Below are positions 1 to 64,000 of a stretch of 64,000 nt of DNA, in pieces; positions within the stretch are counted from its first letter, which is position 1, and the number at the start of each line of letters is the position of its first letter. Source of the DNA: Lachnospiraceae bacterium (GTDB lineage: Bacteria; Bacillota; Clostridia; Lachnospirales; Lachnospiraceae); contig FZRB01000023.1 of the NCBI GenBank assembly GCA_900199595.1, positions 1-64,000 on the forward strand, read 5' to 3'. A program made the translations under genes and the position numbers. The notes beneath the pieces were generated by a model. It had not been told where the DNA came from, did no database searches, and saw nothing but the letters and a program-made list of their open reading frames with translations.

Positions 1-38
1 CTCTTACCTTTTGATACATCAATACCTACTGCGTTCAT
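1..38 (-). mobile_element. IS110-family transposase, first codons only (cut by window start)
   Basis: On the minus strand an ATG at 38-36 opens a frame reading MNAVGIDVSKGK, the N-terminal signature of IS110-family (DEDD-type) transposases, in which this aspartate belongs to the catalytic RuvC-like fold. A ribosome binding site, AAGGAGTGA, lies about 7 bases upstream of the start. Only about a dozen codons are inside the window, so nothing can be said about intactness. The identification rests on this short but characteristic motif. Confidence 0.7.
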
Positions 39-300
39 ATATTTGTCACTCCTTAAAAATATAGTGCAATGGATATATACCAGTTTTACTCATTGCCTAT
101 TCAATCTACTGTGGTGTGACACGAATGCACCTAATGGTGAAACAACCTGCATAAAACGAACGCTGCTAATGAGGAGCTGGTTATCAGTCTATGTTACGGA
201 CGCGAGGTCCAAGGAAGGAAGCCGATATACCTATTGCCCCATCATTATACAGCTTAAGCAATAAGATAGATAACATCTTAACTGGATGTTAAGAATATTA
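39..300 (-). ncRNA. non-coding leader of the IS110 element, candidate bridge-RNA region
   Basis: The roughly 260 bases upstream of the transposase start have no convincing gene. IS110 elements encode a structured bridge RNA in the non-coding end, usually upstream of the transposase, so this is the expected place. On the minus strand I see a GGAC/GTCC stem with loop CTCGC near 200-215 and other short complementary stretches. I cannot identify the element boundary or the guide loops by eye. The call is by position and family knowledge, not by a matched RNA model. Confidence 0.3.
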
Positions 301-304
301 ACTA

Positions 305-588
305 TAAAATCATTGTAGTAGGAAGCAGATATTATGTACGAGAAATATTAAAATCCTTGCCTGCGAAGGAGAGGTTGGAACTTGAGGCAAAAGTTCCTCA
401 GGTCACCAGGAGAAGCACCTGCACATTATCTACACTAATTAACCTGAATGCGGAGCTTATGTCTATTGTGGCATAAAGTATCTGAGTTTGGGTTGTATCT
501 GTAGTAATGTAGTTCCTGTCTTCTAAAGAGACTACGTGTAGAAATACATTTATGGGAAGCACGCGACTTCAGTCGTGTGAGGTTTCAC
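305..588 (+). mobile_element. IS605/TnpB-like right-end remnant with possible omega-RNA end
   Basis: The segment ends in a strong hairpin at 560-579 (CACGCGACTTCAGTCGTGTG) followed by GAGGTTTCAC, the layout seen at right ends of IS200/IS605-type elements. In TnpB-encoding elements this end is also the 3' part of the guide (omega/reRNA) RNA. An open frame from about 314 to a TAA near 476 could be a degraded C-terminal tail, but it shows no recognisable TnpB domain. A second stem (GTAGT...ACTAC) lies near 510-535. No complete tnpA or tnpB is present, so this is at most a relic. Confidence 0.35.
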
Positions 589-613
589 TAATAAGTATCT
601 ATATTTTTACACA

Positions 614-1339
614 TCAGTATTTTTGGTGATTTAATAATCCTATTTTTATAAACATTATTACAAGTGCAAATAATATGGTGTGTAATAGAATAATGATCGT
701 ACCGGTTGTATCAAATATATCTGTGCTTCCAACCATCTGGAAGCCATCCATGACCGGTGGCATTACATAGTTCATGAATTTAAAAAACGAGTACTTATAT
801 ATAATGGACTGCTTGCATATCGCTAATACGGAAACCAGAACCAGACCTATTATTGCATTTCTCTTTCTGGTAAAAATTCTCTGATGAAAGAAATCTCCTA
901 GCGATATTCCAACCAGTCCATTTCCTATTATTATGATACCTCCGTTAATCACATCTGTAAGCTCCAAAGGTCTTTTGAAGATATGAGGATTTATTGCTGC
1001 CCTGAGAGCAGGATATAAGGTAAGTATCATGGCAAAACACAGTGATATGCTTAAGAGCGTTAATTCTCTTGATATATAATAGTTAATTCCCGAATTGCTA
1101 TGAAGAAGCATTATTTCTTCATTGGTGTCATTTTCTTTGAATTGAATTGTCATCGAAATATATGAACTGACAACAAAAAGAAAAATTCCTGACATCAGAA
1201 AGCTTCCGCTGACCTGTACAGGCTTTATTGAATACATAGTTCCCAGAAAAATAACAAGTGCTGCAAAAGGAATGACCAGAACGGCATTTTTATATACTAT
1301 TTTCATTCTTAACTTGTATAAGCTATATAAATTCTTCAA
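614..1339 (-). CDS. ABC transporter permease subunit (ABC-2-like)
   Basis: This 241-residue protein is almost entirely hydrophobic, with about six membrane-spanning stretches (for example around residues 20-35, 45-65, 95-115, 135-150, 165-185 and 215-235). It has no recognisable catalytic motif. It overlaps the upstream ATPase gene by 17 bases on the same strand, which implies translational coupling and a two-component ABC export system. The substrate is not visible. The family assignment comes from topology and gene pairing rather than from a motif. The gene ends just short of the mobile-element debris to its left. Confidence 0.65.
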   Translation of the reverse strand: MKNLYSLYKLRMKIVYKNAVLVIPFAALVIFLGTMYSIKPVQVSGSFLMSGIFLFVVSSYISMTIQFKENDTNEEIMLLHSNSGINYYISRELTLLSISLCFAMILTLYPALRAAINPHIFKRPLELTDVINGGIIIIGNGLVGISLGDFFHQRIFTRKRNAIIGLVLVSVLAICKQSIIYKYSFFKFMNYVMPPVMDGFQMVGSTDIFDTTGTIIILLHTILFALVIMFIKIGLLNHQKY

Positions 1340-2117
1340 TTCTTACCAGCTCCCATCCTTCATCATAAAGGTCCATAATTGTTTCTTTTATCTCGTCTTT
1401 CTTTGCATCGAGAACATATCTTTTTCCGTGTATTGACATTTCCGGCCAGCGCTTTAAGGTTTCGTTTCTTTCAACATATATCTTGAAAATGGAACTGGCA
1501 GAGGATTCAGTATCGATTTCTTCAGGCCTTCCCTGATTTATCGTATAAACTCTGTCAGATATTTCATCCATAAGTTTCTTTTCGTGGCATGCCATTAATA
1601 CTGTAACACCCTGACTTCTTAACGTGTTTATTTTTTCAATAAAAACTTCCTGGGATTTAGTATCCTGACCTGACAAAGGTTCGTCAAGAAGAATGACATC
1701 ATGCGGTGCCATAAGTGCCTGAATAACACCAACCTTCTGAAGGCTTCCCTTTGACATATGGTTCATTCTGGTGTTGATCATTCCTTCCAGAAAGAATTCT
1801 TCAATCAGTTTATTAACCTTTGAAAAAGGCACACCTTCCATCTGAGCGACTGATCTTAAGTAACTGATCATCGTTATATCCATACCCGGAAATTTTTCCG
1901 GAACGTAAGAGAATCTGATTTTCCTGTGATAATTTACAGTTCCGTTATTTATTCTGACAAGTCCTGCAAGAATCTTGAGCATCGTACTTTTTCCACAGCC
2001 GTTGTGGCCTGCAAATGCTATGGATTCACCCACAAAAAAATCATGGGAAACGCCGTCAAGAACGGTTTTACCATGATATGATTTTGTGACATTTTCGAGA
2101 GTAATTATCTTATCCAT
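1323..2117 (-). CDS. ABC transporter ATP-binding protein
   Basis: This 264-residue nucleotide-binding subunit has Walker A GHNGCGKST near residue 38, a signature segment MSKGSLQKVG near 122, Walker B VILLDEPLSG near 140, and a switch histidine in MACHEKK. It probably energises the adjacent membrane protein for export, as in other one-ATPase/one-permease exporters of Firmicutes. The start ATG follows AAAGGATAATTT. About 60 residues past the ATPase core are unassigned. Specificity (drug, peptide or lipid) cannot be inferred. Confidence 0.85.
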   Translation of the reverse strand: MDKIITLENVTKSYHGKTVLDGVSHDFFVGESIAFAGHNGCGKSTMLKILAGLVRINNGTVNYHRKIRFSYVPEKFPGMDITMISYLRSVAQMEGVPFSKVNKLIEEFFLEGMINTRMNHMSKGSLQKVGVIQALMAPHDVILLDEPLSGQDTKSQEVFIEKINTLRSQGVTVLMACHEKKLMDEISDRVYTINQGRPEEIDTESSASSIFKIYVERNETLKRWPEMSIHGKRYVLDAKKDEIKETIMDLYDEGWELVRIEEFI

Positions 2118-2324
2118 AAATTATCCTTTATGATTCAATTCTCTGTTCTATGTAACTTTTTTCCAGGAGAGCTACATCCTGAATATATACGACAAAGGAA
2201 TCTTTATAGCATCATTTTTACAGATTTTTTCAATCAATCTGTTCCTTTGCTATACCATAAATAGTGTCATAACCAAACTGGAATAAAGAAATGAATGGCA
2301 AGTGTAATGGGATGTTGTTATAAT
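2118..2324. other. intergenic region with a nested inverted repeat
   Basis: There is no gene here. It holds the promoter side of the minus-strand ABC operon and a nested inverted repeat: CAAAGGAA at 2193-2200 pairs with TTCCTTTG at 2242-2249, and CAGATT at 2221-2226 pairs with AATCTG at 2236-2241. This may be a weak terminator or a mobile-element scar. I see no strong sigma-A promoter for the plus-strand gene that follows. Confidence 0.4.
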
Positions 2325-2528
2325 GTAACTTATCAGAACAAAAGGAAAGTTGAGCGAAGCGAGACCTTACTTTTGGATGATAAGTTACCGGAGATTGGTA
2401 TCAGATACGAAGTATCAGCCCTTGCGAAGCAAGGGGGATATATCGACGAAGGAGATATATCATATATCAATCGAAGGAATAATTGCTCGTAACGTAACAT
2501 ATCAGAACAAAAGGAAAGTTGAGCGAAG
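2325..2528 (+). repeat. structured repeat element with 35-bp direct repeats and CGAAG-loop hairpins
   Basis: Two copies of a 35-bp sequence beginning GTAAC and ending GTTGAGCGAAG lie at 2325-2359 and 2494-2528 with one mismatch. The first copy is also the 5' arm of a long hairpin: GTAACTTATC (2325-2334) pairs with GATAAGTTAC (2379-2388), with further pairing of CAAAAG to CTTTTG inside. Between the copies are stems with GAA loops: GATAC-GAA-GTATC and CCCTTGC-GAA-GCAAGGG. The pentamer CGAAG occurs six times (2355, 2408, 2425, 2447, 2472, 2524). The second copy runs into the start region of the following gene. Short open frames across this region are products of the repeat and are not annotated as genes. 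Confidence 0.6.
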
Positions 2529-2530
2529 AT

Positions 2531-3388
2531 ATGGGAATCAAGAAAAAACTCAGCTACAAAAGAATTATTTCGTTATTAATGATTGTGATTGGAGCGCTTC
2601 TAGCTGCTTTTTCTGTTGCATGTATACTCCTTCCTAATGATGCTATCGACTATGGAACTGCCGGTATTGCAATTATAATCAGCAAACTGACAGGACTTAA
2701 TCTTTCAGTTTCTGTATTTATTATTCTGCTTCCTTTTTTAATCATTGGTGGAATAACAATGGGAAAAAGATTCCTGATCAAAACTGCAGTCGGTTCTGTA
2801 GCATATATGGTCGGGCTGGAGATATTTGAAGCAATTCCTTTTGAACTGAATACTGAACACTTTATTGCGGTTGTATTTGGTGGAGCTATACTGGGCGGTG
2901 GACTTTCATTAATACTTCGTTTTGGCGGCTGCATAGATGGTTCAGAGATTCTTGCAAATGTAATAGTAAGCCGTCTGTCAGAGAAAAAAGGACTGAATAT
3001 GAGCATGACAGGAATACTTCTCACATTTAATGCCTGTGTTTATACAGCTGCTTTTGTTCTGATCAACAGGAACAGCGCGCTTCTCAGTCTGCTTGTTTAT
3101 ATAATAGCAACAGCGGTAATAGATCATTTTACGGACAGATTTGAGGCTATAAAACAGGTTACTATTATTACAAAGAATCCTGATAAGATAGTAAACTGGA
3201 TCAGGAAGGATATGAAGAAAACATGTACAGTTATGGACTCTTCGGGTGCAGTATCCGGAGACAATAAGACTATTATCTGTTATGTAACGTATTTTGAACT
3301 TCAGAAATTCAGGGAATACATCAAAGATCTGGGGGATAATACATTTGTAACAGTAACAACCATAGATGAGATAATGTTGAGCCATTGA
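2531..3388 (+). CDS. YitT family membrane protein (DUF161/DUF2179)
   Basis: This 285-residue protein has about five hydrophobic segments in its first 200 residues and a soluble C-terminal domain of about 80 residues (RFEAIKQVTIITKNPDKI onward), the usual YitT architecture with a DUF2179 tail. The transport substrate of this family is unknown. Start choice is awkward: ATG at 2531 lies 15 bases after AAGGAA, while a TTG at 2519 is only 3 bases after it. Both lie at the edge of the second copy of the upstream repeat, so the element seems to have supplied or replaced the leader. Confidence 0.8.
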   Translation: MGIKKKLSYKRIISLLMIVIGALLAAFSVACILLPNDAIDYGTAGIAIIISKLTGLNLSVSVFIILLPFLIIGGITMGKRFLIKTAVGSVAYMVGLEIFEAIPFELNTEHFIAVVFGGAILGGGLSLILRFGGCIDGSEILANVIVSRLSEKKGLNMSMTGILLTFNACVYTAAFVLINRNSALLSLLVYIIATAVIDHFTDRFEAIKQVTIITKNPDKIVNWIRKDMKKTCTVMDSSGAVSGDNKTIICYVTYFELQKFREYIKDLGDNTFVTVTTIDEIMLSH

Positions 3389-3462
3389 AAAATATAAGAT
3401 TTAGTTGCTGAGATGAGGTAACAGATAAACAATTTTAGAAATAAGAAAAAGGGAGAAAAAAC

Positions 3463-3960
3463 ATGAGAACACTAATTGTAATTGATATGCAGAATGATTT
3501 TATTGACGGAAGCCTGGGGACATCTGAGGCAGTGGCAATAGTAGATAATGTAAAAGCTAAAATAAAGGAATATGCCGATAAGGGCGAACAGATTATCTAT
3601 ACCAGAGATACTCATCAGGATAATTACATGGAAACAAATGAAGGTAAACATCTTCCTGTTGTTCATTGTATAGAGAATACAGATGGATGGCAGATAAGAG
3701 AGGGGCTTTACGTAGAGGGGGCTGAAATTATAAATAAGCCTTCTTTTGGATATACCGGATGGGATAACTATAATTTTGAAGAAGTAGAATTGATTGGGCT
3801 CTGTACAGATATTTGCGTTGTTTCAAATGCTCTTATTATTAAAGCTCTTTTTCCGGAAATAAAAGTAAGTGTAGATAGCAGCTGCTGTGCCGGCGTTACC
3901 GTTGAAAGCCATAATGCTGCCATTAAAACGATGCAGATGTGTCAGATAGAGATTTCATAG
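3463..3960 (+). CDS. cysteine hydrolase, isochorismatase/nicotinamidase-like
   Basis: This 165-residue protein starts MRTLIVIDMQNDF, the strand carrying the catalytic aspartate (D8) of the isochorismatase superfamily. LCTDICVVSNA contains the nucleophilic cysteine region, and a lysine in the INKPSFGYTGW segment is the likely third catalytic residue. The family includes nicotinamidase (NAD salvage); the short length and absence of extra motifs leave the substrate open. GGGAGAAAAAAC precedes the start. It is not obviously linked in function to its neighbours. Confidence 0.8.
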   Translation: MRTLIVIDMQNDFIDGSLGTSEAVAIVDNVKAKIKEYADKGEQIIYTRDTHQDNYMETNEGKHLPVVHCIENTDGWQIREGLYVEGAEIINKPSFGYTGWDNYNFEEVELIGLCTDICVVSNALIIKALFPEIKVSVDSSCCAGVTVESHNAAIKTMQMCQIEIS

Positions 3961-3978
3961 AGATAATGATCATATAGA

Positions 3979-4014
3979 TTGCTACTATTTTTAAAAATAA
4001 CTATAATGTAACTA
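3979..4014 (+). promoter_or_regulatory. sigma-A-type promoter of the sensor kinase, apparently leaderless
   Basis: TTGCTA at 3979-3984 and TATAAT at 4002-4007 are separated by 17 bases. The predicted first transcribed base, about 7 bases past the -10 box, falls on or next to the A of the kinase ATG at 4014. No Shine-Dalgarno sequence precedes that ATG. Confidence 0.55.
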
Positions 4015-5792
4015 TGTTTAAAAGAATTCTTCATAACAACTTAATAGAAAAAAAGCTGAATCAGCTTAAGCTTCGGAATAAGATGATTCTTCTTTTTGTT
4101 GTGTGCGTTCTTGTTCCACTGATCGTTACTGACGGAATCATTATCTATAATGTATACAGGGTTAACAGGATACAGAAGACTCAGGAGATCAGGAGTGATG
4201 CGGCTGCCGTAAAGTATGATATGATCAATAATCTGGAATACCCCGCGGCTCTTATCAGAAATATATATAAAAATATCACTATAGAAGAACTGCTGAATAA
4301 GAGATATTCCAATCCTGCACAGTATTATGATGCATATGTAACTTTTCAGAAAAATACATCCTTCGAGAGCTGGTCAAGTAACGGTATAGAGGCTGTAAAT
4401 ATCTATGCGGATAATGAGACAATCCTGAATGGAGGCATGTTCTATAAGCTCTCAACTGTCCGCTCGGAGGAGTGGTATAAAAAGCTTAAAGACAGCGACA
4501 ATATAGTTCTGATGTTTGACAGCAGCAGTAATCTGACAGAGGCATATAATACGAAAAAAATATTCCTGTTAAGAAAGCTTGATATTGCAAGAAAGCATAA
4601 CTGTGAAAAGGTTCTTAAGATGGAAATCAATTACAGGAGCTTTCGTGATCAGGTGCTGGATAGCAGCATCAAGTCAGATGTATATATATGCCAGGGCAAC
4701 AAGCTTGTTATGTCAAATGTCGGTGGTATAGGACTTACAGATGAGTATACGGTATTTGATAAACACACGAAATATGACTACAAATATGATATGAGTCTAT
4801 ATGGTGATTCATATACCATATATATAAAGGGAAGAGATACAAGTCTCTTTGAATACGACGGAAAGTTTGTTCTTATCATCGCATTTCTAATTATCATTAA
4901 TATTATATTCCCACTTTTTATGATATATCGACTTGATAAGTCTGTTGCCAGGAGAATCACCAGACTGGATGCTGTGTTTGAATTTGCAAATAAAGAGAAT
5001 CTGGAAAAGGTTGAAAAGATAGATAAGATTGAGGGAAATGACGAAATAACTTCCCTGATGAATAACTATAACATAATGGCTGACCGGTTGAATGAACTTA
5101 TGCAGACTGTATACGTAAATCGATTAAAGGAACAGGAAATGGATATAGCAAGACAGAATGCTGAGCTTCTTGCTCTACACAGCCAGATTAATCCTCACTT
5201 TCTTTTTAATGCACTTGAGAGTATAAGAATGCACAGTCTGATCAAAAAAGAAGATGAGACTGCTGAAATGGTTGAAAACCTTGCCATGATGCAGAGAGCA
5301 AATGTTGACTGGAACTCAGATACTGTACAAGTGCTGGAAGAGATGGAAACCGTAAAAGCATATCTTAATCTTCAGAAGTACAGATTCGGAGACAGACTGA
5401 AGTTTAATCTGGATGTAGCACCCGAATGTGAAACAATGGTTATTCCCAAGCTGTCTATAGTTACATTTGTGGAAAACGGTATTATACACGGCATAGAAAA
5501 TAAGGCAGAAGCAGGATGGATATTTGTCAGAATCAACCCTATGGGTGAAGGTTTTGTTATAGAGATAGAAGATACGGGCGTTGGTATTGATGAAGCTGAA
5601 AGGCTGAACCTTATAGCATCAATGAATAATGCCAGTCTTGAACTTATCAAAAGCAGAAAGAGTATAGGAATAATAAATGCCTGCCTGAGACTAAAAATGA
5701 TGACAGATAATAATGTGAAGTTTGACGTTGAAACAGAAAAGGGTATAGGAACTACTATAACCATAACAATATTAAAGGGGAAGGGTATATAA
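4014..5792 (+). CDS. sensor histidine kinase, YesM family
   Basis: This 592-residue membrane sensor has a first transmembrane helix at about 22-45, an extracytoplasmic sensing region of about 240 residues, a second helix at about 283-306, a HAMP linker, then the His_kinase motif HSQINPHFLFNALES with the phospho-acceptor at H395. A HATPase domain follows, with the N box in TFVENGIIHGI and the G box DTGVGI. YesM-type kinases sense carbohydrate signals and phosphorylate AraC-type YesN regulators, and the next gene is exactly such a regulator 3 bases away. It heads the xylan locus and probably controls it. The start has no ribosome binding site (see the promoter entry). Confidence 0.92.
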   Translation: MFKRILHNNLIEKKLNQLKLRNKMILLFVVCVLVPLIVTDGIIIYNVYRVNRIQKTQEIRSDAAAVKYDMINNLEYPAALIRNIYKNITIEELLNKRYSNPAQYYDAYVTFQKNTSFESWSSNGIEAVNIYADNETILNGGMFYKLSTVRSEEWYKKLKDSDNIVLMFDSSSNLTEAYNTKKIFLLRKLDIARKHNCEKVLKMEINYRSFRDQVLDSSIKSDVYICQGNKLVMSNVGGIGLTDEYTVFDKHTKYDYKYDMSLYGDSYTIYIKGRDTSLFEYDGKFVLIIAFLIIINIIFPLFMIYRLDKSVARRITRLDAVFEFANKENLEKVEKIDKIEGNDEITSLMNNYNIMADRLNELMQTVYVNRLKEQEMDIARQNAELLALHSQINPHFLFNALESIRMHSLIKKEDETAEMVENLAMMQRANVDWNSDTVQVLEEMETVKAYLNLQKYRFGDRLKFNLDVAPECETMVIPKLSIVTFVENGIIHGIENKAEAGWIFVRINPMGEGFVIEIEDTGVGIDEAERLNLIASMNNASLELIKSRKSIGIINACLRLKMMTDNNVKFDVETEKGIGTTITITILKGKGI

Positions 5793-5795
5793 AAA

Positions 5796-7379
5796 GTGCT
5801 GAAGGTATTATTTGTAGACGATGAACCATTTATATTGCAGGGACTTAAGGTTCTGATCGACTGGGAAAAGGAGAATTTTGAGATAGTAAATATGGCTTCT
5901 AATGGAAAAGAAGCTCTGGAATATCTGAAAGATAATCCGGTGGATCTGATAATTGCGGATATAAAGATGCCGCTTATGTCCGGTCTTGAGCTTTTGAAAA
6001 ATGTAAAGGAAAATGAGATTTCTGATGCATATTTTGTTATGCTCAGTGGTTTCAATGATTTTGAGTACGCAAAAAAAGCCATACATTATGGTTGTCTTGA
6101 ATATCTTCTGAAACCTGTAAAAAAAGATGAACTGATTCAGATACTCCGTAAGGTGAATGAACTTAAGGCTGCCAGCAGATTAAAGGAAAACCATTACAGA
6201 GAAACTGAGACAGCATATCTCCAACGACACATCATATCATTAATAGTTGGACGATATGATAATGTCAATCTCAGTTATGTCGAGGACAACATGAGACTTT
6301 CAGAGGGAGTCAGATATGTAATACTTGAACTTCCTGAGATAGAAGAAAATGATGCCATAGAGGGAAGCATGATGATGTACCGCAGGGAACTGAATCAGAT
6401 GGCAGGAATGATTCTGGATGAGGATTCAAATCATCTGATATATGACGTATCCCTTAATCATGGAATATATGATACCGGATTTATATATTGTGATTACATG
6501 GCTGAGAAGATGGGAATGGATGATATGGAGTTTCTGACGGACTTTCAGACGAAGCTGGAAGAAAGTCTGGGAGAAAAGGTAAAAATCATCGCCGGCAAGA
6601 AGGTTCCGGATATTTCTTCTATATCAAAGTCATACAGCTCTGCATGTATTCTCAAGTCTCAGGAGGTTTTTCATGAGCCGAGACCACTTGTTGCTTATGA
6701 AAAGGAAATGAGTATCAATCCCGGAAAGGCCATGCTGTTTAAAAAGAGCCTGGATGAACTGATAAATGCAATCGAGCTTAATGATACGGTGCTTATACAT
6801 AAGTGTGTAGATTCGTTTTACAATGATATAAGTGCTGCAGGACTCGGGGATTCGGTAAATCTGAATATCAACTATCTGCTGTTCAGGCTTATTCATATAG
6901 CGGTAGAGATGGACAGTGAGGTGGATCAGGAGGAAATACTTCACAGAATCAGCGAAAGCTCTTTTGATGAAGGGATTAAACGGGGAAGCAGCAGGCATAT
7001 GTACAGATTTGCCTGTGAATATGCTGAATATCTTACTCAGCTTAGGAAAAATGTGTCCGGTGGTATACTTAAACAGGTGGAAAATGAGATAAGAGAGCAT
7101 TACAGTGAGAATCTGAGTCTTAAGAAGCTAAGTGAAAAATATTATATTAACAGCAGTTATCTGGGGACTCTTTTCGGAAAGAAATATGGGATATCCTTTA
7201 AGGATTATCTGACTGATTATAGAATAAAGGAAGCTGCCAAGCTGCTTATAAATACTGATGACAGAGTAGTGGATATAGCCGCAACAGTGGGATATAAGAA
7301 CAGCGATTACTTTATCAGACGATTTATAGATATTATGGGTATGACTCCATCACAGTATAGAAGAAAGAACAGAGAATAA
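5796..7379 (+). CDS. response regulator with AraC-type DNA-binding domain, YesN family
   Basis: This 527-residue protein has an N-terminal receiver domain with the acidic pair D8-D9, phospho-acceptor D55 in IIADIKMP and the conserved lysine in LLKPVKK. A long middle region of about 270 residues is typical of large YesN proteins. The C-terminal AraC helix-turn-helix pair spans about 430-525 (SLKKLSEKYYINSSYLGTLF and VVDIAATVGYKNSDYFIRRF). Translation likely starts at GTG 5796, with the AAGGGGAAGGG of the kinase gene end as ribosome binding site. The likely target is the transporter promoter downstream, where a matching direct repeat is present. Confidence 0.92.
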   Translation: MLKVLFVDDEPFILQGLKVLIDWEKENFEIVNMASNGKEALEYLKDNPVDLIIADIKMPLMSGLELLKNVKENEISDAYFVMLSGFNDFEYAKKAIHYGCLEYLLKPVKKDELIQILRKVNELKAASRLKENHYRETETAYLQRHIISLIVGRYDNVNLSYVEDNMRLSEGVRYVILELPEIEENDAIEGSMMMYRRELNQMAGMILDEDSNHLIYDVSLNHGIYDTGFIYCDYMAEKMGMDDMEFLTDFQTKLEESLGEKVKIIAGKKVPDISSISKSYSSACILKSQEVFHEPRPLVAYEKEMSINPGKAMLFKKSLDELINAIELNDTVLIHKCVDSFYNDISAAGLGDSVNLNINYLLFRLIHIAVEMDSEVDQEEILHRISESSFDEGIKRGSSRHMYRFACEYAEYLTQLRKNVSGGILKQVENEIREHYSENLSLKKLSEKYYINSSYLGTLFGKKYGISFKDYLTDYRIKEAAKLLINTDDRVVDIAATVGYKNSDYFIRRFIDIMGMTPSQYRRKNRE

Positions 7380-7443
7380 TCACATAATTTGTTGATTTTT
7401 TACAGTTAATTTACATAATTTATGCTGTTTGTATACTTTTTTA

Positions 7444-7505
7444 GAATTTGTAGGGGTATTTTCAAGAGTTTGTAGGGCGAAAAAAAAAAAAATAAGAGCT
7501 ATAAT
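7444..7505 (+). promoter_or_regulatory. transporter promoter with direct-repeat activator sites
   Basis: GAATTTGTAGGG at 7444-7455 and GAGTTTGTAGGG at 7466-7477 are 12-bp direct repeats with one mismatch, 22 bp apart (two helical turns). The downstream copy abuts the -35 position of a TATAAT at 7500-7505, which has no good -35 hexamer. This is the usual arrangement for AraC-type activators, here presumably the adjacent YesN-like regulator. An A-tract at 7480-7492 sits between. Confidence 0.5.
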
Positions 7506-7573
7506 AGAAACACTTAAATGCCCTGAGAAGGGGGGACATACTAATAATATTTTATATTTTAAGGAGGTTAAGT

Positions 7574-9319
7574 ATGAGATTTAAGGCTAAGAAGCTTGGA
7601 GCTCTTGCCATCACAGGTGCTATGATGATGGGCGTGCTTTCAGGTTGTGGAGGTGGAACTACAGATACTACTACTTCAGATAATAGTAGTTCAGATAATT
7701 CTGCAGATACCACTGCACAGACAGAAACAGTAGAAGAGGATGATTCAAGTTCAGCATCATCTGGAGATGTTAAAGAGTTTGACATGTTCATTGCGATGCC
7801 TGGAACAGAGATCAATGATGACAATGAGATTCAGCAGATAATCGCTGACAAGACTGGTGTTAAGGTTAAAGAGACCTGGCTTACCGGACAGACAGATGCT
7901 GAGGCAATCGGAACAATTATCGCAGGTGGCGACTATCCTGACTTCATCAATGGTGGAGACGCTATGATGCAGCTCTATGATAATGATGTTCTTATTCCTT
8001 GGGATGATTATCTTGATAAGTATCCTAATCTTAAAGCTTTCTATACAGATGAAGAGTGGGATATGTTCCGTATGGATGATGGACATATCTACTGGATGAA
8101 CGTATTCGGAAATACACTTGGCGAGTCCAAGACAACAACACATAATGATGAAGCATTCTGGATTCAGGCAAAGGTTCTTGCTTGGGATAACTATCCAAAG
8201 ATTGAAACACTTGATGAGTACTTCGATCTTATCGAGAGATATTATGCAGAGCATCCAACACTTGATGATGGAACAGAAATTATTCCTTACACAATCCTTT
8301 GTGAGGACTGGAGATATTTCTGTCTTGAGAACGCTCCTGAGTTCCTTGATGGATATCCAAACGACGGTTCTGTAATCGTTGATAAAGAAAACCTTAAAAT
8401 CGTTGACTACAATACAACAGATACAGCAAAAATGTACTTCCAGAAGCTTAACGAAGAGTACAACAAGGGTATCATTGATGTAGAGTTTGGTACACAGACA
8501 TATGATGAGTACATCTCAAAGCTTTCTACAGGTAGAGTACTCGGTATGTGTGATCAGAACTGGGATTTCAACTATACAATTTCAGACGTATTCAAGCAGT
8601 CAGGACTTGATAAGGAAGGCTGCAACTATATTCCTCTTGGACTTACAGCTAAGAAGGGTATGGAGAACAGATGGCATACATATGATGACACACTTAACAT
8701 GTCCAGTGGAGTTGCTATAACAACTTCTTGTGAAGATGTTGATGCAGCATTCCAGTTCCTTGATGACCTGTGCAAGCAGGAAATCAGAGACCTCAGATTC
8801 TGGGGAGTTGAAGGTGTTGACTATGAAGTAGATGACGAGGGACTTTTCTATCGTACAGAAGAGCAGAGAACAAAGTGGTCAGATCCTGAGTATCAGGCAT
8901 CTCACGAGTGTGCATACAGCTACATGCCTCAGTACCATGGTACATCAGAGGATGGAAAGAATGCTAACAAGCCAGAAGAGCAGACATCAGAGTTCTTCAA
9001 CACACTTGCACAGCCAGTTATTGATGTATTCAACGCATATGGCGTAACAACATATCCTGAACTTCTTGGTTCAGTAGTTGAGAAGAACGCTCCTTGGTTC
9101 CCTATGTATTCATATTCAAACAACATGACAACAGACACACCAGGTGGTGTTGCATGGGTTAAGATGGGTGAGACAAAGCATGAGTGGCTGCCTAAGGTAG
9201 TTATGGCTGGTGACTTTGAATCAACATGGTCAGAGTATATGGATGCTTACAATGCATGTAATCCTCAGGACTTCCTTGATGAAATGCAGGCAGAGTTAGA
9301 GCGTAGAGCTGGAAAGTAA
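7574..9319 (+). CDS. carbohydrate ABC transporter solute-binding lipoprotein
   Basis: This 581-residue lipoprotein has a signal peptide ending in the lipobox LSGC (C25), then a Ser/Thr/Asp-rich linker and a large extracellular-solute-binding fold of the LplA-like family. It is followed by two LplB/LplC-type permeases, so it should capture an oligosaccharide at the cell surface. Given the neighbours, substituted xylo-oligosaccharides are the likely ligands; this is inference. AAGGAGG lies 6 bases before the ATG. Codon use is strongly biased (many CTT, ACA, GCA), as expected of a highly expressed gene. Confidence 0.88.
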   Translation: MRFKAKKLGALAITGAMMMGVLSGCGGGTTDTTTSDNSSSDNSADTTAQTETVEEDDSSSASSGDVKEFDMFIAMPGTEINDDNEIQQIIADKTGVKVKETWLTGQTDAEAIGTIIAGGDYPDFINGGDAMMQLYDNDVLIPWDDYLDKYPNLKAFYTDEEWDMFRMDDGHIYWMNVFGNTLGESKTTTHNDEAFWIQAKVLAWDNYPKIETLDEYFDLIERYYAEHPTLDDGTEIIPYTILCEDWRYFCLENAPEFLDGYPNDGSVIVDKENLKIVDYNTTDTAKMYFQKLNEEYNKGIIDVEFGTQTYDEYISKLSTGRVLGMCDQNWDFNYTISDVFKQSGLDKEGCNYIPLGLTAKKGMENRWHTYDDTLNMSSGVAITTSCEDVDAAFQFLDDLCKQEIRDLRFWGVEGVDYEVDDEGLFYRTEEQRTKWSDPEYQASHECAYSYMPQYHGTSEDGKNANKPEEQTSEFFNTLAQPVIDVFNAYGVTTYPELLGSVVEKNAPWFPMYSYSNNMTTDTPGGVAWVKMGETKHEWLPKVVMAGDFESTWSEYMDAYNACNPQDFLDEMQAELERRAGK

Positions 9320-9341
9320 GATTAATCTGAAATCTTTATGG

Positions 9342-9378
9342 AAGGAAGCAGCCATAGTAATATGGCTGCTATCCTTTT
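9342..9378 (+). terminator. hairpin between binding-protein and permease genes (attenuator)
   Basis: AAGGA-AGCAGCCATA pairs with TATGGCTGCT-A-TCCTT around a GTAA loop and runs into TTTT. It is a strong stem located inside the operon, immediately after the binding-protein gene. Such hairpins commonly allow more binding-protein than permease to be made, by partial termination or by protecting the upstream mRNA. Confidence 0.65.
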
Positions 9379-9399
9379 AAAAAGTTGGGAGAAACAGTT

Positions 9400-10341
9400 A
9401 TGGAAAAGAAGAACACTGCACCGGTTAAGCCGCCGAAGGTTAGATTCACGGCAAAGGAAGTTAAAAGACAGTGGCCCCTCTTAGTGTGGGCAATGGCGTT
9501 CTTTGCGTATGGCATCATCTTCAATTATATCCCGCTTGCGGGCTGGGTGATGGCTTTTCAGAATTATAAGCCTAAAACAGGCCTTTTTCATTCTAAATGG
9601 ATAGGAATGGAGAAATTCAAATTCCTGTTCTCAGACAAGAATTTTATTATGGATATCAGAAACACTCTGGCTATGGGTGTTCTCAATCTGGTAGCCACAT
9701 TCGTAATGGCAATTCTTTTTGCGATTCTTTTAAATGAATTAAAATCAAGAGGCGGAAAGAGAGTCGTACAGACAATATCTTACCTGCCACATTTCTTATC
9801 ATGGATCATCGTTACAGGTATCCTTCATGATGCACTTTCTGCTTCAGGTATCGTAAACGAACTCCTTGGTTATTTAGGACAGTCTCCAATCAATTTCTTT
9901 GCTGAGCCAAAGTATTTCTGGGGAATCGTTGCATTTGCAAATGTCTGGAAAGAGACAGGATGGAATGCAATCATCTATCTTGCAGCAATCACTTCTATAG
10001 ATCCTAACCTCTATGAGGCGGCGGAAATAGATGGTGCCGGAAGATGGGGTAAAATACGACATATTACACTGCCTTCACTAAGACCTACAATCATGATTCT
10101 TCTTCTTATGAATATCGGTTGGATTCTCAATGCCGGATTCGAAGTACAGTACATCCTTGGTAACGGTCTTGTAAAGCGTGTTTCAGAGACTATAGATATT
10201 TACACACTGACATGGGGTATCAGTCAGAATGACTATTCCCTCGGTACAGCTGCCGGTATATTCAGAAGCGCAGTTTCTATCGCACTTATTCTGATAGCAA
10301 ACTATGTTGCACGTAAGACCGGTGAAGATAAATTATTCTAA
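9400..10341 (+). CDS. sugar ABC transporter permease, LplB-like
   Basis: This 313-residue permease has six predicted membrane helices and the binding-protein-dependent transport EAA loop (LYEAAEIDGAGRWGKIRHITLP) that contacts the ATPase. I chose the ATG at 9400 because GGGAGAAA sits 7-8 bases upstream; a TTG at 9385 is in frame but lacks such a site. It works with the next permease as a heterodimer. No ATPase gene is nearby, so a shared MsmX-type ATPase encoded elsewhere is expected for this transporter class. Confidence 0.9.
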   Translation: MEKKNTAPVKPPKVRFTAKEVKRQWPLLVWAMAFFAYGIIFNYIPLAGWVMAFQNYKPKTGLFHSKWIGMEKFKFLFSDKNFIMDIRNTLAMGVLNLVATFVMAILFAILLNELKSRGGKRVVQTISYLPHFLSWIIVTGILHDALSASGIVNELLGYLGQSPINFFAEPKYFWGIVAFANVWKETGWNAIIYLAAITSIDPNLYEAAEIDGAGRWGKIRHITLPSLRPTIMILLLMNIGWILNAGFEVQYILGNGLVKRVSETIDIYTLTWGISQNDYSLGTAAGIFRSAVSIALILIANYVARKTGEDKLF

Positions 10342-10353
10342 GGAGGTTTTGGT

Positions 10354-11295
10354 ATGGCGTCAGTTATTCCAGGTGAATCAGAAAACAGATACATGCCGGT
10401 TCCGAAACCGACAAAGTATAAGAAATCAGTAGGCGATAAAGTATTTACGATTTGCAATATAGTATTCATGGTACTTTTCGTTGTTATTACAGTATATCCG
10501 ATCCTCAATACACTCGCTCTGTCATTTAATGATGGTATCGATGCCGTAAGAGGTGGTATACATATCTTCCCAAGAAAGTTTTCACTTAATAACTACAGAT
10601 CTGTATTTGCTATGAAGAACCTTACTACAGGTCTTGTAATATCAGTGGCTAGAACTGTTCTTGGAACGCTTATCGGAGTATTCTTTAACTCAATCCTTGC
10701 ATTCATCGTAAGTAGAAAGAGATTCCTTCTTAAGAAGTCACTTACAGCATTCTGGGTTGTAACCATGTATGTAAATGGTGGTATGATCCCTGTATTACTT
10801 CTTTTCAAAACTCTTCATCTTACAAGTACATTCTGGGTATACATCATTCCTGGAATCATTTCAGCATTTAACATGCTGGTTATGAGAACCTTCATGGAAG
10901 GTATCCCTGATTCACTTGAAGAAGCAGCTCAGATGGATGGTGCAAGCTATTCAACAATATTTGTAAAAATTATTTCACCTCTCTGCAAGCCTATGTATGC
11001 TACAATAGCTCTTTTCATAGCTGTAGGACAGTGGAATTCATGGTTTGATACTATGCTGTATAACAGACTTACATCACAGTATACAACACTTCAGTATGAG
11101 CTTATGAAGCTGCTCTCATCTGTATCAAGTCAGTCAAGTAAGACAGACCCTAACTCAGGTGAAGGAGCTAACCTGCAGCCTATATCAGTTCGTTCGGCTG
11201 CAACTATAGTAACAATGGCACCTATCGTTTGCTTGTATCCGTTCCTGCAGAAGTACTTCGTTGCGGGACTTACAATCGGTGGAGTTAAAGAATGA
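10354..11295 (+). CDS. sugar ABC transporter permease, LplC/YtcP-like
   Basis: This 313-residue second permease has six helices and an EAA loop (LEEAAQMDGASYSTIFVKI). AAGGAGG lies 7 bases upstream of its ATG, 12 bases after the first permease gene. The stop codon overlaps the following GH8 gene by 4 bases (ATGA), which ties oligosaccharide import to intracellular hydrolysis. An insertion of about 25 residues near 255-280 (SSQSSKTDPNSGEGANLQ) resembles the longer loop seen in LplC/YtcP members. Confidence 0.9.
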   Translation: MASVIPGESENRYMPVPKPTKYKKSVGDKVFTICNIVFMVLFVVITVYPILNTLALSFNDGIDAVRGGIHIFPRKFSLNNYRSVFAMKNLTTGLVISVARTVLGTLIGVFFNSILAFIVSRKRFLLKKSLTAFWVVTMYVNGGMIPVLLLFKTLHLTSTFWVYIIPGIISAFNMLVMRTFMEGIPDSLEEAAQMDGASYSTIFVKIISPLCKPMYATIALFIAVGQWNSWFDTMLYNRLTSQYTTLQYELMKLLSSVSSQSSKTDPNSGEGANLQPISVRSAATIVTMAPIVCLYPFLQKYFVAGLTIGGVKE

Positions 11296-12419
11296 TCTAC
11301 AAAAACTATTTTGAGAAATTTGGTGTATCCCGTGAGGCTGGTGAAAAAAGATGCCAGGAAATCTTTGATACGATTTTCTATGGCTCTGAGGAAGAGAGAT
11401 TCTTCCATACCGCCGGTGACGACATGGGATACATGGAAGATACCGGTAATCATGACGCGCGTACAGAGGGAATGTCTTATGGCATGATGATGTGCGTGCA
11501 GATGGATCGCCAGGAAGAGTTTAATCGTCTGTGGAAATGGTCCAGAACATATATGTATATGGATGAAGGGCCTAATAAAGGATACTTTGCATGGTCCTGC
11601 CAGACAAATGGTGAGAAGAATTCTTATGGAGCTGCTCCGGATGGAGAAGAGTTCTATGTTATGGCACTCATATTTGCAGGCAACAGATGGGGAAATGGCG
11701 AAGGCATCTATAATTATCATGAAGAGGCCAGAGCTATTTTACACACCATGATCAATAAGGGCTATGATGGTTCTGACGGACAGGCGATGTTTGATCGTGA
11801 AACAGGATATATTAAATTTATAGCTGAAGAGGATTTTAGCGATCCTTCCTATCACCTTCCGCATTTTTATGAGCTGTATGCCAGTATAGCAGAAGGTGAA
11901 GATAAGGAATTCTGCAAGAAAGCTGCTGCAGCAAGCAGGGAGTACTGGAAGAAAGCCTGTAATGAAGAAACAGGTTTTTCGGGTGAGTATGCTGATTATG
12001 ATGGTACTCCTCACCACGGTGACTATGAAAAATATGGTGGAAGGCATGACTGGTTTTACAGCGATGCTTACAGAACCATACTTAATATAGCTGTTGACAG
12101 TGTGTGGTTTGGTCTCAGCGACTGGGCTAAGGGGGAAGGCGAAAAGTACAGTTCCTTCTTCTGCAGACCTGAAAATGTAGATGACTGGAATCATATATAT
12201 GAAGTTGATGGGACAAAGCTGGAAGAATCGGCACTTCATCCTGTAGCTATAATAGCTACAAATGCATGTACAGGTGTGCTTGTTGAAAATGAAGCTTCAG
12301 ATCTGTGGGTGAAGAGGTTTTTAGAAACTCCGCTTCGTCAGGGAGACAGAAGATATTATGATAATTGCTTATACTTCTTCTGTTATATGCTGTTAAGCGG
12401 TAATTACAATATATATTAG
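11292..12419 (+). CDS. GH8 reducing-end xylose-releasing exo-oligoxylanase
   Basis: This 375-residue protein has no signal peptide and belongs to glycoside hydrolase family 8, closest in pattern to reducing-end xylose-releasing exo-oligoxylanases (Rex). NHDARTEGMSYGMM carries the likely general acid E59, and FYSDAYRTILNIAVD the segment with the family's catalytic aspartate. Such enzymes remove xylose one unit at a time from the reducing end of imported xylo-oligosaccharides, in the cytoplasm. Its 4-base overlap with the permease gene supports that role. A cellulase or chitosanase activity, also known in GH8, is less likely in this context. Confidence 0.85.
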   Translation: MIYKNYFEKFGVSREAGEKRCQEIFDTIFYGSEEERFFHTAGDDMGYMEDTGNHDARTEGMSYGMMMCVQMDRQEEFNRLWKWSRTYMYMDEGPNKGYFAWSCQTNGEKNSYGAAPDGEEFYVMALIFAGNRWGNGEGIYNYHEEARAILHTMINKGYDGSDGQAMFDRETGYIKFIAEEDFSDPSYHLPHFYELYASIAEGEDKEFCKKAAAASREYWKKACNEETGFSGEYADYDGTPHHGDYEKYGGRHDWFYSDAYRTILNIAVDSVWFGLSDWAKGEGEKYSSFFCRPENVDDWNHIYEVDGTKLEESALHPVAIIATNACTGVLVENEASDLWVKRFLETPLRQGDRRYYDNCLYFFCYMLLSGNYNIY

Positions 12420-12456
12420 AACATAAAAGTGAAGGTTACTAAAGGCGGTATCATAG

Positions 12457-13185
12457 ATGAACTTTTTTAGATATGACAGTGGTTTGATGGAAACGATAAG
12501 CAGGATGGCGGATCTGGCATGGCTAAATATTCTGTGCGTTATCTGTTCTATTCCAATCATTACATCAGGAGCTGCTATATCTGCTAAATATTATACTGCC
12601 ATGAAGTTAGAAAGAGGAGAGGCTCCGGGAGTTACCAGAGCCTTTTTCCATTCTTTCAAGGAGAATTTTGTTCAGGATATTATGATTACGGCAGTGCTCA
12701 TTTTTATTTATGCATTCTTTATTGTTGACTGGTATCTGGTAATTAAAGGTCCTGTGGGAATGAATCCGGTTTTGATCGGTATGCTGGGTATATTCTCGGC
12801 AATGATTTCTGTTGTTACATTTTGCATTTTTCCTCTTGTATCCAGATTTGAAATGAAGAACTTTGCTGCATTCAGGAATTCTCTTGTTTTCGGAGTGGTT
12901 CATCTTCCGAGGGTTCTGCTGGGGATTTTTATGGCAGTTATTCCCTATATTATTAGTATCTGGTACTTCAAATGGGGGTGGCTCATCTGGCTTTTTATAA
13001 GCTGTGTGGCTTTATATTATAACTCAAGATATTTCATTAAAAAATTCGACGAGCTTGAAGAAAAAACCTTCGGTACCGTAAAGAAGAAGGTTGATACTGA
13101 AGAGGATGATCTGAATTTTACTATGAATTTTGAGGAATATGATAAAACTCATAATTACACAGAGAAGGACGAAACGACTGAATGA
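12457..13185 (+). CDS. DUF624 (YesL-like) membrane protein
   Basis: This 242-residue protein has five or six membrane helices and the opening pattern NFFRYDSGLMETISRMADLAWLN, typical of the DUF624/YesL family. These proteins are usually encoded beside YesMN-type systems and LplBC-type sugar transporters, and their biochemical role is unknown. The C-terminal 45 residues are charged and cytoplasmic (TEEDDLNFTMNFEEYDKT). It overlaps the next gene by 4 bases, so the two are probably translated together and may form a complex. Confidence 0.8.
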   Translation: MNFFRYDSGLMETISRMADLAWLNILCVICSIPIITSGAAISAKYYTAMKLERGEAPGVTRAFFHSFKENFVQDIMITAVLIFIYAFFIVDWYLVIKGPVGMNPVLIGMLGIFSAMISVVTFCIFPLVSRFEMKNFAAFRNSLVFGVVHLPRVLLGIFMAVIPYIISIWYFKWGWLIWLFISCVALYYNSRYFIKKFDELEEKTFGTVKKKVDTEEDDLNFTMNFEEYDKTHNYTEKDETTE

Positions 13186-13853
13186 TTCATGGTTTATCAT
13201 TTAAAGAATATGTTGAAGAAGAAAAAGCAAAGTTCGGCGAGATGACAGCAGCCGAAAAAAAGGATTATTTTAAAGAGTATTATCTTAAACAGTGTATATT
13301 TGCATTTATAATACTAATCCTTCTTATATGGTTTCTTGTGGACATTAGTGTCAATTTCAAACATACTGTATGCTCGGGAGGAGTAATCAATACCAAAATA
13401 TCAGAGGAAGGAGCAGGCTTCCTGAAAGAGGATTACCTGAAGCTTCTGAATAAAAAAACGTTTACAAACAAGGTTGATCTTGCAACTGATATTTTTCTGG
13501 ATAAAGAGGAACCACAGACCTACACTGTTTTTCAGGCAGAGCTTGCCATTAATTCCTACAACTATCTGATCACGGATAAGAATGGACTGGATTTTATATT
13601 AAGTACAGAATGTCTTGCAGACATGGGAACGGTTTTAGATGAGGACCTGAAAAAAACAGTCGGAGATAAAATAGTAAGAGGGGAGCTTGGAGAATCAAAA
13701 AAAGAAATAGAAGCTGCTATTGATATAACAGATACAGCCTTTGTGAAGGAGTATATTACATCGGGGGATAAAGTATACTTTGTTATTACAGGAAAGGAAG
13801 ATGAATATAACTTGGGACTGGATGTTCTGAGGTATATACTAAACAAAAAGTAA
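13182..13853 (+). CDS. small single-pass membrane protein of unknown function (paralogue at 62193-62960)
   Basis: This 223-residue protein has a charged cytoplasmic N-terminus, one membrane helix at about 40-60, and an external C-terminal domain of about 160 residues. I do not recognise a named family. It resembles the product of 62193-62960 in layout and sequence: a motif before the helix (MTAAEKKDYFKEYYLKQ versus MTPFEKYKYLLYFYKER), NSYNYLIT versus SNYYDVLFT, and a near-identical block AAIDITDTAFVKE versus AAVDISDTEFAKS. It overlaps the DUF624 gene, so a link to sugar uptake or sensing is plausible but unproven. Confidence 0.6.
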   Translation: MIHGLSFKEYVEEEKAKFGEMTAAEKKDYFKEYYLKQCIFAFIILILLIWFLVDISVNFKHTVCSGGVINTKISEEGAGFLKEDYLKLLNKKTFTNKVDLATDIFLDKEEPQTYTVFQAELAINSYNYLITDKNGLDFILSTECLADMGTVLDEDLKKTVGDKIVRGELGESKKEIEAAIDITDTAFVKEYITSGDKVYFVITGKEDEYNLGLDVLRYILNKK

Positions 13854-13885
13854 ATACTGATGTCTTCCTTACAAATAATAAATGG

Positions 13886-13920
13886 GCGTATCTGATGATC
13901 AGATGCGCTTATTGTGTTTT
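13886..13920 (+). terminator. hairpin terminator after the transporter/GH8 operon
   Basis: GCGTATCTGA (13886-13895) pairs with TCAGATGCGC (13899-13908) with one G-U pair and a TGA loop, followed by TTATTGTGTTTT. The T-tract is interrupted, so termination may be partial, letting the GH43 gene be reached by read-through. Confidence 0.5.
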
Positions 13921-13964
13921 ATGGATAAATGTCATTCTGAGAAAAGGATCTAAAGGAGAGGGAA

Positions 13965-15389
13965 ATGAATACTAACAAAACAGCAATTAATCCATATCTT
14001 CCATCATGGGAGTACATACCTGATGGGGAACCTTATGTATTTGATGGAAGAGTTTATGTATATGGTTCACATGATATATATGACGGACATGTTTTCTGTT
14101 TAGGAGATTATGTGTGCTATTCGGCACCGGTTGATGATCTGGGCGACTGGAGATACGAAGGGGTTATATATCCTAAAACCTCTGATCCGTTAAATAAGAA
14201 TGGAAGGATGTGCCTTTATGCTCCAGATGTAACGAAGGGTCCGGATGGAAGATATTATTTATATTATGTACTTGATAAGGTTAGTGTTGTTTCGGTAGCG
14301 GTATGCGATACTCCTGCAGGAAGATATGAATTTCTCGGATATGTGCATTATAAGGATGGAACGAAGCTGGGAGATAGAAAAGGTGATGAACCTCAGTTTG
14401 ATCCGGGTGTATTAACAGAGGGAGATAGAGCTTATCTTTACACAGGCTTCTGTCCAAGAGGTGACAAGTCCAGAACCGGTTCATATATGGTTGTACTTGG
14501 TCCCGATATGCTCACAATAGAAGAGGAGCCTGTGCTTATAGCACCGGGCATTGAGAATCCTGATAAGTTTGGATTTGATGGACATGAGTTCTTTGAGGCT
14601 CCTTCTATTAGAAAAAGAGGAGAATTATATTACTTTATCTACTCATCTATATGGATGCATGAGCTGTGTTATGCAGTCAGTGAATCCCCTGCCGGTCCCT
14701 TTGAATTTAAAGGAACCATAATAAGTAATGCTGATATAGGAATCTCAACCTATAAGGAGGCAGACGTTCCGGGTAATTTCGGTGGTAATAATCATGGAAG
14801 TATAATCGAGATAGGAACAAAATGGTATATCTTTTATCACAGACACACAAATGGTACCTGGTACAGCCGTCAGGGCTGTGCTGAGCCAATTACATTTGAA
14901 GCTGACGGTACTATTCCTCAGGTTGAAATTACCACGCAGGGCTTAAATGGTGAACCTCTTACAGGCGAAGGAGAGCATATGGCCTACACAGTCTGCAACA
15001 TCATGATAGATAAGCAGGCACTGTATATCGGGGAACCCGGAAATCCTACTGTAAAGGAAAGACTGGATGATGGAATGGAATATCCTCAGGCATTTATTGC
15101 AGGAATAAAGAATAATACAATCCTTGGATTTAAATATTTTAACTGTATGGGTATCAATGCATTTGAGATAAAAACCAGAGGATATGGAGATGGTGTATTC
15201 GAGTTAAGAACTGATTTAAATAAAGAGGCCATTGGAAAAATCCAGGTACATAATGATAACGAATGGACAAGCTATGAAACAGATATAGAGCTGCCGGATG
15301 GAGTATACCCTATATATATCACATTTAAAGGAAACAGCTCTTCACTGCAGCTTCTCAGCTTCAGTCTGATCAACAGGAGTAATAAGTAA
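13965..15389 (+). CDS. GH43 family beta-xylosidase/alpha-L-arabinofuranosidase with C-terminal beta-sandwich
   Basis: This 474-residue cytoplasmic protein (no signal peptide) has a GH43 five-bladed propeller over about residues 1-320. NPYLPSWEYIPDGEPYVF opens blade 1 with the catalytic-base aspartate region, and APDVTKGPDGRYYLYY and FFEAPSIRKRGELYYFIYS are typical blade motifs. Residues about 340-474 form a CBM6-like beta-sandwich. GH43 enzymes remove xylose or arabinose from oligosaccharides; which of the two cannot be told here. The gene has a strong AAAGGAGAGG site and its stop overlaps the GH51 start. Confidence 0.88.
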   Translation: MNTNKTAINPYLPSWEYIPDGEPYVFDGRVYVYGSHDIYDGHVFCLGDYVCYSAPVDDLGDWRYEGVIYPKTSDPLNKNGRMCLYAPDVTKGPDGRYYLYYVLDKVSVVSVAVCDTPAGRYEFLGYVHYKDGTKLGDRKGDEPQFDPGVLTEGDRAYLYTGFCPRGDKSRTGSYMVVLGPDMLTIEEEPVLIAPGIENPDKFGFDGHEFFEAPSIRKRGELYYFIYSSIWMHELCYAVSESPAGPFEFKGTIISNADIGISTYKEADVPGNFGGNNHGSIIEIGTKWYIFYHRHTNGTWYSRQGCAEPITFEADGTIPQVEITTQGLNGEPLTGEGEHMAYTVCNIMIDKQALYIGEPGNPTVKERLDDGMEYPQAFIAGIKNNTILGFKYFNCMGINAFEIKTRGYGDGVFELRTDLNKEAIGKIQVHNDNEWTSYETDIELPDGVYPIYITFKGNSSSLQLLSFSLINRSNK

Positions 15390-16873
15390 TGAAAACAAAG
15401 ATTAAAATTAAAAATGATGCTGTAATAAGTAAGATAGATGAAAGAATATACAGTTCTTTTATAGAGCACCTGGGACGCGCAGTGTATGGCGGAATATATG
15501 AGCCGGATCATGAAACTGCAGACGATATGGGATTCAGGAAGGATGTTATGGATCTTATAAAGGAACTGAACATTCCTATGATCAGATATCCCGGTGGAAA
15601 CTTCGTTTCAGGCTATAACTGGGAGGATGGCACCGGAGAAAAGTCCAAAAGACCAAGAAAGCTCGAGCTGGCATGGAATTCGATTGAGACCAATGATGTT
15701 GGAATAGATGAGTTTCAGGAATGGGCAAAGAGGGTATCCTCAGATGTGATGATGGCAGTGAATCTTGGAACAAGAGGGGCAGATGATGCCAGAAATCTTG
15801 TTGAGTATTCCAATCAGAAGACTGCAACATATTATGCAGATATGCGCCGTAAAAATGGTTTTGAGGAGCCTTTTGCCATAAAAACCTGGTGTCTCGGAAA
15901 TGAAATGGATGGAGACTGGCAGATAGGTACCAAAAGAGCTCAAGAGTATGGTCGTCTGGCCTGTGAAACCGCAAAGCTTATGAAGATGGTTGATCCGTCT
16001 ATAGAGCTTGTAGCCTGTGGAAGCTCGGGACCTCAGATGCCTACCTTCGGCCAATGGGAAGAAACAGTTCTGAGAGAAGCCTACGAGCATGTGGATTATA
16101 TATCACTCCACAGCTATTATGGAAATCCTGATAATAATTCTCAGGAATATTTGGGCTCTGCTTGTATCATGGACGGATTTATTAAAGATGTTGTAGGAAT
16201 ATGTGACAAAATAAAAGAAGAAAAGAAGTCTGATAAAGATATCATGCTTTCCTTTGATGAGTGGAATGTATGGTTCCACAGCAATGAACAGGATAAAAAA
16301 CAGGAACCATGGCAGATAGCACCACCTCTTCTTGAGGATATGTATAATCTTGAGGATGCAATCGTGGTGGGAGATCTGATGATCACACTTCTTAAGAATT
16401 CTGACAGAGTTAAGATCGCATGTCTTGCACAGCTTGTAAATGTAATTGCTCCGATAATGACCGTTACAGGTGGCGGAGTATGGAAGCAGACGATATTTTA
16501 TCCATTTAAATATACTTCACAGAACGGAAGAGGTCAGGCAATTAAAGTTGAGATCGAGTGTGGAACATTTACAGAAGGAAAGGCAGAGAATATTCCGGCA
16601 GTAGATGCAGTAGCAGTATTATCTGATGATGAAAATGAGCTGGCTGTATTTGCAGTTAACAGACTTATCGGAGAAGACGCGGAACTGGATATAGACCTAG
16701 AAGGATTTGAAGGATATAAGCTTGCAGAACATGTGGCTATGGAGGGTGAAGACCTGAAGGCAGGAAACAGCATAGATAAGCCTGATAATGTTACACCGGT
16801 AACAAAAGAAATAAATGATAAGGTTATTCTCAAGGGAGGTTCATGGAATTTCCTGAGATATAAAAAAGCATAA
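15389..16873 (+). CDS. GH51 alpha-L-arabinofuranosidase
   Basis: This 494-residue intracellular enzyme has the GH51 (clan A) barrel followed by a C-terminal beta domain. The acid/base is E172 in CLGNEMDGDW and the nucleophile is E291 in SFDEWNVW. Length and the RYPGGNFVSGYNWEDG segment match bacterial AbfA-type enzymes. It removes arabinofuranose side groups from arabinoxylo-oligosaccharides in the cytoplasm. The start codon overlaps the stop of GH43 by one base, so the two are translationally coupled. Confidence 0.92.
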   Translation: MKTKIKIKNDAVISKIDERIYSSFIEHLGRAVYGGIYEPDHETADDMGFRKDVMDLIKELNIPMIRYPGGNFVSGYNWEDGTGEKSKRPRKLELAWNSIETNDVGIDEFQEWAKRVSSDVMMAVNLGTRGADDARNLVEYSNQKTATYYADMRRKNGFEEPFAIKTWCLGNEMDGDWQIGTKRAQEYGRLACETAKLMKMVDPSIELVACGSSGPQMPTFGQWEETVLREAYEHVDYISLHSYYGNPDNNSQEYLGSACIMDGFIKDVVGICDKIKEEKKSDKDIMLSFDEWNVWFHSNEQDKKQEPWQIAPPLLEDMYNLEDAIVVGDLMITLLKNSDRVKIACLAQLVNVIAPIMTVTGGGVWKQTIFYPFKYTSQNGRGQAIKVEIECGTFTEGKAENIPAVDAVAVLSDDENELAVFAVNRLIGEDAELDIDLEGFEGYKLAEHVAMEGEDLKAGNSIDKPDNVTPVTKEINDKVILKGGSWNFLRYKKA

Positions 16874-16915
16874 GTTTTCTGAAATATGAAAAGCATTCTG
16901 ATAAGGAAATTAATT

Positions 16916-19870
16916 ATGAGTAGGTCAATTGAAATTAATAATAGTATTGAAGTCAGATTTATTACTGATGACTCCACTCCCTCCGGAATAAATAAAATAG
17001 CTGGGAAGGTTGCAAAGGATACTGAGCTTGTGACTGACTGCAGAACTTCTCAAAAAACCATTGCCATGGGAGACTCAGATCAGCTGGCAGACATGGTGGA
17101 TGGTCAGCCTGAGAATACTATCAGCGTTATTTATGGTATAGCAGGTGAAAGTGAAAACTTTGATACATTTGCCGGGGACAGCGGAGTTAATATAAGTCAG
17201 TTATCCGGGAAAAGAGAGGTCTATTTATTCTGTCCGCTTGCTGAAAAAAGAGTGATCCTGATAGCCGGCAGTGATAAGAGAGGAACTATATACGGACTTT
17301 TCCATTTATCCCAGCTGCTTGGAGTATCTCCGCTAGTCAATTGGTCAAATGTAGTTCCGGAGAAGAAGACATTTTCCCTATCAGAAAAAGCTTTCTTTGT
17401 TTCAAAGGAACCCTCTGTAAGATACAGGGGCTTCTTTATAAATGATGAATGGCCGGCCTTCGGAAACTGGTGCATGAAGAATTTTGGCGGATTTAATGCA
17501 AAAGCATACGAAGGAATCTTCGAACTTCTTCTCAGAATGAAGGGGAATTATCTCTGGCCGGCTATGTGGTCTTCCTGCTTTGCTGAGGACGGACCTGGAC
17601 TGGAAAGTGCACTTCTTGCTGATGAGCTGGGTATAGTGATGGGGCTTTCGCATCATGAGCCTTGTCTTCGTCATGGTGAAGAATATTCTCATGTCCGGGG
17701 TAAGGATTCCATATATGGAGATGCGTGGGATTTTCGTTCAAATAAGGATGGAATAACCAGATTCTGGAGAGATGGTCTGAAACGAAACGGACATCTGGAA
17801 AATGTCATCACCGTCGGAATGCGTGGAGAGAGAGACTCCATGATCCTCGGCGAAAAGGCGACTCTGAAGGATAATATAGAGCTGATAAAGGATGTGCTTA
17901 AGACTCAGAATCAGCTTATAGCTGAGGAAGTAAATCCAAAGCTTGAAGAGGTTCCCAGGATGATAGCTCTTTATAAGGAAGTAGAGGCTTATTATTACGG
18001 CGATGAAAATACTGAGGGGCTGAAGAATACCAGTGATCTGGATAATGTAATACTTATGCTCACGGATGATAATCATGGATATGTGAGAAGTCTTCCTGAT
18101 GAGGAAATGAAGGATCATAAGGGTGGTTTCGGTATGTACTATCATTTTGATTATCATGGTGAACCAATATCTTATGAATGGATCAACTGTACATATCTCC
18201 CTGAGGTCTGGGAGGAAATGACTACTGCTTATGAAAAGAATGTTCGTGAGCTGTGGATAGTAAATGTAGGTGATTTGGGGCTTCAGGAAATGCCTCTTTC
18301 ATATTTTCTTGATCTGGCATATGACTACGAAAACTATGGAATATCGGCACCTGATAATACAGAGGAATATCTTGGGAGCTGGATGAGACTTCAGTTTGGC
18401 AGCGCATTTTCGGATGAAGATATAGATAAGCTGACAGATATGTATAACAGATATACCAGACTTATGCATAACCGAAGACCGGAGCATTTAAATGACAAGG
18501 TCTATCATCCTCAGAATTATTATGAGTCATTACGAATCCTGTCTGAGGCAGAGGAAATAGAAAGAGTCTGTGAAACTTTGGAAAACAAATGCCCTGCTCT
18601 GAACAGGGATTCTTATATGCAGCTTATATCCTATAACGTTCTTGCGGGAATGAATCTTGTTAAGCTCTGGATATACAGAAGTTTGAATCATTACTATGCT
18701 TCTATAGGAGCAGTTATAGCTAATGACTATGCAGAACTCATGAAGAAAGCTTTGAAACGGGATAAAGAGTTAACAGATAAGCTTCACACGGCAGCTTCCG
18801 GTAAGTGGTACGGTTTCGGCCTGGGAGCTCATATAGGCTTTAAAAACTGGAATTCTGAAGAATCAGCTAATCCTATTATTGAAGAGATCATTCCGGTTCC
18901 GGGTTCGGGACTTATGGCCGGACTCGTAGGAGAAACAGGAGCTTCTGCAGGTATGGAGTGGACCGGAAAGAAGTTATGTATAAAAGAATTTTTTACGGGA
19001 GACTCTCTTTCGGATAAACAGACTGCACTTATATTTGTGGCTTCGACAGGAGACGAAGCTGTAAGTTATACAGTCGAGACAGCTTCGCCGGGACTTAGTT
19101 TTAATAAGTCAGAGGGAACATTAACACCGGACAAATCCTTTGAATATATAAGAGTTGAAGTAGATAAAACAAAGCTTGCTGAAGAAGCTTCAGCTCCTGA
19201 ATTTGCAGTTGTTTATGAAGGGGGAAGGATTACATTCACAGTAGAACCGTGCATTGTAAATCCTTCAGTAATAGAGACTATAAAATCCTGGGAAATCGAT
19301 AACGTTTGTATAGAACAGAGTGGTTTAGCCGTTATAGATGCTGCTCATTACTCGTCAAAAGCAAGTAAAGGCATAAAGGAATTCAGAACAGTTAAAGCTC
19401 TCGGCAGATGTGAAAATGCCGTTAAACTGTTTGACACTTCTGATGTAGATTATTCACCTAAGGCTGACGGGAAAGCAGAGGTCAGTTATACGATATATAT
19501 AGAACATCCCGGAGAGTATGAGATTACATTTCAGCTGCTTCCGACCCATGCCTATGAATTCGGTAAGCCCATCAGACTTAGCTATAGTGTAAATGAAGAA
19601 AAGCACAGTATTGAATATATGACAGAGGACTTAAAGAACGGAGTATGGAATAGCTGGTCTGATGGAGTTATGTCTCATGTGAGACCGGTTAGGGATACTA
19701 TAACCTTAAAGGAAGGTAAGAATATTATAAGTTTTTATGGGACAGCAGAGGAAAATGTACTGGAGAAGCTGATACTGGTCAAGAAGGGACAGAACCTGCT
19801 TCCATCATATCTCGGCCCGAGGGAAAGTGTTATTTATTCAGGACAGCCGAAGGGCGTCGAGGAATCTTAA
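16916..19870 (+). CDS. GH115 xylan alpha-1,2-glucuronidase
   Basis: This protein of about 984 residues matches family GH115: an N-terminal alpha/beta domain with DKRGTIYGLFHLSQLLGVSP, a barrel region with SVRYRGFFINDEWPAFGNW and NYLWPAMWSSCF, and a C-terminal beta-rich part. GH115 enzymes remove (4-O-methyl)-glucuronic acid from internal or terminal xylose residues. I prefer ATG 16916, with AAGGAAA 6 bases upstream, over an in-frame ATG at 16886 that has none. No signal peptide is visible, so it acts on imported oligosaccharides. Glucuronate catabolic genes follow directly. Confidence 0.9.
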   Translation: MSRSIEINNSIEVRFITDDSTPSGINKIAGKVAKDTELVTDCRTSQKTIAMGDSDQLADMVDGQPENTISVIYGIAGESENFDTFAGDSGVNISQLSGKREVYLFCPLAEKRVILIAGSDKRGTIYGLFHLSQLLGVSPLVNWSNVVPEKKTFSLSEKAFFVSKEPSVRYRGFFINDEWPAFGNWCMKNFGGFNAKAYEGIFELLLRMKGNYLWPAMWSSCFAEDGPGLESALLADELGIVMGLSHHEPCLRHGEEYSHVRGKDSIYGDAWDFRSNKDGITRFWRDGLKRNGHLENVITVGMRGERDSMILGEKATLKDNIELIKDVLKTQNQLIAEEVNPKLEEVPRMIALYKEVEAYYYGDENTEGLKNTSDLDNVILMLTDDNHGYVRSLPDEEMKDHKGGFGMYYHFDYHGEPISYEWINCTYLPEVWEEMTTAYEKNVRELWIVNVGDLGLQEMPLSYFLDLAYDYENYGISAPDNTEEYLGSWMRLQFGSAFSDEDIDKLTDMYNRYTRLMHNRRPEHLNDKVYHPQNYYESLRILSEAEEIERVCETLENKCPALNRDSYMQLISYNVLAGMNLVKLWIYRSLNHYYASIGAVIANDYAELMKKALKRDKELTDKLHTAASGKWYGFGLGAHIGFKNWNSEESANPIIEEIIPVPGSGLMAGLVGETGASAGMEWTGKKLCIKEFFTGDSLSDKQTALIFVASTGDEAVSYTVETASPGLSFNKSEGTLTPDKSFEYIRVEVDKTKLAEEASAPEFAVVYEGGRITFTVEPCIVNPSVIETIKSWEIDNVCIEQSGLAVIDAAHYSSKASKGIKEFRTVKALGRCENAVKLFDTSDVDYSPKADGKAEVSYTIYIEHPGEYEITFQLLPTHAYEFGKPIRLSYSVNEEKHSIEYMTEDLKNGVWNSWSDGVMSHVRPVRDTITLKEGKNIISFYGTAEENVLEKLILVKKGQNLLPSYLGPRESVIYSGQPKGVEES

Positions 19871-19888
19871 TATACAAGGAGAACAAGC

Positions 19889-20953
19889 ATGAAAATGTCA
19901 TTTCGCTGGTATGGTACCGGCAATGATTCTGTATCGCTTAAGGATATTAAGCAGATACCCGGAGTAGAGGAAATAGTTTGGGCGCTGCATTATAAGCAGC
20001 CCGGTGAGATATGGGAAAAAGAAGAGATACAGAAGGTAAAGGATGAACTGGATGAATACGGCTTTGGAATGGAAGTGGTTGAGTCCGTAAATGTTCACGA
20101 TGATATAAAAACTGCAGGACCAAACAGGGAACTATATATAGAGAATTATAAACAAACCCTCAGGAATCTGGCTGAATTTGGAGTGAAGGTGGTCTGCTAC
20201 AACTTCATGCCTGTCTTTGACTGGACAAGAACTGATCTGTTCCATCCGCTTCCTGATGGTTCAACGGCTCTTTATTACGAAAAATCAAAGATCAAACAGG
20301 ACCCACAGGAAATGGCTGATTATATCCTGAGAGAATGCAAAGGTTATACGATGCCGGGTTGGGAACCGGAAAGAATGGCGGTTCTGAAGGATCTTTTCAG
20401 GATGTATGAGAATGTTGATAAGGAAACATTATGGGCTAATCTAAAGTACTTCCTTGAAAGCCTGATGCCCGTATGTCATGAAACCGGAATAAAGATGGCT
20501 ATTCATCCGGATGATCCGCCGTGGGATATATTTGGACTTCCGAGACTTCTGGTGGATGCTGCTTCTGTAGACAGATTTGTCAATATGGTGGATGATCCTT
20601 ATAACTGTCTGACACTCTGTAGTGGATCACTTGGTTCTAATCCTGAGAACAATGTTGCAGAAATAGTCAGAAAGCATGCAGACAGGATTGCATTTGCGCA
20701 TATAAGAAATGTTAAACATTTTCCAAATGGTGATTTTAGTGAAGCATCACACCGTGACTCAGATGGGGACGTGGGAATACTTGAAATTATAAAGGCATAT
20801 CATGATGCCGGATTTGATGGCTACATCAGACCGGATCATGGCCGCCATATCTGGGGTGAAAAATGCCGCCCGGGCTATGGTCTTTATGACAGAGCACTTG
20901 GAATAATGTATATCCTTGGAGCATGGGATTTACTTGATAAGCTTGAGAAATAA
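19889..20953 (+). CDS. uxuA: mannonate dehydratase
   Basis: This 354-residue TIM-barrel metalloenzyme starts MKMSFRWYGTGNDSV, the usual UxuA opening, and contains MAIHPDDPPW (metal-binding histidine), CSGSLGSNPENN and RPDHGRHIW motifs of the family. It dehydrates D-mannonate to 2-keto-3-deoxy-D-gluconate (KDG). An AAGGAG site is 7-8 bases upstream and the gene follows GH115 by 18 bases. It sits with uxuB, uxaC, kdgK and kdgA, which together form a complete glucuronate pathway. Confidence 0.95.
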   Translation: MKMSFRWYGTGNDSVSLKDIKQIPGVEEIVWALHYKQPGEIWEKEEIQKVKDELDEYGFGMEVVESVNVHDDIKTAGPNRELYIENYKQTLRNLAEFGVKVVCYNFMPVFDWTRTDLFHPLPDGSTALYYEKSKIKQDPQEMADYILRECKGYTMPGWEPERMAVLKDLFRMYENVDKETLWANLKYFLESLMPVCHETGIKMAIHPDDPPWDIFGLPRLLVDAASVDRFVNMVDDPYNCLTLCSGSLGSNPENNVAEIVRKHADRIAFAHIRNVKHFPNGDFSEASHRDSDGDVGILEIIKAYHDAGFDGYIRPDHGRHIWGEKCRPGYGLYDRALGIMYILGAWDLLDKLEK

Positions 20954-21007
20954 TTATCTTATGACTGTTTCTCAAAGGAAGGTTGAAGTGAAAAAGAGGT
21001 AATAAAA

Positions 21008-22612
21008 TTGCAACTCACAACTAATGGAATAATTGAAGAAAAAACAGCCTGGGAATCTGCCGGAGTAAAGCTTCCGGAATATGATATTACTAAACTCAGG
21101 GAGAATACAGCAGTAAACCCTAAATGGATTCATTTTGGAGCAGGCAATATATTCAGGGGATTTATTGCCGGAATAGCTGACAGTCTGATCGAAAAAGGAA
21201 AACTGGATGCGGGTATTATTGCTGTTGAAACCTTTGATTCAGAGATAATTGACAGAATATACAACCCCTTTGACATGCTTACTTTATCAATAGGATTAAA
21301 ACCTGATGGGGGAAGTGTTAAAAGAGTAACAGCAGGAATAGGCGATGCGATAAGTATTATTCAGGGAAAGAAGGATGCGATAAAGAAATATGTGGTTAAT
21401 CCTTCTCTCCAGATGATTTCCTATACAATTACAGAAAAAGGATATGCCTGTACAGACTTGTCAGGAAATATATTCGAAGGAATAATGTATGATATAGAAT
21501 CAGGACCTGATAAGGCTATGACTGTTATGGGAATAACTGCAGCGGTACTGAACATGAGATATAAGGCCGGAGCATATCCCATATCTCTGGTCAGTATGGA
21601 TAATTGCAGTCAGAATGGAAAAAAGCTGAGGGATGCAGTGCTATTCATAGCTGACAGATGGTTGAAAAGGGGATTCGTTGAAAAAGGCTTTATTGATTAC
21701 ATAAGTGATGAATCAAGAGTCGCATTTCCCTGGTCCATGATCGATAAGATAACACCAAGACCGGATGAAAATATAGCCAGAGGTCTTGAAGAACTGGGTA
21801 TAGAAGCTATGGCTCCGATAGTTACCTCTAAGCATACATTTATTGCTCCATTTGTAAATGCAGAGATACCGGAGTATCTGGTTGTTGAGGACAGCTTTCC
21901 AAATGGTCGTCCGCCTATGGAAGAAGCGGGAGTTTATATGACTGACAGAGACACGGTGAATAATGCTGAAAAGATGAAGGTTATGACCTGTCTTAATCCT
22001 CTGCATACGGCGCTTGCTATTTCAGGCTGTATACTGGGCTATAAGAAAATATCGGATGAAATGCAGGATGAAGATCTGAAAAAGCTGGTTTATATGCTTG
22101 GTGACGAAGGAATGAAGGTTGTAACCAGTCCTGGAATCATAGATCCTAAGGATTTTATAAGGGAGGTTCTGGAGCAGAGACTTCCGAATCCCGGACTTCC
22201 CGATACGCCTCAAAGGATAGCAACAGATACAAGTCAGAAGCTGGCTATACGATTCGGGGAAACGATTACCGGCTACTGCTATCAGGGTGAAGAAGAGAAG
22301 CTCACTGTAATTCCATTTGTTATTGCAAGCTGGTTCAGATATCTCATTGGGCTTGATGATGAAGGAAATGAAATGCCTCTCAGCCCTGATCCAATGATTG
22401 AAATAGTGCGTTCTGCTCTTGTGGGACTGGAACTTGGTAAGGTTAATGAGGATATGTCAGGAATCAACTGGGTTCTTACAAATATAGAATTATTTGGAAG
22501 CAACCTGATGGATATAGACAGTCTGGGTATTAAGATAAAGAATTATCTGAAGGAAATGCTTATGGCTCCGGGGGCCTACAGAAAGGTTCTTCATAAGCTT
22601 GTTAATGTATAG
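21008..22612 (+). CDS. uxuB: D-mannonate oxidoreductase (fructuronate reductase), mannitol dehydrogenase family
   Basis: This 534-residue polyol dehydrogenase-type protein has the N-terminal NAD-binding segment WIHFGAGNIFRGFIAGI and the catalytic lysine region of the MDH family (KVMTCLNPLHTALAISG). It reduces D-fructuronate to D-mannonate. Translation begins at TTG 21008, 7 bases after AGAGGT. Its position between uxuA and the esterases supports fructuronate reductase over tagaturonate reductase (UxaB), which shares the fold. Confidence 0.9.
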   Translation: MQLTTNGIIEEKTAWESAGVKLPEYDITKLRENTAVNPKWIHFGAGNIFRGFIAGIADSLIEKGKLDAGIIAVETFDSEIIDRIYNPFDMLTLSIGLKPDGGSVKRVTAGIGDAISIIQGKKDAIKKYVVNPSLQMISYTITEKGYACTDLSGNIFEGIMYDIESGPDKAMTVMGITAAVLNMRYKAGAYPISLVSMDNCSQNGKKLRDAVLFIADRWLKRGFVEKGFIDYISDESRVAFPWSMIDKITPRPDENIARGLEELGIEAMAPIVTSKHTFIAPFVNAEIPEYLVVEDSFPNGRPPMEEAGVYMTDRDTVNNAEKMKVMTCLNPLHTALAISGCILGYKKISDEMQDEDLKKLVYMLGDEGMKVVTSPGIIDPKDFIREVLEQRLPNPGLPDTPQRIATDTSQKLAIRFGETITGYCYQGEEEKLTVIPFVIASWFRYLIGLDDEGNEMPLSPDPMIEIVRSALVGLELGKVNEDMSGINWVLTNIELFGSNLMDIDSLGIKIKNYLKEMLMAPGAYRKVLHKLVNV

Positions 22613-22662
22613 TGTATTGTATTGTTTTTATTTTATATCAAATGAGATAAAAGGGTGAGAAT

Positions 22663-24564
22663 ATGATTAATTTATCGGTATTATTTGCTGACTGGATGAT
22701 ACTTCAAAGAGATACAGATGATAACCTCATATGGGGATATTCTGATAAGAAATCTGATGTCAGTATAATCCTGAAGAATAGCAGTAACGGAGATATCTGT
22801 TTTGAAAGCAAGGTTTCTACCAATGAGGATGGCCTGTTTGAAACAAAGATAGGTTCCTATGGCGCAGGTGGGGATTATATTATTGAAATATCAGATGAAG
22901 ATGAGAAAAAAACCATAGAACATGTAACCTTCGGAGACGTATTTGTCTGTGGTGGACAATCAAATATGGAACTCATGCTGAACCGGACTCTGGAGAGGTA
23001 TGAAGAAGAATTAAAGACAGTATATGATGAAAATATTAGATATTTTAAGGTTCTGGAAAAATATAATTTTCATAATACCGAGGAAATGCTGACAGAAGGA
23101 AAGTGGAAATATGTCCAAAGTCCTCAGATATATGATTTTGGAGCGGTGGCTTACTTTCTGGCATGCGAACTCAGAAAGCTTGAGGATGTGCCTATAGGTA
23201 TATACAATACAGCCATCGGTGGTACACCGATTAAGTCCTGGTGCTGTGAAAAAACCATGCATCGTCTGGGATTATACGAAGAAGAATTTGAACAGTGTCT
23301 GGATGATGAATTTGTTGCAGAGACAATAAAGAGAGAGGCTCAGGAGGATATCAGCTGGAGACAGGAGGCGGATGAAGCCTTTTCTCAGCCGCTTGATAAC
23401 TGCCAGAAGGGTACGGTTAATATGCCCAGTTTCTTTGAAGATATTCCTGAGCTGGCAGGTAAGATCATGGCCATATACATGCATAAGGATGTAGAGGTTC
23501 CGGAGAGTTTCACTGATCAGGAAGTCAAGCTGTATCTGGGTGCTCTTATTGATTCAGATAAAACCTATGTAAACGGTGAACTGGTTGGGGAAACCGGTTA
23601 TCTGTATCCGCCCAGAATATATAAACTATCACCCGGTGTTTTGAAAAAAGGGAAAAACAGAATTGATATACGGCTTCTTGTGTTCAGAGATCAGGGCGGT
23701 TTCATGCCGGGAATGAATTATAAGCTTAAGACAAAAAGCGGCGAGGAAATATCTCTCGAAGGAGAGTGGGATTATGAAATTGTAAAGGAAATGCCATACT
23801 TTCCTAATCTTACATTTTTCGCCTATAAAGCAACAGGCGTTTTTAACGGCATGATATATCCTCTCAGAAGACAGAAGGTTCTTGGTGTATTCTTTTATCA
23901 GGGAGAGTCAAATGTAGGAGATTACAAAACTTATAAGGAAGAATTTGAAAGCTGTATCAAGGACTGGAGAGACCTTTGGAATAACTCTGACCTTCCGTTT
24001 ATTTTTGTCCAGATAGCAAGCTGGTGTGAAGGAAGAAAGAAATTCGGTGATATGAGAGCTTACCTTGCAGATGAGCAGAGAAAATGTACCGAACTTCCGC
24101 AGACTGCCATGGTGCAGGCTTATGATCTCGGAGAATATAATGACCTTCATCCTACAAATAAAAAGGAGGTTGGACGAAGGCTGGCTCTGGCAGCAGAGGA
24201 TCTTGTCTATGGAAAGGAAGAATATGTTCCGGGACCTGAACTCAGAGAGATAAGCTGGGGGGCCAATAACAATGATGGATATATAAAGGTTGAGATAACC
24301 TTTAGTGAAGATCTGATATTATCCCATGGAATAGGTGTGATAGTTGATGATACACGCGATGAAGAGAATATAAGAGGTTTTCACTATATAAAAGATTCAG
24401 AAAGATATGAAGCTGAAGCTGAGTTTTTGGAATCTGATAAGGTAATTGTAAAAATCCCTGCAGATGCTGAGGCAGTCAGCTATGCATGGGCAGACAGTGC
24501 TCTGGAGGCTAATCTTTATTCTGAAGACAGACTTCCGGTAGTGCCATTTTATGAGAAAAGGTGA
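22663..24564 (+). CDS. SGNH-type acetylesterase (sialate O-acetylesterase-like)
   Basis: This 633-residue protein has the GQSNME block with nucleophile S100, FFYQGESN (oxyanion block), and the catalytic Asp-His motif DLHPTNK near residue 500. A beta-sandwich of about 120 residues is inserted at about 265-385, as in 9-O-acetylesterase-like enzymes. Related enzymes in hemicellulose loci deacetylate xylo- or xyloglucan oligosaccharides. No signal peptide is present, so it is probably an intracellular acetyl-xylo-oligosaccharide esterase. Substrate preference is inferred from context. Confidence 0.85.
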   Translation: MINLSVLFADWMILQRDTDDNLIWGYSDKKSDVSIILKNSSNGDICFESKVSTNEDGLFETKIGSYGAGGDYIIEISDEDEKKTIEHVTFGDVFVCGGQSNMELMLNRTLERYEEELKTVYDENIRYFKVLEKYNFHNTEEMLTEGKWKYVQSPQIYDFGAVAYFLACELRKLEDVPIGIYNTAIGGTPIKSWCCEKTMHRLGLYEEEFEQCLDDEFVAETIKREAQEDISWRQEADEAFSQPLDNCQKGTVNMPSFFEDIPELAGKIMAIYMHKDVEVPESFTDQEVKLYLGALIDSDKTYVNGELVGETGYLYPPRIYKLSPGVLKKGKNRIDIRLLVFRDQGGFMPGMNYKLKTKSGEEISLEGEWDYEIVKEMPYFPNLTFFAYKATGVFNGMIYPLRRQKVLGVFFYQGESNVGDYKTYKEEFESCIKDWRDLWNNSDLPFIFVQIASWCEGRKKFGDMRAYLADEQRKCTELPQTAMVQAYDLGEYNDLHPTNKKEVGRRLALAAEDLVYGKEEYVPGPELREISWGANNNDGYIKVEITFSEDLILSHGIGVIVDDTRDEENIRGFHYIKDSERYEAEAEFLESDKVIVKIPADAEAVSYAWADSALEANLYSEDRLPVVPFYEKR

Positions 24565-24569
24565 AGAGT

Positions 24570-25943
24570 ATGATTAGAGAAGTGAAGGTTGAAAATGGAA
24601 TAGTAAAGGGAGTTGCATCAGCAGACCCGAGAGTAACGGCATTTAAAGGAATACCCTATGCAGCGCCGCCTGTAGGAAAGAACAGATGGAGAGCACCTCA
24701 GCCCTGTGAAGACTGGGACGGAGTTCTTCTTGCGCAGGAGTTTGCGCCTATATCCATGCAGGATCAGCCGGGAGTCGGAACGGATGTTTATTGTAAGGAA
24801 TGGCATGTAGATCCTGATATCCCTATGGATGAGGACTGCCTGTATCTGAATGTATGGACTCCTGCCAAAAGTGCAGATGAGAAGCTTCCTGTACTGGTGT
24901 GGTTTTTCGGAGGTGCCTTCCAGTGGGGCTATACAGCAGAGATGGAATTCGATGCGGAAAGACTTGCCAGAAGAGGAATCATAGTTGTAAGCGTTAATTA
25001 CAGACTTGCGGTAATGGGCTTCCTTGCACATCCCGAGATCACAAAGGAGAATCCGGATGCACCTGCTAATTTCGGGCTGATGGATCAGCAGGCAGGACTT
25101 CACTGGGTATATAGAAATATAGAAGTCTTTGGTGGAGATCCCGAAAAAATAACTATAGCCGGCCAGTCTGCAGGTGGAGGAAGTGTTCTCCAGCAGCTTA
25201 CATGTGAAGATAACAGAGACATAGTAAAGGGTGCCGTTATCTTCAGTGGAATGATCGATATGGAAGGCATGCAGGGGGATATATTTAATCCGCTTACACT
25301 TGAGGAGGCAGAAAAAAACGGTGAAGCTTTTTTTGAATATATCGGTGTAAAAAGTCTCGAAGAGGCAAGACAGATAGACGCTTCTAAGATTCGTGATCTG
25401 TATGGAGAGTATTCTCCTATGAATTTTGCTCCGAATATGCCGCCTGATATGTCTAAAAAAATGTTCCCTATAAAGGATGGAAAACATTATGTTGGTGATC
25501 CTCTTAAGAGACTTATAGCAGGTGATTGTCCGGATGTACCGGTTATTACCGGATACACCAGTGATGAGTTTACATTTGATGGAGTCAATATAGTAGAAAA
25601 GAGTGTTAAAAAATCTGTAGCTGATGCGATTAAGCTGGATAAAGAAAATGGAAGAAACAGAAGCTTTTACTGCTACTGCTTCGATCCTGATATCCCCGGA
25701 GAGGATAATCCGGGAACCTTTCATTCAGTAGATCTGTGGTTCTGGTTTGAAACATTAAGCAAATGCTGGAGACCATTCAGAGGAAGACATTTTGATCTTT
25801 CGAGAAAGATGTGCAATTACTTTGCCGATTTTGTTAAAACCGGTGATCCAAATGGTCCGGATGATGACGGAACCGATATGCCAGAATGGAAGCCATTCAA
25901 TGATGAAGAAAATATAATTACATTAAAATGTGATCAGGAGTAA
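24570..25943 (+). CDS. carboxylesterase type B family protein
   Basis: This protein of about 457 residues has the alpha/beta-hydrolase fold of type B carboxylesterases: VENGIVKGVASADPRVTAFKGIPYAAPP at the N-terminus (family pattern), the oxyanion segment WFFGGAFQWG, nucleophile S200 in GQSAGGGS, and a C-terminal histidine in FHSVDLWFWF. ATG 24570 is chosen because AAAGGTGA lies 6 bases upstream; an in-frame GTG at 24561 overlaps the previous gene. It may remove acetyl or aromatic (feruloyl/coumaroyl) esters from imported xylan fragments. It is cytoplasmic by lack of a signal peptide. Confidence 0.85.
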   Translation: MIREVKVENGIVKGVASADPRVTAFKGIPYAAPPVGKNRWRAPQPCEDWDGVLLAQEFAPISMQDQPGVGTDVYCKEWHVDPDIPMDEDCLYLNVWTPAKSADEKLPVLVWFFGGAFQWGYTAEMEFDAERLARRGIIVVSVNYRLAVMGFLAHPEITKENPDAPANFGLMDQQAGLHWVYRNIEVFGGDPEKITIAGQSAGGGSVLQQLTCEDNRDIVKGAVIFSGMIDMEGMQGDIFNPLTLEEAEKNGEAFFEYIGVKSLEEARQIDASKIRDLYGEYSPMNFAPNMPPDMSKKMFPIKDGKHYVGDPLKRLIAGDCPDVPVITGYTSDEFTFDGVNIVEKSVKKSVADAIKLDKENGRNRSFYCYCFDPDIPGEDNPGTFHSVDLWFWFETLSKCWRPFRGRHFDLSRKMCNYFADFVKTGDPNGPDDDGTDMPEWKPFNDEENIITLKCDQE

Positions 25944-25949
25944 AAGAAA

Positions 25950-27347
25950 TTGTTTATAACCGACGATTTTATTCTTTATAACGATACCGCACGTGAGTTG
26001 TATCATGAATATGCGGAGAATATGCCGATAATAGATTATCATAATCATCTGAATCCACAGGAGATCAGCGAAGACAGGATGTATGAAAATATAACATCAG
26101 TCTGGCTTGGTGGAGACCATTATAAGTGGAGAGCTATGCGTGCCCAGGGCTACTCGGAAGCTATGATTACAGGAAATGCACCGGACTATGATAAGTTTCT
26201 TGCATATGCTGATACTGTTGAGAACTGTTTTGGTAATCCGCTCTATCACTGGACTCATCTTGAACTGAAAAGATATTTTGATATAGATGAAACTCTGAAT
26301 AAGGAGACCGCACAGTCTATATGGGAAAGATGTAATGAAAGGCTCAAAGACAGAGATTTTTCTGCTCAGAATCTTCTCAGAAAACAAAGAGTTGAAGTGC
26401 TGTGTACAACAGATGATCCTGCGGATGATCTGAAATGGCATAAGAAGATAAGAGAGACGATAAGTGATATAAAGGTTTATCCGTCCTTCAGACCGGGAAA
26501 TGTACTTGATATAGAAAAGAATACATTTGCGGACTATATAAATAAGCTGGGCGAGGTTTCAGATGTTAAGATTAAGGATATAGATGACCTTGTTGAGGCT
26601 CTTAAGAGAAGGCTGATTTTCTTTAAAGAAAACGGATGCAGGGTGACAGACCATAGTCTTGAATGTGATTTTTTCAAGGGCTATAATAAGGACGAAGCAA
26701 ACAGGATTTTCACTGAAAGAATGAGTCTTGGGAAAATAACTCCGGATGACGGAGCGATGTATCGGGGCGTTATACTTACTGAGCTTGGAAAGCTTTATTC
26801 AGATAAGGACCTTGTTATGCAGCTTCATATAGGTGCTCTCAGAAATAATTCTGTCAGAAAGTTTAAAGAACTTGGAGCCGATACCGGTTTCGACAGTCTA
26901 AGTGATATGTGCTACGCACCGCAGCTTGGAGCACTTATGAATGAGATGGACAGGACAGACAGGCTTCCCAAAACAATTCTTTACTGTTTAAATCCCAGGG
27001 ATATGGCTATGCTGATGGCTATGGCAGGCAACTATCAGGGAAATGAACAGGGGATCAGAAGCAAAATACAGCTTGGAAGTGCCTGGTGGTTTAATGATCA
27101 TCTTCATGGTATGGAGGAGCAGCTGCAGGTACTCAGCGATATGGGACTTCTTTCAGGATTTGTTGGTATGTTGACGGATTCGAGAAGTTTTCTTTCATTT
27201 CCGAGACATGAGTATTTCAGAAGAATACTATGTAATAAAATAGGCGAAATAATAGAAAAAGGTCAGTATCCTAAGAATATGGAATTCCTCGGCAGCATGG
27301 TAAGAAATATATGCTACCACAATGCTGCAGAGTATTTCAGACTATAG
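25950..27347 (+). CDS. uxaC: glucuronate isomerase
   Basis: This 465-residue protein of the amidohydrolase-related uronate isomerase family has the family N-terminus FITDDFILYNDTARELYHEY, the metal-site motif DYHNHLNP, and GSAWWFNDH near the C-terminus. It converts D-glucuronate to D-fructuronate, the entry step for sugar released by GH115. Translation starts at TTG 25950, 9 bases after AGGAG, and the gene follows the esterase by 6 bases. Confidence 0.95.
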   Translation: MFITDDFILYNDTARELYHEYAENMPIIDYHNHLNPQEISEDRMYENITSVWLGGDHYKWRAMRAQGYSEAMITGNAPDYDKFLAYADTVENCFGNPLYHWTHLELKRYFDIDETLNKETAQSIWERCNERLKDRDFSAQNLLRKQRVEVLCTTDDPADDLKWHKKIRETISDIKVYPSFRPGNVLDIEKNTFADYINKLGEVSDVKIKDIDDLVEALKRRLIFFKENGCRVTDHSLECDFFKGYNKDEANRIFTERMSLGKITPDDGAMYRGVILTELGKLYSDKDLVMQLHIGALRNNSVRKFKELGADTGFDSLSDMCYAPQLGALMNEMDRTDRLPKTILYCLNPRDMAMLMAMAGNYQGNEQGIRSKIQLGSAWWFNDHLHGMEEQLQVLSDMGLLSGFVGMLTDSRSFLSFPRHEYFRRILCNKIGEIIEKGQYPKNMEFLGSMVRNICYHNAAEYFRL

Positions 27348-27370
27348 TAACAGGCTCCTGCCTGGATAAG

Positions 27371-27400
27371 CAGTCACCTAAGGTGACTGATGAGGAGAAA
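27371..27400 (+). promoter_or_regulatory. hairpin fused to the kdgA ribosome binding site
   Basis: CAGTCACC-TAA-GGTGACTG is a perfect 8-bp stem, followed at once by ATGAGGAGAAA, the ribosome binding site of kdgA. Nearly the same 30-base module precedes kdgK at 28072-28101. The paired element could stabilise or tune translation of each cistron. Confidence 0.55.
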
Positions 27401-27410
27401 TATATACCAA

Positions 27411-28058
27411 ATGAATATAGACGAAGTAAAAATAAAACTGAAACAGACAGGAATTATTCCCGTTGTTGTGATAGATAATGAAGAATCTGCGGAACCATTG
27501 GCAGAGGCACTTCTAAAGGGAGGACTTCCCTGCGCGGAGATTACATTTCGTACCTCTGCAGCAGAGGGCGCAATAAGAAGAATGTCTGATAAATATCCGG
27601 AGCTTCTTGTGGGAGCGGGTACTGTTCTTAATAAGGAACAGACAGACAGAGCTGCAGAGGCTGGTGCAAAGTTTATGGTCAGTCCGGGTTTTAATCCTGA
27701 AAATGTCAGGTATGCATTAAGTAAAGGAATACCATTTATTCCGGGCACTCAGACACCGGGAGAGATGGAACAGGCCATGGCTCTGGGACTGGATGTGGTT
27801 AAGTTCTTTCCTGCAGAACCATCCGGAGGACTTAACATGATAAAGGCTGTTGCAGCAGCATATACGAAGCTTTCTTTTATGCCTACCGGCGGAATAAATG
27901 CCGATAATGTAAGACAGTATCTGATGTATGACAGGATAATAGCCTGTGGTGGCAGCTGGATGGTAAAAAAGGATCTGATAAATTCAGGAGATTTTGCTGA
28001 GATAGAGAGGCTTGTCAGAGAAGCTGCGGATATTATGAGGTCTATAAGAGAGATATAA
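27411..28058 (+). CDS. kdgA: KDPG/KHG aldolase
   Basis: This 215-residue class I aldolase has the family opening GIIPVVVIDN, the catalytic glutamate E43 in CAEITFRT and the Schiff-base lysine K131 in VVKFFPAE. It cleaves 2-keto-3-deoxy-6-phosphogluconate to pyruvate and glyceraldehyde 3-phosphate, ending the glucuronate route. I chose ATG 27411 rather than 27390, because the upstream ATG lies inside the GAGGAGA ribosome binding site. Confidence 0.93.
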   Translation: MNIDEVKIKLKQTGIIPVVVIDNEESAEPLAEALLKGGLPCAEITFRTSAAEGAIRRMSDKYPELLVGAGTVLNKEQTDRAAEAGAKFMVSPGFNPENVRYALSKGIPFIPGTQTPGEMEQAMALGLDVVKFFPAEPSGGLNMIKAVAAAYTKLSFMPTGGINADNVRQYLMYDRIIACGGSWMVKKDLINSGDFAEIERLVREAADIMRSIREI

Positions 28059-28071
28059 GATAATAAAAGAC

Positions 28072-28101
28072 CTGTCACTGAAGGTGACTGATGAGGGGAA
28101 A
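28072..28101 (+). promoter_or_regulatory. hairpin fused to the kdgK ribosome binding site
   Basis: CTGTCACTGAAGGTGACTG forms an imperfect version of the stem found before kdgA and is followed by ATGAGGGGAAA, then the kdgK start. Stem right arm, spacing and ribosome binding site are conserved between the two copies. Confidence 0.5.
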
Positions 28102-29199
28102 ATGGATTTAAAGATAAAGTCAAAAAATGAATGTGAATATGATATGGTTGCTCTTGGCGAGGTTATGCTGAGATTTGATCCGGGTGAGGGCAGGATACGA
28201 ACAGCCCGAACCTTCAGAGTATGGGAAGGCGGAGGAGAATACAATGTTTCCCGTGCGCTTCATAAATGTTTTGGACTTAAGACCGGAATAATAACTGCCA
28301 TAGCAGATAATGAAGTTGGCAGACTGGTTGAAGATCTTATAGAGCAGGGTGGAGTTTCAACAAGTCTTATAGTACATAAACAGACAGATGGAATAGGAAA
28401 GCTGTGCCGGAATGGAATCAATTTCACAGAAAGGGGCTTTGGAATAAGAGGAGCTCTCAGCTGCTCTGACAGAGCCAATACAGCTATTTCGCAGGCTGCC
28501 GCTGAAGATTTTGATTTTGAATATATATTTGGAGAACTTGGTGTACGCTGGTTCCATACAGGAGGAATATATGCGGCTCTTTCCGAGGAATCTCAGAATA
28601 CAGTTATAGAAGCCTGCAAAACAGCAAAAAAATACGGTACAATAGTTTCCTATGACCTGAACTTCCGTCAGTCTCTGTGGGAAACCTGCGGTGGTATTGA
28701 AAGAGCGAGACAGATAAACAGAGAGATAGTAAGATATGCCGATGTCCTAATCGGAAGTGAAGAGGACTTTGTTATGTGTCTCGGATATGAAACGGAAGAA
28801 ATAGACAGCAGTTTTAAAGATCTGAATGTTGAAAGCTTCAAAAGGATTCTTCTTAAGACCTCATCTGATTTTCCTAATATCAGAGTTATAGCAAATATGC
28901 TTCATACAGTTAAAACTGCATCCGTTAACGACTGGAAGGCTCTTTGCTGGTCTGAAGGAAATATATGTATGTCAGACGAGTATAACGATCTGGAGGTTCT
29001 CGATCGAGTAGGTATAGGAGATTCCTTTGCGGCCGGATTTATATATGGTCTTATGACTACGGATGATCCAAGTTTGGCTGTGAATTATGGTGCGGCTCAC
29101 GGAGCACTTGCAATGACTACTCCCGGAGACACATCCATGGCAACTCTGAGTGAGGTTGAAGCAGTAATGAACAAATCAGGAGCACGAGTAAAGAGATAA
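28102..29199 (+). CDS. kdgK: 2-dehydro-3-deoxygluconokinase, PfkB family
   Basis: This protein of about 365 residues belongs to the ribokinase/PfkB family: MVALGEVMLRFDP at the N-terminus, GGGEYNVSRAL (substrate contact region) and the C-terminal catalytic motif VGIGDSFAAGFIYG. It phosphorylates KDG to KDPG, linking UxuA to KdgA. ATG 28102 follows GAGGGG by 3-4 bases and is preferred over an in-frame GTG at 28084. It is somewhat longer than the usual 310-340 residues because of a loop around 225-250. Confidence 0.92.
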   Translation: MDLKIKSKNECEYDMVALGEVMLRFDPGEGRIRTARTFRVWEGGGEYNVSRALHKCFGLKTGIITAIADNEVGRLVEDLIEQGGVSTSLIVHKQTDGIGKLCRNGINFTERGFGIRGALSCSDRANTAISQAAAEDFDFEYIFGELGVRWFHTGGIYAALSEESQNTVIEACKTAKKYGTIVSYDLNFRQSLWETCGGIERARQINREIVRYADVLIGSEEDFVMCLGYETEEIDSSFKDLNVESFKRILLKTSSDFPNIRVIANMLHTVKTASVNDWKALCWSEGNICMSDEYNDLEVLDRVGIGDSFAAGFIYGLMTTDDPSLAVNYGAAHGALAMTTPGDTSMATLSEVEAVMNKSGARVKR

Positions 29200-29202
29200 A
29201 GC

Positions 29203-31173
29203 ATGGAGAAAAACGTGAATATGAAAAAAAAGGTAGCGGTATTAGTATCCGGAATATATGGTTCCATGAATAGTGATATTCAGGTGGGCTTAAGTGAAAC
29301 CGCTTTAAAGCTGGGAATAAAGCTCATATTTTTTGTAAGCTTCAGTGATGGTTTCAGTCGTGAATTCTACGATAAGTATGTTAAGTATGATGAAGGAGAT
29401 ATAGTATCCTTTAAGCTCCCTGACTTTAATGATTTTGACGGAATTGTACTGATGGCAGATTCATTTTCGCCGGATTATAAAGAGCGTGTGGAAAAACTGC
29501 TTGAAAATGTAAGCATTCCTGTTATGTGTCTTGGGGAAGGGAAAAAAGAATATTATTCCCTTGAAAATAATGATGATAAATCCTTCTGTAATGTGGTAGA
29601 GCATATCGTGACAGAACATGGCTGTAAGGATATTTATCATGTTGCCGGCAGCAAGGACTATGATTTTACCTTTGACAGAATCAATGCATATAAGAGTGTG
29701 CTTAAGGAACATGGTCTTCCCTGCGAAGATGACAGAGTATTTTTCGGAACCTTATGGAGAGACTGTGGTGAGCCGGCTCTGGAATATATCCTGCAAAAAT
29801 GTGCTGAAAAAGGAAAGAAATATCCGGATGGTATAGTCTGTGTCAATGATTATACAGCAATAGGTATAATCGATGCCTGTAGAAAAAGAGGAATAAGAGT
29901 TCCTGCAGATATCATAGTTACCGGTTATGACGGAATAGAGGTTGCAAATATGGGACGGCCGTCCATTACTACCTGCAGCCAGCCTTTTTATGAGATGGCT
30001 GAGATTTGTCTTGTAACTCTTCAGAAGATATGGAACGGAGAAAAGGTAGACGGAAAGTTTCAGGCAACCGGTAAGATAATAAAGAATCAGTCCTGTGGAT
30101 GTGTGCCTATGGATGTAGACAATACCGATGAAGTAAGACAGGTATATAGTGAAAGAATGGGTAAGATGGAGTACCTCGCCCAATCTACAACAAATATGAT
30201 ACTGAGTCTGTCAAACAGCAGCTCTATGGATGAGTGTTTCAATGAAATCCAGAAGAATGCTATGGTTGATACCGGTTTTAAGAACTTTGTTCTTTGTCTG
30301 GCTCCAGGTTGGGATAAGCAGAGAGTTATAGATGACAGCTACAATATGGATGATGAAGAGATGACGGTAGTAGCCGGATTCATCGGTGATAAAGCAGTTG
30401 AAAGGGGAAGCTTCAGAAGAAAACAGATACTTCCCGACGCTCTTCTGGATGATCCGAATCCATATTATATATTTTCTGTTCATCATCTGCAGTACTACAT
30501 GGGTTATATTATAGTGACGCCTGAACTGAAGGATTTTAATCAGCTTATTATGAAATCCTGGCTGGTTAATCTGGGGGCAATGCTCGAGAATCTGAGAATA
30601 AGAAGACAGCTGCATATAACAGTAGAGCGTTTAGAGAATCTTTATAACAGAGATATGCTTACGGGACTTTATAACAGACGCGGATATGAATTCTTCTTCC
30701 CGGATTATTATGAGAAGTGTCTTAAAAACAATACCAATCTTGCAGTTCTTCTGATCGATATGGATGATCTGAAAATGGTTAATGACAGCTATGGTCATCC
30801 TGAAGGAGACTACAGTCTTTGTACCATTGCAGAGGCCATGACAAGAGCATCACGTTATGGAGAAATCTGCCTCAGAACAGGTGGAGATGAGTTTGTTGTT
30901 CTTGCTATGGATTATTCTCAGGCGAAGATAGAAAATTATATAAAGGTGCTTCGAGAGGGTATCGAAGAGAGAAGAAACAGAGATATGAAGAAATATCCGA
31001 TAAGTGTCAGTGTCGGCTCATGTATTCTTGTGCCATCCGATAAGGACAGAAGGAATATACAGGAGATATCGGAGGAATATATCAGATTGGCAGATGCTGA
31101 GATGTATAAGGAAAAGAAGCTTCATAAAAATGAAAAAAGTGCTGCCAAATACAGATTTAGTGAGGAAGTATAG
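29203..31173 (+). CDS. sugar-binding (LacI-type periplasmic-binding fold) plus GGDEF protein
   Basis: This protein of about 656 residues has no signal peptide, transmembrane helix or helix-turn-helix. Residues about 10-290 read as a LacI/GalR-like ligand-binding fold (KVAVLVSGIYGSMNSDIQ, DGIVCVNDYTAIGI, VTGYDGIEVANMGRPSITT). Residues about 310-470 are an unassigned linker domain. Residues about 485-650 are a diguanylate cyclase domain with LIDMDDLKMVNDSYGH and the intact active-site loop RTGGDEF (560-564). The inhibitory-site position reads RYGE rather than RxxD. It probably couples a cytosolic sugar signal to c-di-GMP synthesis. The start could also be ATG 29221, 10 bases after GGAGAA. Confidence 0.85.
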   Translation: MEKNVNMKKKVAVLVSGIYGSMNSDIQVGLSETALKLGIKLIFFVSFSDGFSREFYDKYVKYDEGDIVSFKLPDFNDFDGIVLMADSFSPDYKERVEKLLENVSIPVMCLGEGKKEYYSLENNDDKSFCNVVEHIVTEHGCKDIYHVAGSKDYDFTFDRINAYKSVLKEHGLPCEDDRVFFGTLWRDCGEPALEYILQKCAEKGKKYPDGIVCVNDYTAIGIIDACRKRGIRVPADIIVTGYDGIEVANMGRPSITTCSQPFYEMAEICLVTLQKIWNGEKVDGKFQATGKIIKNQSCGCVPMDVDNTDEVRQVYSERMGKMEYLAQSTTNMILSLSNSSSMDECFNEIQKNAMVDTGFKNFVLCLAPGWDKQRVIDDSYNMDDEEMTVVAGFIGDKAVERGSFRRKQILPDALLDDPNPYYIFSVHHLQYYMGYIIVTPELKDFNQLIMKSWLVNLGAMLENLRIRRQLHITVERLENLYNRDMLTGLYNRRGYEFFFPDYYEKCLKNNTNLAVLLIDMDDLKMVNDSYGHPEGDYSLCTIAEAMTRASRYGEICLRTGGDEFVVLAMDYSQAKIENYIKVLREGIEERRNRDMKKYPISVSVGSCILVPSDKDRRNIQEISEEYIRLADAEMYKEKKLHKNEKSAAKYRFSEEV

Positions 31174-33735
31174 ATGAAAAAAGTATTTAGAAGAATAACA
31201 GGGATTACAGTTGCAGCATTGCTTATGGTTTCCATGGCTGGCTGTGGAAATGGGAACGGTGGCAACAACACAGAAGCTACTGAAAATACTGAGGAAGCTG
31301 TGGTTGAAGAACAGGAGGAACCTCAGGAAACTATAGCAAAGGTAGAAGAAGTGGAAGGTAATCTGATGAAGAACGGCTTCTTTTCAGATGATGATGTGAG
31401 CATGTGGTCTATAGAGTCGGGGGCTTCCAAAATAAGTATCGGCTCGGACAGCGCTGAAGCTGCAGAGGGATATCCTACCTATGGTATTATAGACAGAGAT
31501 GCATCTACTTCATCCCCATATGACTGTTTTGCACAGGATGTTACAGATACTCTGAAAAGCGGTGTGACATATAATTATGAATTCTACGCAAAGCTTTCCT
31601 CCGATTACGAAGGGGCTCCGGCTGATCAGAGGGTTGTTGATTTTGCACCTTATATAACAGTAGGTGGACAGACAAATTATCTGGGTTCTTATTCATCAGA
31701 GATAACCGGTAATCCAAGCAATACTCTTGAACCCGGAGAGTGGACCAAATTCTCCGGAACATTTACTCCGATGTTTGATGGAACAGCTGAAAAGGCTGTA
31801 ATCCGTATCATAGAACAGGGAACTGATTATGGAAATGGAGTTTGTGTAAAGGGCGATTATTACTTAGCAGGTGTGAAGCTTGTTCCTGAAGGCGGAGCTG
31901 AAGGTGGAGAAGAAAATGCTATGGGCGTAGAGGAAGATATTCAGAACCTAAGAGATGTACTAGCGTCAGCAGATGGACTCGGTGATGATGCCATATGCGG
32001 AACCTGTCTTGGTTCAGTAGGTGTTAATGATGGCAATCTCATGAAGCTTGTTGAAAAACATTTTAATGCAGTTACTCTTGAAAATGAGTTGAAGATGGAT
32101 AGTATGTTCGGTTATAATAATGATTCTGTTCCTGCAGGTTCTGTTCACGAAGAGGAGCTTAATGGTGAGAAAATAATGGTTCCGACTCTTGACAATTCAA
32201 GAGCAGATGCTATTCTTGATAAGATTGTAGAGTGGAACAGTTCAAATCCGGACAAGCAGATAAGAGTGAGAGGACATGTGCTGGTATGGCATTCCCAGGC
32301 ACCGGAATGGTTCTTCCATGAGGATTATGACAAGTCAAATGATTATGTATCCCAGGAAGAGATGGATAAACGTCTTGAGTGGTACATAAAGTCTGTTCTT
32401 GAGTACTATACCGGAGAAAACAGTAAGTATAAGGGACTGTTTTATGGATGGGATGTTGTTAATGAGGCAATAAGTGACAGCACTGGTACCTATAGAACTG
32501 ATACAGAACCGGGAAGTGATCAGCTTTCTGATTCTACACATGGAAGCAAGTCCAGCTGGTGGAAGGTATACGGAAGTAATGAATTTATTATAAATGCATT
32601 TAAGTATGCAAACAAATATGCTCCCGCTGACCTTGAATTATATTATAATGATTATAATGAGTGTGACTCTAATAAGCTGAAGGGTATAGTTCAGCTTCTG
32701 GAGGATGTCAAGGCAGGTGAAGACACAAGAATAAGCGGCTTCGGAATGCAGGGACATTATACGGTAAATGCACCTTCTTCTGGTCAGATAGAGGATGCCG
32801 TCAGAGCATACAGCGAAGTTGTTGACAAGGTGATGCTGACTGAGCTTGATGTTAAGGTAAGTCCTATGTTTGATGGTACTGAGGAGGCACTTCCGGATGA
32901 ATATGCAAGACAGGCAGCTTATTACAGTTCTATATATGAACTTCTCAAAAAGCTTGATAAGGAAGAAGGTATCAATGTTTCAGGTATAACAATCTGGGGC
33001 GTTATAGATACTTATTCATGGCTTCAGCAGCAGAGCAATGTAGGCGGAGGAGCAACAGGAAAGATCCTTCAGTGTCCACTGCTTTTTGATGGAAAATATA
33101 AGGCTAAGCCTGCTTTTTGGGCACTGGTTGATCCATCAACAGTAGATGCCTCCATTCTTGAGGTTAAGAGACCGACTATTGAAATCAAAAAAGGAACAGC
33201 ATCTATAGGTGAGGATATAGATTCTGCCTGGGATGAGGTTGAGGCTATTCCTCTTGATATAAAAGTTCAGGGAACCGAAGCAACCTGTGAGGCAAAACTT
33301 CTCTGGGATGAGGAGAATCTTTATGTATTATTTGACGTAAAGGATAAGGTTCTAAATGATTCCAGCGAGGATGATTATCAGCAGGATTCCATAGAAGTAT
33401 TTATAGATGAGACTAATTCAAGAGCCGGTTCATATGATGCCGGAGATAAGCAGTATCGAGTAAGTTTTAATAATAAACTCAGCTTTAATGGAGAAAAATG
33501 TCTTGAAGAATATATCACATCATCTGCTAAAACTACTGATGATGGATATATAGTTACAGCAGCCATAAAGTGGAGTGAAATAACACCTGAAGCCGGAACC
33601 GAGATAGGGCTTGAGCTTCAGATAAATGATGCAGGAAGTGATGGAACAAGAAGAGGTACCATGAGCTGGGCAGATGATACAGGAACCTGTTATATGAACC
33701 CATCAATGTTCGGTCATGCTGTATTGGTAGAATAA
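31174..33735 (+). CDS. GH10 endo-beta-1,4-xylanase lipoprotein with CBM22-like and CBM9 modules
   Basis: This 853-residue surface enzyme has a lipoprotein signal ending MAGC (C24), an acidic linker, and a CBM22-like beta-sandwich at about 65-245. The GH10 barrel covers about 260-665, with acid/base E431 in WDVVNEAIS and nucleophile E557 in LTELDVKV. A CBM9-type module follows at about 670-853 (WDEENLYVLFDVKD). It should cut xylan outside the cell, held on the membrane by its lipid, feeding the transporter. It is the only clearly exported hydrolase of the xylan locus and its last gene. Confidence 0.93.
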   Translation: MKKVFRRITGITVAALLMVSMAGCGNGNGGNNTEATENTEEAVVEEQEEPQETIAKVEEVEGNLMKNGFFSDDDVSMWSIESGASKISIGSDSAEAAEGYPTYGIIDRDASTSSPYDCFAQDVTDTLKSGVTYNYEFYAKLSSDYEGAPADQRVVDFAPYITVGGQTNYLGSYSSEITGNPSNTLEPGEWTKFSGTFTPMFDGTAEKAVIRIIEQGTDYGNGVCVKGDYYLAGVKLVPEGGAEGGEENAMGVEEDIQNLRDVLASADGLGDDAICGTCLGSVGVNDGNLMKLVEKHFNAVTLENELKMDSMFGYNNDSVPAGSVHEEELNGEKIMVPTLDNSRADAILDKIVEWNSSNPDKQIRVRGHVLVWHSQAPEWFFHEDYDKSNDYVSQEEMDKRLEWYIKSVLEYYTGENSKYKGLFYGWDVVNEAISDSTGTYRTDTEPGSDQLSDSTHGSKSSWWKVYGSNEFIINAFKYANKYAPADLELYYNDYNECDSNKLKGIVQLLEDVKAGEDTRISGFGMQGHYTVNAPSSGQIEDAVRAYSEVVDKVMLTELDVKVSPMFDGTEEALPDEYARQAAYYSSIYELLKKLDKEEGINVSGITIWGVIDTYSWLQQQSNVGGGATGKILQCPLLFDGKYKAKPAFWALVDPSTVDASILEVKRPTIEIKKGTASIGEDIDSAWDEVEAIPLDIKVQGTEATCEAKLLWDEENLYVLFDVKDKVLNDSSEDDYQQDSIEVFIDETNSRAGSYDAGDKQYRVSFNNKLSFNGEKCLEEYITSSAKTTDDGYIVTAAIKWSEITPEAGTEIGLELQINDAGSDGTRRGTMSWADDTGTCYMNPSMFGHAVLVE

Positions 33736-33784
33736 AAAAAATATTCTGAGCAAGGCGAAGAATTAAAAAAAGGAGAAATGAAAA

Positions 33785-35239
33785 ATGAATCATGACAAAT
33801 ATGTAAGTCCTCTTTCAGAGAGATACGCAAGTAAGGAGATGCAGTACATCTTTTCACCGGATAAGAAGTTTAAGACCTGGAGACGTCTCTGGATAGCATT
33901 GGCAGAAGCAGAAATGGAGCTTGAGCTTCCGGATGAAAATGGTAATCCACGTATCAATCAGGAGATGATAGATGAGCTGAAGAGCCATGCTGAAGATATA
34001 GATTACGAAATGGCAAAGGCTGAAGAGGCAAAGGTTCGTCATGATGTAATGGCACATGTACATACATATGGTGCTTCCTGTCCAAAGGCTGCAGGTATAA
34101 TCCATCTTGGTGCTACCAGCTGCTATGTGGGTGATAATACAGATGTAATAATAATGACAGAGGGACTTCAGCTGGTACGTAAGAAGCTCCTTAATGTTAT
34201 AAATGAGCTTTCAAAGTTTGCCATGGAGTATAAGGATCTTCCTACTATCGCATTTACACATTTTCAGCCGGCACAGCCTACTACAGTAGGTAAGAGAGCT
34301 ACACTCTGGATAAATGAACTCTATATGGATCTTCAGGATGTAGAATACATGATATCTCAGCAGAAGCTTCTTGGTTCCAAAGGTACTACCGGAACTCAGG
34401 CTTCCTTCCTGGAGCTGTTCAATGGAGATCATGAAAAGGTAAAGAAGTTAGATAAGCTTATAGCAGAGAAGATGGGCTTTGATGATGTATATCCGGTTTC
34501 CGGACAGACATATTCACGTAAGGTAGACAGCAGAGTTCTGAATGTTCTTGCCGGCATTGCTCAGTCAGCTCATAAATTCTCCAATGATATAAGACTGCTT
34601 CAGCATCTGAAGCAGATAGAAGAGCCATTTGAGAAGAACCAGATAGGTTCATCTGCTATGGCTTATAAGAGAAATCCTATGAGAAGTGAGAGAATTGCTT
34701 CTCTTGCAAACTATGTTATCGCAGATGCAATCAACCCGGCTATTACAGCATCAACCCAGTGGTTTGAAAGAACACTGGATGATTCAGCTAACAAGAGAAT
34801 ATCAGTTCCTGAGGCATTTCTTGCAGTAGACGGAATACTGGATCTCTATCTGAACGTAGTTGACGGTCTTGTGGTTTATGATAAGGTTATCTATGCAAAG
34901 TTCATGGAAGAGATTCCTTTCATGGCTACAGAGAACATCATGATGGATGCAACAAAGGCCGGTGGAGACAGACAGGAGCTTCATGAGAAGATAAGACAGT
35001 ATTCCATGGAGGCAGGGGCTGTTGTAAAGAAGGAAGGAAAGCCAAATGATCTTCTTCAGAGAATAGCAGCTGATCCTGCTTTTGGAAGAACACTGGAAGA
35101 GCTTGAAAGCCTGATGGAGCCATCGCTCTATGTTGGACGAGCACCTCAGCAGACAGAGGAATATATAAACGAAGTTATTAAGCCTCTGCTTAACGCTAAT
35201 AGTGAAGAACTTGGTCTTACAGCGGAGATAAATGTATAG
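33785..35239 (+). CDS. purB: adenylosuccinate lyase
   Basis: This 484-residue fumarase/aspartase-superfamily enzyme carries the signature GSSAMAYKRNPMRSE and the histidine segment THFQPAQPTTVGKR. It performs two eliminations in purine synthesis (SAICAR to AICAR, adenylosuccinate to AMP). AAAGGAG is 8-9 bases upstream of the ATG. No other purine gene is adjacent, though purA lies 7 kb downstream on the same strand. Confidence 0.95.
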   Translation: MNHDKYVSPLSERYASKEMQYIFSPDKKFKTWRRLWIALAEAEMELELPDENGNPRINQEMIDELKSHAEDIDYEMAKAEEAKVRHDVMAHVHTYGASCPKAAGIIHLGATSCYVGDNTDVIIMTEGLQLVRKKLLNVINELSKFAMEYKDLPTIAFTHFQPAQPTTVGKRATLWINELYMDLQDVEYMISQQKLLGSKGTTGTQASFLELFNGDHEKVKKLDKLIAEKMGFDDVYPVSGQTYSRKVDSRVLNVLAGIAQSAHKFSNDIRLLQHLKQIEEPFEKNQIGSSAMAYKRNPMRSERIASLANYVIADAINPAITASTQWFERTLDDSANKRISVPEAFLAVDGILDLYLNVVDGLVVYDKVIYAKFMEEIPFMATENIMMDATKAGGDRQELHEKIRQYSMEAGAVVKKEGKPNDLLQRIAADPAFGRTLEELESLMEPSLYVGRAPQQTEEYINEVIKPLLNANSEELGLTAEINV

Positions 35240-35267
35240 TCGGAAGTGACATTATATGGAGTAATCT

Positions 35268-37760
35268 ATGAAAAGATTATTATATTTATGCACAGGAATA
35301 ATAATATCAATATCAGTATTTCTCTTTGGGATAACTGTAAATGCCGAAGAAAGAAGATTTCCTTCAGGTGAAGAATCAGGGGAGATTATTGTTCATGAAG
35401 ATCCTGACGCCGTTCTTCAGGAGGGAGGCAAAGACCTTCCTGAGCTTCAGTACTGTCATCAGAATGCTTTAGGTGCGTTAAGTTATGATGCTACGTACAG
35501 CGCTTTGGAAAAAAGACTGACTGAAGCATGGAAGAAGCTGGATTATGACTGGATTGATATTACAGATATCGGTATTTCATTTGATGATATATCAGAATAT
35601 TATTACAGTATTCTCAATGATCATCCGGAGTTCTTCTATGTTAAGAATAAACATGAATTTATGTCAGTCAATAAAAATCTTTACATAGGTGCTAATTATA
35701 TTTCCAGTGATAAGGCTGAAGTATCTAAAATGATAGCCGATTATGATCAGGCTTTAGAGGATTTTCTCAGTAATGTAAATGATAACTGGAGTGATCTTGA
35801 GAAAATAACATTTATCAATGACTACATAACAAAGCTTTGTCAGTATGATCAGAGCCAGTCCCTCACTAACAGCCATAATGCTTATGGTGTTCTGGTTGAT
35901 AATATAGCCGTCTGTGAGGGCTATGCACTTGGCTTTAATCAGCTTGCCGGGCTGCTTGGAATAAAGAGTTATCTGGTTACAAGTAATAAGATGAATCATG
36001 CCTGGAATATGGTTCAGTTAAACGGAAAGTATTATATGGTCGATGTTACCTATAATGATCCGGGAACTGCATTTACAAAGCTGGATACTCTTGGATTGTC
36101 TGAGCATGAATATCTGTTAAAGAGTTATGAATGGTTTAATTCTTCTGATGGTCGACACACAGCTGATGATTATAATGTCAGAGGATTAGTATCATATACT
36201 TTAGCTGATGATACATATTATGATTCGTATTTCTGGAATAACAATCACTGTGGTTTTGAATATATACACGGGGCGTGGTATTCCTTTGACGGATCCGGAA
36301 TAAGTGAATATACATGTGACGGAACTGACTGGAAGCTTCAGAATCAGGTGCTGGATCTTAGCAGTAAATTGGTAGTTGAGTTCTCGGCAGCCATCTTAGG
36401 CTCAAGCGAAGTACTGATTACTTCACACAGTAATGAAATAATCTATAATCTTCCATACCAGGTGGAAGCGTATAATGTAATAACAAAAACAACAAGGACA
36501 TTATATGAAATCGACTCATCGGAAATACCAGGGAAACAGGTATATGGTGTACTGAGAACTTCCGATGATGAGATAATATGTCGTGTATCGAATTCAGCTA
36601 TTGCATCAGGAGATCTGATAACAATCAATCTATATGAGAGTCCTGCATCAGGGCTTCCCGAAGTAACAATAAAGAACGGAAATAACTCCTGGACAAGCTT
36701 TCCTAATTCAGGAAGAACCTATACTACCAATAAACAGGTTACCATTGAAGTTGGTAGCGGGGATTTTACTTCAGGATATTACATGTCAAAAAATAAAGCA
36801 TCCAGAGCCAAGCTGTCAGGCTTTACTGATAGTGACTGGCTGCCTATTCCTTCAGGAGGTATCGAATTAAAGACTACAGGTTCATATAATATATATGTCA
36901 GAGTAATGGATTCGGCCGGAAATTATAAGTATGTGGGCACAAATGTGATCAGAGCGGATTATGATAAACCTGTAATAACTGCCGGTAATGGTTCGGGAAC
37001 TTATTATGATAAAGTTACCGTTACCATAGAGGATGATAATCCGGGCAAGGTTTATGTGGATGGAACTGAGGTTGCTATGGAATTAAATACCATAGAAATA
37101 ACAGCCACTGACACTGAGAAAAGAACCATTACAGCATATGATCTGGCAGGAAATCAGTCATCTCTTGAAATCAAGCTTTTGAAGAAGCAGGATCAGCAAC
37201 AGAACCAGAATCAGGAGGAAGATCTGTATAGCAAGTATCCTGATCCTTACAGTGTTGTGAGAGTAATCGATAATATAAAGTATAAGCTTACCAAGACTAC
37301 GAGTGGTGATATAGGTGTTATGGTCTGCGGCCATAAGAATAAGAATGTAACAAAAGTCACCATTCCCGATGAGATATATGTTTTAGGTTTCAGATATCGT
37401 GTGAGTGCTATAGATGATAAAGCTTTCTCCGGATATAAAAAGCTTAAGACTGTCACTATCGGTTATTCTGTAGAAAAAATTGGTGATAAAGCATTTTATA
37501 AATGTACTTCTCTTAAAAAGATAGTACTTCCTACCTATATCAGAACCATAGGCTCCCAGGCCTTTTATGGCTGTAAGAAGCTTAAGTCTGTTACAATACA
37601 GTCAAAGAGACTTAAAAGTGGAAAGATTGGGAAGAAAGCATTTTCGAACATAAACAAAAAAGCAGTATTTTATGTTCCTAAATCAAAGTATAAATTGTAT
37701 AAAAAGTTGATCAAAAAGGCAAAAGCGCCTTCAAAATGTAAGATAAAGAAGGTTAAATAA
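35268..37760 (+). CDS. secreted transglutaminase-like protein with BspA-type leucine-rich repeats
   Basis: This 830-residue protein has a signal peptide cleaved near VNAEE (residue 25). A transglutaminase-like domain spans about 165-265 with catalytic C216 (AVCEGYALGF), H244 (MNHAWN) and D259 (MVDVTYND). A central beta-rich part of about 300 residues has FIVAR/Ig-like features, and at about 670-795 there are BspA-type leucine-rich repeats (IDDKAFSGYKKLKTV, IGDKAFYKCTSLKKI, IGSQAFYGCKKLKSV). The C-terminus is very lysine-rich. It is probably a cell-surface or secreted protein acting on peptides or the wall; the substrate is unknown. Confidence 0.85.
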   Translation: MKRLLYLCTGIIISISVFLFGITVNAEERRFPSGEESGEIIVHEDPDAVLQEGGKDLPELQYCHQNALGALSYDATYSALEKRLTEAWKKLDYDWIDITDIGISFDDISEYYYSILNDHPEFFYVKNKHEFMSVNKNLYIGANYISSDKAEVSKMIADYDQALEDFLSNVNDNWSDLEKITFINDYITKLCQYDQSQSLTNSHNAYGVLVDNIAVCEGYALGFNQLAGLLGIKSYLVTSNKMNHAWNMVQLNGKYYMVDVTYNDPGTAFTKLDTLGLSEHEYLLKSYEWFNSSDGRHTADDYNVRGLVSYTLADDTYYDSYFWNNNHCGFEYIHGAWYSFDGSGISEYTCDGTDWKLQNQVLDLSSKLVVEFSAAILGSSEVLITSHSNEIIYNLPYQVEAYNVITKTTRTLYEIDSSEIPGKQVYGVLRTSDDEIICRVSNSAIASGDLITINLYESPASGLPEVTIKNGNNSWTSFPNSGRTYTTNKQVTIEVGSGDFTSGYYMSKNKASRAKLSGFTDSDWLPIPSGGIELKTTGSYNIYVRVMDSAGNYKYVGTNVIRADYDKPVITAGNGSGTYYDKVTVTIEDDNPGKVYVDGTEVAMELNTIEITATDTEKRTITAYDLAGNQSSLEIKLLKKQDQQQNQNQEEDLYSKYPDPYSVVRVIDNIKYKLTKTTSGDIGVMVCGHKNKNVTKVTIPDEIYVLGFRYRVSAIDDKAFSGYKKLKTVTIGYSVEKIGDKAFYKCTSLKKIVLPTYIRTIGSQAFYGCKKLKSVTIQSKRLKSGKIGKKAFSNINKKAVFYVPKSKYKLYKKLIKKAKAPSKCKIKKVK

Positions 37761-39320
37761 TTGAGACGATTCTATAATAAAAATGTAAAATATTATGCTA
37801 TGATTCTTTCTCTTGGAGTGATTCTCGGACTTAGCGCATGTGGCAAAAAAGATGACGAAGAGGATTTCGAAGATTTCGAGATAGAAGAAATGTTTGATGA
37901 TGAAGATTTCAGTGATGAAGACTTTAGTGATGAAGATTTTGGCGATTATGAAATAGTCGAGGATGATTCAGATGATTCGGATGAAGAAGAATTTGATGAG
38001 GACTTTGACGAGGAAGAATATGGCAATATTCCGGATAAGGAAAAGATAACCATAAATGAGACTATGGAGAAAACCGGAGATGGAGAGCATGTGATCACTG
38101 CTGATAATCAGTCAGCGGATTATTCAAATGTTAAGATAATCAAGTCCGGCAATTCTGAAGGTGATGAAGCAGATTTTTATGGTGATAATGCTGCTGTTTT
38201 TGCAACAAATGGAGGAACCCTCGGTCTTTCAAGCATAGTCATGGAAACAAACGGTAAGCATGCAAACGGTGTATTCTCTTATGGAGAAGGAACTACAGTG
38301 AATGTTTCGGATTCGGTAATAGAAACATCGGGTGACTGCTCCGGAGGTCTCATGACTACCGGCGGCGGAACCATGAATGCTACAAATATGAACATTCATA
38401 CCACAGGAAGATCATCAGCAGCTATCCGTTCAGACAGAGGCGGCGGAAAGGTAAATGTCACAGGTGGTTCCTATGTGACAGACGGAACAGGATCTCCTGT
38501 TATATATTCAACAGCTGACATAAGAGTAAGTGAAGCAATAATGAAATCAACAGCTTCCCAGGGAGTGGTTGTAGAAGGCAAGAATTCCGTAACACTTGAA
38601 GATGTGGATATGGTTGCTGATAACAATACAAAAAACAGTGATAAATCAGATTATTATCAGGCAGTTATGATATATCAGTCCATGTCGGGAGATGCCCAGC
38701 AGGGATCGGCAGCCTTCACCATGAGTGAGAGCTTCCTGACAAACAAAAAAGGTGATGTATTCTTTGTAAATAATACCAATGCAGTTATTTCTTTAGTTGA
38801 TTGCGGCATCATTAATGAAGATAATGATGGATTATTCCTAAGAGCTGCAGCAGCAGGCTGGGGCAAGGAAGGAGCTAACGGAGCTAATGTTTTTCTGAAG
38901 ACCGGTGATCAGCTTATTGAAGGTGATATATTAGTTGATGATATATCCACTATGAATATGTACCTTGCCAGTGAATCAGAGCTTATCGGAGCAATTAATT
39001 CTGACGGAAAGGCCGGTGATATATATGTTGAAATAACCGGTGAATCCAAATGGACACTTACCGCTGATTCATACATAACCAGTCTGACATGTGATAAATC
39101 GTCAATTGTTCTTGACGGACATAAGCTGTTTGTTAATGGCGAGGAGTATAAAGAAGGTACTGAGTCAACAGGTAAGGCGGTTGAAGAAAAGGAAATAGGT
39201 GGCGGTGATATGCAGGCTCCTCCTGATGACAAAGGCGGTCCGGATGGTGGCAATCCACCGGAGAAACCGGATGGAGAAGATAAAAAACTGGGAGAAGAAC
39301 CTCCTGAAAAACCGAATTGA
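37761..39320 (+). CDS. acidic-linker beta-helix lipoprotein
   Basis: This 519-residue putative lipoprotein has the lipobox LSAC (C27), followed by an extremely acidic stretch of about 75 residues with repeats of the type DEDFSDEDF. A repetitive Gly/Asn/Thr-rich region (about 95-450) looks like a parallel beta-helix. The C-terminal tail is rich in PPEKP. It starts at TTG 37761 directly at the stop of the previous gene, which suggests co-expression. I do not recognise a named family. The acidic stretch could bind cations or space the helix away from the membrane. Confidence 0.65.
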   Translation: MRRFYNKNVKYYAMILSLGVILGLSACGKKDDEEDFEDFEIEEMFDDEDFSDEDFSDEDFGDYEIVEDDSDDSDEEEFDEDFDEEEYGNIPDKEKITINETMEKTGDGEHVITADNQSADYSNVKIIKSGNSEGDEADFYGDNAAVFATNGGTLGLSSIVMETNGKHANGVFSYGEGTTVNVSDSVIETSGDCSGGLMTTGGGTMNATNMNIHTTGRSSAAIRSDRGGGKVNVTGGSYVTDGTGSPVIYSTADIRVSEAIMKSTASQGVVVEGKNSVTLEDVDMVADNNTKNSDKSDYYQAVMIYQSMSGDAQQGSAAFTMSESFLTNKKGDVFFVNNTNAVISLVDCGIINEDNDGLFLRAAAAGWGKEGANGANVFLKTGDQLIEGDILVDDISTMNMYLASESELIGAINSDGKAGDIYVEITGESKWTLTADSYITSLTCDKSSIVLDGHKLFVNGEEYKEGTESTGKAVEEKEIGGGDMQAPPDDKGGPDGGNPPEKPDGEDKKLGEEPPEKPN

Positions 39321-39375
39321 TATATGTTGTTCCGGATGATTGAAGGAAGTCGAAAAATCTAAAGAGGATATAAGT

Positions 39376-40287
39376 ATGAAATATTTTGTAACAGGTGTAT
39401 GCGGACAGCTGGGACATGATGTAATGAATGATCTGGCTGCAAGAGGCTATGAAGGTGTAGGTAGTGATATTATGCCACAGTATAGTGGAGCACAGGACGG
39501 AAGTGCCGTTACTGCTATGCCATATATAAGCCTGGATATTACTGATAGAGAGGCAGTTATTAAAACCATCAAAGAAGTTAATCCGGATGTTGTAGTTCAC
39601 TGCGCTGCATGGACTGCTGTTGACGCGGCTGAGGATGAAGAGAATCAGCCCAAGGTTAGAGCGATAAATGTAGATGGTACTAAAAATATAGCAGATGTAT
39701 GTAAAGAACTTGACTGCAAAATGATATACATTTCCACTGATTATGTATTTAACGGTCAGGGTGAGAAGCCATGGGAGCCGGATTGTAAGGATTATGCACC
39801 GTTATGTGTATATGGTCAGACAAAGCTTGATGGTGAACTTGCTGTTTCCGGAACGCTGGATAAATTCTTTATAGTTCGTATTGCCTGGGTATTCGGCGTA
39901 AATGGAAAGAACTTTATAAAGACCATGTTAAATGTCGGAAAAACACACGACAAGGTAACGGTAGTAAGTGACCAGATAGGTACGCCTACATATACCTTAG
40001 ATCTGTCCAGACTTCTTGTAGATATGAGTGAAACCGAAAAATACGGATATTATCACGCTACCAATGAGGGTGGATACATCTCATGGTATGATTTCACAAA
40101 GGAAATATACAGACAGGCCGGATATACAACAGAAGTAGTACCTGTTACAACAGCGGAGTATGGAATATCAAAAGCCGCAAGACCATTTAACTCCCGACTG
40201 GATAAGTCCAAGCTGGTGGAGATGGGCTTCACACCACTTCCTACCTGGCAGGATGCACTTTCCAGATATCTGAAAGAGATTATGTAG
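39376..40287 (+). CDS. rfbD: dTDP-4-dehydrorhamnose reductase-like (RfbD family)
   Basis: This 303-residue short-chain dehydrogenase-type protein has the nucleotide-binding start KYFVTGVCGQLGHDV, the family motif VVHCAAWTAVDAAE, and the catalytic YGQTKLDGE (Tyr-x-x-x-Lys). It reduces dTDP-4-keto-L-rhamnose to dTDP-L-rhamnose for surface polysaccharide. ATG 39376 is chosen because AGAGG lies 8 bases upstream; a TTG at 39340 is in frame. The other rhamnose genes are not in the window, so a related sugar-nucleotide reductase is possible. Confidence 0.88.
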   Translation: MKYFVTGVCGQLGHDVMNDLAARGYEGVGSDIMPQYSGAQDGSAVTAMPYISLDITDREAVIKTIKEVNPDVVVHCAAWTAVDAAEDEENQPKVRAINVDGTKNIADVCKELDCKMIYISTDYVFNGQGEKPWEPDCKDYAPLCVYGQTKLDGELAVSGTLDKFFIVRIAWVFGVNGKNFIKTMLNVGKTHDKVTVVSDQIGTPTYTLDLSRLLVDMSETEKYGYYHATNEGGYISWYDFTKEIYRQAGYTTEVVPVTTAEYGISKAARPFNSRLDKSKLVEMGFTPLPTWQDALSRYLKEIM

Positions 40288-40336
40288 AGTCGTATGAACA
40301 ACCGTAAGGATTCAAAGAATCTATTAAGAGGATAAT

Positions 40337-42064
40337 ATGTCCAACATTTTAGAATATCTGGACTGGCGTGGGGATATACCCTTTAGTGTCAGCCCGTTTA
40401 ATGAAGTAGATAATTTAATACTTTCTGAGATATGTTATACAGATTTTGAGGGTGTCATGACGCAGGATGACACCCTTTCTATAGTTGAGGCAGCAAGGCT
40501 TTATTTTGAGATTCATACCGAAGAAGAGGTTGTAAACAGAGATCTCTTTTTTAAGCTGGCTCCTATTATATTGAAGAAGGCTTCCGAATCCGAGAGATTC
40601 AAGGATGTGATTCTGAAGAACTATATTAATCTCATAAGTGTTACGAGAGAGGAACAGTATTCGGCTGTAACCTTCGTGCTTCCGGGAGATATGATCTATG
40701 TTGCCTTCAGAGGAACAGATAATACTATCGTTGGATGGAAAGAAGACTTCAATCTTTTTTTCATGAATGAAACAGCCGGACAGAAAAGAGCCGTTGAATA
40801 CATAAATTATTATTTTAAGGATGATTCAAGAAGTCTTATGCTTGGAGGACATTCCAAGGGAGGTAATTTTGCTGTATATGCATCTGCCTTCTGTGACAGG
40901 AATATCCAGGACAGAATTGTAAATGTTTATTCCAATGACGGTCCCGGTTTCAGAGACGAGATCATAAATAAAAAGGGATATAAGAGGATACTGCCCAGAG
41001 TGATAAGTATTCTTCCGGAGGAATCTCTGGTGGGTGTAATGCTATCCAACAGATATGATAATAAGATAATAAAGGCTGATTCCAAGGGGATTGGTCAGCA
41101 TGATCCTATGACATGGCAGGTTTATGGAAAAGGATTTGTGGAAACTGATAAAAGAACTGAGGTTAGCCGTGTAGTGGATAATACTATGATGAAATGGCTG
41201 TCTGAAATGAGTGATGAAGACAGAGCAGTATTTACAGATTCCATTTTCTCAACGCTGGATACCACCGGTGCCAGGACGCTTGGTGATCTAAGCGAAGGAG
41301 GAGTGAAGGCTGTCTCAGATATCATTAAATCGTTAAAATCCATGTCTCCGGAGAAACAGGCAGAGCTGTCTCTTATGTTTAAAAGGCTTATAAAAATCGG
41401 AAGGGACGAAGCATTTCTCGAGTTTATGGATAAGGCCAAAGCCAAGAAAATAACTAAGTCCGATACTAAGTTAATTCCGGAAATGACGGAAGAAGAAAGG
41501 ACGGTTTCGGATAACAAGAAAAAACTCCGAAAGGAAATGATCGATAAAAGAACTTCCATGGAGGATATGGAAGTTACAAAGAAATCCTTTGAGATATGTA
41601 AGAAGATCATGTCCATGAATATTTATAAGGACAGCAAAGTTATCCTAGCATACATGAGTGCTCGTCATGAGGTTGATCTGAGTTACCTGATAGGGAAAGC
41701 CATAGAAGCGGGTAAGCTGGTATATCTTCCGAAGGTTGAATCAAAAACAGATATGAAGTTTTATCTTTATGATGGTAACTTAAAGCTTGGAAAGTTCGGA
41801 ATAAAGGAACCTGTCAGCAAGGCTGCTCTGGATGAAGAAATGCTGATAGAAGAAAAGGTTCTTATGATAGTACCGGGAGTCGCATTTGACATTAACAGAA
41901 ATCGTCTGGGACATGGCGGTGGGTATTATGACAGATTCTTTAATAAAGAGAATAAGCTGTTTAAGATGGCGGTTGGATATGACTATCAGATACTGGATGA
42001 TATTCCTGTTGATGAACATGATAAGAAAGTAGATACGATTGTTACTGAAAGTCAAATATTGTGA
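40337..42064 (+). CDS. DUF2974 lipase-like domain fused to 5-formyltetrahydrofolate cyclo-ligase
   Basis: This 575-residue two-domain protein has, in residues 1 to about 350, an alpha/beta-hydrolase fold of the DUF2974 (Mbeg1-like) type with nucleophile S173 in LGGHSKGGNF and FVLPGDMIYVAFRGTD. Residues about 392-575 are a 5-formyl-THF cyclo-ligase with KKKLRKEMIDKR, PKVESKTDMKFY and the nucleotide-binding RLGHGGGYYDRFF. The second domain makes 5,10-methenyl-THF from 5-formyl-THF with ATP. The sequence is continuous with no frameshift, so this is a true fusion. The relation between the two activities is not obvious. Confidence 0.88.
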   Translation: MSNILEYLDWRGDIPFSVSPFNEVDNLILSEICYTDFEGVMTQDDTLSIVEAARLYFEIHTEEEVVNRDLFFKLAPIILKKASESERFKDVILKNYINLISVTREEQYSAVTFVLPGDMIYVAFRGTDNTIVGWKEDFNLFFMNETAGQKRAVEYINYYFKDDSRSLMLGGHSKGGNFAVYASAFCDRNIQDRIVNVYSNDGPGFRDEIINKKGYKRILPRVISILPEESLVGVMLSNRYDNKIIKADSKGIGQHDPMTWQVYGKGFVETDKRTEVSRVVDNTMMKWLSEMSDEDRAVFTDSIFSTLDTTGARTLGDLSEGGVKAVSDIIKSLKSMSPEKQAELSLMFKRLIKIGRDEAFLEFMDKAKAKKITKSDTKLIPEMTEEERTVSDNKKKLRKEMIDKRTSMEDMEVTKKSFEICKKIMSMNIYKDSKVILAYMSARHEVDLSYLIGKAIEAGKLVYLPKVESKTDMKFYLYDGNLKLGKFGIKEPVSKAALDEEMLIEEKVLMIVPGVAFDINRNRLGHGGGYYDRFFNKENKLFKMAVGYDYQILDDIPVDEHDKKVDTIVTESQIL

Positions 42065-42132
42065 TAATTGTATGAAAATTTTCTTCCTGCTTTACTTATT
42101 AATTCAAATGTTGTATAGTTGGAATGTTGTGT

Positions 42133-42173
42133 TTAGTTCTGAATAATTATAATGGATTATTATGAAGAACTAA
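42133..42173 (+). promoter_or_regulatory. inverted repeat in the purA leader
   Basis: TTAGTTCT (42133-42140) pairs with AGAACTAA (42166-42173), and AATAAT with ATTATT inside. A TATAAT at 42148-42153 lies in the loop, so the repeat may act as an operator on DNA rather than as an RNA stem. A second TATAAT is at 42188-42193. Which one is used is unclear. Confidence 0.35.
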
Positions 42174-42214
42174 GATGTTTATGTAAATATAATGTATTTT
42201 TCAGGAGGATTAAA

Positions 42215-43492
42215 ATGGTTACAGCAGTAGTAGGAGCTAACTGGGGTGACGAGGGAAAAGGAAAAATAACAGATATGCTTGCAGAGAAAGCTGATATAGT
42301 TATCAGATTTCAGGGTGGAGCCAATGCAGGACATACTATAATAAATAATTACGGAAGATTTGCGCTTCATACACTTCCATCAGGTGTTTTCTATGATCAT
42401 ACAACAAGCATTATAGGAAACGGTGTTGCGCTTGATATTCCGAAGCTGTTCAAAGAAGTAAAGGAGATTGAGGCAGGCGGAGTTCCGACTCCAAAGATTC
42501 TTGTTTCAGACAGAGCACAGATGGTTATGCCTTATCACGTGCTTCTTGATACATATGAAGAAGAGAGACTTGCAGGTGCATCTTTTGGATCAACAAAGTC
42601 TGGAATAGCACCATTTTATTCAGATAAATACGCAAAGATCGGTTTCCAGGTATCAGAGCTTTTTGCTGATGAAAAGACTTTAAAGGAAAAGATTGAAAGA
42701 GTTATTGCACAGAAGAATGTTCTGCTGGAGCATTTGTATCATAAGCCTCTGCTTACAGTAGACGAGGTATATGCAACTCTTATGGAATATAAAGAAATGG
42801 TTAAGCCATACGTATGTGATGTTTCCGCATTTCTTTACCAGGCTCTTAAGGATGGAAAGAACGTTCTTCTTGAAGGACAGCTTGGTTCTATGAAGGATCC
42901 TGATCACGGTATCTATCCTATGGTTACTTCATCTTCAACACTTGCAGGTTACGGTGCAATCGGCGCAGGTATACCTCCATATGAGATAAAGAGAGTAGTA
43001 ACAGTATGTAAAGCTTATTCAAGTGCTGTTGGAGCAGGTGAATTTGTCAGCGAGATATTCGGTGATGAAGCAGATAAGCTCAGAACACACGGTGGAGATA
43101 AAGGAGAGTTCGGAGCAACAACAGGACGTCCACGTCGTATGGGATGGTTCGACTGTGTAGCTTCAAAGTACGGCTGCAGACTTCAGGGTACAACAGATGT
43201 TGCATTTACAGTACTTGATGCTCTTGGATATCTTGATGAGATTCCGGTATGTGTTGGCTACGAAGTAGATGGTGAAGTTACAACAGACTTCCCTGTTACA
43301 ACAAAGCTTAAAGAAGCAAAGCCGGTATATAAGGTACTTCCTGGCTGGAAGTGTGACATCAGAGGAATCACAAAGTATGAAGAGCTTCCTGAGAACTGCC
43401 GAGCTTATATCGAGTTCATTGAGAAAGAGATAGGATTCCCAATCACAATGATCAGTAACGGTCCGGGTAGACATGAGATAATTTACAGATAA
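42215..43492 (+). CDS. purA: adenylosuccinate synthetase
   Basis: This 425-residue GTP-dependent enzyme has the P-loop GANWGDEGKGK, the histidine-containing GANAGHTI motif, and the GTP-site NGPGR near the C-terminus. It joins IMP and aspartate to adenylosuccinate, the substrate of PurB. ATG 42215 has AGGAGG 6 bases upstream; an in-frame ATG 63 bases earlier is not needed. A strong bidirectional-type hairpin terminates the transcript. Confidence 0.95.
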   Translation: MVTAVVGANWGDEGKGKITDMLAEKADIVIRFQGGANAGHTIINNYGRFALHTLPSGVFYDHTTSIIGNGVALDIPKLFKEVKEIEAGGVPTPKILVSDRAQMVMPYHVLLDTYEEERLAGASFGSTKSGIAPFYSDKYAKIGFQVSELFADEKTLKEKIERVIAQKNVLLEHLYHKPLLTVDEVYATLMEYKEMVKPYVCDVSAFLYQALKDGKNVLLEGQLGSMKDPDHGIYPMVTSSSTLAGYGAIGAGIPPYEIKRVVTVCKAYSSAVGAGEFVSEIFGDEADKLRTHGGDKGEFGATTGRPRRMGWFDCVASKYGCRLQGTTDVAFTVLDALGYLDEIPVCVGYEVDGEVTTDFPVTTKLKEAKPVYKVLPGWKCDIRGITKYEELPENCRAYIEFIEKEIGFPITMISNGPGRHEIIYR

Positions 43493-43506
43493 GTTTACAT
43501 AAAACA

Positions 43507-43543
43507 GATGACACTTTGAACAAAAGTTCAAGTGTCATCTTTT
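43507..43543 (+). terminator. intrinsic terminator after purA
   Basis: GATGACACTTTGAAC pairs with GTTCAAGTGTCATC around AAAA with one bulged T, followed by TTTT. It is almost identical in sequence and fold to the terminator at 54586-54623, with a compensating base-pair change. Confidence 0.8.
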
Positions 43544-43559
43544 CAGTATGAGGTTTTGT

Positions 43560-46229
43560 ATGAAAAAGCTTAGTATTGGAATTCTGGCGCATGTTGATGC
43601 GGGAAAGACTACTCTTACCGAAAGTATTCTCTATGATACGGGGATGATAAGGAGTCTCGGCAGGGTAGATAATGGTGATGCCTTTCTGGACACAGAAGTA
43701 CTGGAGAAAAAGAGAGGTGTTACGATTCTTTCCAAGCAGGCGATATGTATGCTGGACAGGGATAATAAACTGAATAAATCATCTGATGAGGTAAAGATTA
43801 CTATAATAGATACACCGGGACATACTGATTTTATCGGTGAAACGGAGCGCGCCCTGGCGGTTCTTGATATGGCTGTTCTACTTATCAGCGGACCGGATGG
43901 AGTTACTGCATCTACGAAACGACTGGTGGGAATGCTCAAAAGCTATAAGGTACCTTTCTATGTTTTTGTAAATAAGATGGATATGTGCCAGCGTTCTGAG
44001 GATGAGATGATAAATGAGCTCTCCCAGCAGCTGGGTGAAGGATATATAAACTATAACAGCTTCGAAGAGAACTTAGAGGAGATAGCCTCTCTGTCGGAGA
44101 GTACGATAGAGGAGTATTTTGAAAACGAAAACCTCTCGGAGGAAAGCATAAGAAGTCTTATCTTTTCCGGAAAGCTTCATCCTGTTGTTTTCGGTTCGGC
44201 TCTTAAGAATATCGGAGTAGACAGTCTTGTAGGCCTGATCACTGAATACATACCAGGGATAACTTATAAGAACAGCTTTTCAGCCAAGGTTTTCAAGGTG
44301 GGATATGAGGACGGACATAAGCTGACCTTTGCGAAAATAACCGGCGGTAGTATATCCGTAAGAAATGAGATAGATGACGAGAGACTGCGTGGTGAAAAGA
44401 TAAGTCAGATAAGAAGCTACAGTGGCGGCAAGTATGAGGCTGTGGATAAGGCTGAGGCAGGTGATACAGTTACATTTGTGGGGCTGGAGAGTACATTTGC
44501 GGGCATGGGCATCGGAGAAGAGTTCGATGAAGAACTTCCCATGAGCCAGCCGGTTCTTAGATACGAACTGGAGCTTCCTGCAGATGTTCCACTCAGAGTA
44601 TTTCTGCCGAAGCTTAAGGAACTGGCATCGGAGGATCCGCTGCTTCATCTTGAGGTAATGAATGAGGACAGAGTGAGCATTGCGGTTATGGGAGATTTTC
44701 AGATGGAGATTCTGAAAGAAACCATAAGTGAAAGATACGGCGTCTCGGTCCGATTTGTAAAGGGCAGTTTTGTATATAAAGAAACAATTAATTATCCAGT
44801 AATTGGTTACGGACATTTTGAACCCCTTCGTCATTATTCGGAGGTACAGATTCTTATGGAACCCCTTCCCCGTGGTATGGGAATTGAGATTGCCAGTGAT
44901 CTCAGCGTAAATGACCTGGAAATAAACTGGCAGAAAACCATCCTGTCGACTATTTCCGAACATCTTCCAACGGGTGTGCTGACGGGTTCGGCTCTTACAG
45001 ATATAAGATTTACCCTTATTTCCGGTAAGGCCCATCTGAAGCATACTGACAGTCAGGATTTTCGTGAGGCTGTAAGAAGGGCTGTACGTCAGGGTCTGAT
45101 GAAAACCGAAAGTGTCCTGCTGGAACCTTTGTATGATTTTGTGATAAGTCTTCCTACGGAAAGTGTGGGCAGGGCTATGACAGATATATCAGATATGGGT
45201 GGAAAATGTACTCTGGACACGGACGGAACTCTGAAGGGAAGTGCCCCTGCCAGATGCATATCCGATTATCAGACGAAGCTTACCCAGTATACCTCGGGAC
45301 AGGGAAGTATAGAGCTTAGATTTACAGGCTACTGCGACATGCCTGAGGATGTTATGGAAGAGGTAATAACCGAGAAGGGTTATAATCCTGATAATGATAA
45401 GGAAAATCCTTCGGGAAGTATATTTATAGATCATGGCGCAGGCTACTATGTGCCGTGGTTTGAATGCGAAGCTCTCATGCATCTTCCTTCCAGGGAAAGT
45501 GATTACCTGGATGTTAAGGAAGAAAGCGATGATGAGAGAATAGCCAGGGAGGCTGAGCAGATAAAACGGGCCAGGGACAGTGCAGCTAAGGGATCACTTG
45601 AAGAAGGACTTAAGGCTCTTGGTACCGATGAGATAGATGACATCCTGAGGAGTGCAACTCATTCCAATGCAGGAAAAGAAAACAGACGTACAAAACGTGT
45701 TTATCTCAGTAAGAGTTCCATTAAGGCTGAAAACAGATCTGCCACGCAGAGGAAGGCTACAGTAAGGCCGGCACTTCAGGAAAAAAAGAAATATCTTCTG
45801 GTGGATGGCTACAATATAATCCATGCCTGGTCTGAACTTAAATCCCTTCTTGATGATGATAAAGCAAGTAAGGACAGGCAGTCTCTAAGTCTTGAGTCTG
45901 CAAGATATAAGCTTCTTGATATTATGTCTGAGTATAAGGCGATGAAGGGAACAGAAGTGATAGTTGTCTTCGATGCTTATAACGTTAAGGGACATATTAC
46001 AGAGAAGATGGACTATATGGGAGTGCATGTGGTCTATACGAAGGAAGCTGAAACTGCAGATCAGTATATAGCGAGATTCACCATAGAGAATTCTAAGAAT
46101 CTTGATATAACAGTATCAACTTCAGATGGTCTGATACAGCTGATCATACGTGGTGAGAATTCGAAGATGCTCAGTGCAAGAGAACTGGAAGCAGACTATA
46201 AAACCCTTAGAGGATCGCTTGGAATATGA
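43560..46229 (+). CDS. TetM/EF-G-like translational GTPase fused to a YacP/Rae1-like NYN nuclease domain
   Basis: This 889-residue fusion has, in residues 1 to about 650, a ribosomal-protection/EF-G-like GTPase with G1 AHVDAGKTT, G3 DTPGH, G4 NKMD and the later EF-G domains. A charged linker of about 80 residues precedes a C-terminal NYN (PIN-like) domain at about 735-885, with acidic active-site candidates in LLVDGYNIIHAW, VVFDAYN and STSDGL. B. subtilis YacP (Rae1) is a ribosome-associated mRNA endonuclease. The fusion suggests a factor that both enters the A site and cuts mRNA. ATG 43560 gives the standard MKKLSIGILAHVDAGKTT start. Antibiotic resistance is not implied. Confidence 0.88.
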   Translation: MKKLSIGILAHVDAGKTTLTESILYDTGMIRSLGRVDNGDAFLDTEVLEKKRGVTILSKQAICMLDRDNKLNKSSDEVKITIIDTPGHTDFIGETERALAVLDMAVLLISGPDGVTASTKRLVGMLKSYKVPFYVFVNKMDMCQRSEDEMINELSQQLGEGYINYNSFEENLEEIASLSESTIEEYFENENLSEESIRSLIFSGKLHPVVFGSALKNIGVDSLVGLITEYIPGITYKNSFSAKVFKVGYEDGHKLTFAKITGGSISVRNEIDDERLRGEKISQIRSYSGGKYEAVDKAEAGDTVTFVGLESTFAGMGIGEEFDEELPMSQPVLRYELELPADVPLRVFLPKLKELASEDPLLHLEVMNEDRVSIAVMGDFQMEILKETISERYGVSVRFVKGSFVYKETINYPVIGYGHFEPLRHYSEVQILMEPLPRGMGIEIASDLSVNDLEINWQKTILSTISEHLPTGVLTGSALTDIRFTLISGKAHLKHTDSQDFREAVRRAVRQGLMKTESVLLEPLYDFVISLPTESVGRAMTDISDMGGKCTLDTDGTLKGSAPARCISDYQTKLTQYTSGQGSIELRFTGYCDMPEDVMEEVITEKGYNPDNDKENPSGSIFIDHGAGYYVPWFECEALMHLPSRESDYLDVKEESDDERIAREAEQIKRARDSAAKGSLEEGLKALGTDEIDDILRSATHSNAGKENRRTKRVYLSKSSIKAENRSATQRKATVRPALQEKKKYLLVDGYNIIHAWSELKSLLDDDKASKDRQSLSLESARYKLLDIMSEYKAMKGTEVIVVFDAYNVKGHITEKMDYMGVHVVYTKEAETADQYIARFTIENSKNLDITVSTSDGLIQLIIRGENSKMLSARELEADYKTLRGSLGI

Positions 46230-46540
46230 AAAAATATATTTACATAGCTTTGATGCTTCTATTAGTTGCAGCATGCATGGTTACAGGCTGCAGCAAAGAA
46301 GAGGCGGCAAAAGAAGAAAAGAAAATAGCATATCTTTATATGCCTTCGCTGGAAGGTATGATGGAAGAAGAAGCAAAGGGTAAGCTTGATGAAATGGGCT
46401 TCTATAATTATCTGGTGGAGTATGAAGAATCATCTGCCGTGGAAGTGGGAAGAGTAATCAGACAGAGTATCCCGGAGCATACAACTGTAGGTACGGATTA
46501 TGAAATAAAAGTGTGGATATGCAGTAAAGAAGGCAGGTGA
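46226..46540 (+). CDS. small PASTA-domain lipoprotein
   Basis: This 104-residue protein has a signal peptide and lipobox VTGC (C22), then a single PASTA-like domain (MPSLEGMMEEEAKGKLDEMG, with IRQSIPEHTTVGTDYEI). PASTA domains bind peptidoglycan or muropeptides. The gene overlaps the upstream fusion GTPase by 4 bases, which implies co-translation although the functions look unrelated. It could be a wall-sensing accessory to a PASTA kinase encoded elsewhere. Confidence 0.75.
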   Translation: MKKYIYIALMLLLVAACMVTGCSKEEAAKEEKKIAYLYMPSLEGMMEEEAKGKLDEMGFYNYLVEYEESSAVEVGRVIRQSIPEHTTVGTDYEIKVWICSKEGR

Positions 46541-46574
46541 TAAATTAAAGAAATTAAGTGATTAATTAAACAGA

Positions 46575-46602
46575 TTGAATAATCCGGTAGAAATGATACA
46601 AT
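46575..46602 (+). promoter_or_regulatory. extended -10 promoter before the glycerol-1-phosphate dehydrogenase gene
   Basis: TTGAAT at 46575-46580 and TACAAT at 46597-46602 are 16 bases apart, with a TG one base upstream of the -10 hexamer (TGATACAAT). The leader of about 90 bases that follows contains TGTCAT/GACGTC half-palindromes and ends in AAGGAGGAG. Confidence 0.55.
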
Positions 46603-46698
46603 AAGGATTGCGATAAATTCGTAGTAAATGGAACAATCCGTATGTCATAGAAAGATGTCATAAAAAAGACGTCAGAAACAATAAGGAGGAGAAGTAGT

Positions 46699-47769
46699 AT
46701 GCATCAGTTCAGATTACCTTATCATCTGATTGTAGATGACGGTATATTCGGACGTATTCCGGCAGTTATGGGAGATGTGATTCCGGATATTGATAAGAAA
46801 AAAACAATAATAGTTACAGAGGAGAATCTGAAGAATATCTTCGGTTCCATCCTGGAAGGAATAGAGAAGAGCTTTCCTAACAGCGAGATGTATCTGATCC
46901 AGAAGGCATCTTATGATAATGCGGTTGCTCTGGCTAAGTATATCACAATGAATGATATTAAGGTTGTGATCGGTTTCGGTGGCGGAACTGTTCTTGATCT
47001 TGCCAAGTTTGCTGCTTTTGTAAGTAAGGCTCAGCTTATATCACTTCCTACTACTCTCAGTAATGACAGTCTGGCTTCGCCGGTTGCTGTTCTTGGTACA
47101 GAGGGTAAGGCAAGAAAGACATTTAAATGTACTATACCTGATGCTATTCTGGTAGATGCAAGTGTTATCGCCGGTGCACCGAAGAGACAGCTTCTTTCGG
47201 GAGTAGGTGATACCATCAGCAAGTATACAGCTCTTAATGACTGGAAGATAGCACATACTGCAGGCAGGGACTATGTAGATGACTTTGCATATATGATATC
47301 CAAGATGGCATTTAACTCTATAGCATACAATGATATGAAGGAGCTTATGAGCATCGACTTTATAAAGAGACTTACTCAGGCTCTCGTTATGGGTGGACTT
47401 GCAATGGAGATAGCAGGAACTTCACGTCCAAGCAGTGGTTCAGAGCATCTGTTCTGTCATGCGCTGGAGGAAAAATTTGCAGAAGAGGTAAATGTACCTC
47501 ATGGAATAGCAGTTGCCATGGGAAGCTACGGAGCCTGTAAATTCCAGAACAGAAACATAGCCAAGATAACAAGAATCATCAAAGAATATGATATCCCTGT
47601 AGTGCCTTCCGACTGGAAGATCACAGAGGAGATATTTATAAAAGCATGGCAGGGAGCGGCTGCCAGCCGTCCCGACAGATACACCATCCTGAATGAAACA
47701 GACCTTTCTGATGATGTACTCAGAAAGCTCTATTATGAGATGGAAGATGTATTTGCAAACCTGAACTAA
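46699..47769 (+). CDS. sn-glycerol-1-phosphate dehydrogenase (AraM/EgsA-like)
   Basis: This 356-residue member of the iron-containing alcohol dehydrogenase/dehydroquinate-synthase-like fold has the NAD-binding GFGGGTVLDLAKF, LPTTLSNDSLASPVAV, and metal ligands in SGSEHLFCHALE and VPHGIAVAMG. The LSNDSLASP pattern matches glycerol-1-phosphate dehydrogenases (archaeal EgsA, bacterial AraM), which reduce dihydroxyacetone phosphate. In Bacillus the product serves heptaprenylglyceryl phosphate synthesis. No partner prenyltransferase is in the window. It converges on birA with a 4-base overlap. Confidence 0.85.
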   Translation: MHQFRLPYHLIVDDGIFGRIPAVMGDVIPDIDKKKTIIVTEENLKNIFGSILEGIEKSFPNSEMYLIQKASYDNAVALAKYITMNDIKVVIGFGGGTVLDLAKFAAFVSKAQLISLPTTLSNDSLASPVAVLGTEGKARKTFKCTIPDAILVDASVIAGAPKRQLLSGVGDTISKYTALNDWKIAHTAGRDYVDDFAYMISKMAFNSIAYNDMKELMSIDFIKRLTQALVMGGLAMEIAGTSRPSSGSEHLFCHALEEKFAEEVNVPHGIAVAMGSYGACKFQNRNIAKITRIIKEYDIPVVPSDWKITEEIFIKAWQGAAASRPDRYTILNETDLSDDVLRKLYYEMEDVFANLN

Positions 47770-48626
47770 ACATACCCATAGATTCCACGGACGGATACTT
47801 CGCCGCTGGATATAGATGATATATGACCGGAGCTGTTCTCAATGAGAAGGGCTCCGTTTGATTTTATGCCCCGACATATATAAGAGTTTTCGGATGTTTT
47901 GACTATACCTGAATCTAATGAGGAACCGGTGCTGCTGTTGTCAATGATAACGACTTCGTTATTCATGCTGACAAGCATATCATTATATCTGTCTACGACA
48001 AAATCAAGACTCTGTTTTATTTCGTATTCGGAAATCAGATCAGAAAGTTTTCTGATTATAAGATAAACAAGTGTCTCACGGGACCAGTTTTCTCCGGTTT
48101 CTATCAGAAGTGAGGTTGCCTTATCACTGAGTGAGTCATCGAAAGACTCGGTGTTAACATTTATTCCGATTCCACAGATAACATAGTTTGGCGCAATCAG
48201 TTCAGTAAGTATTCCACATACCTTTTTCCTGTTAATTATTATGTCATTTGGCCATTTGATCTGCACATGAGCTTTTTTCAGTTTATGCCTTTCGGAGTAT
48301 TCTTTTATGGCATCAGCTACCGCTATTGATGAAAGTAGAGTAACTCCGGAAATAGCTTCCGAAGATAGCTTTGGCATAAAAAGATAAGACATCCATATGC
48401 CTGCTTCACTTTCAGATTCCCAGGTTCTTCCTGATCTTCCGCGTCCTGCAGTCTGGATGTCGGCAATATATAAAGACGGGATATTATTTTCTATCCAGTC
48501 TTTATCTTCTATATAAGAGCGGATATCCTCCTTGGCTCTTAAATTTGTTGAATCAGTTTTTTGAAATTCATTTATAGTTTTTATTGCATCGATATTATAT
48601 AAGGCTTTAAGTGATGAAGTATTCAT
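47766..48626 (-). CDS. birA: biotin--[acetyl-CoA-carboxylase] ligase, no repressor domain
   Basis: This 286-residue protein has the biotinyl-AMP loop AGRGRSGRTWES, the KWPNDIIINRKKVCGIL motif with the catalytic lysine, and the C-terminal SH3-like domain (RGIKSNGALLIENSSG). It attaches biotin to carboxylase subunits. The N-terminal helix-turn-helix of bifunctional BirA proteins is absent: only about 20 residues precede the ligase core, so it should not act as a repressor. It overlaps the YcxB-like gene by 4 bases in a two-gene minus-strand operon. Confidence 0.9.
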   Translation of the reverse strand: MNTSSLKALYNIDAIKTINEFQKTDSTNLRAKEDIRSYIEDKDWIENNIPSLYIADIQTAGRGRSGRTWESESEAGIWMSYLFMPKLSSEAISGVTLLSSIAVADAIKEYSERHKLKKAHVQIKWPNDIIINRKKVCGILTELIAPNYVICGIGINVNTESFDDSLSDKATSLLIETGENWSRETLVYLIIRKLSDLISEYEIKQSLDFVVDRYNDMLVSMNNEVVIIDNSSTGSSLDSGIVKTSENSYICRGIKSNGALLIENSSGHISSISSGEVSVRGIYGYV

Positions 48627-49114
48627 GAGTTTTCCTTATCGTCCTTTTTTTCTTCGATATCAAGCTCCAATGTTTTTGTAGTGACTCTCTCGTTAAGGAA
48701 CATGTATATCTTGTCCGCAACCTCCTTTTTATAGGAAAATGGAAGCAGATACTGCTTTTTCCCGATGGTAATCTGAATCATGCTGTAGAAAAGATCATTC
48801 TCCGGAATTATCTGATTCAGATCACCGATTTCGTCATAGGTATGTCTCTTATCACCGTATCTGGTATGAATTACAAAATCATCCTGGTTAAATTCGTAAT
48901 CTATATCATATGCAGCACTTCTGAAAGAATTGAAGAAAAGATAAAAACCATACAGGCACAGAATAAATGCGATAAAGGTTCCTATCTTATATCCCCGTCC
49001 ATAGCCCATTATAAAAGCAATTATCTGAGACATACAAACCAGTATGGTAACGAAACCGACAATTCTGAGAGTGTAACGGGTTCTTTTTCTTTTTTTAACA
49101 TGATAGTTTAACAT
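48623..49114 (-). CDS. YcxB-like small membrane protein
   Basis: This 163-residue protein has a basic N-terminus, two membrane helices (about 14-35 and 41-62), and a cytoplasmic PH-like domain with YEFNQDDFVIHTRYGDKRH and ISFSYKK-type strands (LPFSYKKEVADKIYMFLNE). The pattern fits the YcxB family, whose role is unknown. It is co-transcribed with birA by a 4-base overlap. The assignment is moderate, as the family is defined only by short weak motifs. Confidence 0.6.
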   Translation of the reverse strand: MLNYHVKKRKRTRYTLRIVGFVTILVCMSQIIAFIMGYGRGYKIGTFIAFILCLYGFYLFFNSFRSAAYDIDYEFNQDDFVIHTRYGDKRHTYDEIGDLNQIIPENDLFYSMIQITIGKKQYLLPFSYKKEVADKIYMFLNERVTTKTLELDIEEKKDDKENS

Positions 49115-49182
49115 AGGAACTCCTGGCTGGTCATGTAATAGCTGAACAGATACAAATTGTTTTAATTAAATACTTATGATAT

Positions 49183-49232
49183 TATAATCAAGTGAGTCAA
49201 GCGAGTCAATGGTGATGGCTCTTTTTGACTCA
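49183..49232 (+). promoter_or_regulatory. -10 box and inverted repeat in the dtd leader
   Basis: TATAAT at 49183-49188 is followed by TGAGTCAA (49193-49200) pairing with TTGACTCA (49225-49232). A second GAGTCAA lies just after the first. A transcript from this promoter would begin within the left arm, so the repeat is either an operator or a 5' hairpin. Confidence 0.4.
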
Positions 49233-49267
49233 TTTAGATGTATTATAGAAGGCGAGGAAAGATTGTT

Positions 49268-49726
49268 ATGAAATTTCTGATTCAAAGAGTAAACAGCGCA
49301 TGCGTTACAGTTGAAAACGAAATAATTGGAAGTATAGATAAAGGTTTTTTTGTTCTGATCGGAGTAAATGAGGATGATACAAAAGAAATAGCAGATAAAA
49401 TGATTCGAAAGCTGATGGGACTCAGGATATTTGCAGACGATGAAGGAAAGACCAATCTCAGTATAAATGATGTTGGAGGCAGTCTTCTTCTGGTTTCTCA
49501 GTTCACTCTTTATGCTGACTGTCGAAAGGGAAATCGTCCTTCCTTTATTAAGTCCGGTTCACCTCAGCATGCTGAGGAAATATATGATTATATAGTAGAT
49601 TCCTGCAGAAGGCAGACTGCCGGTACAGAGATAAAGGTTGAGACAGGAAGCTTTGGTGCTGACATGACCTGCAGTATCGTAAATGATGGACCTTTTACTA
49701 TAGATCTGGATAGTGAAGAATTGTAA
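49268..49726 (+). CDS. dtd: D-aminoacyl-tRNA deacylase
   Basis: This 152-residue protein has the DTD motifs [20 protein letters not shown] (SQxT) and the C-terminal NDGPFTID (Gly-Pro), both essential in the family. It removes D-amino acids mischarged on tRNA. ATG 49268, 7 bases after GAGGAAA, gives the standard start MKFLIQRV. An upstream in-frame start at 49238 would add ten atypical residues and is rejected. Confidence 0.95.
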
Positions 49727-49858
49727 TGATTCTGATAAAATAGATACAAAAACGATATATTAGTGAGTTATATAACTATATGATATAAATGTAAAAAGTC
49801 AAAATGCGTATGTCCTATATACAGAATCTTGAAAAAATGAGATAAATGGGAGGTTACT

Positions 49859-51331
49859 ATGAGGAGAAAATCTATAAGAGCTATTTCATTTTTAGCAGCA
49901 CTTATGATGGCAGCATCTCTTTCAGCATGCGGAACTTCTTCAGGTAATAACGAAGCGACAGAGGCGGCTACAGATGGAGCTGCGGAAACAGTAACAGAGG
50001 CAGCGACAGTTGAGGAAACTGTTGATACAAGTGCTACAGATGTTTCGGAGGATGAAGTTGAGGTTCCGGCAGGATATCATCTGGTGTGGCATGATGAGTT
50101 CAATGGAACAGAACTTAATGAAGAGGACTGGAACCGCGAAGAGCATGAGGTGGGCTGGGTTAACAATGAGCTTCAGGAATATATTCCCAGCGATGAATAT
50201 GCCTATGTAAAGGATGGAGAGCTGGTTATCCAGCCGACAAAGGTTGAAGAAAATGGCAAGGTTTCTTACATTTCCGGACGTGTAAACACGCAGAACAAGC
50301 ATGATGTGAAGTATGGCTGGTTTGAGGCTAGACTTAAGGTGCCTCAGGGCAAGGGCTTCCTTCCTGCATTCTGGATGATGCCTCATGATGAGCAGTACTA
50401 TGGCCAGTGGCCTAAGTGCGGTGAGATAGATATCATGGAGGTTCTGGGTGATAATATTACCATGAATTACGGAACCCTTCATTATGGAGAACCTCATAAG
50501 CAGAATCAGGGTTCTTACACACTTGCAAGCGGTGATTTCGCAAATGAGTATCATACATTTGCCATTGACTGGGAGCCGGGGGTTATCAAATGGTATGTGG
50601 ATGGACAGCAGTATTATGAGACAAGCGACTGGTTCACAGCAGTAGACGGTGAAGAGGAAAAACCTTATCCAGCACCTTTTGATCAGCCATTCCATGTTAT
50701 ACTTAACGTGGCTGTCGGCGGAGACTGGCCGGGTTCACCTGATGATTCGACTCCATTTGATGAGAAAGGAGCCATGAAGGTTGATTATGTTCGTATCTTC
50801 CAGAAGGAAAGTTACGATGAAAATGTAGAGAAGCCGGTGGAAGTTCTTGAGATGAGAGAACCGGATGAGACAGGAAACTTTGTATATAATTCAGACTTTT
50901 CTGAGGCAGAGGATCTGACGGATGATGAGAACTGGAAGTTCCTTCAGCTGAACGGAGGAAAAGGCGCTGCTGAGATAAAAGATAATGAAATTATCATCAC
51001 TACCGAGGACTTCGGTACTGAGGAATATTCCATCCAGCTGGTACAGCCTAAGATGCCTATGGAGCAGGGCAGCAAATATAAGTTCTCTTTTGAGGCTTAC
51101 GCTGAAGAGGACAGACAGATGAAGCCTGCTATCACAGCTCCTGATGAAAACTGGATCAGATACTTCCCGGATACACCAATTGATCTGACAGCAGACTGGC
51201 AGACCTTTGAGTTTGAATTCGAGATGAAGGATAAGAGCGATGATAACGGACGTGTTGAGTTCAACATGGGTAATCAGGGCTCAAAGGGAACTATTCATAT
51301 AAGAAATGTCAGAGTTGAGAAAATAGACTAA
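49859..51331 (+). CDS. GH16 endo-beta-glucanase lipoprotein with CBM4/9-like module
   Basis: This 490-residue lipoprotein has the lipobox LSAC (C24), a Thr/Glu-rich linker, and a GH16 jelly roll over about 70-320 with the catalytic pattern GEIDIMEVLGD (E189, D191, E194). A carbohydrate-binding beta-sandwich of the CBM4/9 type covers about 340-490 (NFVYNSDFSEAEDLTDDENW). The ExDxxE form is typical of lichenases/laminarinases acting on mixed-linkage or beta-1,3-glucans. It likely acts at the surface. The intracellular GH5 gene next to it would finish the released oligosaccharides. Confidence 0.92.
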   Translation: MRRKSIRAISFLAALMMAASLSACGTSSGNNEATEAATDGAAETVTEAATVEETVDTSATDVSEDEVEVPAGYHLVWHDEFNGTELNEEDWNREEHEVGWVNNELQEYIPSDEYAYVKDGELVIQPTKVEENGKVSYISGRVNTQNKHDVKYGWFEARLKVPQGKGFLPAFWMMPHDEQYYGQWPKCGEIDIMEVLGDNITMNYGTLHYGEPHKQNQGSYTLASGDFANEYHTFAIDWEPGVIKWYVDGQQYYETSDWFTAVDGEEEKPYPAPFDQPFHVILNVAVGGDWPGSPDDSTPFDEKGAMKVDYVRIFQKESYDENVEKPVEVLEMREPDETGNFVYNSDFSEAEDLTDDENWKFLQLNGGKGAAEIKDNEIIITTEDFGTEEYSIQLVQPKMPMEQGSKYKFSFEAYAEEDRQMKPAITAPDENWIRYFPDTPIDLTADWQTFEFEFEMKDKSDDNGRVEFNMGNQGSKGTIHIRNVRVEKID

Positions 51332-51380
51332 GTAAATCAAAGCATTCTGAGTACAGCGAATAATAGAAAAGGAGAAGGGT

Positions 51381-52409
51381 ATGAAACAACTGACGGGCTA
51401 CATGCATGGTATAAATCTTGGGGGATGGCTTTCACAATGTGACCATACAAAAGAGAGATATGATAATTTTATAGTTAAAGAAGACATAGCAACCATTAAG
51501 GACTGGGGACTTGATCATATAAGAGTGCCTATTGACTATAATCTTGTAGAGGATAATAAAGGAAACTATCTGGAAGATGGTTTTAAATATCTTGATAAGG
51601 TTATAGACTGGGCAGGAGAATACGGACTGAATATGATTCTTGATCTTCACAAGACCTTTGGTTTCAGCTTTGACAGTGGTGAACAGGAAGAAGGCTTCTT
51701 TGATAATAAAAGCTATCAGGAAAGATTTTACAGACTTTGGGAAGAGATGGCAAAGAGGTATGGAAAAAACTCTGATAGAATGTGTTTTGAGATACTTAAT
51801 GAGGTTACAGATAAAGAGTTTTGTGAAAGATGGAACAGGATATCCAATGAATGTATCAAAAGGATCAGGGTGTATGCTCCTGATATAAAAATACTTATCG
51901 GCGGTTATTACAATAACAGTATAGAAGCACTTAAGGATCTTGATATGCCGGCTGATGAAAATATAATATATAATTTCCACTGCTACGAGCCGCTTGTTTT
52001 CACACATCAGGGCGGCTACTGGGTTGATGGAATGGATACGTCCTTCAGGATGCCGTTTGATTCAACCTATAAGCAGTATAATGAATATACAGACCAATAT
52101 CTTGACAGATATGCAGAGGATATTTCCGGCTTTGATATGGATAAGCCTATGGGTGTGGAATATTTCGAAAAAATGATAGGTGAAGCTGTCAGAGTTGCTT
52201 CTGAAAGAGATGTTGCGCTTTATTGTGGTGAATATGGCGTGATAAATCTTGCGACTGCAGAAGACAGTCTTAAATGGTATAAGATGATCTGCTCTGTTTT
52301 TGATAAGTATGGAATAGGAAGAGCAGCCTGGACATATAAGGAAATGGATTTCGGTCTGGTGGATGAACATATGAAGCCTGTTATAGATGAATTGTTGACA
52401 GTATTATAG
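51381..52409 (+). CDS. GH5 beta-glucosidase/cellodextrinase-type enzyme
   Basis: This 342-residue GH5 barrel lacks a signal peptide. INLGGWLSQ, DHIRVPIDYN and LDLHKT are family segments, the acid/base is E141 in FEILNEVTD, and the nucleophile is E284 in YCGEYGV. It is probably cytoplasmic and hydrolyses short beta-glucans taken up after GH16 action. AAAGGAGAAGG precedes the ATG. Whether it is an exo-glucanase or a beta-glucosidase cannot be read from sequence. Confidence 0.88.
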   Translation: MKQLTGYMHGINLGGWLSQCDHTKERYDNFIVKEDIATIKDWGLDHIRVPIDYNLVEDNKGNYLEDGFKYLDKVIDWAGEYGLNMILDLHKTFGFSFDSGEQEEGFFDNKSYQERFYRLWEEMAKRYGKNSDRMCFEILNEVTDKEFCERWNRISNECIKRIRVYAPDIKILIGGYYNNSIEALKDLDMPADENIIYNFHCYEPLVFTHQGGYWVDGMDTSFRMPFDSTYKQYNEYTDQYLDRYAEDISGFDMDKPMGVEYFEKMIGEAVRVASERDVALYCGEYGVINLATAEDSLKWYKMICSVFDKYGIGRAAWTYKEMDFGLVDEHMKPVIDELLTVL

Positions 52410-52421
52410 AAATAAAAGTAT

Positions 52422-52459
52422 AATAGCGCTGTTCGAATTTATATTTGGGCGGCGCTATT
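52422..52459 (+). terminator. hairpin terminator after GH5
   Basis: AATAGCGC (52422-52429) pairs with GCGCTATT (52452-52459), followed by TAGTTATT. The stem is clear but the loop is long (22 bases) and the T-tract weak. Confidence 0.5.
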
Positions 52460-52484
52460 TAGTTATTAAAACAGAGGAATCAGA

Positions 52485-53291
52485 ATGATTAAATTAATTG
52501 CAAGTGATATAGACGGAACTTTAGTTCCGGATGGTACAGCCAAGATAGATAAACGTATGTTTGATATTATAAAAAGGCTTAAAGAGCATGGAATCATTTA
52601 TGTGGGTGCCAGCGGCAGACAGTTTGCCAGCATGGCAAGGCTTTTTGCGCCCGTAAGTGAGGATATATATTATATAACCGAGGGTGGAACAGTGGTAAGA
52701 GACACCCGTAAGGTTTATGATATGCATGTTATTGACAGGAAGCTTCTTTTTGAAATGATAAAAGATGTTAAAAAACTTCCCGAATGTGATATAATGCTCA
52801 GTGGTCTTGATACTGCATACTGTGAAGATAAGAGTGAGATGTTTTACTGGATGAGAGACTCCTACCGTTTTAACATAGAGGTAGTGGGTGATTTTGAAAC
52901 TCATCTCACAGATGAGATAGTAAAGCTCTCCATATATCATAAGGATAATGCAGAGGCTATCGTAAACGAATGGTTCACAGATAAGTGGAAAGATCATTTT
53001 AAGATAGCCAGTGCAGGAATCATGTGGATGGATGTAACAGGCCTCACAGCCGATAAAGGAAATGCACTGAAGGCACTTCAGAAGCAGCTGGGAATAACTA
53101 AGGAGGAGACCATGGCATTTGGCGATAATCTGAATGACCTTGGACTTCTGGATGCAGCTGCAGAAAGCTACGCTATAGGAAGCGCCAGGGACGAGGTAAA
53201 GGCAGCAGCTAAGCATGTGGCACCGCCTCTCTCCGAGAACGGCGAGTCAGAGGTCCTGCTGGAGCTTCTTCGTAAGTTAGAAGAAAATTAA
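52485..53291 (+). CDS. Cof-type HAD-IIB family phosphatase
   Basis: This 268-residue protein has motif I IASDIDGTLVP (nucleophile Asp and Asp+2), the C2-type cap, and motifs III/IV KGNALKALQ and AFGDNLNDLGLLDAA. It is a cytoplasmic sugar-phosphate or cofactor phosphatase. Substrates of this family are broad and cannot be assigned by sequence. It follows the GH5 terminator by 25 bases and precedes icd. Confidence 0.9.
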   Translation: MIKLIASDIDGTLVPDGTAKIDKRMFDIIKRLKEHGIIYVGASGRQFASMARLFAPVSEDIYYITEGGTVVRDTRKVYDMHVIDRKLLFEMIKDVKKLPECDIMLSGLDTAYCEDKSEMFYWMRDSYRFNIEVVGDFETHLTDEIVKLSIYHKDNAEAIVNEWFTDKWKDHFKIASAGIMWMDVTGLTADKGNALKALQKQLGITKEETMAFGDNLNDLGLLDAAAESYAIGSARDEVKAAAKHVAPPLSENGESEVLLELLRKLEEN

Positions 53292-53295
53292 AAAA

Positions 53296-53330
53296 GGTGA
53301 CACCTGAACCAGGCTCAAACTGTCACATTT
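53296..53330. terminator. hairpin of the GTGACA/TGTCAC family before icd
   Basis: GTGACA (53296-53301) pairs with TGTCAC (53320-53325), with A-rich sequence on the left and TTTTT on the right, so it could terminate both strands. The central GAACCAG...TCAAACTGTCAC matches the element at 60335-60364. It lies just 25-50 bases before the icd start. Confidence 0.5.
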
Positions 53331-53354
53331 TTGGAAATAAAGGAGGAAAAATAT

Positions 53355-54560
53355 ATGGCTAAGATCAACATGGCAAACCCAATCGTGGAGATGGACGGAG
53401 ATGAGATGACCAGAATTCTCTGGCAGCTTATTAAGGATGAACTTCTTACTCCGTTTGTGGAACTGAACACAGAATACTATGATCTGGGACTTGAGCATAG
53501 AAATGAAACCGACGATCAGGTTACAAAGGATGCTGCTTATGCTACAGAGAAGCATAAGGTTGCTGTTAAATGTGCAACCATCACCCCAAATGCGGCAAGA
53601 GTAGAAGAGTATAATCTTAAAGAAATGTGGAAGAGCCCTAACGGAACTATAAGAGCTATCCTTGACGGAACTGTTTTCCGTGCACCTATTCAGGTTAAGG
53701 GAATAACTCCATGTGTACGTAACTGGGAGAAGCCTATAACAATCGCAAGACATGCTTACGGTGATGTATATAAGGCAAGTGAAATGAAGATTCCGGGTCC
53801 CGGAAAGGTTGAGCTTGTATATACTGCAGCTGATGGAACAGTTGATAAGGTAACAGTACATGAATTTGATGGACCTGGAATAGTACAGGGTATGCATAAC
53901 CTGAATGGTTCCATAGAGAGTTTTGCAAGAAGCTGTTTCACCTATGCACTTGATACCAGGCAGACACTCTGGTTTGCAAGTAAGGATACTATATCAAAGA
54001 AATATGATCATACCTTCAAGGATATCTTCCAGGAAATCTTTGATGCAGAGTATAAAGAGAAGTTTGATGCAGCAGGCATCGAGTATTTCTATACACTTAT
54101 TGATGATGCAGTTGCAAGAGTAATGAAGTCAAAGGGCGGATTTATCTGGGCATGCAAGAACTATGACGGTGATGTTATGAGTGATATGCTTTCATCAGCA
54201 TTTGGCTCACTTGCTATGATGACTTCAGTACTTGTATCACCTAAGGGTTATTACGAGTATGAAGCAGCTCATGGTACAGTTCAGAGACATTACTATAAGC
54301 ACCTCAAGGGTGAGGAGACATCAACCAACCCTGTAGCTACCATCTTTGCATGGACGGGAGCACTCAGAAAGAGAGGCGAGCTTGATGGAAATAACGATCT
54401 GATGGCATTTGCTGATAAGCTTGAGAAGGCTACTATAGATACTATCGAAAGCGGAACAATGACAAAGGATCTTGCACTCATCACAGAACTTGAAAATGTA
54501 ACAACACTGAATACACAGGACTTTATCAAGGCAATCAGAACAACACTTGAGAGTCTGTAA
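53355..54560 (+). CDS. icd: isocitrate dehydrogenase (NADP-type)
   Basis: This 401-residue protein begins [19 protein letters not shown], the usual opening of the eukaryote-like homodimeric NADP isocitrate dehydrogenases, with the substrate motif [16 protein letters not shown] and the cofactor segment [14 protein letters not shown]. It makes 2-oxoglutarate, here most likely for glutamate synthesis. AGGAGG is 8 bases before ATG 53355. Citrate synthase lies convergently next door, giving two of the three steps from oxaloacetate to 2-oxoglutarate; aconitase is not in the window. Confidence 0.95.
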
Positions 54561-54585
54561 ATATATCTGAAACAGAGCAAAAAAA

Positions 54586-54623
54586 GATGACAGTTTGAAC
54601 AAAAGTTCAACTGTCATCTTTTT
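54586..54623. terminator. bidirectional terminator between icd and citrate synthase
   Basis: GATGACAGTTTGAAC pairs with GTTCAACTGTCATC around AAAA, with A7 before and T5 after, so it serves both convergent genes. The fold equals that at 43507-43543 apart from one compensated C-G to G-C swap. Confidence 0.85.
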
Positions 54624-54628
54624 AGTTG

Positions 54629-55993
54629 TTATCTTTCGTTTATTGGTATATATTCTGCATTCTCCGCAACGGACATGTAGGCCGGGCGGATGATCTTGTC
54701 TGCACAGGTGAGCTCTTCGATTCGATGGGCTGACCAGCCGGCGATTCGGCCAATGGCAAAGAGCGGTGTAATGAATTCCTGAGGGATATTCAGCATATCA
54801 TAGGCAAAGCCGCTGTAAAAATCTATATTCGTACAGATGCCCTTATATATCTTGCGGTGTTCACCAATAACGTCTGGGGCTAATCTCTCTACGGTTTTAT
54901 ACAGATGAGCTTCCGAGTCACGACCTTTGTGTTCTGCAAGCTGCATGGTATACTTCTTGAGGATAACTGCTCTTGGATCTGAAAGTGAATAAACAGCATG
55001 TCCCATACCATATATAAGTCCGGTCCGGTCAAAGGCTTCTCTGTTAACTATTTTAGTCAGATAATCCTTTATCTCATCATCATCATACCAGTCAGCTACA
55101 TTTGCCTTTATATCTTCAAACATCTTGATGACTTTGATGTTGGCTCCGCCGTGCTTTGGACCTTTAAGAGAACAAAGTGAAGCAGCAACTGATGAATAGG
55201 TATCTGTTCCTGATGAGGTTACAACGTGAGTGGTAAATGTAGAATTATTACCACCACCATGCTCAGCATGAAGAACCAGTGCTATATCAAGAATCTTGGC
55301 TTCGATCTCATCAAACTTTTTGTCCTGGCGCAGCATTCTGAGAAGGTTCTCAGCAGTAGACAGCTCAGGCTTTGGATTATGTATATACAGTCCGCGGCGC
55401 TGCATATAATGTCTGTAGGACAGATAAGAATATGCGGCTATCATCGGAAGTGTAGCAATAAGACTTATGCTCTGTCTCAGTACGTTTGGGATATCGAGAT
55501 CGTCAGAGCGTTTGTCATAAGCATTCATTGCAAGAACTGCCTGAGACATGGCGTTCATGACATCTCTGTTGGGAGCTTTAAGAATAACATCCTCTATAAA
55601 ATCATTAGGGAGTCTGCGGTTAAACCCAAGAAGTCTGTTGAAGCTTTCCAATTCTGGCAAGTCAGGAAGTTCGCCAAACAGCAGAAGATAGATGGTCTCT
55701 TCAAATCCAAAACGGTGATTATTGGTAAAACCCTTCACCAGATCATTAATATCTATTCCTCTGTATCTCAGCTGACCTTCTATTGGGGTGAGGACGCCGT
55801 CTATTATCTTGGAACCGTTAACGGTTGATATTTCGGTAAGTCCGGTAAGGACGCCCTTTCCATTGGGTTCTCTCAGGCCTTTTTTTACCTGGTACCTGTC
55901 ATAAAGCTCAGGTTCTATATGATTGTGCTGTTCACACAGCCGGGAGAGCTTATGTATCTCCTTTGAAGCTGTGGCTGCGGTGTATTCGGTCAT
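54629..55993 (-). CDS. gltA: citrate synthase
   Basis: This 454-residue protein has the active-site histidine segments ALVLHAEHGGGNNSTF and GMGHAVYSLSDPRA, GPKHGGAN, and the C-terminal catalytic-aspartate segment FYSGFAYDMLNIP. It condenses oxaloacetate and acetyl-CoA. The N-terminal extension (first about 35 residues) is longer than in many bacterial enzymes but common in Clostridia. It starts 11 bases after the HD-domain gene and its AAAGAGG site lies in that gap. Confidence 0.95.
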   Translation of the reverse strand: MTEYTAATASKEIHKLSRLCEQHNHIEPELYDRYQVKKGLREPNGKGVLTGLTEISTVNGSKIIDGVLTPIEGQLRYRGIDINDLVKGFTNNHRFGFEETIYLLLFGELPDLPELESFNRLLGFNRRLPNDFIEDVILKAPNRDVMNAMSQAVLAMNAYDKRSDDLDIPNVLRQSISLIATLPMIAAYSYLSYRHYMQRRGLYIHNPKPELSTAENLLRMLRQDKKFDEIEAKILDIALVLHAEHGGGNNSTFTTHVVTSSGTDTYSSVAASLCSLKGPKHGGANIKVIKMFEDIKANVADWYDDDEIKDYLTKIVNREAFDRTGLIYGMGHAVYSLSDPRAVILKKYTMQLAEHKGRDSEAHLYKTVERLAPDVIGEHRKIYKGICTNIDFYSGFAYDMLNIPQEFITPLFAIGRIAGWSAHRIEELTCADKIIRPAYMSVAENAEYIPINER

Positions 55994-56004
55994 TTTATTC
56001 CTCT

Positions 56005-56499
56005 TTATACTTCGGCAAATGCCTGGTTATATTTAATGATTAATAATGTTTCTATTCCTGCACAAAGCTTGTCAGCTATACACACGATGCGGGCTTCTCT
56101 TGATGCGGGTATATGAGTCAGATTAAGGGGAAACATGTGTGAATAGATGATTCCGGCTTCAAGCTCATTTATGTTAAAATCGCGTCGGGCATTTGCCATG
56201 GCGCGTCTTGCATGAGTATATCCATGAAGATTATGGTATTCATTTTTTTCGTGCCAGTCATATAGAAAATAATCGTGAAGAAGTGCTCCGCGCACCAAAG
56301 CGGACATATCTATCTTGTGCCGATCCCTTACGGCCATCCAGACACTTATATAGGTGACACACATGGAATGGGTATAGGTGGATGTGGTTCCGTGCTGTAT
56401 AAAGTCATTTTCTTTCAAAAACTTTTCGTCTTCAAGTATGTCCGACCCGTACTTATAAATGATGTCGATTATTTTCTGATCGTAACCAATATTAAACAT
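56005..56499 (-). CDS. HD-domain phosphohydrolase-like protein
   Basis: This 164-residue protein has the HD-type metal motif LVRGALLHDYFLYDW followed by HGYTHARRAMANA and a C-terminal IVCIADKLCAGIETL aspartate segment. It is probably a metal-dependent phosphohydrolase acting on a nucleotide or similar compound; the substrate is unknown. ATG at 56499 is preferred, because AAAGGAG lies 9 bases upstream; an in-frame start 33 bases earlier lacks one. It forms a short operon with citrate synthase. Confidence 0.8.
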   Translation of the reverse strand: MFNIGYDQKIIDIIYKYGSDILEDEKFLKENDFIQHGTTSTYTHSMCVTYISVWMAVRDRHKIDMSALVRGALLHDYFLYDWHEKNEYHNLHGYTHARRAMANARRDFNINELEAGIIYSHMFPLNLTHIPASREARIVCIADKLCAGIETLLIIKYNQAFAEV

Positions 56500-56585
56500 G
56501 TAATAAGGCTCCTTTATGGTTATATGTAACACATATACGTCATTAGTATAACATCTTTTGATGAAAAATGCGAATTAAATTAAAG

Positions 56586-56659
56586 TTGAAGATATTTTCG
56601 TGTTTTGATATACTATTTGGCAAAGTGTCTGTTACTATATGACACCATAAATAGTAACA
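56586..56659 (+). promoter_or_regulatory. amylase promoter with downstream operator-like palindrome
   Basis: TTGAAG (56586-56591) and TATACT (56609-56614) are 17 bases apart. Downstream, TGTTACTAT (56630-56638) and ATAGTAACA (56651-56659) form a perfect 9-bp inverted repeat with a 12-base spacer, overlapping the predicted early transcribed region. This would suit a repressor site. No regulator gene is adjacent. Confidence 0.5.
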
Positions 56660-56686
56660 AGTATCTACGTATTATAGGAGGCACCC

Positions 56687-58141
56687 ATGATAGATAATGG
56701 TATTATGATGCAATACTTTGAATGGTATATGAAGAGTGAACCGGCTTTATGGACGGCAGTGAAGAAGGATGCTGAAAAGCTTAAGAAAGCAGGCGTTACT
56801 TCTCTGTGGCTTCCACCCGCATATAAGGGGGCAACCGGAATAGATGATACCGGGTACGGAGTGTACGATTTATATGATCTCGGAGAATTTAATCAGAAGG
56901 GTACTGTAAGAACCAAATATGGTACAAAAAAAGAATATCTGGATGCCATTAAAGCTCTCCAGGATTCTGGAATAAATGTTTATGCTGACGTAGTGCTTGA
57001 TCACAAGTTGGGCGCTGACAAGATGGAAGAGGTTACAGCGGAAGAGTTCAATGAGTCCAACAGATATCAGATGGTAGGTGAAGGAAAGACCATCGGCGCA
57101 TGGACTAAGTTTGATTTTCCGGGAAGAAAAGGAAAGTATTCTGATTTCACCTGGAACTGGAACCATTTTGATGGCATTGACTGGGATGGAAATACTCTGA
57201 AAAAGGCTATATATAAGTTTTCAGGAAAACAGTGGAATAATGAAGTGGACCTGGAAAAAGGTAATTATGATTACCTCATGGGCGCTGATATAGATTTTAA
57301 TAACAGAGATGTGTTTGAAGAGCTGGTGAGATGGGGTGTATGGTATGTTGAAACAACAGGCATCGACGGCTTCAGGCTGGATGCGGTTAAGCATATACCG
57401 GCTTCCTTCTACAGAGATTTTCTCTATAGTGTAAGAGAACAGACCGGTAAGGAACTTTTTACGGTAGGTGAGTACTGGAACGGAAATGTAAACACTCTTG
57501 TTGATTATCTTGGCTCCATTAAATCAGAAGCATCACTCTTTGATGTTCCGCTTCACTATAATCTGTATCATTGTTCCAAAGCAGGTGGTTCTTATGATCT
57601 AAGAACTATTCTAGATGGAACACTGATGAGAGCAAATCCTGTTAAGGCAGTTACATTTGTAGATAATCACGATACACAGCCGGGGCAGGCGCTTGAATCC
57701 TTTGTTGAGGATTGGTTTAAGCCTATGGCATATGCAATTATTCTTCTCAGAGAAGAAGGATATCCATGTGTATTCTACGGAGATTATAAAGGTATACCTC
57801 ATGATAAGATAAGGTCAAAGAAGCAGCTTCTTGATAAACTGATGAAGCTCAGAAAGACCAGAGCCTATGGTGTTCAGCATGATTATCTGGATGATCCGGA
57901 CTGCATCGGCTGGACCAGAGAGGGTGATGAGGAGCACAAGGATTCCGGACTTGCAGTTGTTATATCGGATGGCAAGGGCGGAACAAAGAGGATGTATATA
58001 GGAAAGCAGTTTGCAGGAACATACTTCTCTGATGTAATGGGAAATGCAAAATACAATATCAAGATAGATGAAGATGGATGTGGCAACTTCTATGTAAACA
58101 GAGGTTCGGTCGCAGTCTGGGTTCACAAGGAACCGAAATAG
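56687..58141 (+). CDS. cytoplasmic alpha-amylase, GH13 family
   Basis: This 484-residue GH13 enzyme without a signal peptide opens NGIMMQYFEWYMKSE, as in bacterial GH13 subfamily 5 amylases. Catalytic residues are D232 (GFRLDAVKH), E262 (VGEYWNG) and D329 (FVDNHDTQ). It should hydrolyse intracellular glycogen or imported maltodextrins. Its own promoter and an AGGAGG site precede it. Confidence 0.93.
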   Translation: MIDNGIMMQYFEWYMKSEPALWTAVKKDAEKLKKAGVTSLWLPPAYKGATGIDDTGYGVYDLYDLGEFNQKGTVRTKYGTKKEYLDAIKALQDSGINVYADVVLDHKLGADKMEEVTAEEFNESNRYQMVGEGKTIGAWTKFDFPGRKGKYSDFTWNWNHFDGIDWDGNTLKKAIYKFSGKQWNNEVDLEKGNYDYLMGADIDFNNRDVFEELVRWGVWYVETTGIDGFRLDAVKHIPASFYRDFLYSVREQTGKELFTVGEYWNGNVNTLVDYLGSIKSEASLFDVPLHYNLYHCSKAGGSYDLRTILDGTLMRANPVKAVTFVDNHDTQPGQALESFVEDWFKPMAYAIILLREEGYPCVFYGDYKGIPHDKIRSKKQLLDKLMKLRKTRAYGVQHDYLDDPDCIGWTREGDEEHKDSGLAVVISDGKGGTKRMYIGKQFAGTYFSDVMGNAKYNIKIDEDGCGNFYVNRGSVAVWVHKEPK

Positions 58142-58149
58142 GGGGATAA

Positions 58150-58455
58150 ATGGCTAAAACAATAAAAACACAGGCTGTCGATGATTTGTTTGAGGCAATC
58201 CTGTCACTTCAGGATAAAGAAGAGTGTTACAAATTCTTTGAGGATATATTTACGACCAATGAGGTACTCGGCGTAGCTGAAAGATTTGAGGTTGCAAAGC
58301 TTCTGTATCAAAACAAAACCTATATGGAAATTGCAAAGAAAACAGGGGCGTCTACTGCAACTATCAGCAGAGTGAACCGGTTCTTAAGCTATGGTAACGG
58401 AAGTTGTGATGTGATTTTTGAGAGGCTTGGAATATCTAAGCCCTCTGACGAGTAA
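58150..58455 (+). CDS. YerC/YecD family TrpR-like DNA-binding protein
   Basis: This 101-residue protein has a Trp-repressor-like helix-turn-helix (TTNEVLGVAERFEVAKLL, then MEIAKKTGASTATISRVNRFL) and matches the YerC family of Firmicutes. Its regulon is not known. It starts 8 bases after the amylase stop, so it may be co-transcribed, and could conceivably act on the palindrome upstream; that is speculation. Confidence 0.88.
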   Translation: MAKTIKTQAVDDLFEAILSLQDKEECYKFFEDIFTTNEVLGVAERFEVAKLLYQNKTYMEIAKKTGASTATISRVNRFLSYGNGSCDVIFERLGISKPSDE

Positions 58456-58467
58456 GGAGAGTTTGTC

Positions 58468-59733
58468 TTGGACCCCGACGTCATTATACAATTAATAGTT
58501 TTAATTATATTACTGATATTGTCAGGCTTTTTCTCATCTGCAGAAACAGCTCTTACTACTGTGAATTTAAATAAGCTGAGAGTTATTATAGATGAGAATG
58601 GAAAAAAGAAAAGAGCAGCAAAGCTCATTCTTGATATGAGAGAGGATTCTGCAAAGCTCCTCTCTACTATATTGATTGGTAATAATATCGTAAACATCTC
58701 TGCATCAGCTCTTGCAACTGTTCTGTGTACAAATGTATTTGGAAACAGATATGTAGGAATAGTAACTGGTGTTCTGACATTTTTTGTTCTGGTTTTTGGT
58801 GAAATAACTCCAAAAACCTTTGCTTCACATAACAGTTTGAATATGTCGCTGTTCTTTTCACGTCCTATTCATGCACTTATGATCATTCTTACTCCGGTTA
58901 TATGGCTTCTTAATACAGTGTGCAGAGGAATATTCAGACTGTTCGGTTTAAATCCTGATGAAAATCCTGATGCCATGACAGAAACAGAGCTTCTTAAAAT
59001 AGTAGACGTCAGCAGTGAAGAGGGCGTAATAGAAAGTTCTGAAAAACAAATGATCAATAACGTGGTTGATTTTGGAGATGCTCTTGCTAAGGATATCATG
59101 ATTCCAAGAGCCGACATGATCTGTGCAGACGTAAGTGCCACCTACAATGAAATTCTTGAACTTATAGGAGAAGAGGGTTATTCCAGAATTCCGATATATG
59201 ATGAAACTAAGGATCATATAATAGGAGTACTGCATATTAAGGATATTCTTTTATATCTGGGCAGCAAATCCGCCTCTGATATTCATATAAGAGATATGAT
59301 GAGAGAGGCTGTATATGTTTATGAATATCAGCGTACAGCAGAAATATTTGCTGATCTGAAAATGTCAGCAGATAACATGTGTATAGTCCTTGATGAGTAT
59401 GGAATAACTGCCGGTCTCATTACAATGGAGGATCTTATTGAGGAAATCGTAGGCGATATTCGAGATGAATATGATGAGCATGAGGATGATTTTATTAAGG
59501 AAATAAGCTCAGGGCATTATGATGTAGACGGTTCGATTAAGCTGGACGATCTGAATGATGCACTGGGAACATCTCTGACATCGGATGATTATGATTCCAT
59601 AGGAGGACTGATGATAGAACTTCTTGACCGGCTCCCGAAGGAGGGAGATATGGTAAGGACAGGAGAGGTAACACTTAAGTGCAGCAAGGTTGTTAAAAAT
59701 CGTGTTGAGCGAGTGGATCTGCTGAAGGAATAA
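58468..59733 (+). CDS. CNNM/CorC-type membrane protein (DUF21-CBS-transporter-associated)
   Basis: This 421-residue protein has a DUF21 domain with three or four helices (about 1-180, including SGFFSSAETALTTVNLNKLR), a CBS pair at about 205-330 (DIMIPRADMICADVS, VLDEYGITAGLITMEDLIEE), and a C-terminal CorC_HlyC domain. Members transport or regulate Mg2+/Co2+ efflux. Translation starts at TTG 58468 after AAGGAGAG. It is often annotated as hemolysin, but toxin activity is not expected. Confidence 0.9.
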   Translation: MDPDVIIQLIVLIILLILSGFFSSAETALTTVNLNKLRVIIDENGKKKRAAKLILDMREDSAKLLSTILIGNNIVNISASALATVLCTNVFGNRYVGIVTGVLTFFVLVFGEITPKTFASHNSLNMSLFFSRPIHALMIILTPVIWLLNTVCRGIFRLFGLNPDENPDAMTETELLKIVDVSSEEGVIESSEKQMINNVVDFGDALAKDIMIPRADMICADVSATYNEILELIGEEGYSRIPIYDETKDHIIGVLHIKDILLYLGSKSASDIHIRDMMREAVYVYEYQRTAEIFADLKMSADNMCIVLDEYGITAGLITMEDLIEEIVGDIRDEYDEHEDDFIKEISSGHYDVDGSIKLDDLNDALGTSLTSDDYDSIGGLMIELLDRLPKEGDMVRTGEVTLKCSKVVKNRVERVDLLKE

Positions 59734-59759
59734 GTTCTCAAAATTAAAGAGGTAGAAAG

Positions 59760-60320
59760 ATGGATAATGAAATAAAAGAGTTTAAAAAATACATACGTGA
59801 TATGGTTAAGCTTGATTTTATTGCTCCAGAAGATATACCTGAAGTTGAAATGTACATGGAATATCTTACGAGATACATGGATACCAAGCTGGGGGGTAAT
59901 CTGAGAGAGCCGGATGATCATGTGCTTACGAAAAACATGATAAACAATTATACAAAGAACGGACTTCTTCCGCCTCCCGACAAGAAAAAGTATAATCAGA
60001 ATCATCTCATACTTCTGATATACATATACTATATGAAAAATGTAATCTCCATCGAAGATATCCGCAAGCTTATGAAGCCGCTTCTTGACGGCTCCATGTA
60101 CAGTGACAGACTTTACGAGGTTTATGAGAAAACCTTTGAGATGGAGAAACCGGAGTACTTCAACATAGTTTCCAGCACCGTCAAGGCTGCTCAGATAACT
60201 GATAAGAAGATTCCGAAGGATGAGGATGAATATCTGAATAAAATGCTCTTTATATTCCTTCTGGGATATGATGTATACAGCAAGAAACGTCTGATCGAGA
60301 AACTGATCGACGAATTATAA
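59760..60320 (+). CDS. DUF1836 domain protein
   Basis: This 186-residue soluble protein matches the DUF1836 family: an N-terminal MerR-like winged-helix segment (HVLTKNMINNYTKNGLLPPPDKKKYNQNHL) and a helical C-terminal part. The family is presumed to bind DNA, but its targets are unknown. It lies 26 bases after the CNNM gene and its transcript ends near a GTGACA/TGTCAC hairpin. Confidence 0.8.
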   Translation: MDNEIKEFKKYIRDMVKLDFIAPEDIPEVEMYMEYLTRYMDTKLGGNLREPDDHVLTKNMINNYTKNGLLPPPDKKKYNQNHLILLIYIYYMKNVISIEDIRKLMKPLLDGSMYSDRLYEVYEKTFEMEKPEYFNIVSSTVKAAQITDKKIPKDEDEYLNKMLFIFLLGYDVYSKKRLIEKLIDEL

Positions 60321-60334
60321 AAAAGATGAAAAAT

Positions 60335-60374
60335 GTGACATTCGAACCAGATTCAAACTGTCACAAACTGTCAC
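60335..60374. terminator. hairpin of the GTGACA/TGTCAC family before the ABC-F gene
   Basis: GTGACA (60335-60340) pairs with TGTCAC (60359-60364), with the same GAACCAG...TCAAACTGTCAC core as 53296-53325. AAACTGTCAC is then repeated in tandem (60355-60374). A-rich sequence precedes it; there is no good T-tract on the plus strand. Confidence 0.4.
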
Positions 60375-60394
60375 CAAAATAAAAGGAGAAAATT

Positions 60395-62020
60395 ATGATT
60401 AGTGCAAATAACATATCGCTTAGATTTGGTAAGAAGGCACTCTTTGAGGACGTAAATATTACCTTTACCCCGGGTAACTGCTACGGACTTATAGGAGCAA
60501 ATGGTGCCGGCAAGTCTACATTTTTACGTATTCTGTCCGGTGACCTGGAATCGACAACCGGTGACGTAACCATGGATCCGGGTGAGAGACTTTCCGTTCT
60601 TGAACAGGACCACTTCAAATATGATGAATATTCGGTTATAGATACAGTCATCATGGGTAACAAGAGACTGTATGAGATCATGAAGGAAAAGGATGCTATA
60701 TATGCAAAGGAGGATTTCTCAGACGAGGATGGTGTAAGGGCTTCAGAGCTTGAGGCTGAATTTGCTGAGATGGATGGCTGGAATGCCGAGGTTGATGCGG
60801 CAACTCTCCTTAATGGTCTTGGTATTGAAACAGAGGATCATTATGTGATGATGAAGGATCTTGATGGTAATAAGAAGGTTAAAGTCCTTCTCGCAAAGGC
60901 GCTTTTTGGTAATCCTGATGTTCTTCTTCTGGATGAGCCTACAAACCACCTTGATCTGGATGCCATAGGATGGCTTGAGGAGTTTCTTATTAATTTTGAA
61001 AATACTGTTATAGTTGTCAGCCACGACAGATATTTCCTGAACAAGGTCTGCACACATACCGCCGACCTGGATTATGGAAAGATCCAGATATATGCCGGAA
61101 ACTATGATTTCTGGTATGAGTCCAGTCAGCTGATGATTCGTCAGATGAAGGAAGCAAATAAGAAGAAGGAAGAGCAGATAAAAGAACTTAAAGAATTTAT
61201 CGCCCGTTTCTCCGCAAATGCGTCCAAATCAAAGCAGGCTACGTCTCGTAAGAAGGCTCTTGAGAAGATAGAGCTTGAGGAGATCAAGCCATCAAGCCGT
61301 AAATATCCATTTATAGATTTCAGACCTAATAGAGAAATCGGAAATGAGGTACTTACCGTATCACATCTGTCAAAGACAGTAGACGGAGTTAAAATACTGG
61401 ATGATATATCTTTTACTGTGGGAAGAGAAGACAAGATAGCCTTCGTAGGTCCTAAAACTCAGGCAACAACCATGCTCTTCAAGATACTTGCAGGAGAAGA
61501 GGAACCTGATGAGGGTGAATACAAGTGGGGAGTAACAACCTCCCAGGGTTATTTTCCTAAGGATAATACAAAGGAATTCGACAATGATCTGGTTATTGTT
61601 GACTGGCTTACCCAGTTTTCAGAGGAAAAGGATGCCACCTATGTAAGAGGCTTCCTTGGAAGAATGCTCTTCAGGGGCGAGGACGGACTTAAGAAAGTCA
61701 AGGTTCTTTCCGGAGGAGAGAAGGTTAGATGCCTTCTGTCAAAGCTTATGATCATGGGAACAAATGTACTCATTCTTGATGAGCCTACTAACCATCTGGA
61801 TATGGAGGCAATCACTTCCCTTAACAACGGACTTATTAAGTTCCCCGGAGTTGTGCTTTTTGCCTGTCAGGATCATCAGTTTATCCAAACTACAGCGAAC
61901 CGTATCATGGAGCTTACAGAGTCAGGCCTTATAGATAAGCAGTGTACATACGACGAATACCTCGAAAATGATGAACTGGCTCGTAAGAGATTTATAATGA
62001 ACTTTGACGCATATGAGTAG
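60395..62020 (+). CDS. ABC-F family ATPase (YbiT/YkpA-like) with one degenerate ATP site
   Basis: This 541-residue protein has two ABC domains and no membrane segments, joined by a charged linker with KKKEEQIKELKEFIARF, the ABC-F layout of ribosome-binding factors. NBD1 has Walker A GANGAGKST (34-42) and Walker B VLLLDEPTNHLD, but its signature reads LDGNKK (156-161). NBD2 has Walker A replaced by GPKTQATTM (352-360), lacking the lysine, but keeps LSGGEK (438-443) and LILDEPTNHLD. So the composite site formed by Walker A2 and signature 1 is degenerate on both sides, while the other looks intact. Confidence 0.9.
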   Translation: MISANNISLRFGKKALFEDVNITFTPGNCYGLIGANGAGKSTFLRILSGDLESTTGDVTMDPGERLSVLEQDHFKYDEYSVIDTVIMGNKRLYEIMKEKDAIYAKEDFSDEDGVRASELEAEFAEMDGWNAEVDAATLLNGLGIETEDHYVMMKDLDGNKKVKVLLAKALFGNPDVLLLDEPTNHLDLDAIGWLEEFLINFENTVIVVSHDRYFLNKVCTHTADLDYGKIQIYAGNYDFWYESSQLMIRQMKEANKKKEEQIKELKEFIARFSANASKSKQATSRKKALEKIELEEIKPSSRKYPFIDFRPNREIGNEVLTVSHLSKTVDGVKILDDISFTVGREDKIAFVGPKTQATTMLFKILAGEEEPDEGEYKWGVTTSQGYFPKDNTKEFDNDLVIVDWLTQFSEEKDATYVRGFLGRMLFRGEDGLKKVKVLSGGEKVRCLLSKLMIMGTNVLILDEPTNHLDMEAITSLNNGLIKFPGVVLFACQDHQFIQTTANRIMELTESGLIDKQCTYDEYLENDELARKRFIMNFDAYE

Positions 62021-62192
62021 AATGCGCGGATAGTAAAAACAAGAAAGACCCAACAGCAAGTTTACTTGCCGTGTTGGGTCTTTCTTGTTTTTAAGAGCCG
62101 CATATGCGGCTCTAACGTTAACGAGGAAAGCGTCTGCGAAAAGCAGACGGAAAGCATCGAAGATGCGCCTTTCCGAGTTGACGCCGCGCATT
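62021..62192. repeat. nested inverted-repeat element filling the gap between two stop codons
   Basis: The whole interval between the stop codons of the flanking convergent genes is built from inverted repeats. Outer 9-bp arms are AATGCGCGG (62021-62029) and CCGCGCATT (62184-62192). Inside are a long terminator stem (62038-62089), a perfect 20-bp palindrome AGAGCCGCATATGCGGCTCT (62094-62113), and a three-way junction: GGAAAG (62125-62130) with CTTTCC (62169-62174) enclosing CGTCTGC-GAAAA-GCAGACG and GCATC-GAA-GATGC. It resembles a small non-autonomous mobile or REP-like element. Confidence 0.6.
62038..62089. terminator. bidirectional intrinsic terminator
   Basis: AACAAGAAAGACCCAACA pairs perfectly over 18 bp with TGTTGGGTCTTTCTTGTT, continued by GCAAG/CTTGC around TTTA with a 2-base bulge. 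A5 precedes and T4 follows, so it serves both the ABC-F gene and the opposing minus-strand gene. Confidence 0.9.
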
Positions 62193-62960
62193 TTATTTAT
62201 ATATATACAATATCAAATCTCTTACAGCCTCGTGATTTCGTTTCTCATCTCCGGGGAACCCAATATAGATGTCATCGTATCCTGTATTAAGTGATTTGGC
62301 AAACTCAGTATCAGATATATCAACAGCTGCTTCAACAGGATTTCCCTTCATATCAGTATAGGTGATAATATGATCCTTTACGAGACTATAGGTATCAGCA
62401 TCAAGATATTTGTCCAGTGGATAGAATATATCCTGGGACGCACAGTATTTGGCACCCTCGTCATTTGTAAACAGTACATCATAATAGTTTGAGGTGGCCA
62501 TAGTCATAAATATAATATATTTTTGACTGTTGGGATTTGCTTCGTAGCTCTGACTGTATTCGTCTTCCTTTAAGATGATATTAGTATCGCTTTTTATCTG
62601 ATGTCCCTTGTACTTATCTATGGCTTTGGCATAGTTATCTATTGCATCTGCGTTAAACTCCATCTGATTCTTACAGTTTATTACTGCATAGGATATTGTA
62701 ATTGGCCGGGAATTCCTGTATATGGTGGTTGTTAGGAAAAAAAGACATACAAGAATTACTATAGTTAATATTATTCTTTCCTTATAAAAGTATAGAAGAT
62801 ACTTATATTTTTCAAAGGGAGTCATTCCCTCGGTGGTTTCATTAAGCTGTTCCTTCTGGATTTTTCTTTTTTCCTTTCGGGACAGTCCGTTTAAGTCTAA
62901 GCGGCTCTTTTCAGTTATTTCTTTTGGCTTCTCTTCAAGCTCCTTAAGCATTTGTCGCAT
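62193..62960 (-). CDS. single-pass membrane protein of unknown function (paralogue of 13182-13853)
   Basis: This 255-residue protein has a long charged cytoplasmic N-terminus (about 75 residues, with EKPKEITEKSRLDLNGLSRK), one membrane helix at about 78-100, and an external domain of about 155 residues. It shares the pre-helix motif and the C-terminal block VDISDTEFAKS with the protein encoded at 13182-13853. I do not know the family. It is divergent from a solute-binding lipoprotein gene, again placing this type of protein beside a sugar transporter. Confidence 0.6.
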   Translation of the reverse strand: MRQMLKELEEKPKEITEKSRLDLNGLSRKEKRKIQKEQLNETTEGMTPFEKYKYLLYFYKERIILTIVILVCLFFLTTTIYRNSRPITISYAVINCKNQMEFNADAIDNYAKAIDKYKGHQIKSDTNIILKEDEYSQSYEANPNSQKYIIFMTMATSNYYDVLFTNDEGAKYCASQDIFYPLDKYLDADTYSLVKDHIITYTDMKGNPVEAAVDISDTEFAKSLNTGYDDIYIGFPGDEKRNHEAVRDLILYIYK

Positions 62961-63201
62961 GCCATATTCCTCCCGGATTAATGCATCAGTTTCTAATTAA
63001 ATACTGCGGCACTAGTTCTTTTGTATACGAAATCATATCATATTGACAGTTCAGGTGTCAAAAGTCAATCAATATTAAAATTTAGTCAAAAATGATAAAA
63101 AAATGGTGTATATGTACCCTAAACATCGTACAATTTTTTTCCCCTTTTTTTGACAAATAGTCAATGTGTACAAAATGTAGTATGAAATACAAAAAAAACG
63201 C

Positions 63202-63430
63202 TTGCATTATTGTTCATTATGCCATATAATACATTCATGTCTCGGTCAGGGACCGTGACGAAGAGTTAACTTTGGGACCTAAAGGTCCGAAAAGTATGCC
63301 AAAAAGGTACTGATTACTTGAATATTTACGCTAATTGGCGTTAGATACCTCGGGTATCTGATTATAAGGAGGTAGATAGACTTGTAAGATGTATCAGGAC
63401 AAACACAATAAAAAAAAGGAGGGTTTTTTT
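63202..63430 (+). promoter_or_regulatory. promoter and long structured leader of the solute-binding protein gene
   Basis: TTGCAT (63202-63207) and TATAAT (63225-63230), 17 bases apart, give a strong promoter and a leader of about 195 bases. Stems in order are CGGTC-AGG-GACCG, GGACC-TAAA-GGTCC, ACGC/GCGT around TAATTG, and AGATACC-TCG-GGTATCT. An AAGGAGG at 63367-63373 is followed by a TTG-TAA start-stop pair, before the real AAAGGAGGG site of the GTG start. It does not match a riboswitch class I know. The remaining 62961-63201 stretch is AT-rich with no gene. Confidence 0.55.
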
Positions 63431-64000
63431 GTGAAAAAGTTCAAAAAGGCAATGGCACTTTCACTTGCACTCGCTATGGGTCTTTCACTTGTAGCTTGTG
63501 GTGGAAGCACAACAGAAACAGAGACAGAAGCTCCTACAGAGGCAGCTACAGAGGCTGAGGAAGAGGAAGCAGCTCCTGCTGATGAGTCAGCAGCAAAAGA
63601 AGAAGCAGATCTTACAGGCGAAGGAAAGGTTCTCAACATCCAGTGCTGGAATGATGAGTTCGCTAGACGTCTTAGAGATCACTATCCTGGATTCCAGGCA
63701 AACGATCCTGATGATGCTACAGCTGGTGGAAAGATCGGCGACATCGAAGTTAAGTTCACTGTAACTCCTTCAGATGACAACGCTTATCAGAACAACCTTG
63801 ATGCTGTTCTTCCTGCAAACGCAGATGCAGCAGATGATGATAAGGTTGACCTTTTCCTTGTTGAGGCTGACTATGCTCTTAAGTATGTAAATACAGAGCT
63901 TGCTCTTCCAGTAGCAGATCTTGGTATCGATGTTGGTTCAGAGCTTTCAAATCAGTATCAGTATACAAAGGATATCGTTACAGATGCTAATGGAAACCTT
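63431..64000 (+). CDS. carbohydrate ABC transporter solute-binding lipoprotein (3' end outside window)
   Basis: A GTG start at 63431, 7 bases after AGGAGGG, opens a lipoprotein with signal MKKFKKAMALSLALAMGLS and lipobox LVAC (C24), a Thr/Glu-rich linker, and the beginning of an extracellular-solute-binding fold (VLNIQCWNDEFARRL). The first 190 residues are present and the gene continues beyond the window. Strong codon bias (CTT, ACA, GCT) suggests high expression. An in-frame ATG at 63389 is less likely, since its AAGGAGG is 15 bases away. The ligand is unknown. Confidence 0.85.
   Translation, partial: MKKFKKAMALSLALAMGLSLVACGGSTTETETEAPTEAATEAEEEEAAPADESAAKEEADLTGEGKVLNIQCWNDEFARRLRDHYPGFQANDPDDATAGGKIGDIEVKFTVTPSDDNAYQNNLDAVLPANADAADDDKVDLFLVEADYALKYVNTELALPVADLGIDVGSELSNQYQYTKDIVTDANGNL

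Follow-up and report, generated by a model that had tools for sequence, protein, structure and literature searches.

A Rae1-type NYN domain carried by an EF-G-like GTPase in Clostridia, a candidate mRNA nuclease of paused ribosomes

What would a ribonuclease domain do at the C-terminus of a translational GTPase? The question is raised by a gene in a 64,000-nucleotide stretch of a Lachnospiraceae genome (contig FZRB01000023.1, positions 1 to 64,000; hereafter the window), for which an earlier note, made from the letters alone, had suggested a one-protein surveillance system that enters stalled ribosomes and cleaves the message. We followed up this suggestion by computational analysis of the protein, its relatives and the genomes that carry them.

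Layout of the fusion gene and its surroundings

The longest open reading frame at the locus (43548-46229, forward strand) encodes 893 amino acids, and Pfam domains confirmed that an EF-G-type GTPase and a C-terminal NYN domain share one frame at 43560-46229 (Table 1). The start at 43560, given by the earlier note, is preferred over 43548, as GAGG lies 6 nt upstream and 11 of 20 aligned relatives begin there. The GTP-binding domain carries the motifs AHVDAGKTT, DTPGH (with His92), NKMD and GSA, and EFG_III stayed under the Pfam cut-off with 20.1 of 27 bits. Pfam NYN_YacP matched residues 750-886 with 132.8 bits (E 1.6e-38; cut-off 24.6), and the only PDB sequence matches of this part were Rae1/YacP (5mq8, 5mq9; E about 3e-18), which bears out the proposed YacP/Rae1 type. 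The stretch between the two parts (646-746) spans 61-199 aa among 101 fusions.

Table 1 Features of the fusion gene; residue numbers, here and throughout, are those of the 893-aa frame starting at 43548
Feature	Residues	Position	Strand	Remark
GTPase-NYN fusion gene		43560..46229	+	889 aa from ATG 43560
GAGG, likely ribosome-binding site		43550..43553	+	6 nt before ATG 43560; sequence read directly
GTP-binding domain	8-236	43569..44255	+	Pfam GTP_EFTU, E 1.6e-49
EF-G domain IV	410-520	44775..45107	+	Pfam EFG_IV
Domain IV tip, KHTDSQDFR	498-506	45039..45065	+	at the place of TetM PVSTPADFR
EF-G domain V	523-605	45114..45362	+	Pfam EFG_C
Extension (GSIFIDHGAGYYVPW..LMHL)	606-648	45363..45491	+	alignment
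Linker	649-745	45492..45782	+	681-741 predicted disordered
NYN_YacP (Rae1) domain	746-893	45783..46226	+	without the C-terminal tail of Rae1
Codon of D753 (Rae1 D7)	753	45804..45806	+	101/101 fused, 52/52 standalone
Codon of D809 (Rae1 D53)	809	45972..45974	+	101/101 fused, 52/52 standalone
Codon of D838 (Rae1 D81)	838	46059..46061	+	101/101 fused, 52/52 standalone
Codon of D860 (Rae1 D104)	860	46125..46127	+	101/101 fused, 52/52 standalone

An AlphaFold2 model of the fusion (77 aligned sequences) reached a mean pLDDT of 86.4 and a pTM of 0.65, from which the position of the NYN domain relative to the GTPase cannot be read. The alignment for the structure took in 76 of 80 loci; L152, L160, L177 and L179 were left out, two of them for odd motifs. 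The pLDDT fell below 50 at residues 1-3, 75-78 and the linker segment 681-741, and the NYN blocks were mostly above 85, with three at 69-78. With this model as the query, the top Foldseek matches were EF-G structures, mostly on ribosomes, and TetM (3j9y) came at rank 42.

The gene lies downstream of purA and overlaps by 4 nt with a following gene for a PASTA-domain protein. A perfect hairpin followed by TTTT (43507-43543) stands between purA and the fusion gene and ends just before the ribosome-binding site. An attenuator reading of this hairpin was rejected: 24 of 100 fused genes have a terminator-like hairpin (-10 kcal/mol or lower) in their 150 nt upstream, vs 35 of 300 controls, and 12 of 100 vs 21 of 300 have one no more than 60 nt from the start, a mild excess across fused genes and not a conserved element. 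None at this threshold was found upstream of the genes of the two nearest relatives (L112 and L113). The hairpin is probably the terminator of purA, and the fusion gene may thus depend on read-through. A conserved neighbourhood was likewise rejected, since the commonest neighbour family, an ABC ATPase, occurred at only 13 of the 63 loci (among 101) that have enough flank. At four of the 101 loci, three of which were covered by profiles, the fusion has a YlmH-type S4 protein as its direct neighbour: in L112 and L113 it lies upstream at a distance of 3 nt, and in L176 and L179 it shares 14 nt with the end of the fusion gene. YlmH takes part in ribosome quality control in B. subtilis (PMC11317155), and a link of the fusion to that process is at most hinted at by this neighbour. 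Elsewhere in the window, one open reading frame (40337-42064) joins an Mbeg1-like domain to a 5-formyltetrahydrofolate cyclo-ligase.

The GTPase part and its unfused sisters

The GTPase had been called EF-G/TetM-like, and the first half of this description stood. GTP-binding motifs with the catalytic His, together with EF-G domains IV and V, place the protein in the translational GTPase superfamily. These motifs are nearly invariant among the fusions: all 100 that contain the region (one frame is without it) keep K20, T21, T59, D88 and H92, while K143 and D145 are kept in 101 of 101 and N142 in 99. The likeness to TetM did not hold, for the protein has its own clade and no Tet tip, and reached half of the Tet cut-off (NCBIfam tet_protect, 383.9 vs 775 bits). 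Its score with the EF-G model TIGR00484 was 244 vs 659.4 bits. The tip of domain IV is a mark of the fusions, with K498 and T500 in all 101, H499, D504 and F505 in 100 each, and GG at positions 502-503 in 96 and 97; the window protein has SQ there, giving KHTDSQDFR vs KHTEGGDFR in most relatives. This tip is unlike the GSYHDVDSS-type tip of the three EF-G rows compared. Pro509 of TetM, which we take to be the tip residue that reaches the drug site, aligns with K498, a Lys in all 101 fusions.

In a quick tree of 53 rows, which took in 33 of the 101 fusions, these formed one clade (98) and 12 unfused GTPases another (98), and the two clades together stood apart from two Tet, three other protection-protein and three EF-G rows (SH-aLRT 100). 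The window protein sits on a long branch (1.28). Profile scores fell in steps: full-length fusions were mostly above 800 bits, unfused orthologues at 767-801 (class sample) or 726-766 (family sample, full ones), Tet-type and other protection proteins at about 315-507 and EF-G-like proteins at about 205-250, with an unassigned one at 292, the labels of the steps below the fusions being our reading of length, score and tip. The unfused sisters (L201-L212) are about 650 aa long, form a clade separate from the fusions and have no NYN domain; all 12 show the KHT..GGDFR tip and the C-terminal extension. The extension (606-648) is common to fused and unfused members and missing in the compared EF-G, Tet and other protection-protein rows. 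On sequence grounds, the GTPase of the fusion is neither an EF-G nor a Tet protein, with its own clade, its own domain IV tip and an unfused sister clade.

A further homologue, outside the rows of the tree, is encoded on megaplasmids of Ligilactobacillus salivarius (among them L222) and covers residues 5-645 with 43.6% identity. This unfused GTPase is annotated as tetracycline resistance and adjoins genes for ribosomal protein S14 and a putative metal homeostasis protein, which may reflect a zinc response.

Strict co-occurrence of the unfused GTPase with Rae1 was considered and dropped. In the family sample, the unfused GTPase was found (E 1e-60) in six of nine genomes with a standalone NYN domain, these being nine of the 11 listed short-frame genomes, and in none of 20 without NYN. 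The class sample does not show this pattern, with the unfused GTPase in three genomes that have a standalone NYN domain and in four without any (G233, G228, G261 and G277). As it is unlinked to Rae1 there, the GTPase can act in a role separate from the nuclease.

The Rae1 domain, its spread and its former operon

The acidic residues had been described as kept, and they are: the four aspartates D753, D809, D838 and D860 are invariant in all 101 fused proteins, none of these homologues having lost one. The counts on 101 fusions, for motifs and tail as for residues, take in all of the best 80 of 591 relatives, and those on standalone Rae1 rest on 52 distinct sequences. Other positions are less constant. 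E85 of Rae1 is kept in 52 of 52 standalone and 95 of 101 fused proteins and is Ala in the window protein; R118 is kept in 52 of 52 and 63 of 101 and is Met in the window protein; R165, in the tail, is kept in 48 of 52 and 18 of 101; and R166 is conserved in no more than 33 of the 52 standalone proteins. The change R166P, in the tail, was isolated among suppressor mutations of B. subtilis Rae1 interpreted as loss-of-function changes (PMC6613710). Past Rae1 D104, 46 standalone proteins continue for 61-68 aa and six more for 66-68, the fusions for 27-84 aa and the window protein (past D860) for 33 aa. A tail shorter than 50 aa was thus found in 39 of 101 fused vs 0 of 52 standalone proteins. With at least 50 aa in the other 62 fusions, loss of the tail is not a general result of fusion. 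Compared with the two nearest relatives, L112 and L113, the NYN domain shows the lowest amino-acid change of the protein's parts, synonymous sites being near or at saturation: pN was 0.095 and 0.100 (NYN), 0.137 and 0.152 (GTPase), and 0.199 and 0.257 (linker).

The earlier note had asked how far the fusion is spread, and we found it widespread in Clostridia, where a genome nearly always has one NYN_YacP domain, either fused or standalone. The window's own genome has a single match, the fusion, so that the separate yacP gene that might have performed the role instead was not seen. Of 200 genomes from the same family, 180 have NYN_YacP (175 of them with a single match); the domain was likewise found in 98 of 148 genomes of the class (a single match in 96) and 86 of 149 of the phylum (never more than one, with one match below the cut-off). 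Frames of at least 700 aa made up 132 of the 150 matches listed (among 185) in the family, 52 of 100 rows in the class and 11 of 86 in the phylum (one below the cut-off), and frames under 220 aa 11, 46 (one below the cut-off) and 74, respectively; the few rows between 220 and 700 aa stay unsorted in these tallies. At loci L001-L071, 29 have GTPase and NYN in one frame and 42 have NYN alone. A scan of genome contigs showed that 80 of the best 80 of 591 relatives carry the same fusion, which is therefore no chance product. Their titles name Lachnospiraceae, Oscillospiraceae, Eubacteriaceae, Anaerovorax, Fusibacter and Intestinimonas, and the nearest among these 80 are L112 (an uncultured Clostridiales bacterium, 76% identical) and L113 (Lachnospiraceae bacterium AC2029, 75%). 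Exceptions to one match per genome in the family sample are G039, G076, G130, G154 and G173, with two each, and several stop codons lie within the NYN match of G031 and G094, copies that may have decayed or been misassembled. NYN domains 47-51% identical to that of the window are encoded in two fecal records that are labelled as phage and carry no annotation (MT835514.1 and MT835563.1).

Among 72,556 plasmid records, 1,291 had some match and in two the match extended over 80% or more of the protein, these being large non-mobilizable replicons of Agathobacter rectalis and Monoglobus pectinilyticus. A fusion of A. rectalis (L224) is annotated as TetM/TetW/TetO/TetS-type tetracycline resistance, and such labels may inflate counts of resistance genes in the gut.

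The usual place of standalone rae1 is that of B. subtilis, cysS-mrnC-rlmB-rae1-sigH. At 15 of 20 standalone loci, rlmB and sigH lie in the stretch, the start of sigH minus the end of rlmB being 486-678 nt in 13 and 2285 and 2387 nt in two. For the fused genomes we read the stretches around mrnC in 20 of the 21 that have an mrnC match (G439 was left out), and none of the 20 stretches held a rae1 match. Ten contain both rlmB and sigH, with a difference of -55 to +333 nt, too small for a 510-nt gene; in the window's own genome, the rlmB and sigH-like frames overlap (difference -12) and the rae1 slot is empty. The other ten say little, as rlmB and/or sigH fall outside the stretch. The sigma gene in five of the ten informative genomes, the window's included, matched B. 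subtilis SigH with only 155-172 bits; SigH models were the best match of each of the four that were checked, over the cut-off in two and just below it in the remaining two (182.9 and 206.7 of 208). Near the fusion gene itself, mrnC, sigH, nusG and cysS were found at none of 100 fused loci and an rlmB homologue at three (the window not counted). Since the slot is empty in all ten fused genomes that have rlmB and sigH together, rae1 has moved: it appears to have left its usual operon and become the tail of an EF-G-like protein in many gut Clostridia. In the window's genome, with no second NYN_YacP found and a closed rlmB-sigH slot, the fusion is the only candidate found for the work of Rae1.

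The opposite course, fission of the fusion, was rejected. Six standalone Rae1 of Lachnospiraceae (L092-L097) fell inside the fused clade of a quick NYN tree with 40 of the 101 fusions, but a tree in which the fused NYN domains were constrained to one clade scored above the free one and was not rejected. Locus order also counters fission, as rlmB directly precedes rae1 in five of the six (L093-L097), and in four of these five the stretch also holds a sigH homologue (at a distance of about 2.3 kb in L093); neither rlmB nor sigH was seen at L092.

Possible roles and known systems

Messenger RNA in the A site is open to attack by Rae1 (PMC12320835), and the destabilisation of mRNA by Rae1 depends on translation (PMC10100781, PMC12320835). 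We lean towards the explanation that the fusion is the clostridial form of Rae1, delivered by its GTPase to paused ribosomes to cut mRNA. An ancestral rae1 would have moved out of cysS-mrnC-rlmB-rae1-sigH, probably once, to become the C-terminal domain of a distinct EF-G-like GTPase. The GTPase, with GTP, would bind paused or stalled ribosomes in the position of EF-G, and its domain IV tip would probe the A site; the nuclease on its flexible linker would then act like Rae1 and cleave the message of that ribosome in or near the A site. Binding by the GTPase would replace a docking that the C-terminal tail may partly perform in standalone Rae1, and the benefit could be the freeing of stalled ribosomes or a timed decay of mRNA. 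Both the cutting by the fusion and its control by GTP are what we infer from the domains and their relatives. Competition for one and the same A site is expected between domain IV and the Rae1 domain; with the site of Rae1 filled, cutting would have to follow the withdrawal of domain IV or happen elsewhere on the mRNA, either of which a linker of such length permits.

We counted in favour of the Rae1 reading the single copy, the empty slot, the aspartate quartet, the GTPase motifs, the tail shortened only in fusions and its R166P mutation in B. subtilis, the slow change of NYN, the tree with the fused NYN domains as one clade, the pattern of unfused GTPase and standalone NYN in the family sample and the attack of Rae1 on A-site mRNA. 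Against it we counted the A-site competition, the unfused GTPases without NYN, the lack of a conserved neighbourhood, the 62 fusions that keep a tail of at least 50 aa, the other RNA targets of NYN enzymes in other systems and the divergence of the window copy (long branch, Ala for E85, Met for R118, SQ for GG in the tip, no tail). A more specific form of it is tentative: a GTP-licensed endonuclease, in which the GTPase would test for an empty A site and Rae1 would cut after GTP hydrolysis and withdrawal of domain IV. If true, one protein would time the choice between waiting and destroying the mRNA.

An explanation that we hold unlikely, though worth serious weight, is that the two domains have separate activities, the GTPase being an accessory elongation factor and the linker keeping Rae1 near ribosomes, with GTP hydrolysis not controlling the cutting. 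The sister clade of unfused GTPases, the four class genomes that have one without any NYN, the long and partly disordered linker and the kept motifs of both domains would all fit. The shortening of the tail in fusions only speaks against it, suggesting that the GTPase took over part of the docking, and so does the appearance, in the rows examined, of a single fusion event that was widely kept.

An antibiotic ribosome-protection protein, which would remove tetracycline or a like drug with the RNase adding to resistance, was proposed in 2015 (Atkinson 2015, PMC4342817), and we consider it improbable. Although Tet models and TetM are the best matches and NCBI labels one gut-bacterium fusion as tetracycline resistance, the score is far below the Tet cut-off, the clade lies apart from the two Tet rows of the quick tree, and Lys stands in place of Pro509 throughout. 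The near-core presence of NYN_YacP in the family, mostly in long frames, and the finding of only two plasmid records with a match covering most of the protein are further points against it. Just as poorly placed is an action of NYN on tRNA or rRNA, in processing or in cutting a stuck tRNA, for which the GTPase would give access to the ribosome. The same article cites a proposed role of the domain in rRNA and tRNA maturation (PMC4342817), RlmB, the operon neighbour of Rae1, is an rRNA methyltransferase, and an RlmB mutation affects the same pathway as Rae1 (PMC6613710); the effect of the characterised relative, Rae1, is on mRNA and depends on translation, as cited above. That the nuclease of the window's lineage is dead and the GTPase works alone, as its Ala and Met substitutions, missing tail and long branch might suggest, is very improbable given the four kept aspartates and an NYN domain that, compared with the two nearest relatives, changes more slowly than the other parts.

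If the Rae1 reading is true, stalled ribosomes are dealt with in a large group of gut bacteria by a GTPase-delivered nuclease, and a family partly labelled tetracycline resistance in databases is a housekeeping translation factor. The moved rae1 is also a natural test of why standalone Rae1 needs its tail.

With B. subtilis Rae1/YacP (5mq8, 5mq9), the fusion shares the NYN_YacP family and the residues D7, D53, D81 and D104; Rae1 is a standalone protein of 170 aa with a conserved tail, encoded in the rlmB-rae1-sigH operon, whereas the window fusion is encoded elsewhere in the genome and the tail is missing. With TetM/TetO (3j9y) it shares an EF-G-like translational GTPase; these have an SPV-type domain IV tip vs KHT in the fusion, have no such C-terminal extension and form a separate clade. 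SmrB, RelE and other ribosome-associated nucleases are described as cutting mRNA on a halted ribosome, which is the outcome proposed for the fusion; they have other folds and no GTPase. NYN enzymes of other systems act on other RNAs. In the literature searched, we found no other paper on the fusion and no experimental test of it, and the main text of PMC8547433 contains neither NYN nor YacP. The architecture itself was already published: the available text of Atkinson 2015 (PMC4342817) describes Tet proteins of ten clostridial species with a YacP-like NYN domain and suggests resistance. Those proteins have the same architecture, and the window gene appears to be a member, judged by description and not against their sequence list. 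As far as the literature searched goes, it is new that rae1 was relocated, that the GTPase forms a separate clade and that the tail was lost. Where that text files its proteins of ten species under Tet, the fusions analysed here have a clade of their own, a wide spread and an NYN domain that the evidence points to as a relocated Rae1.
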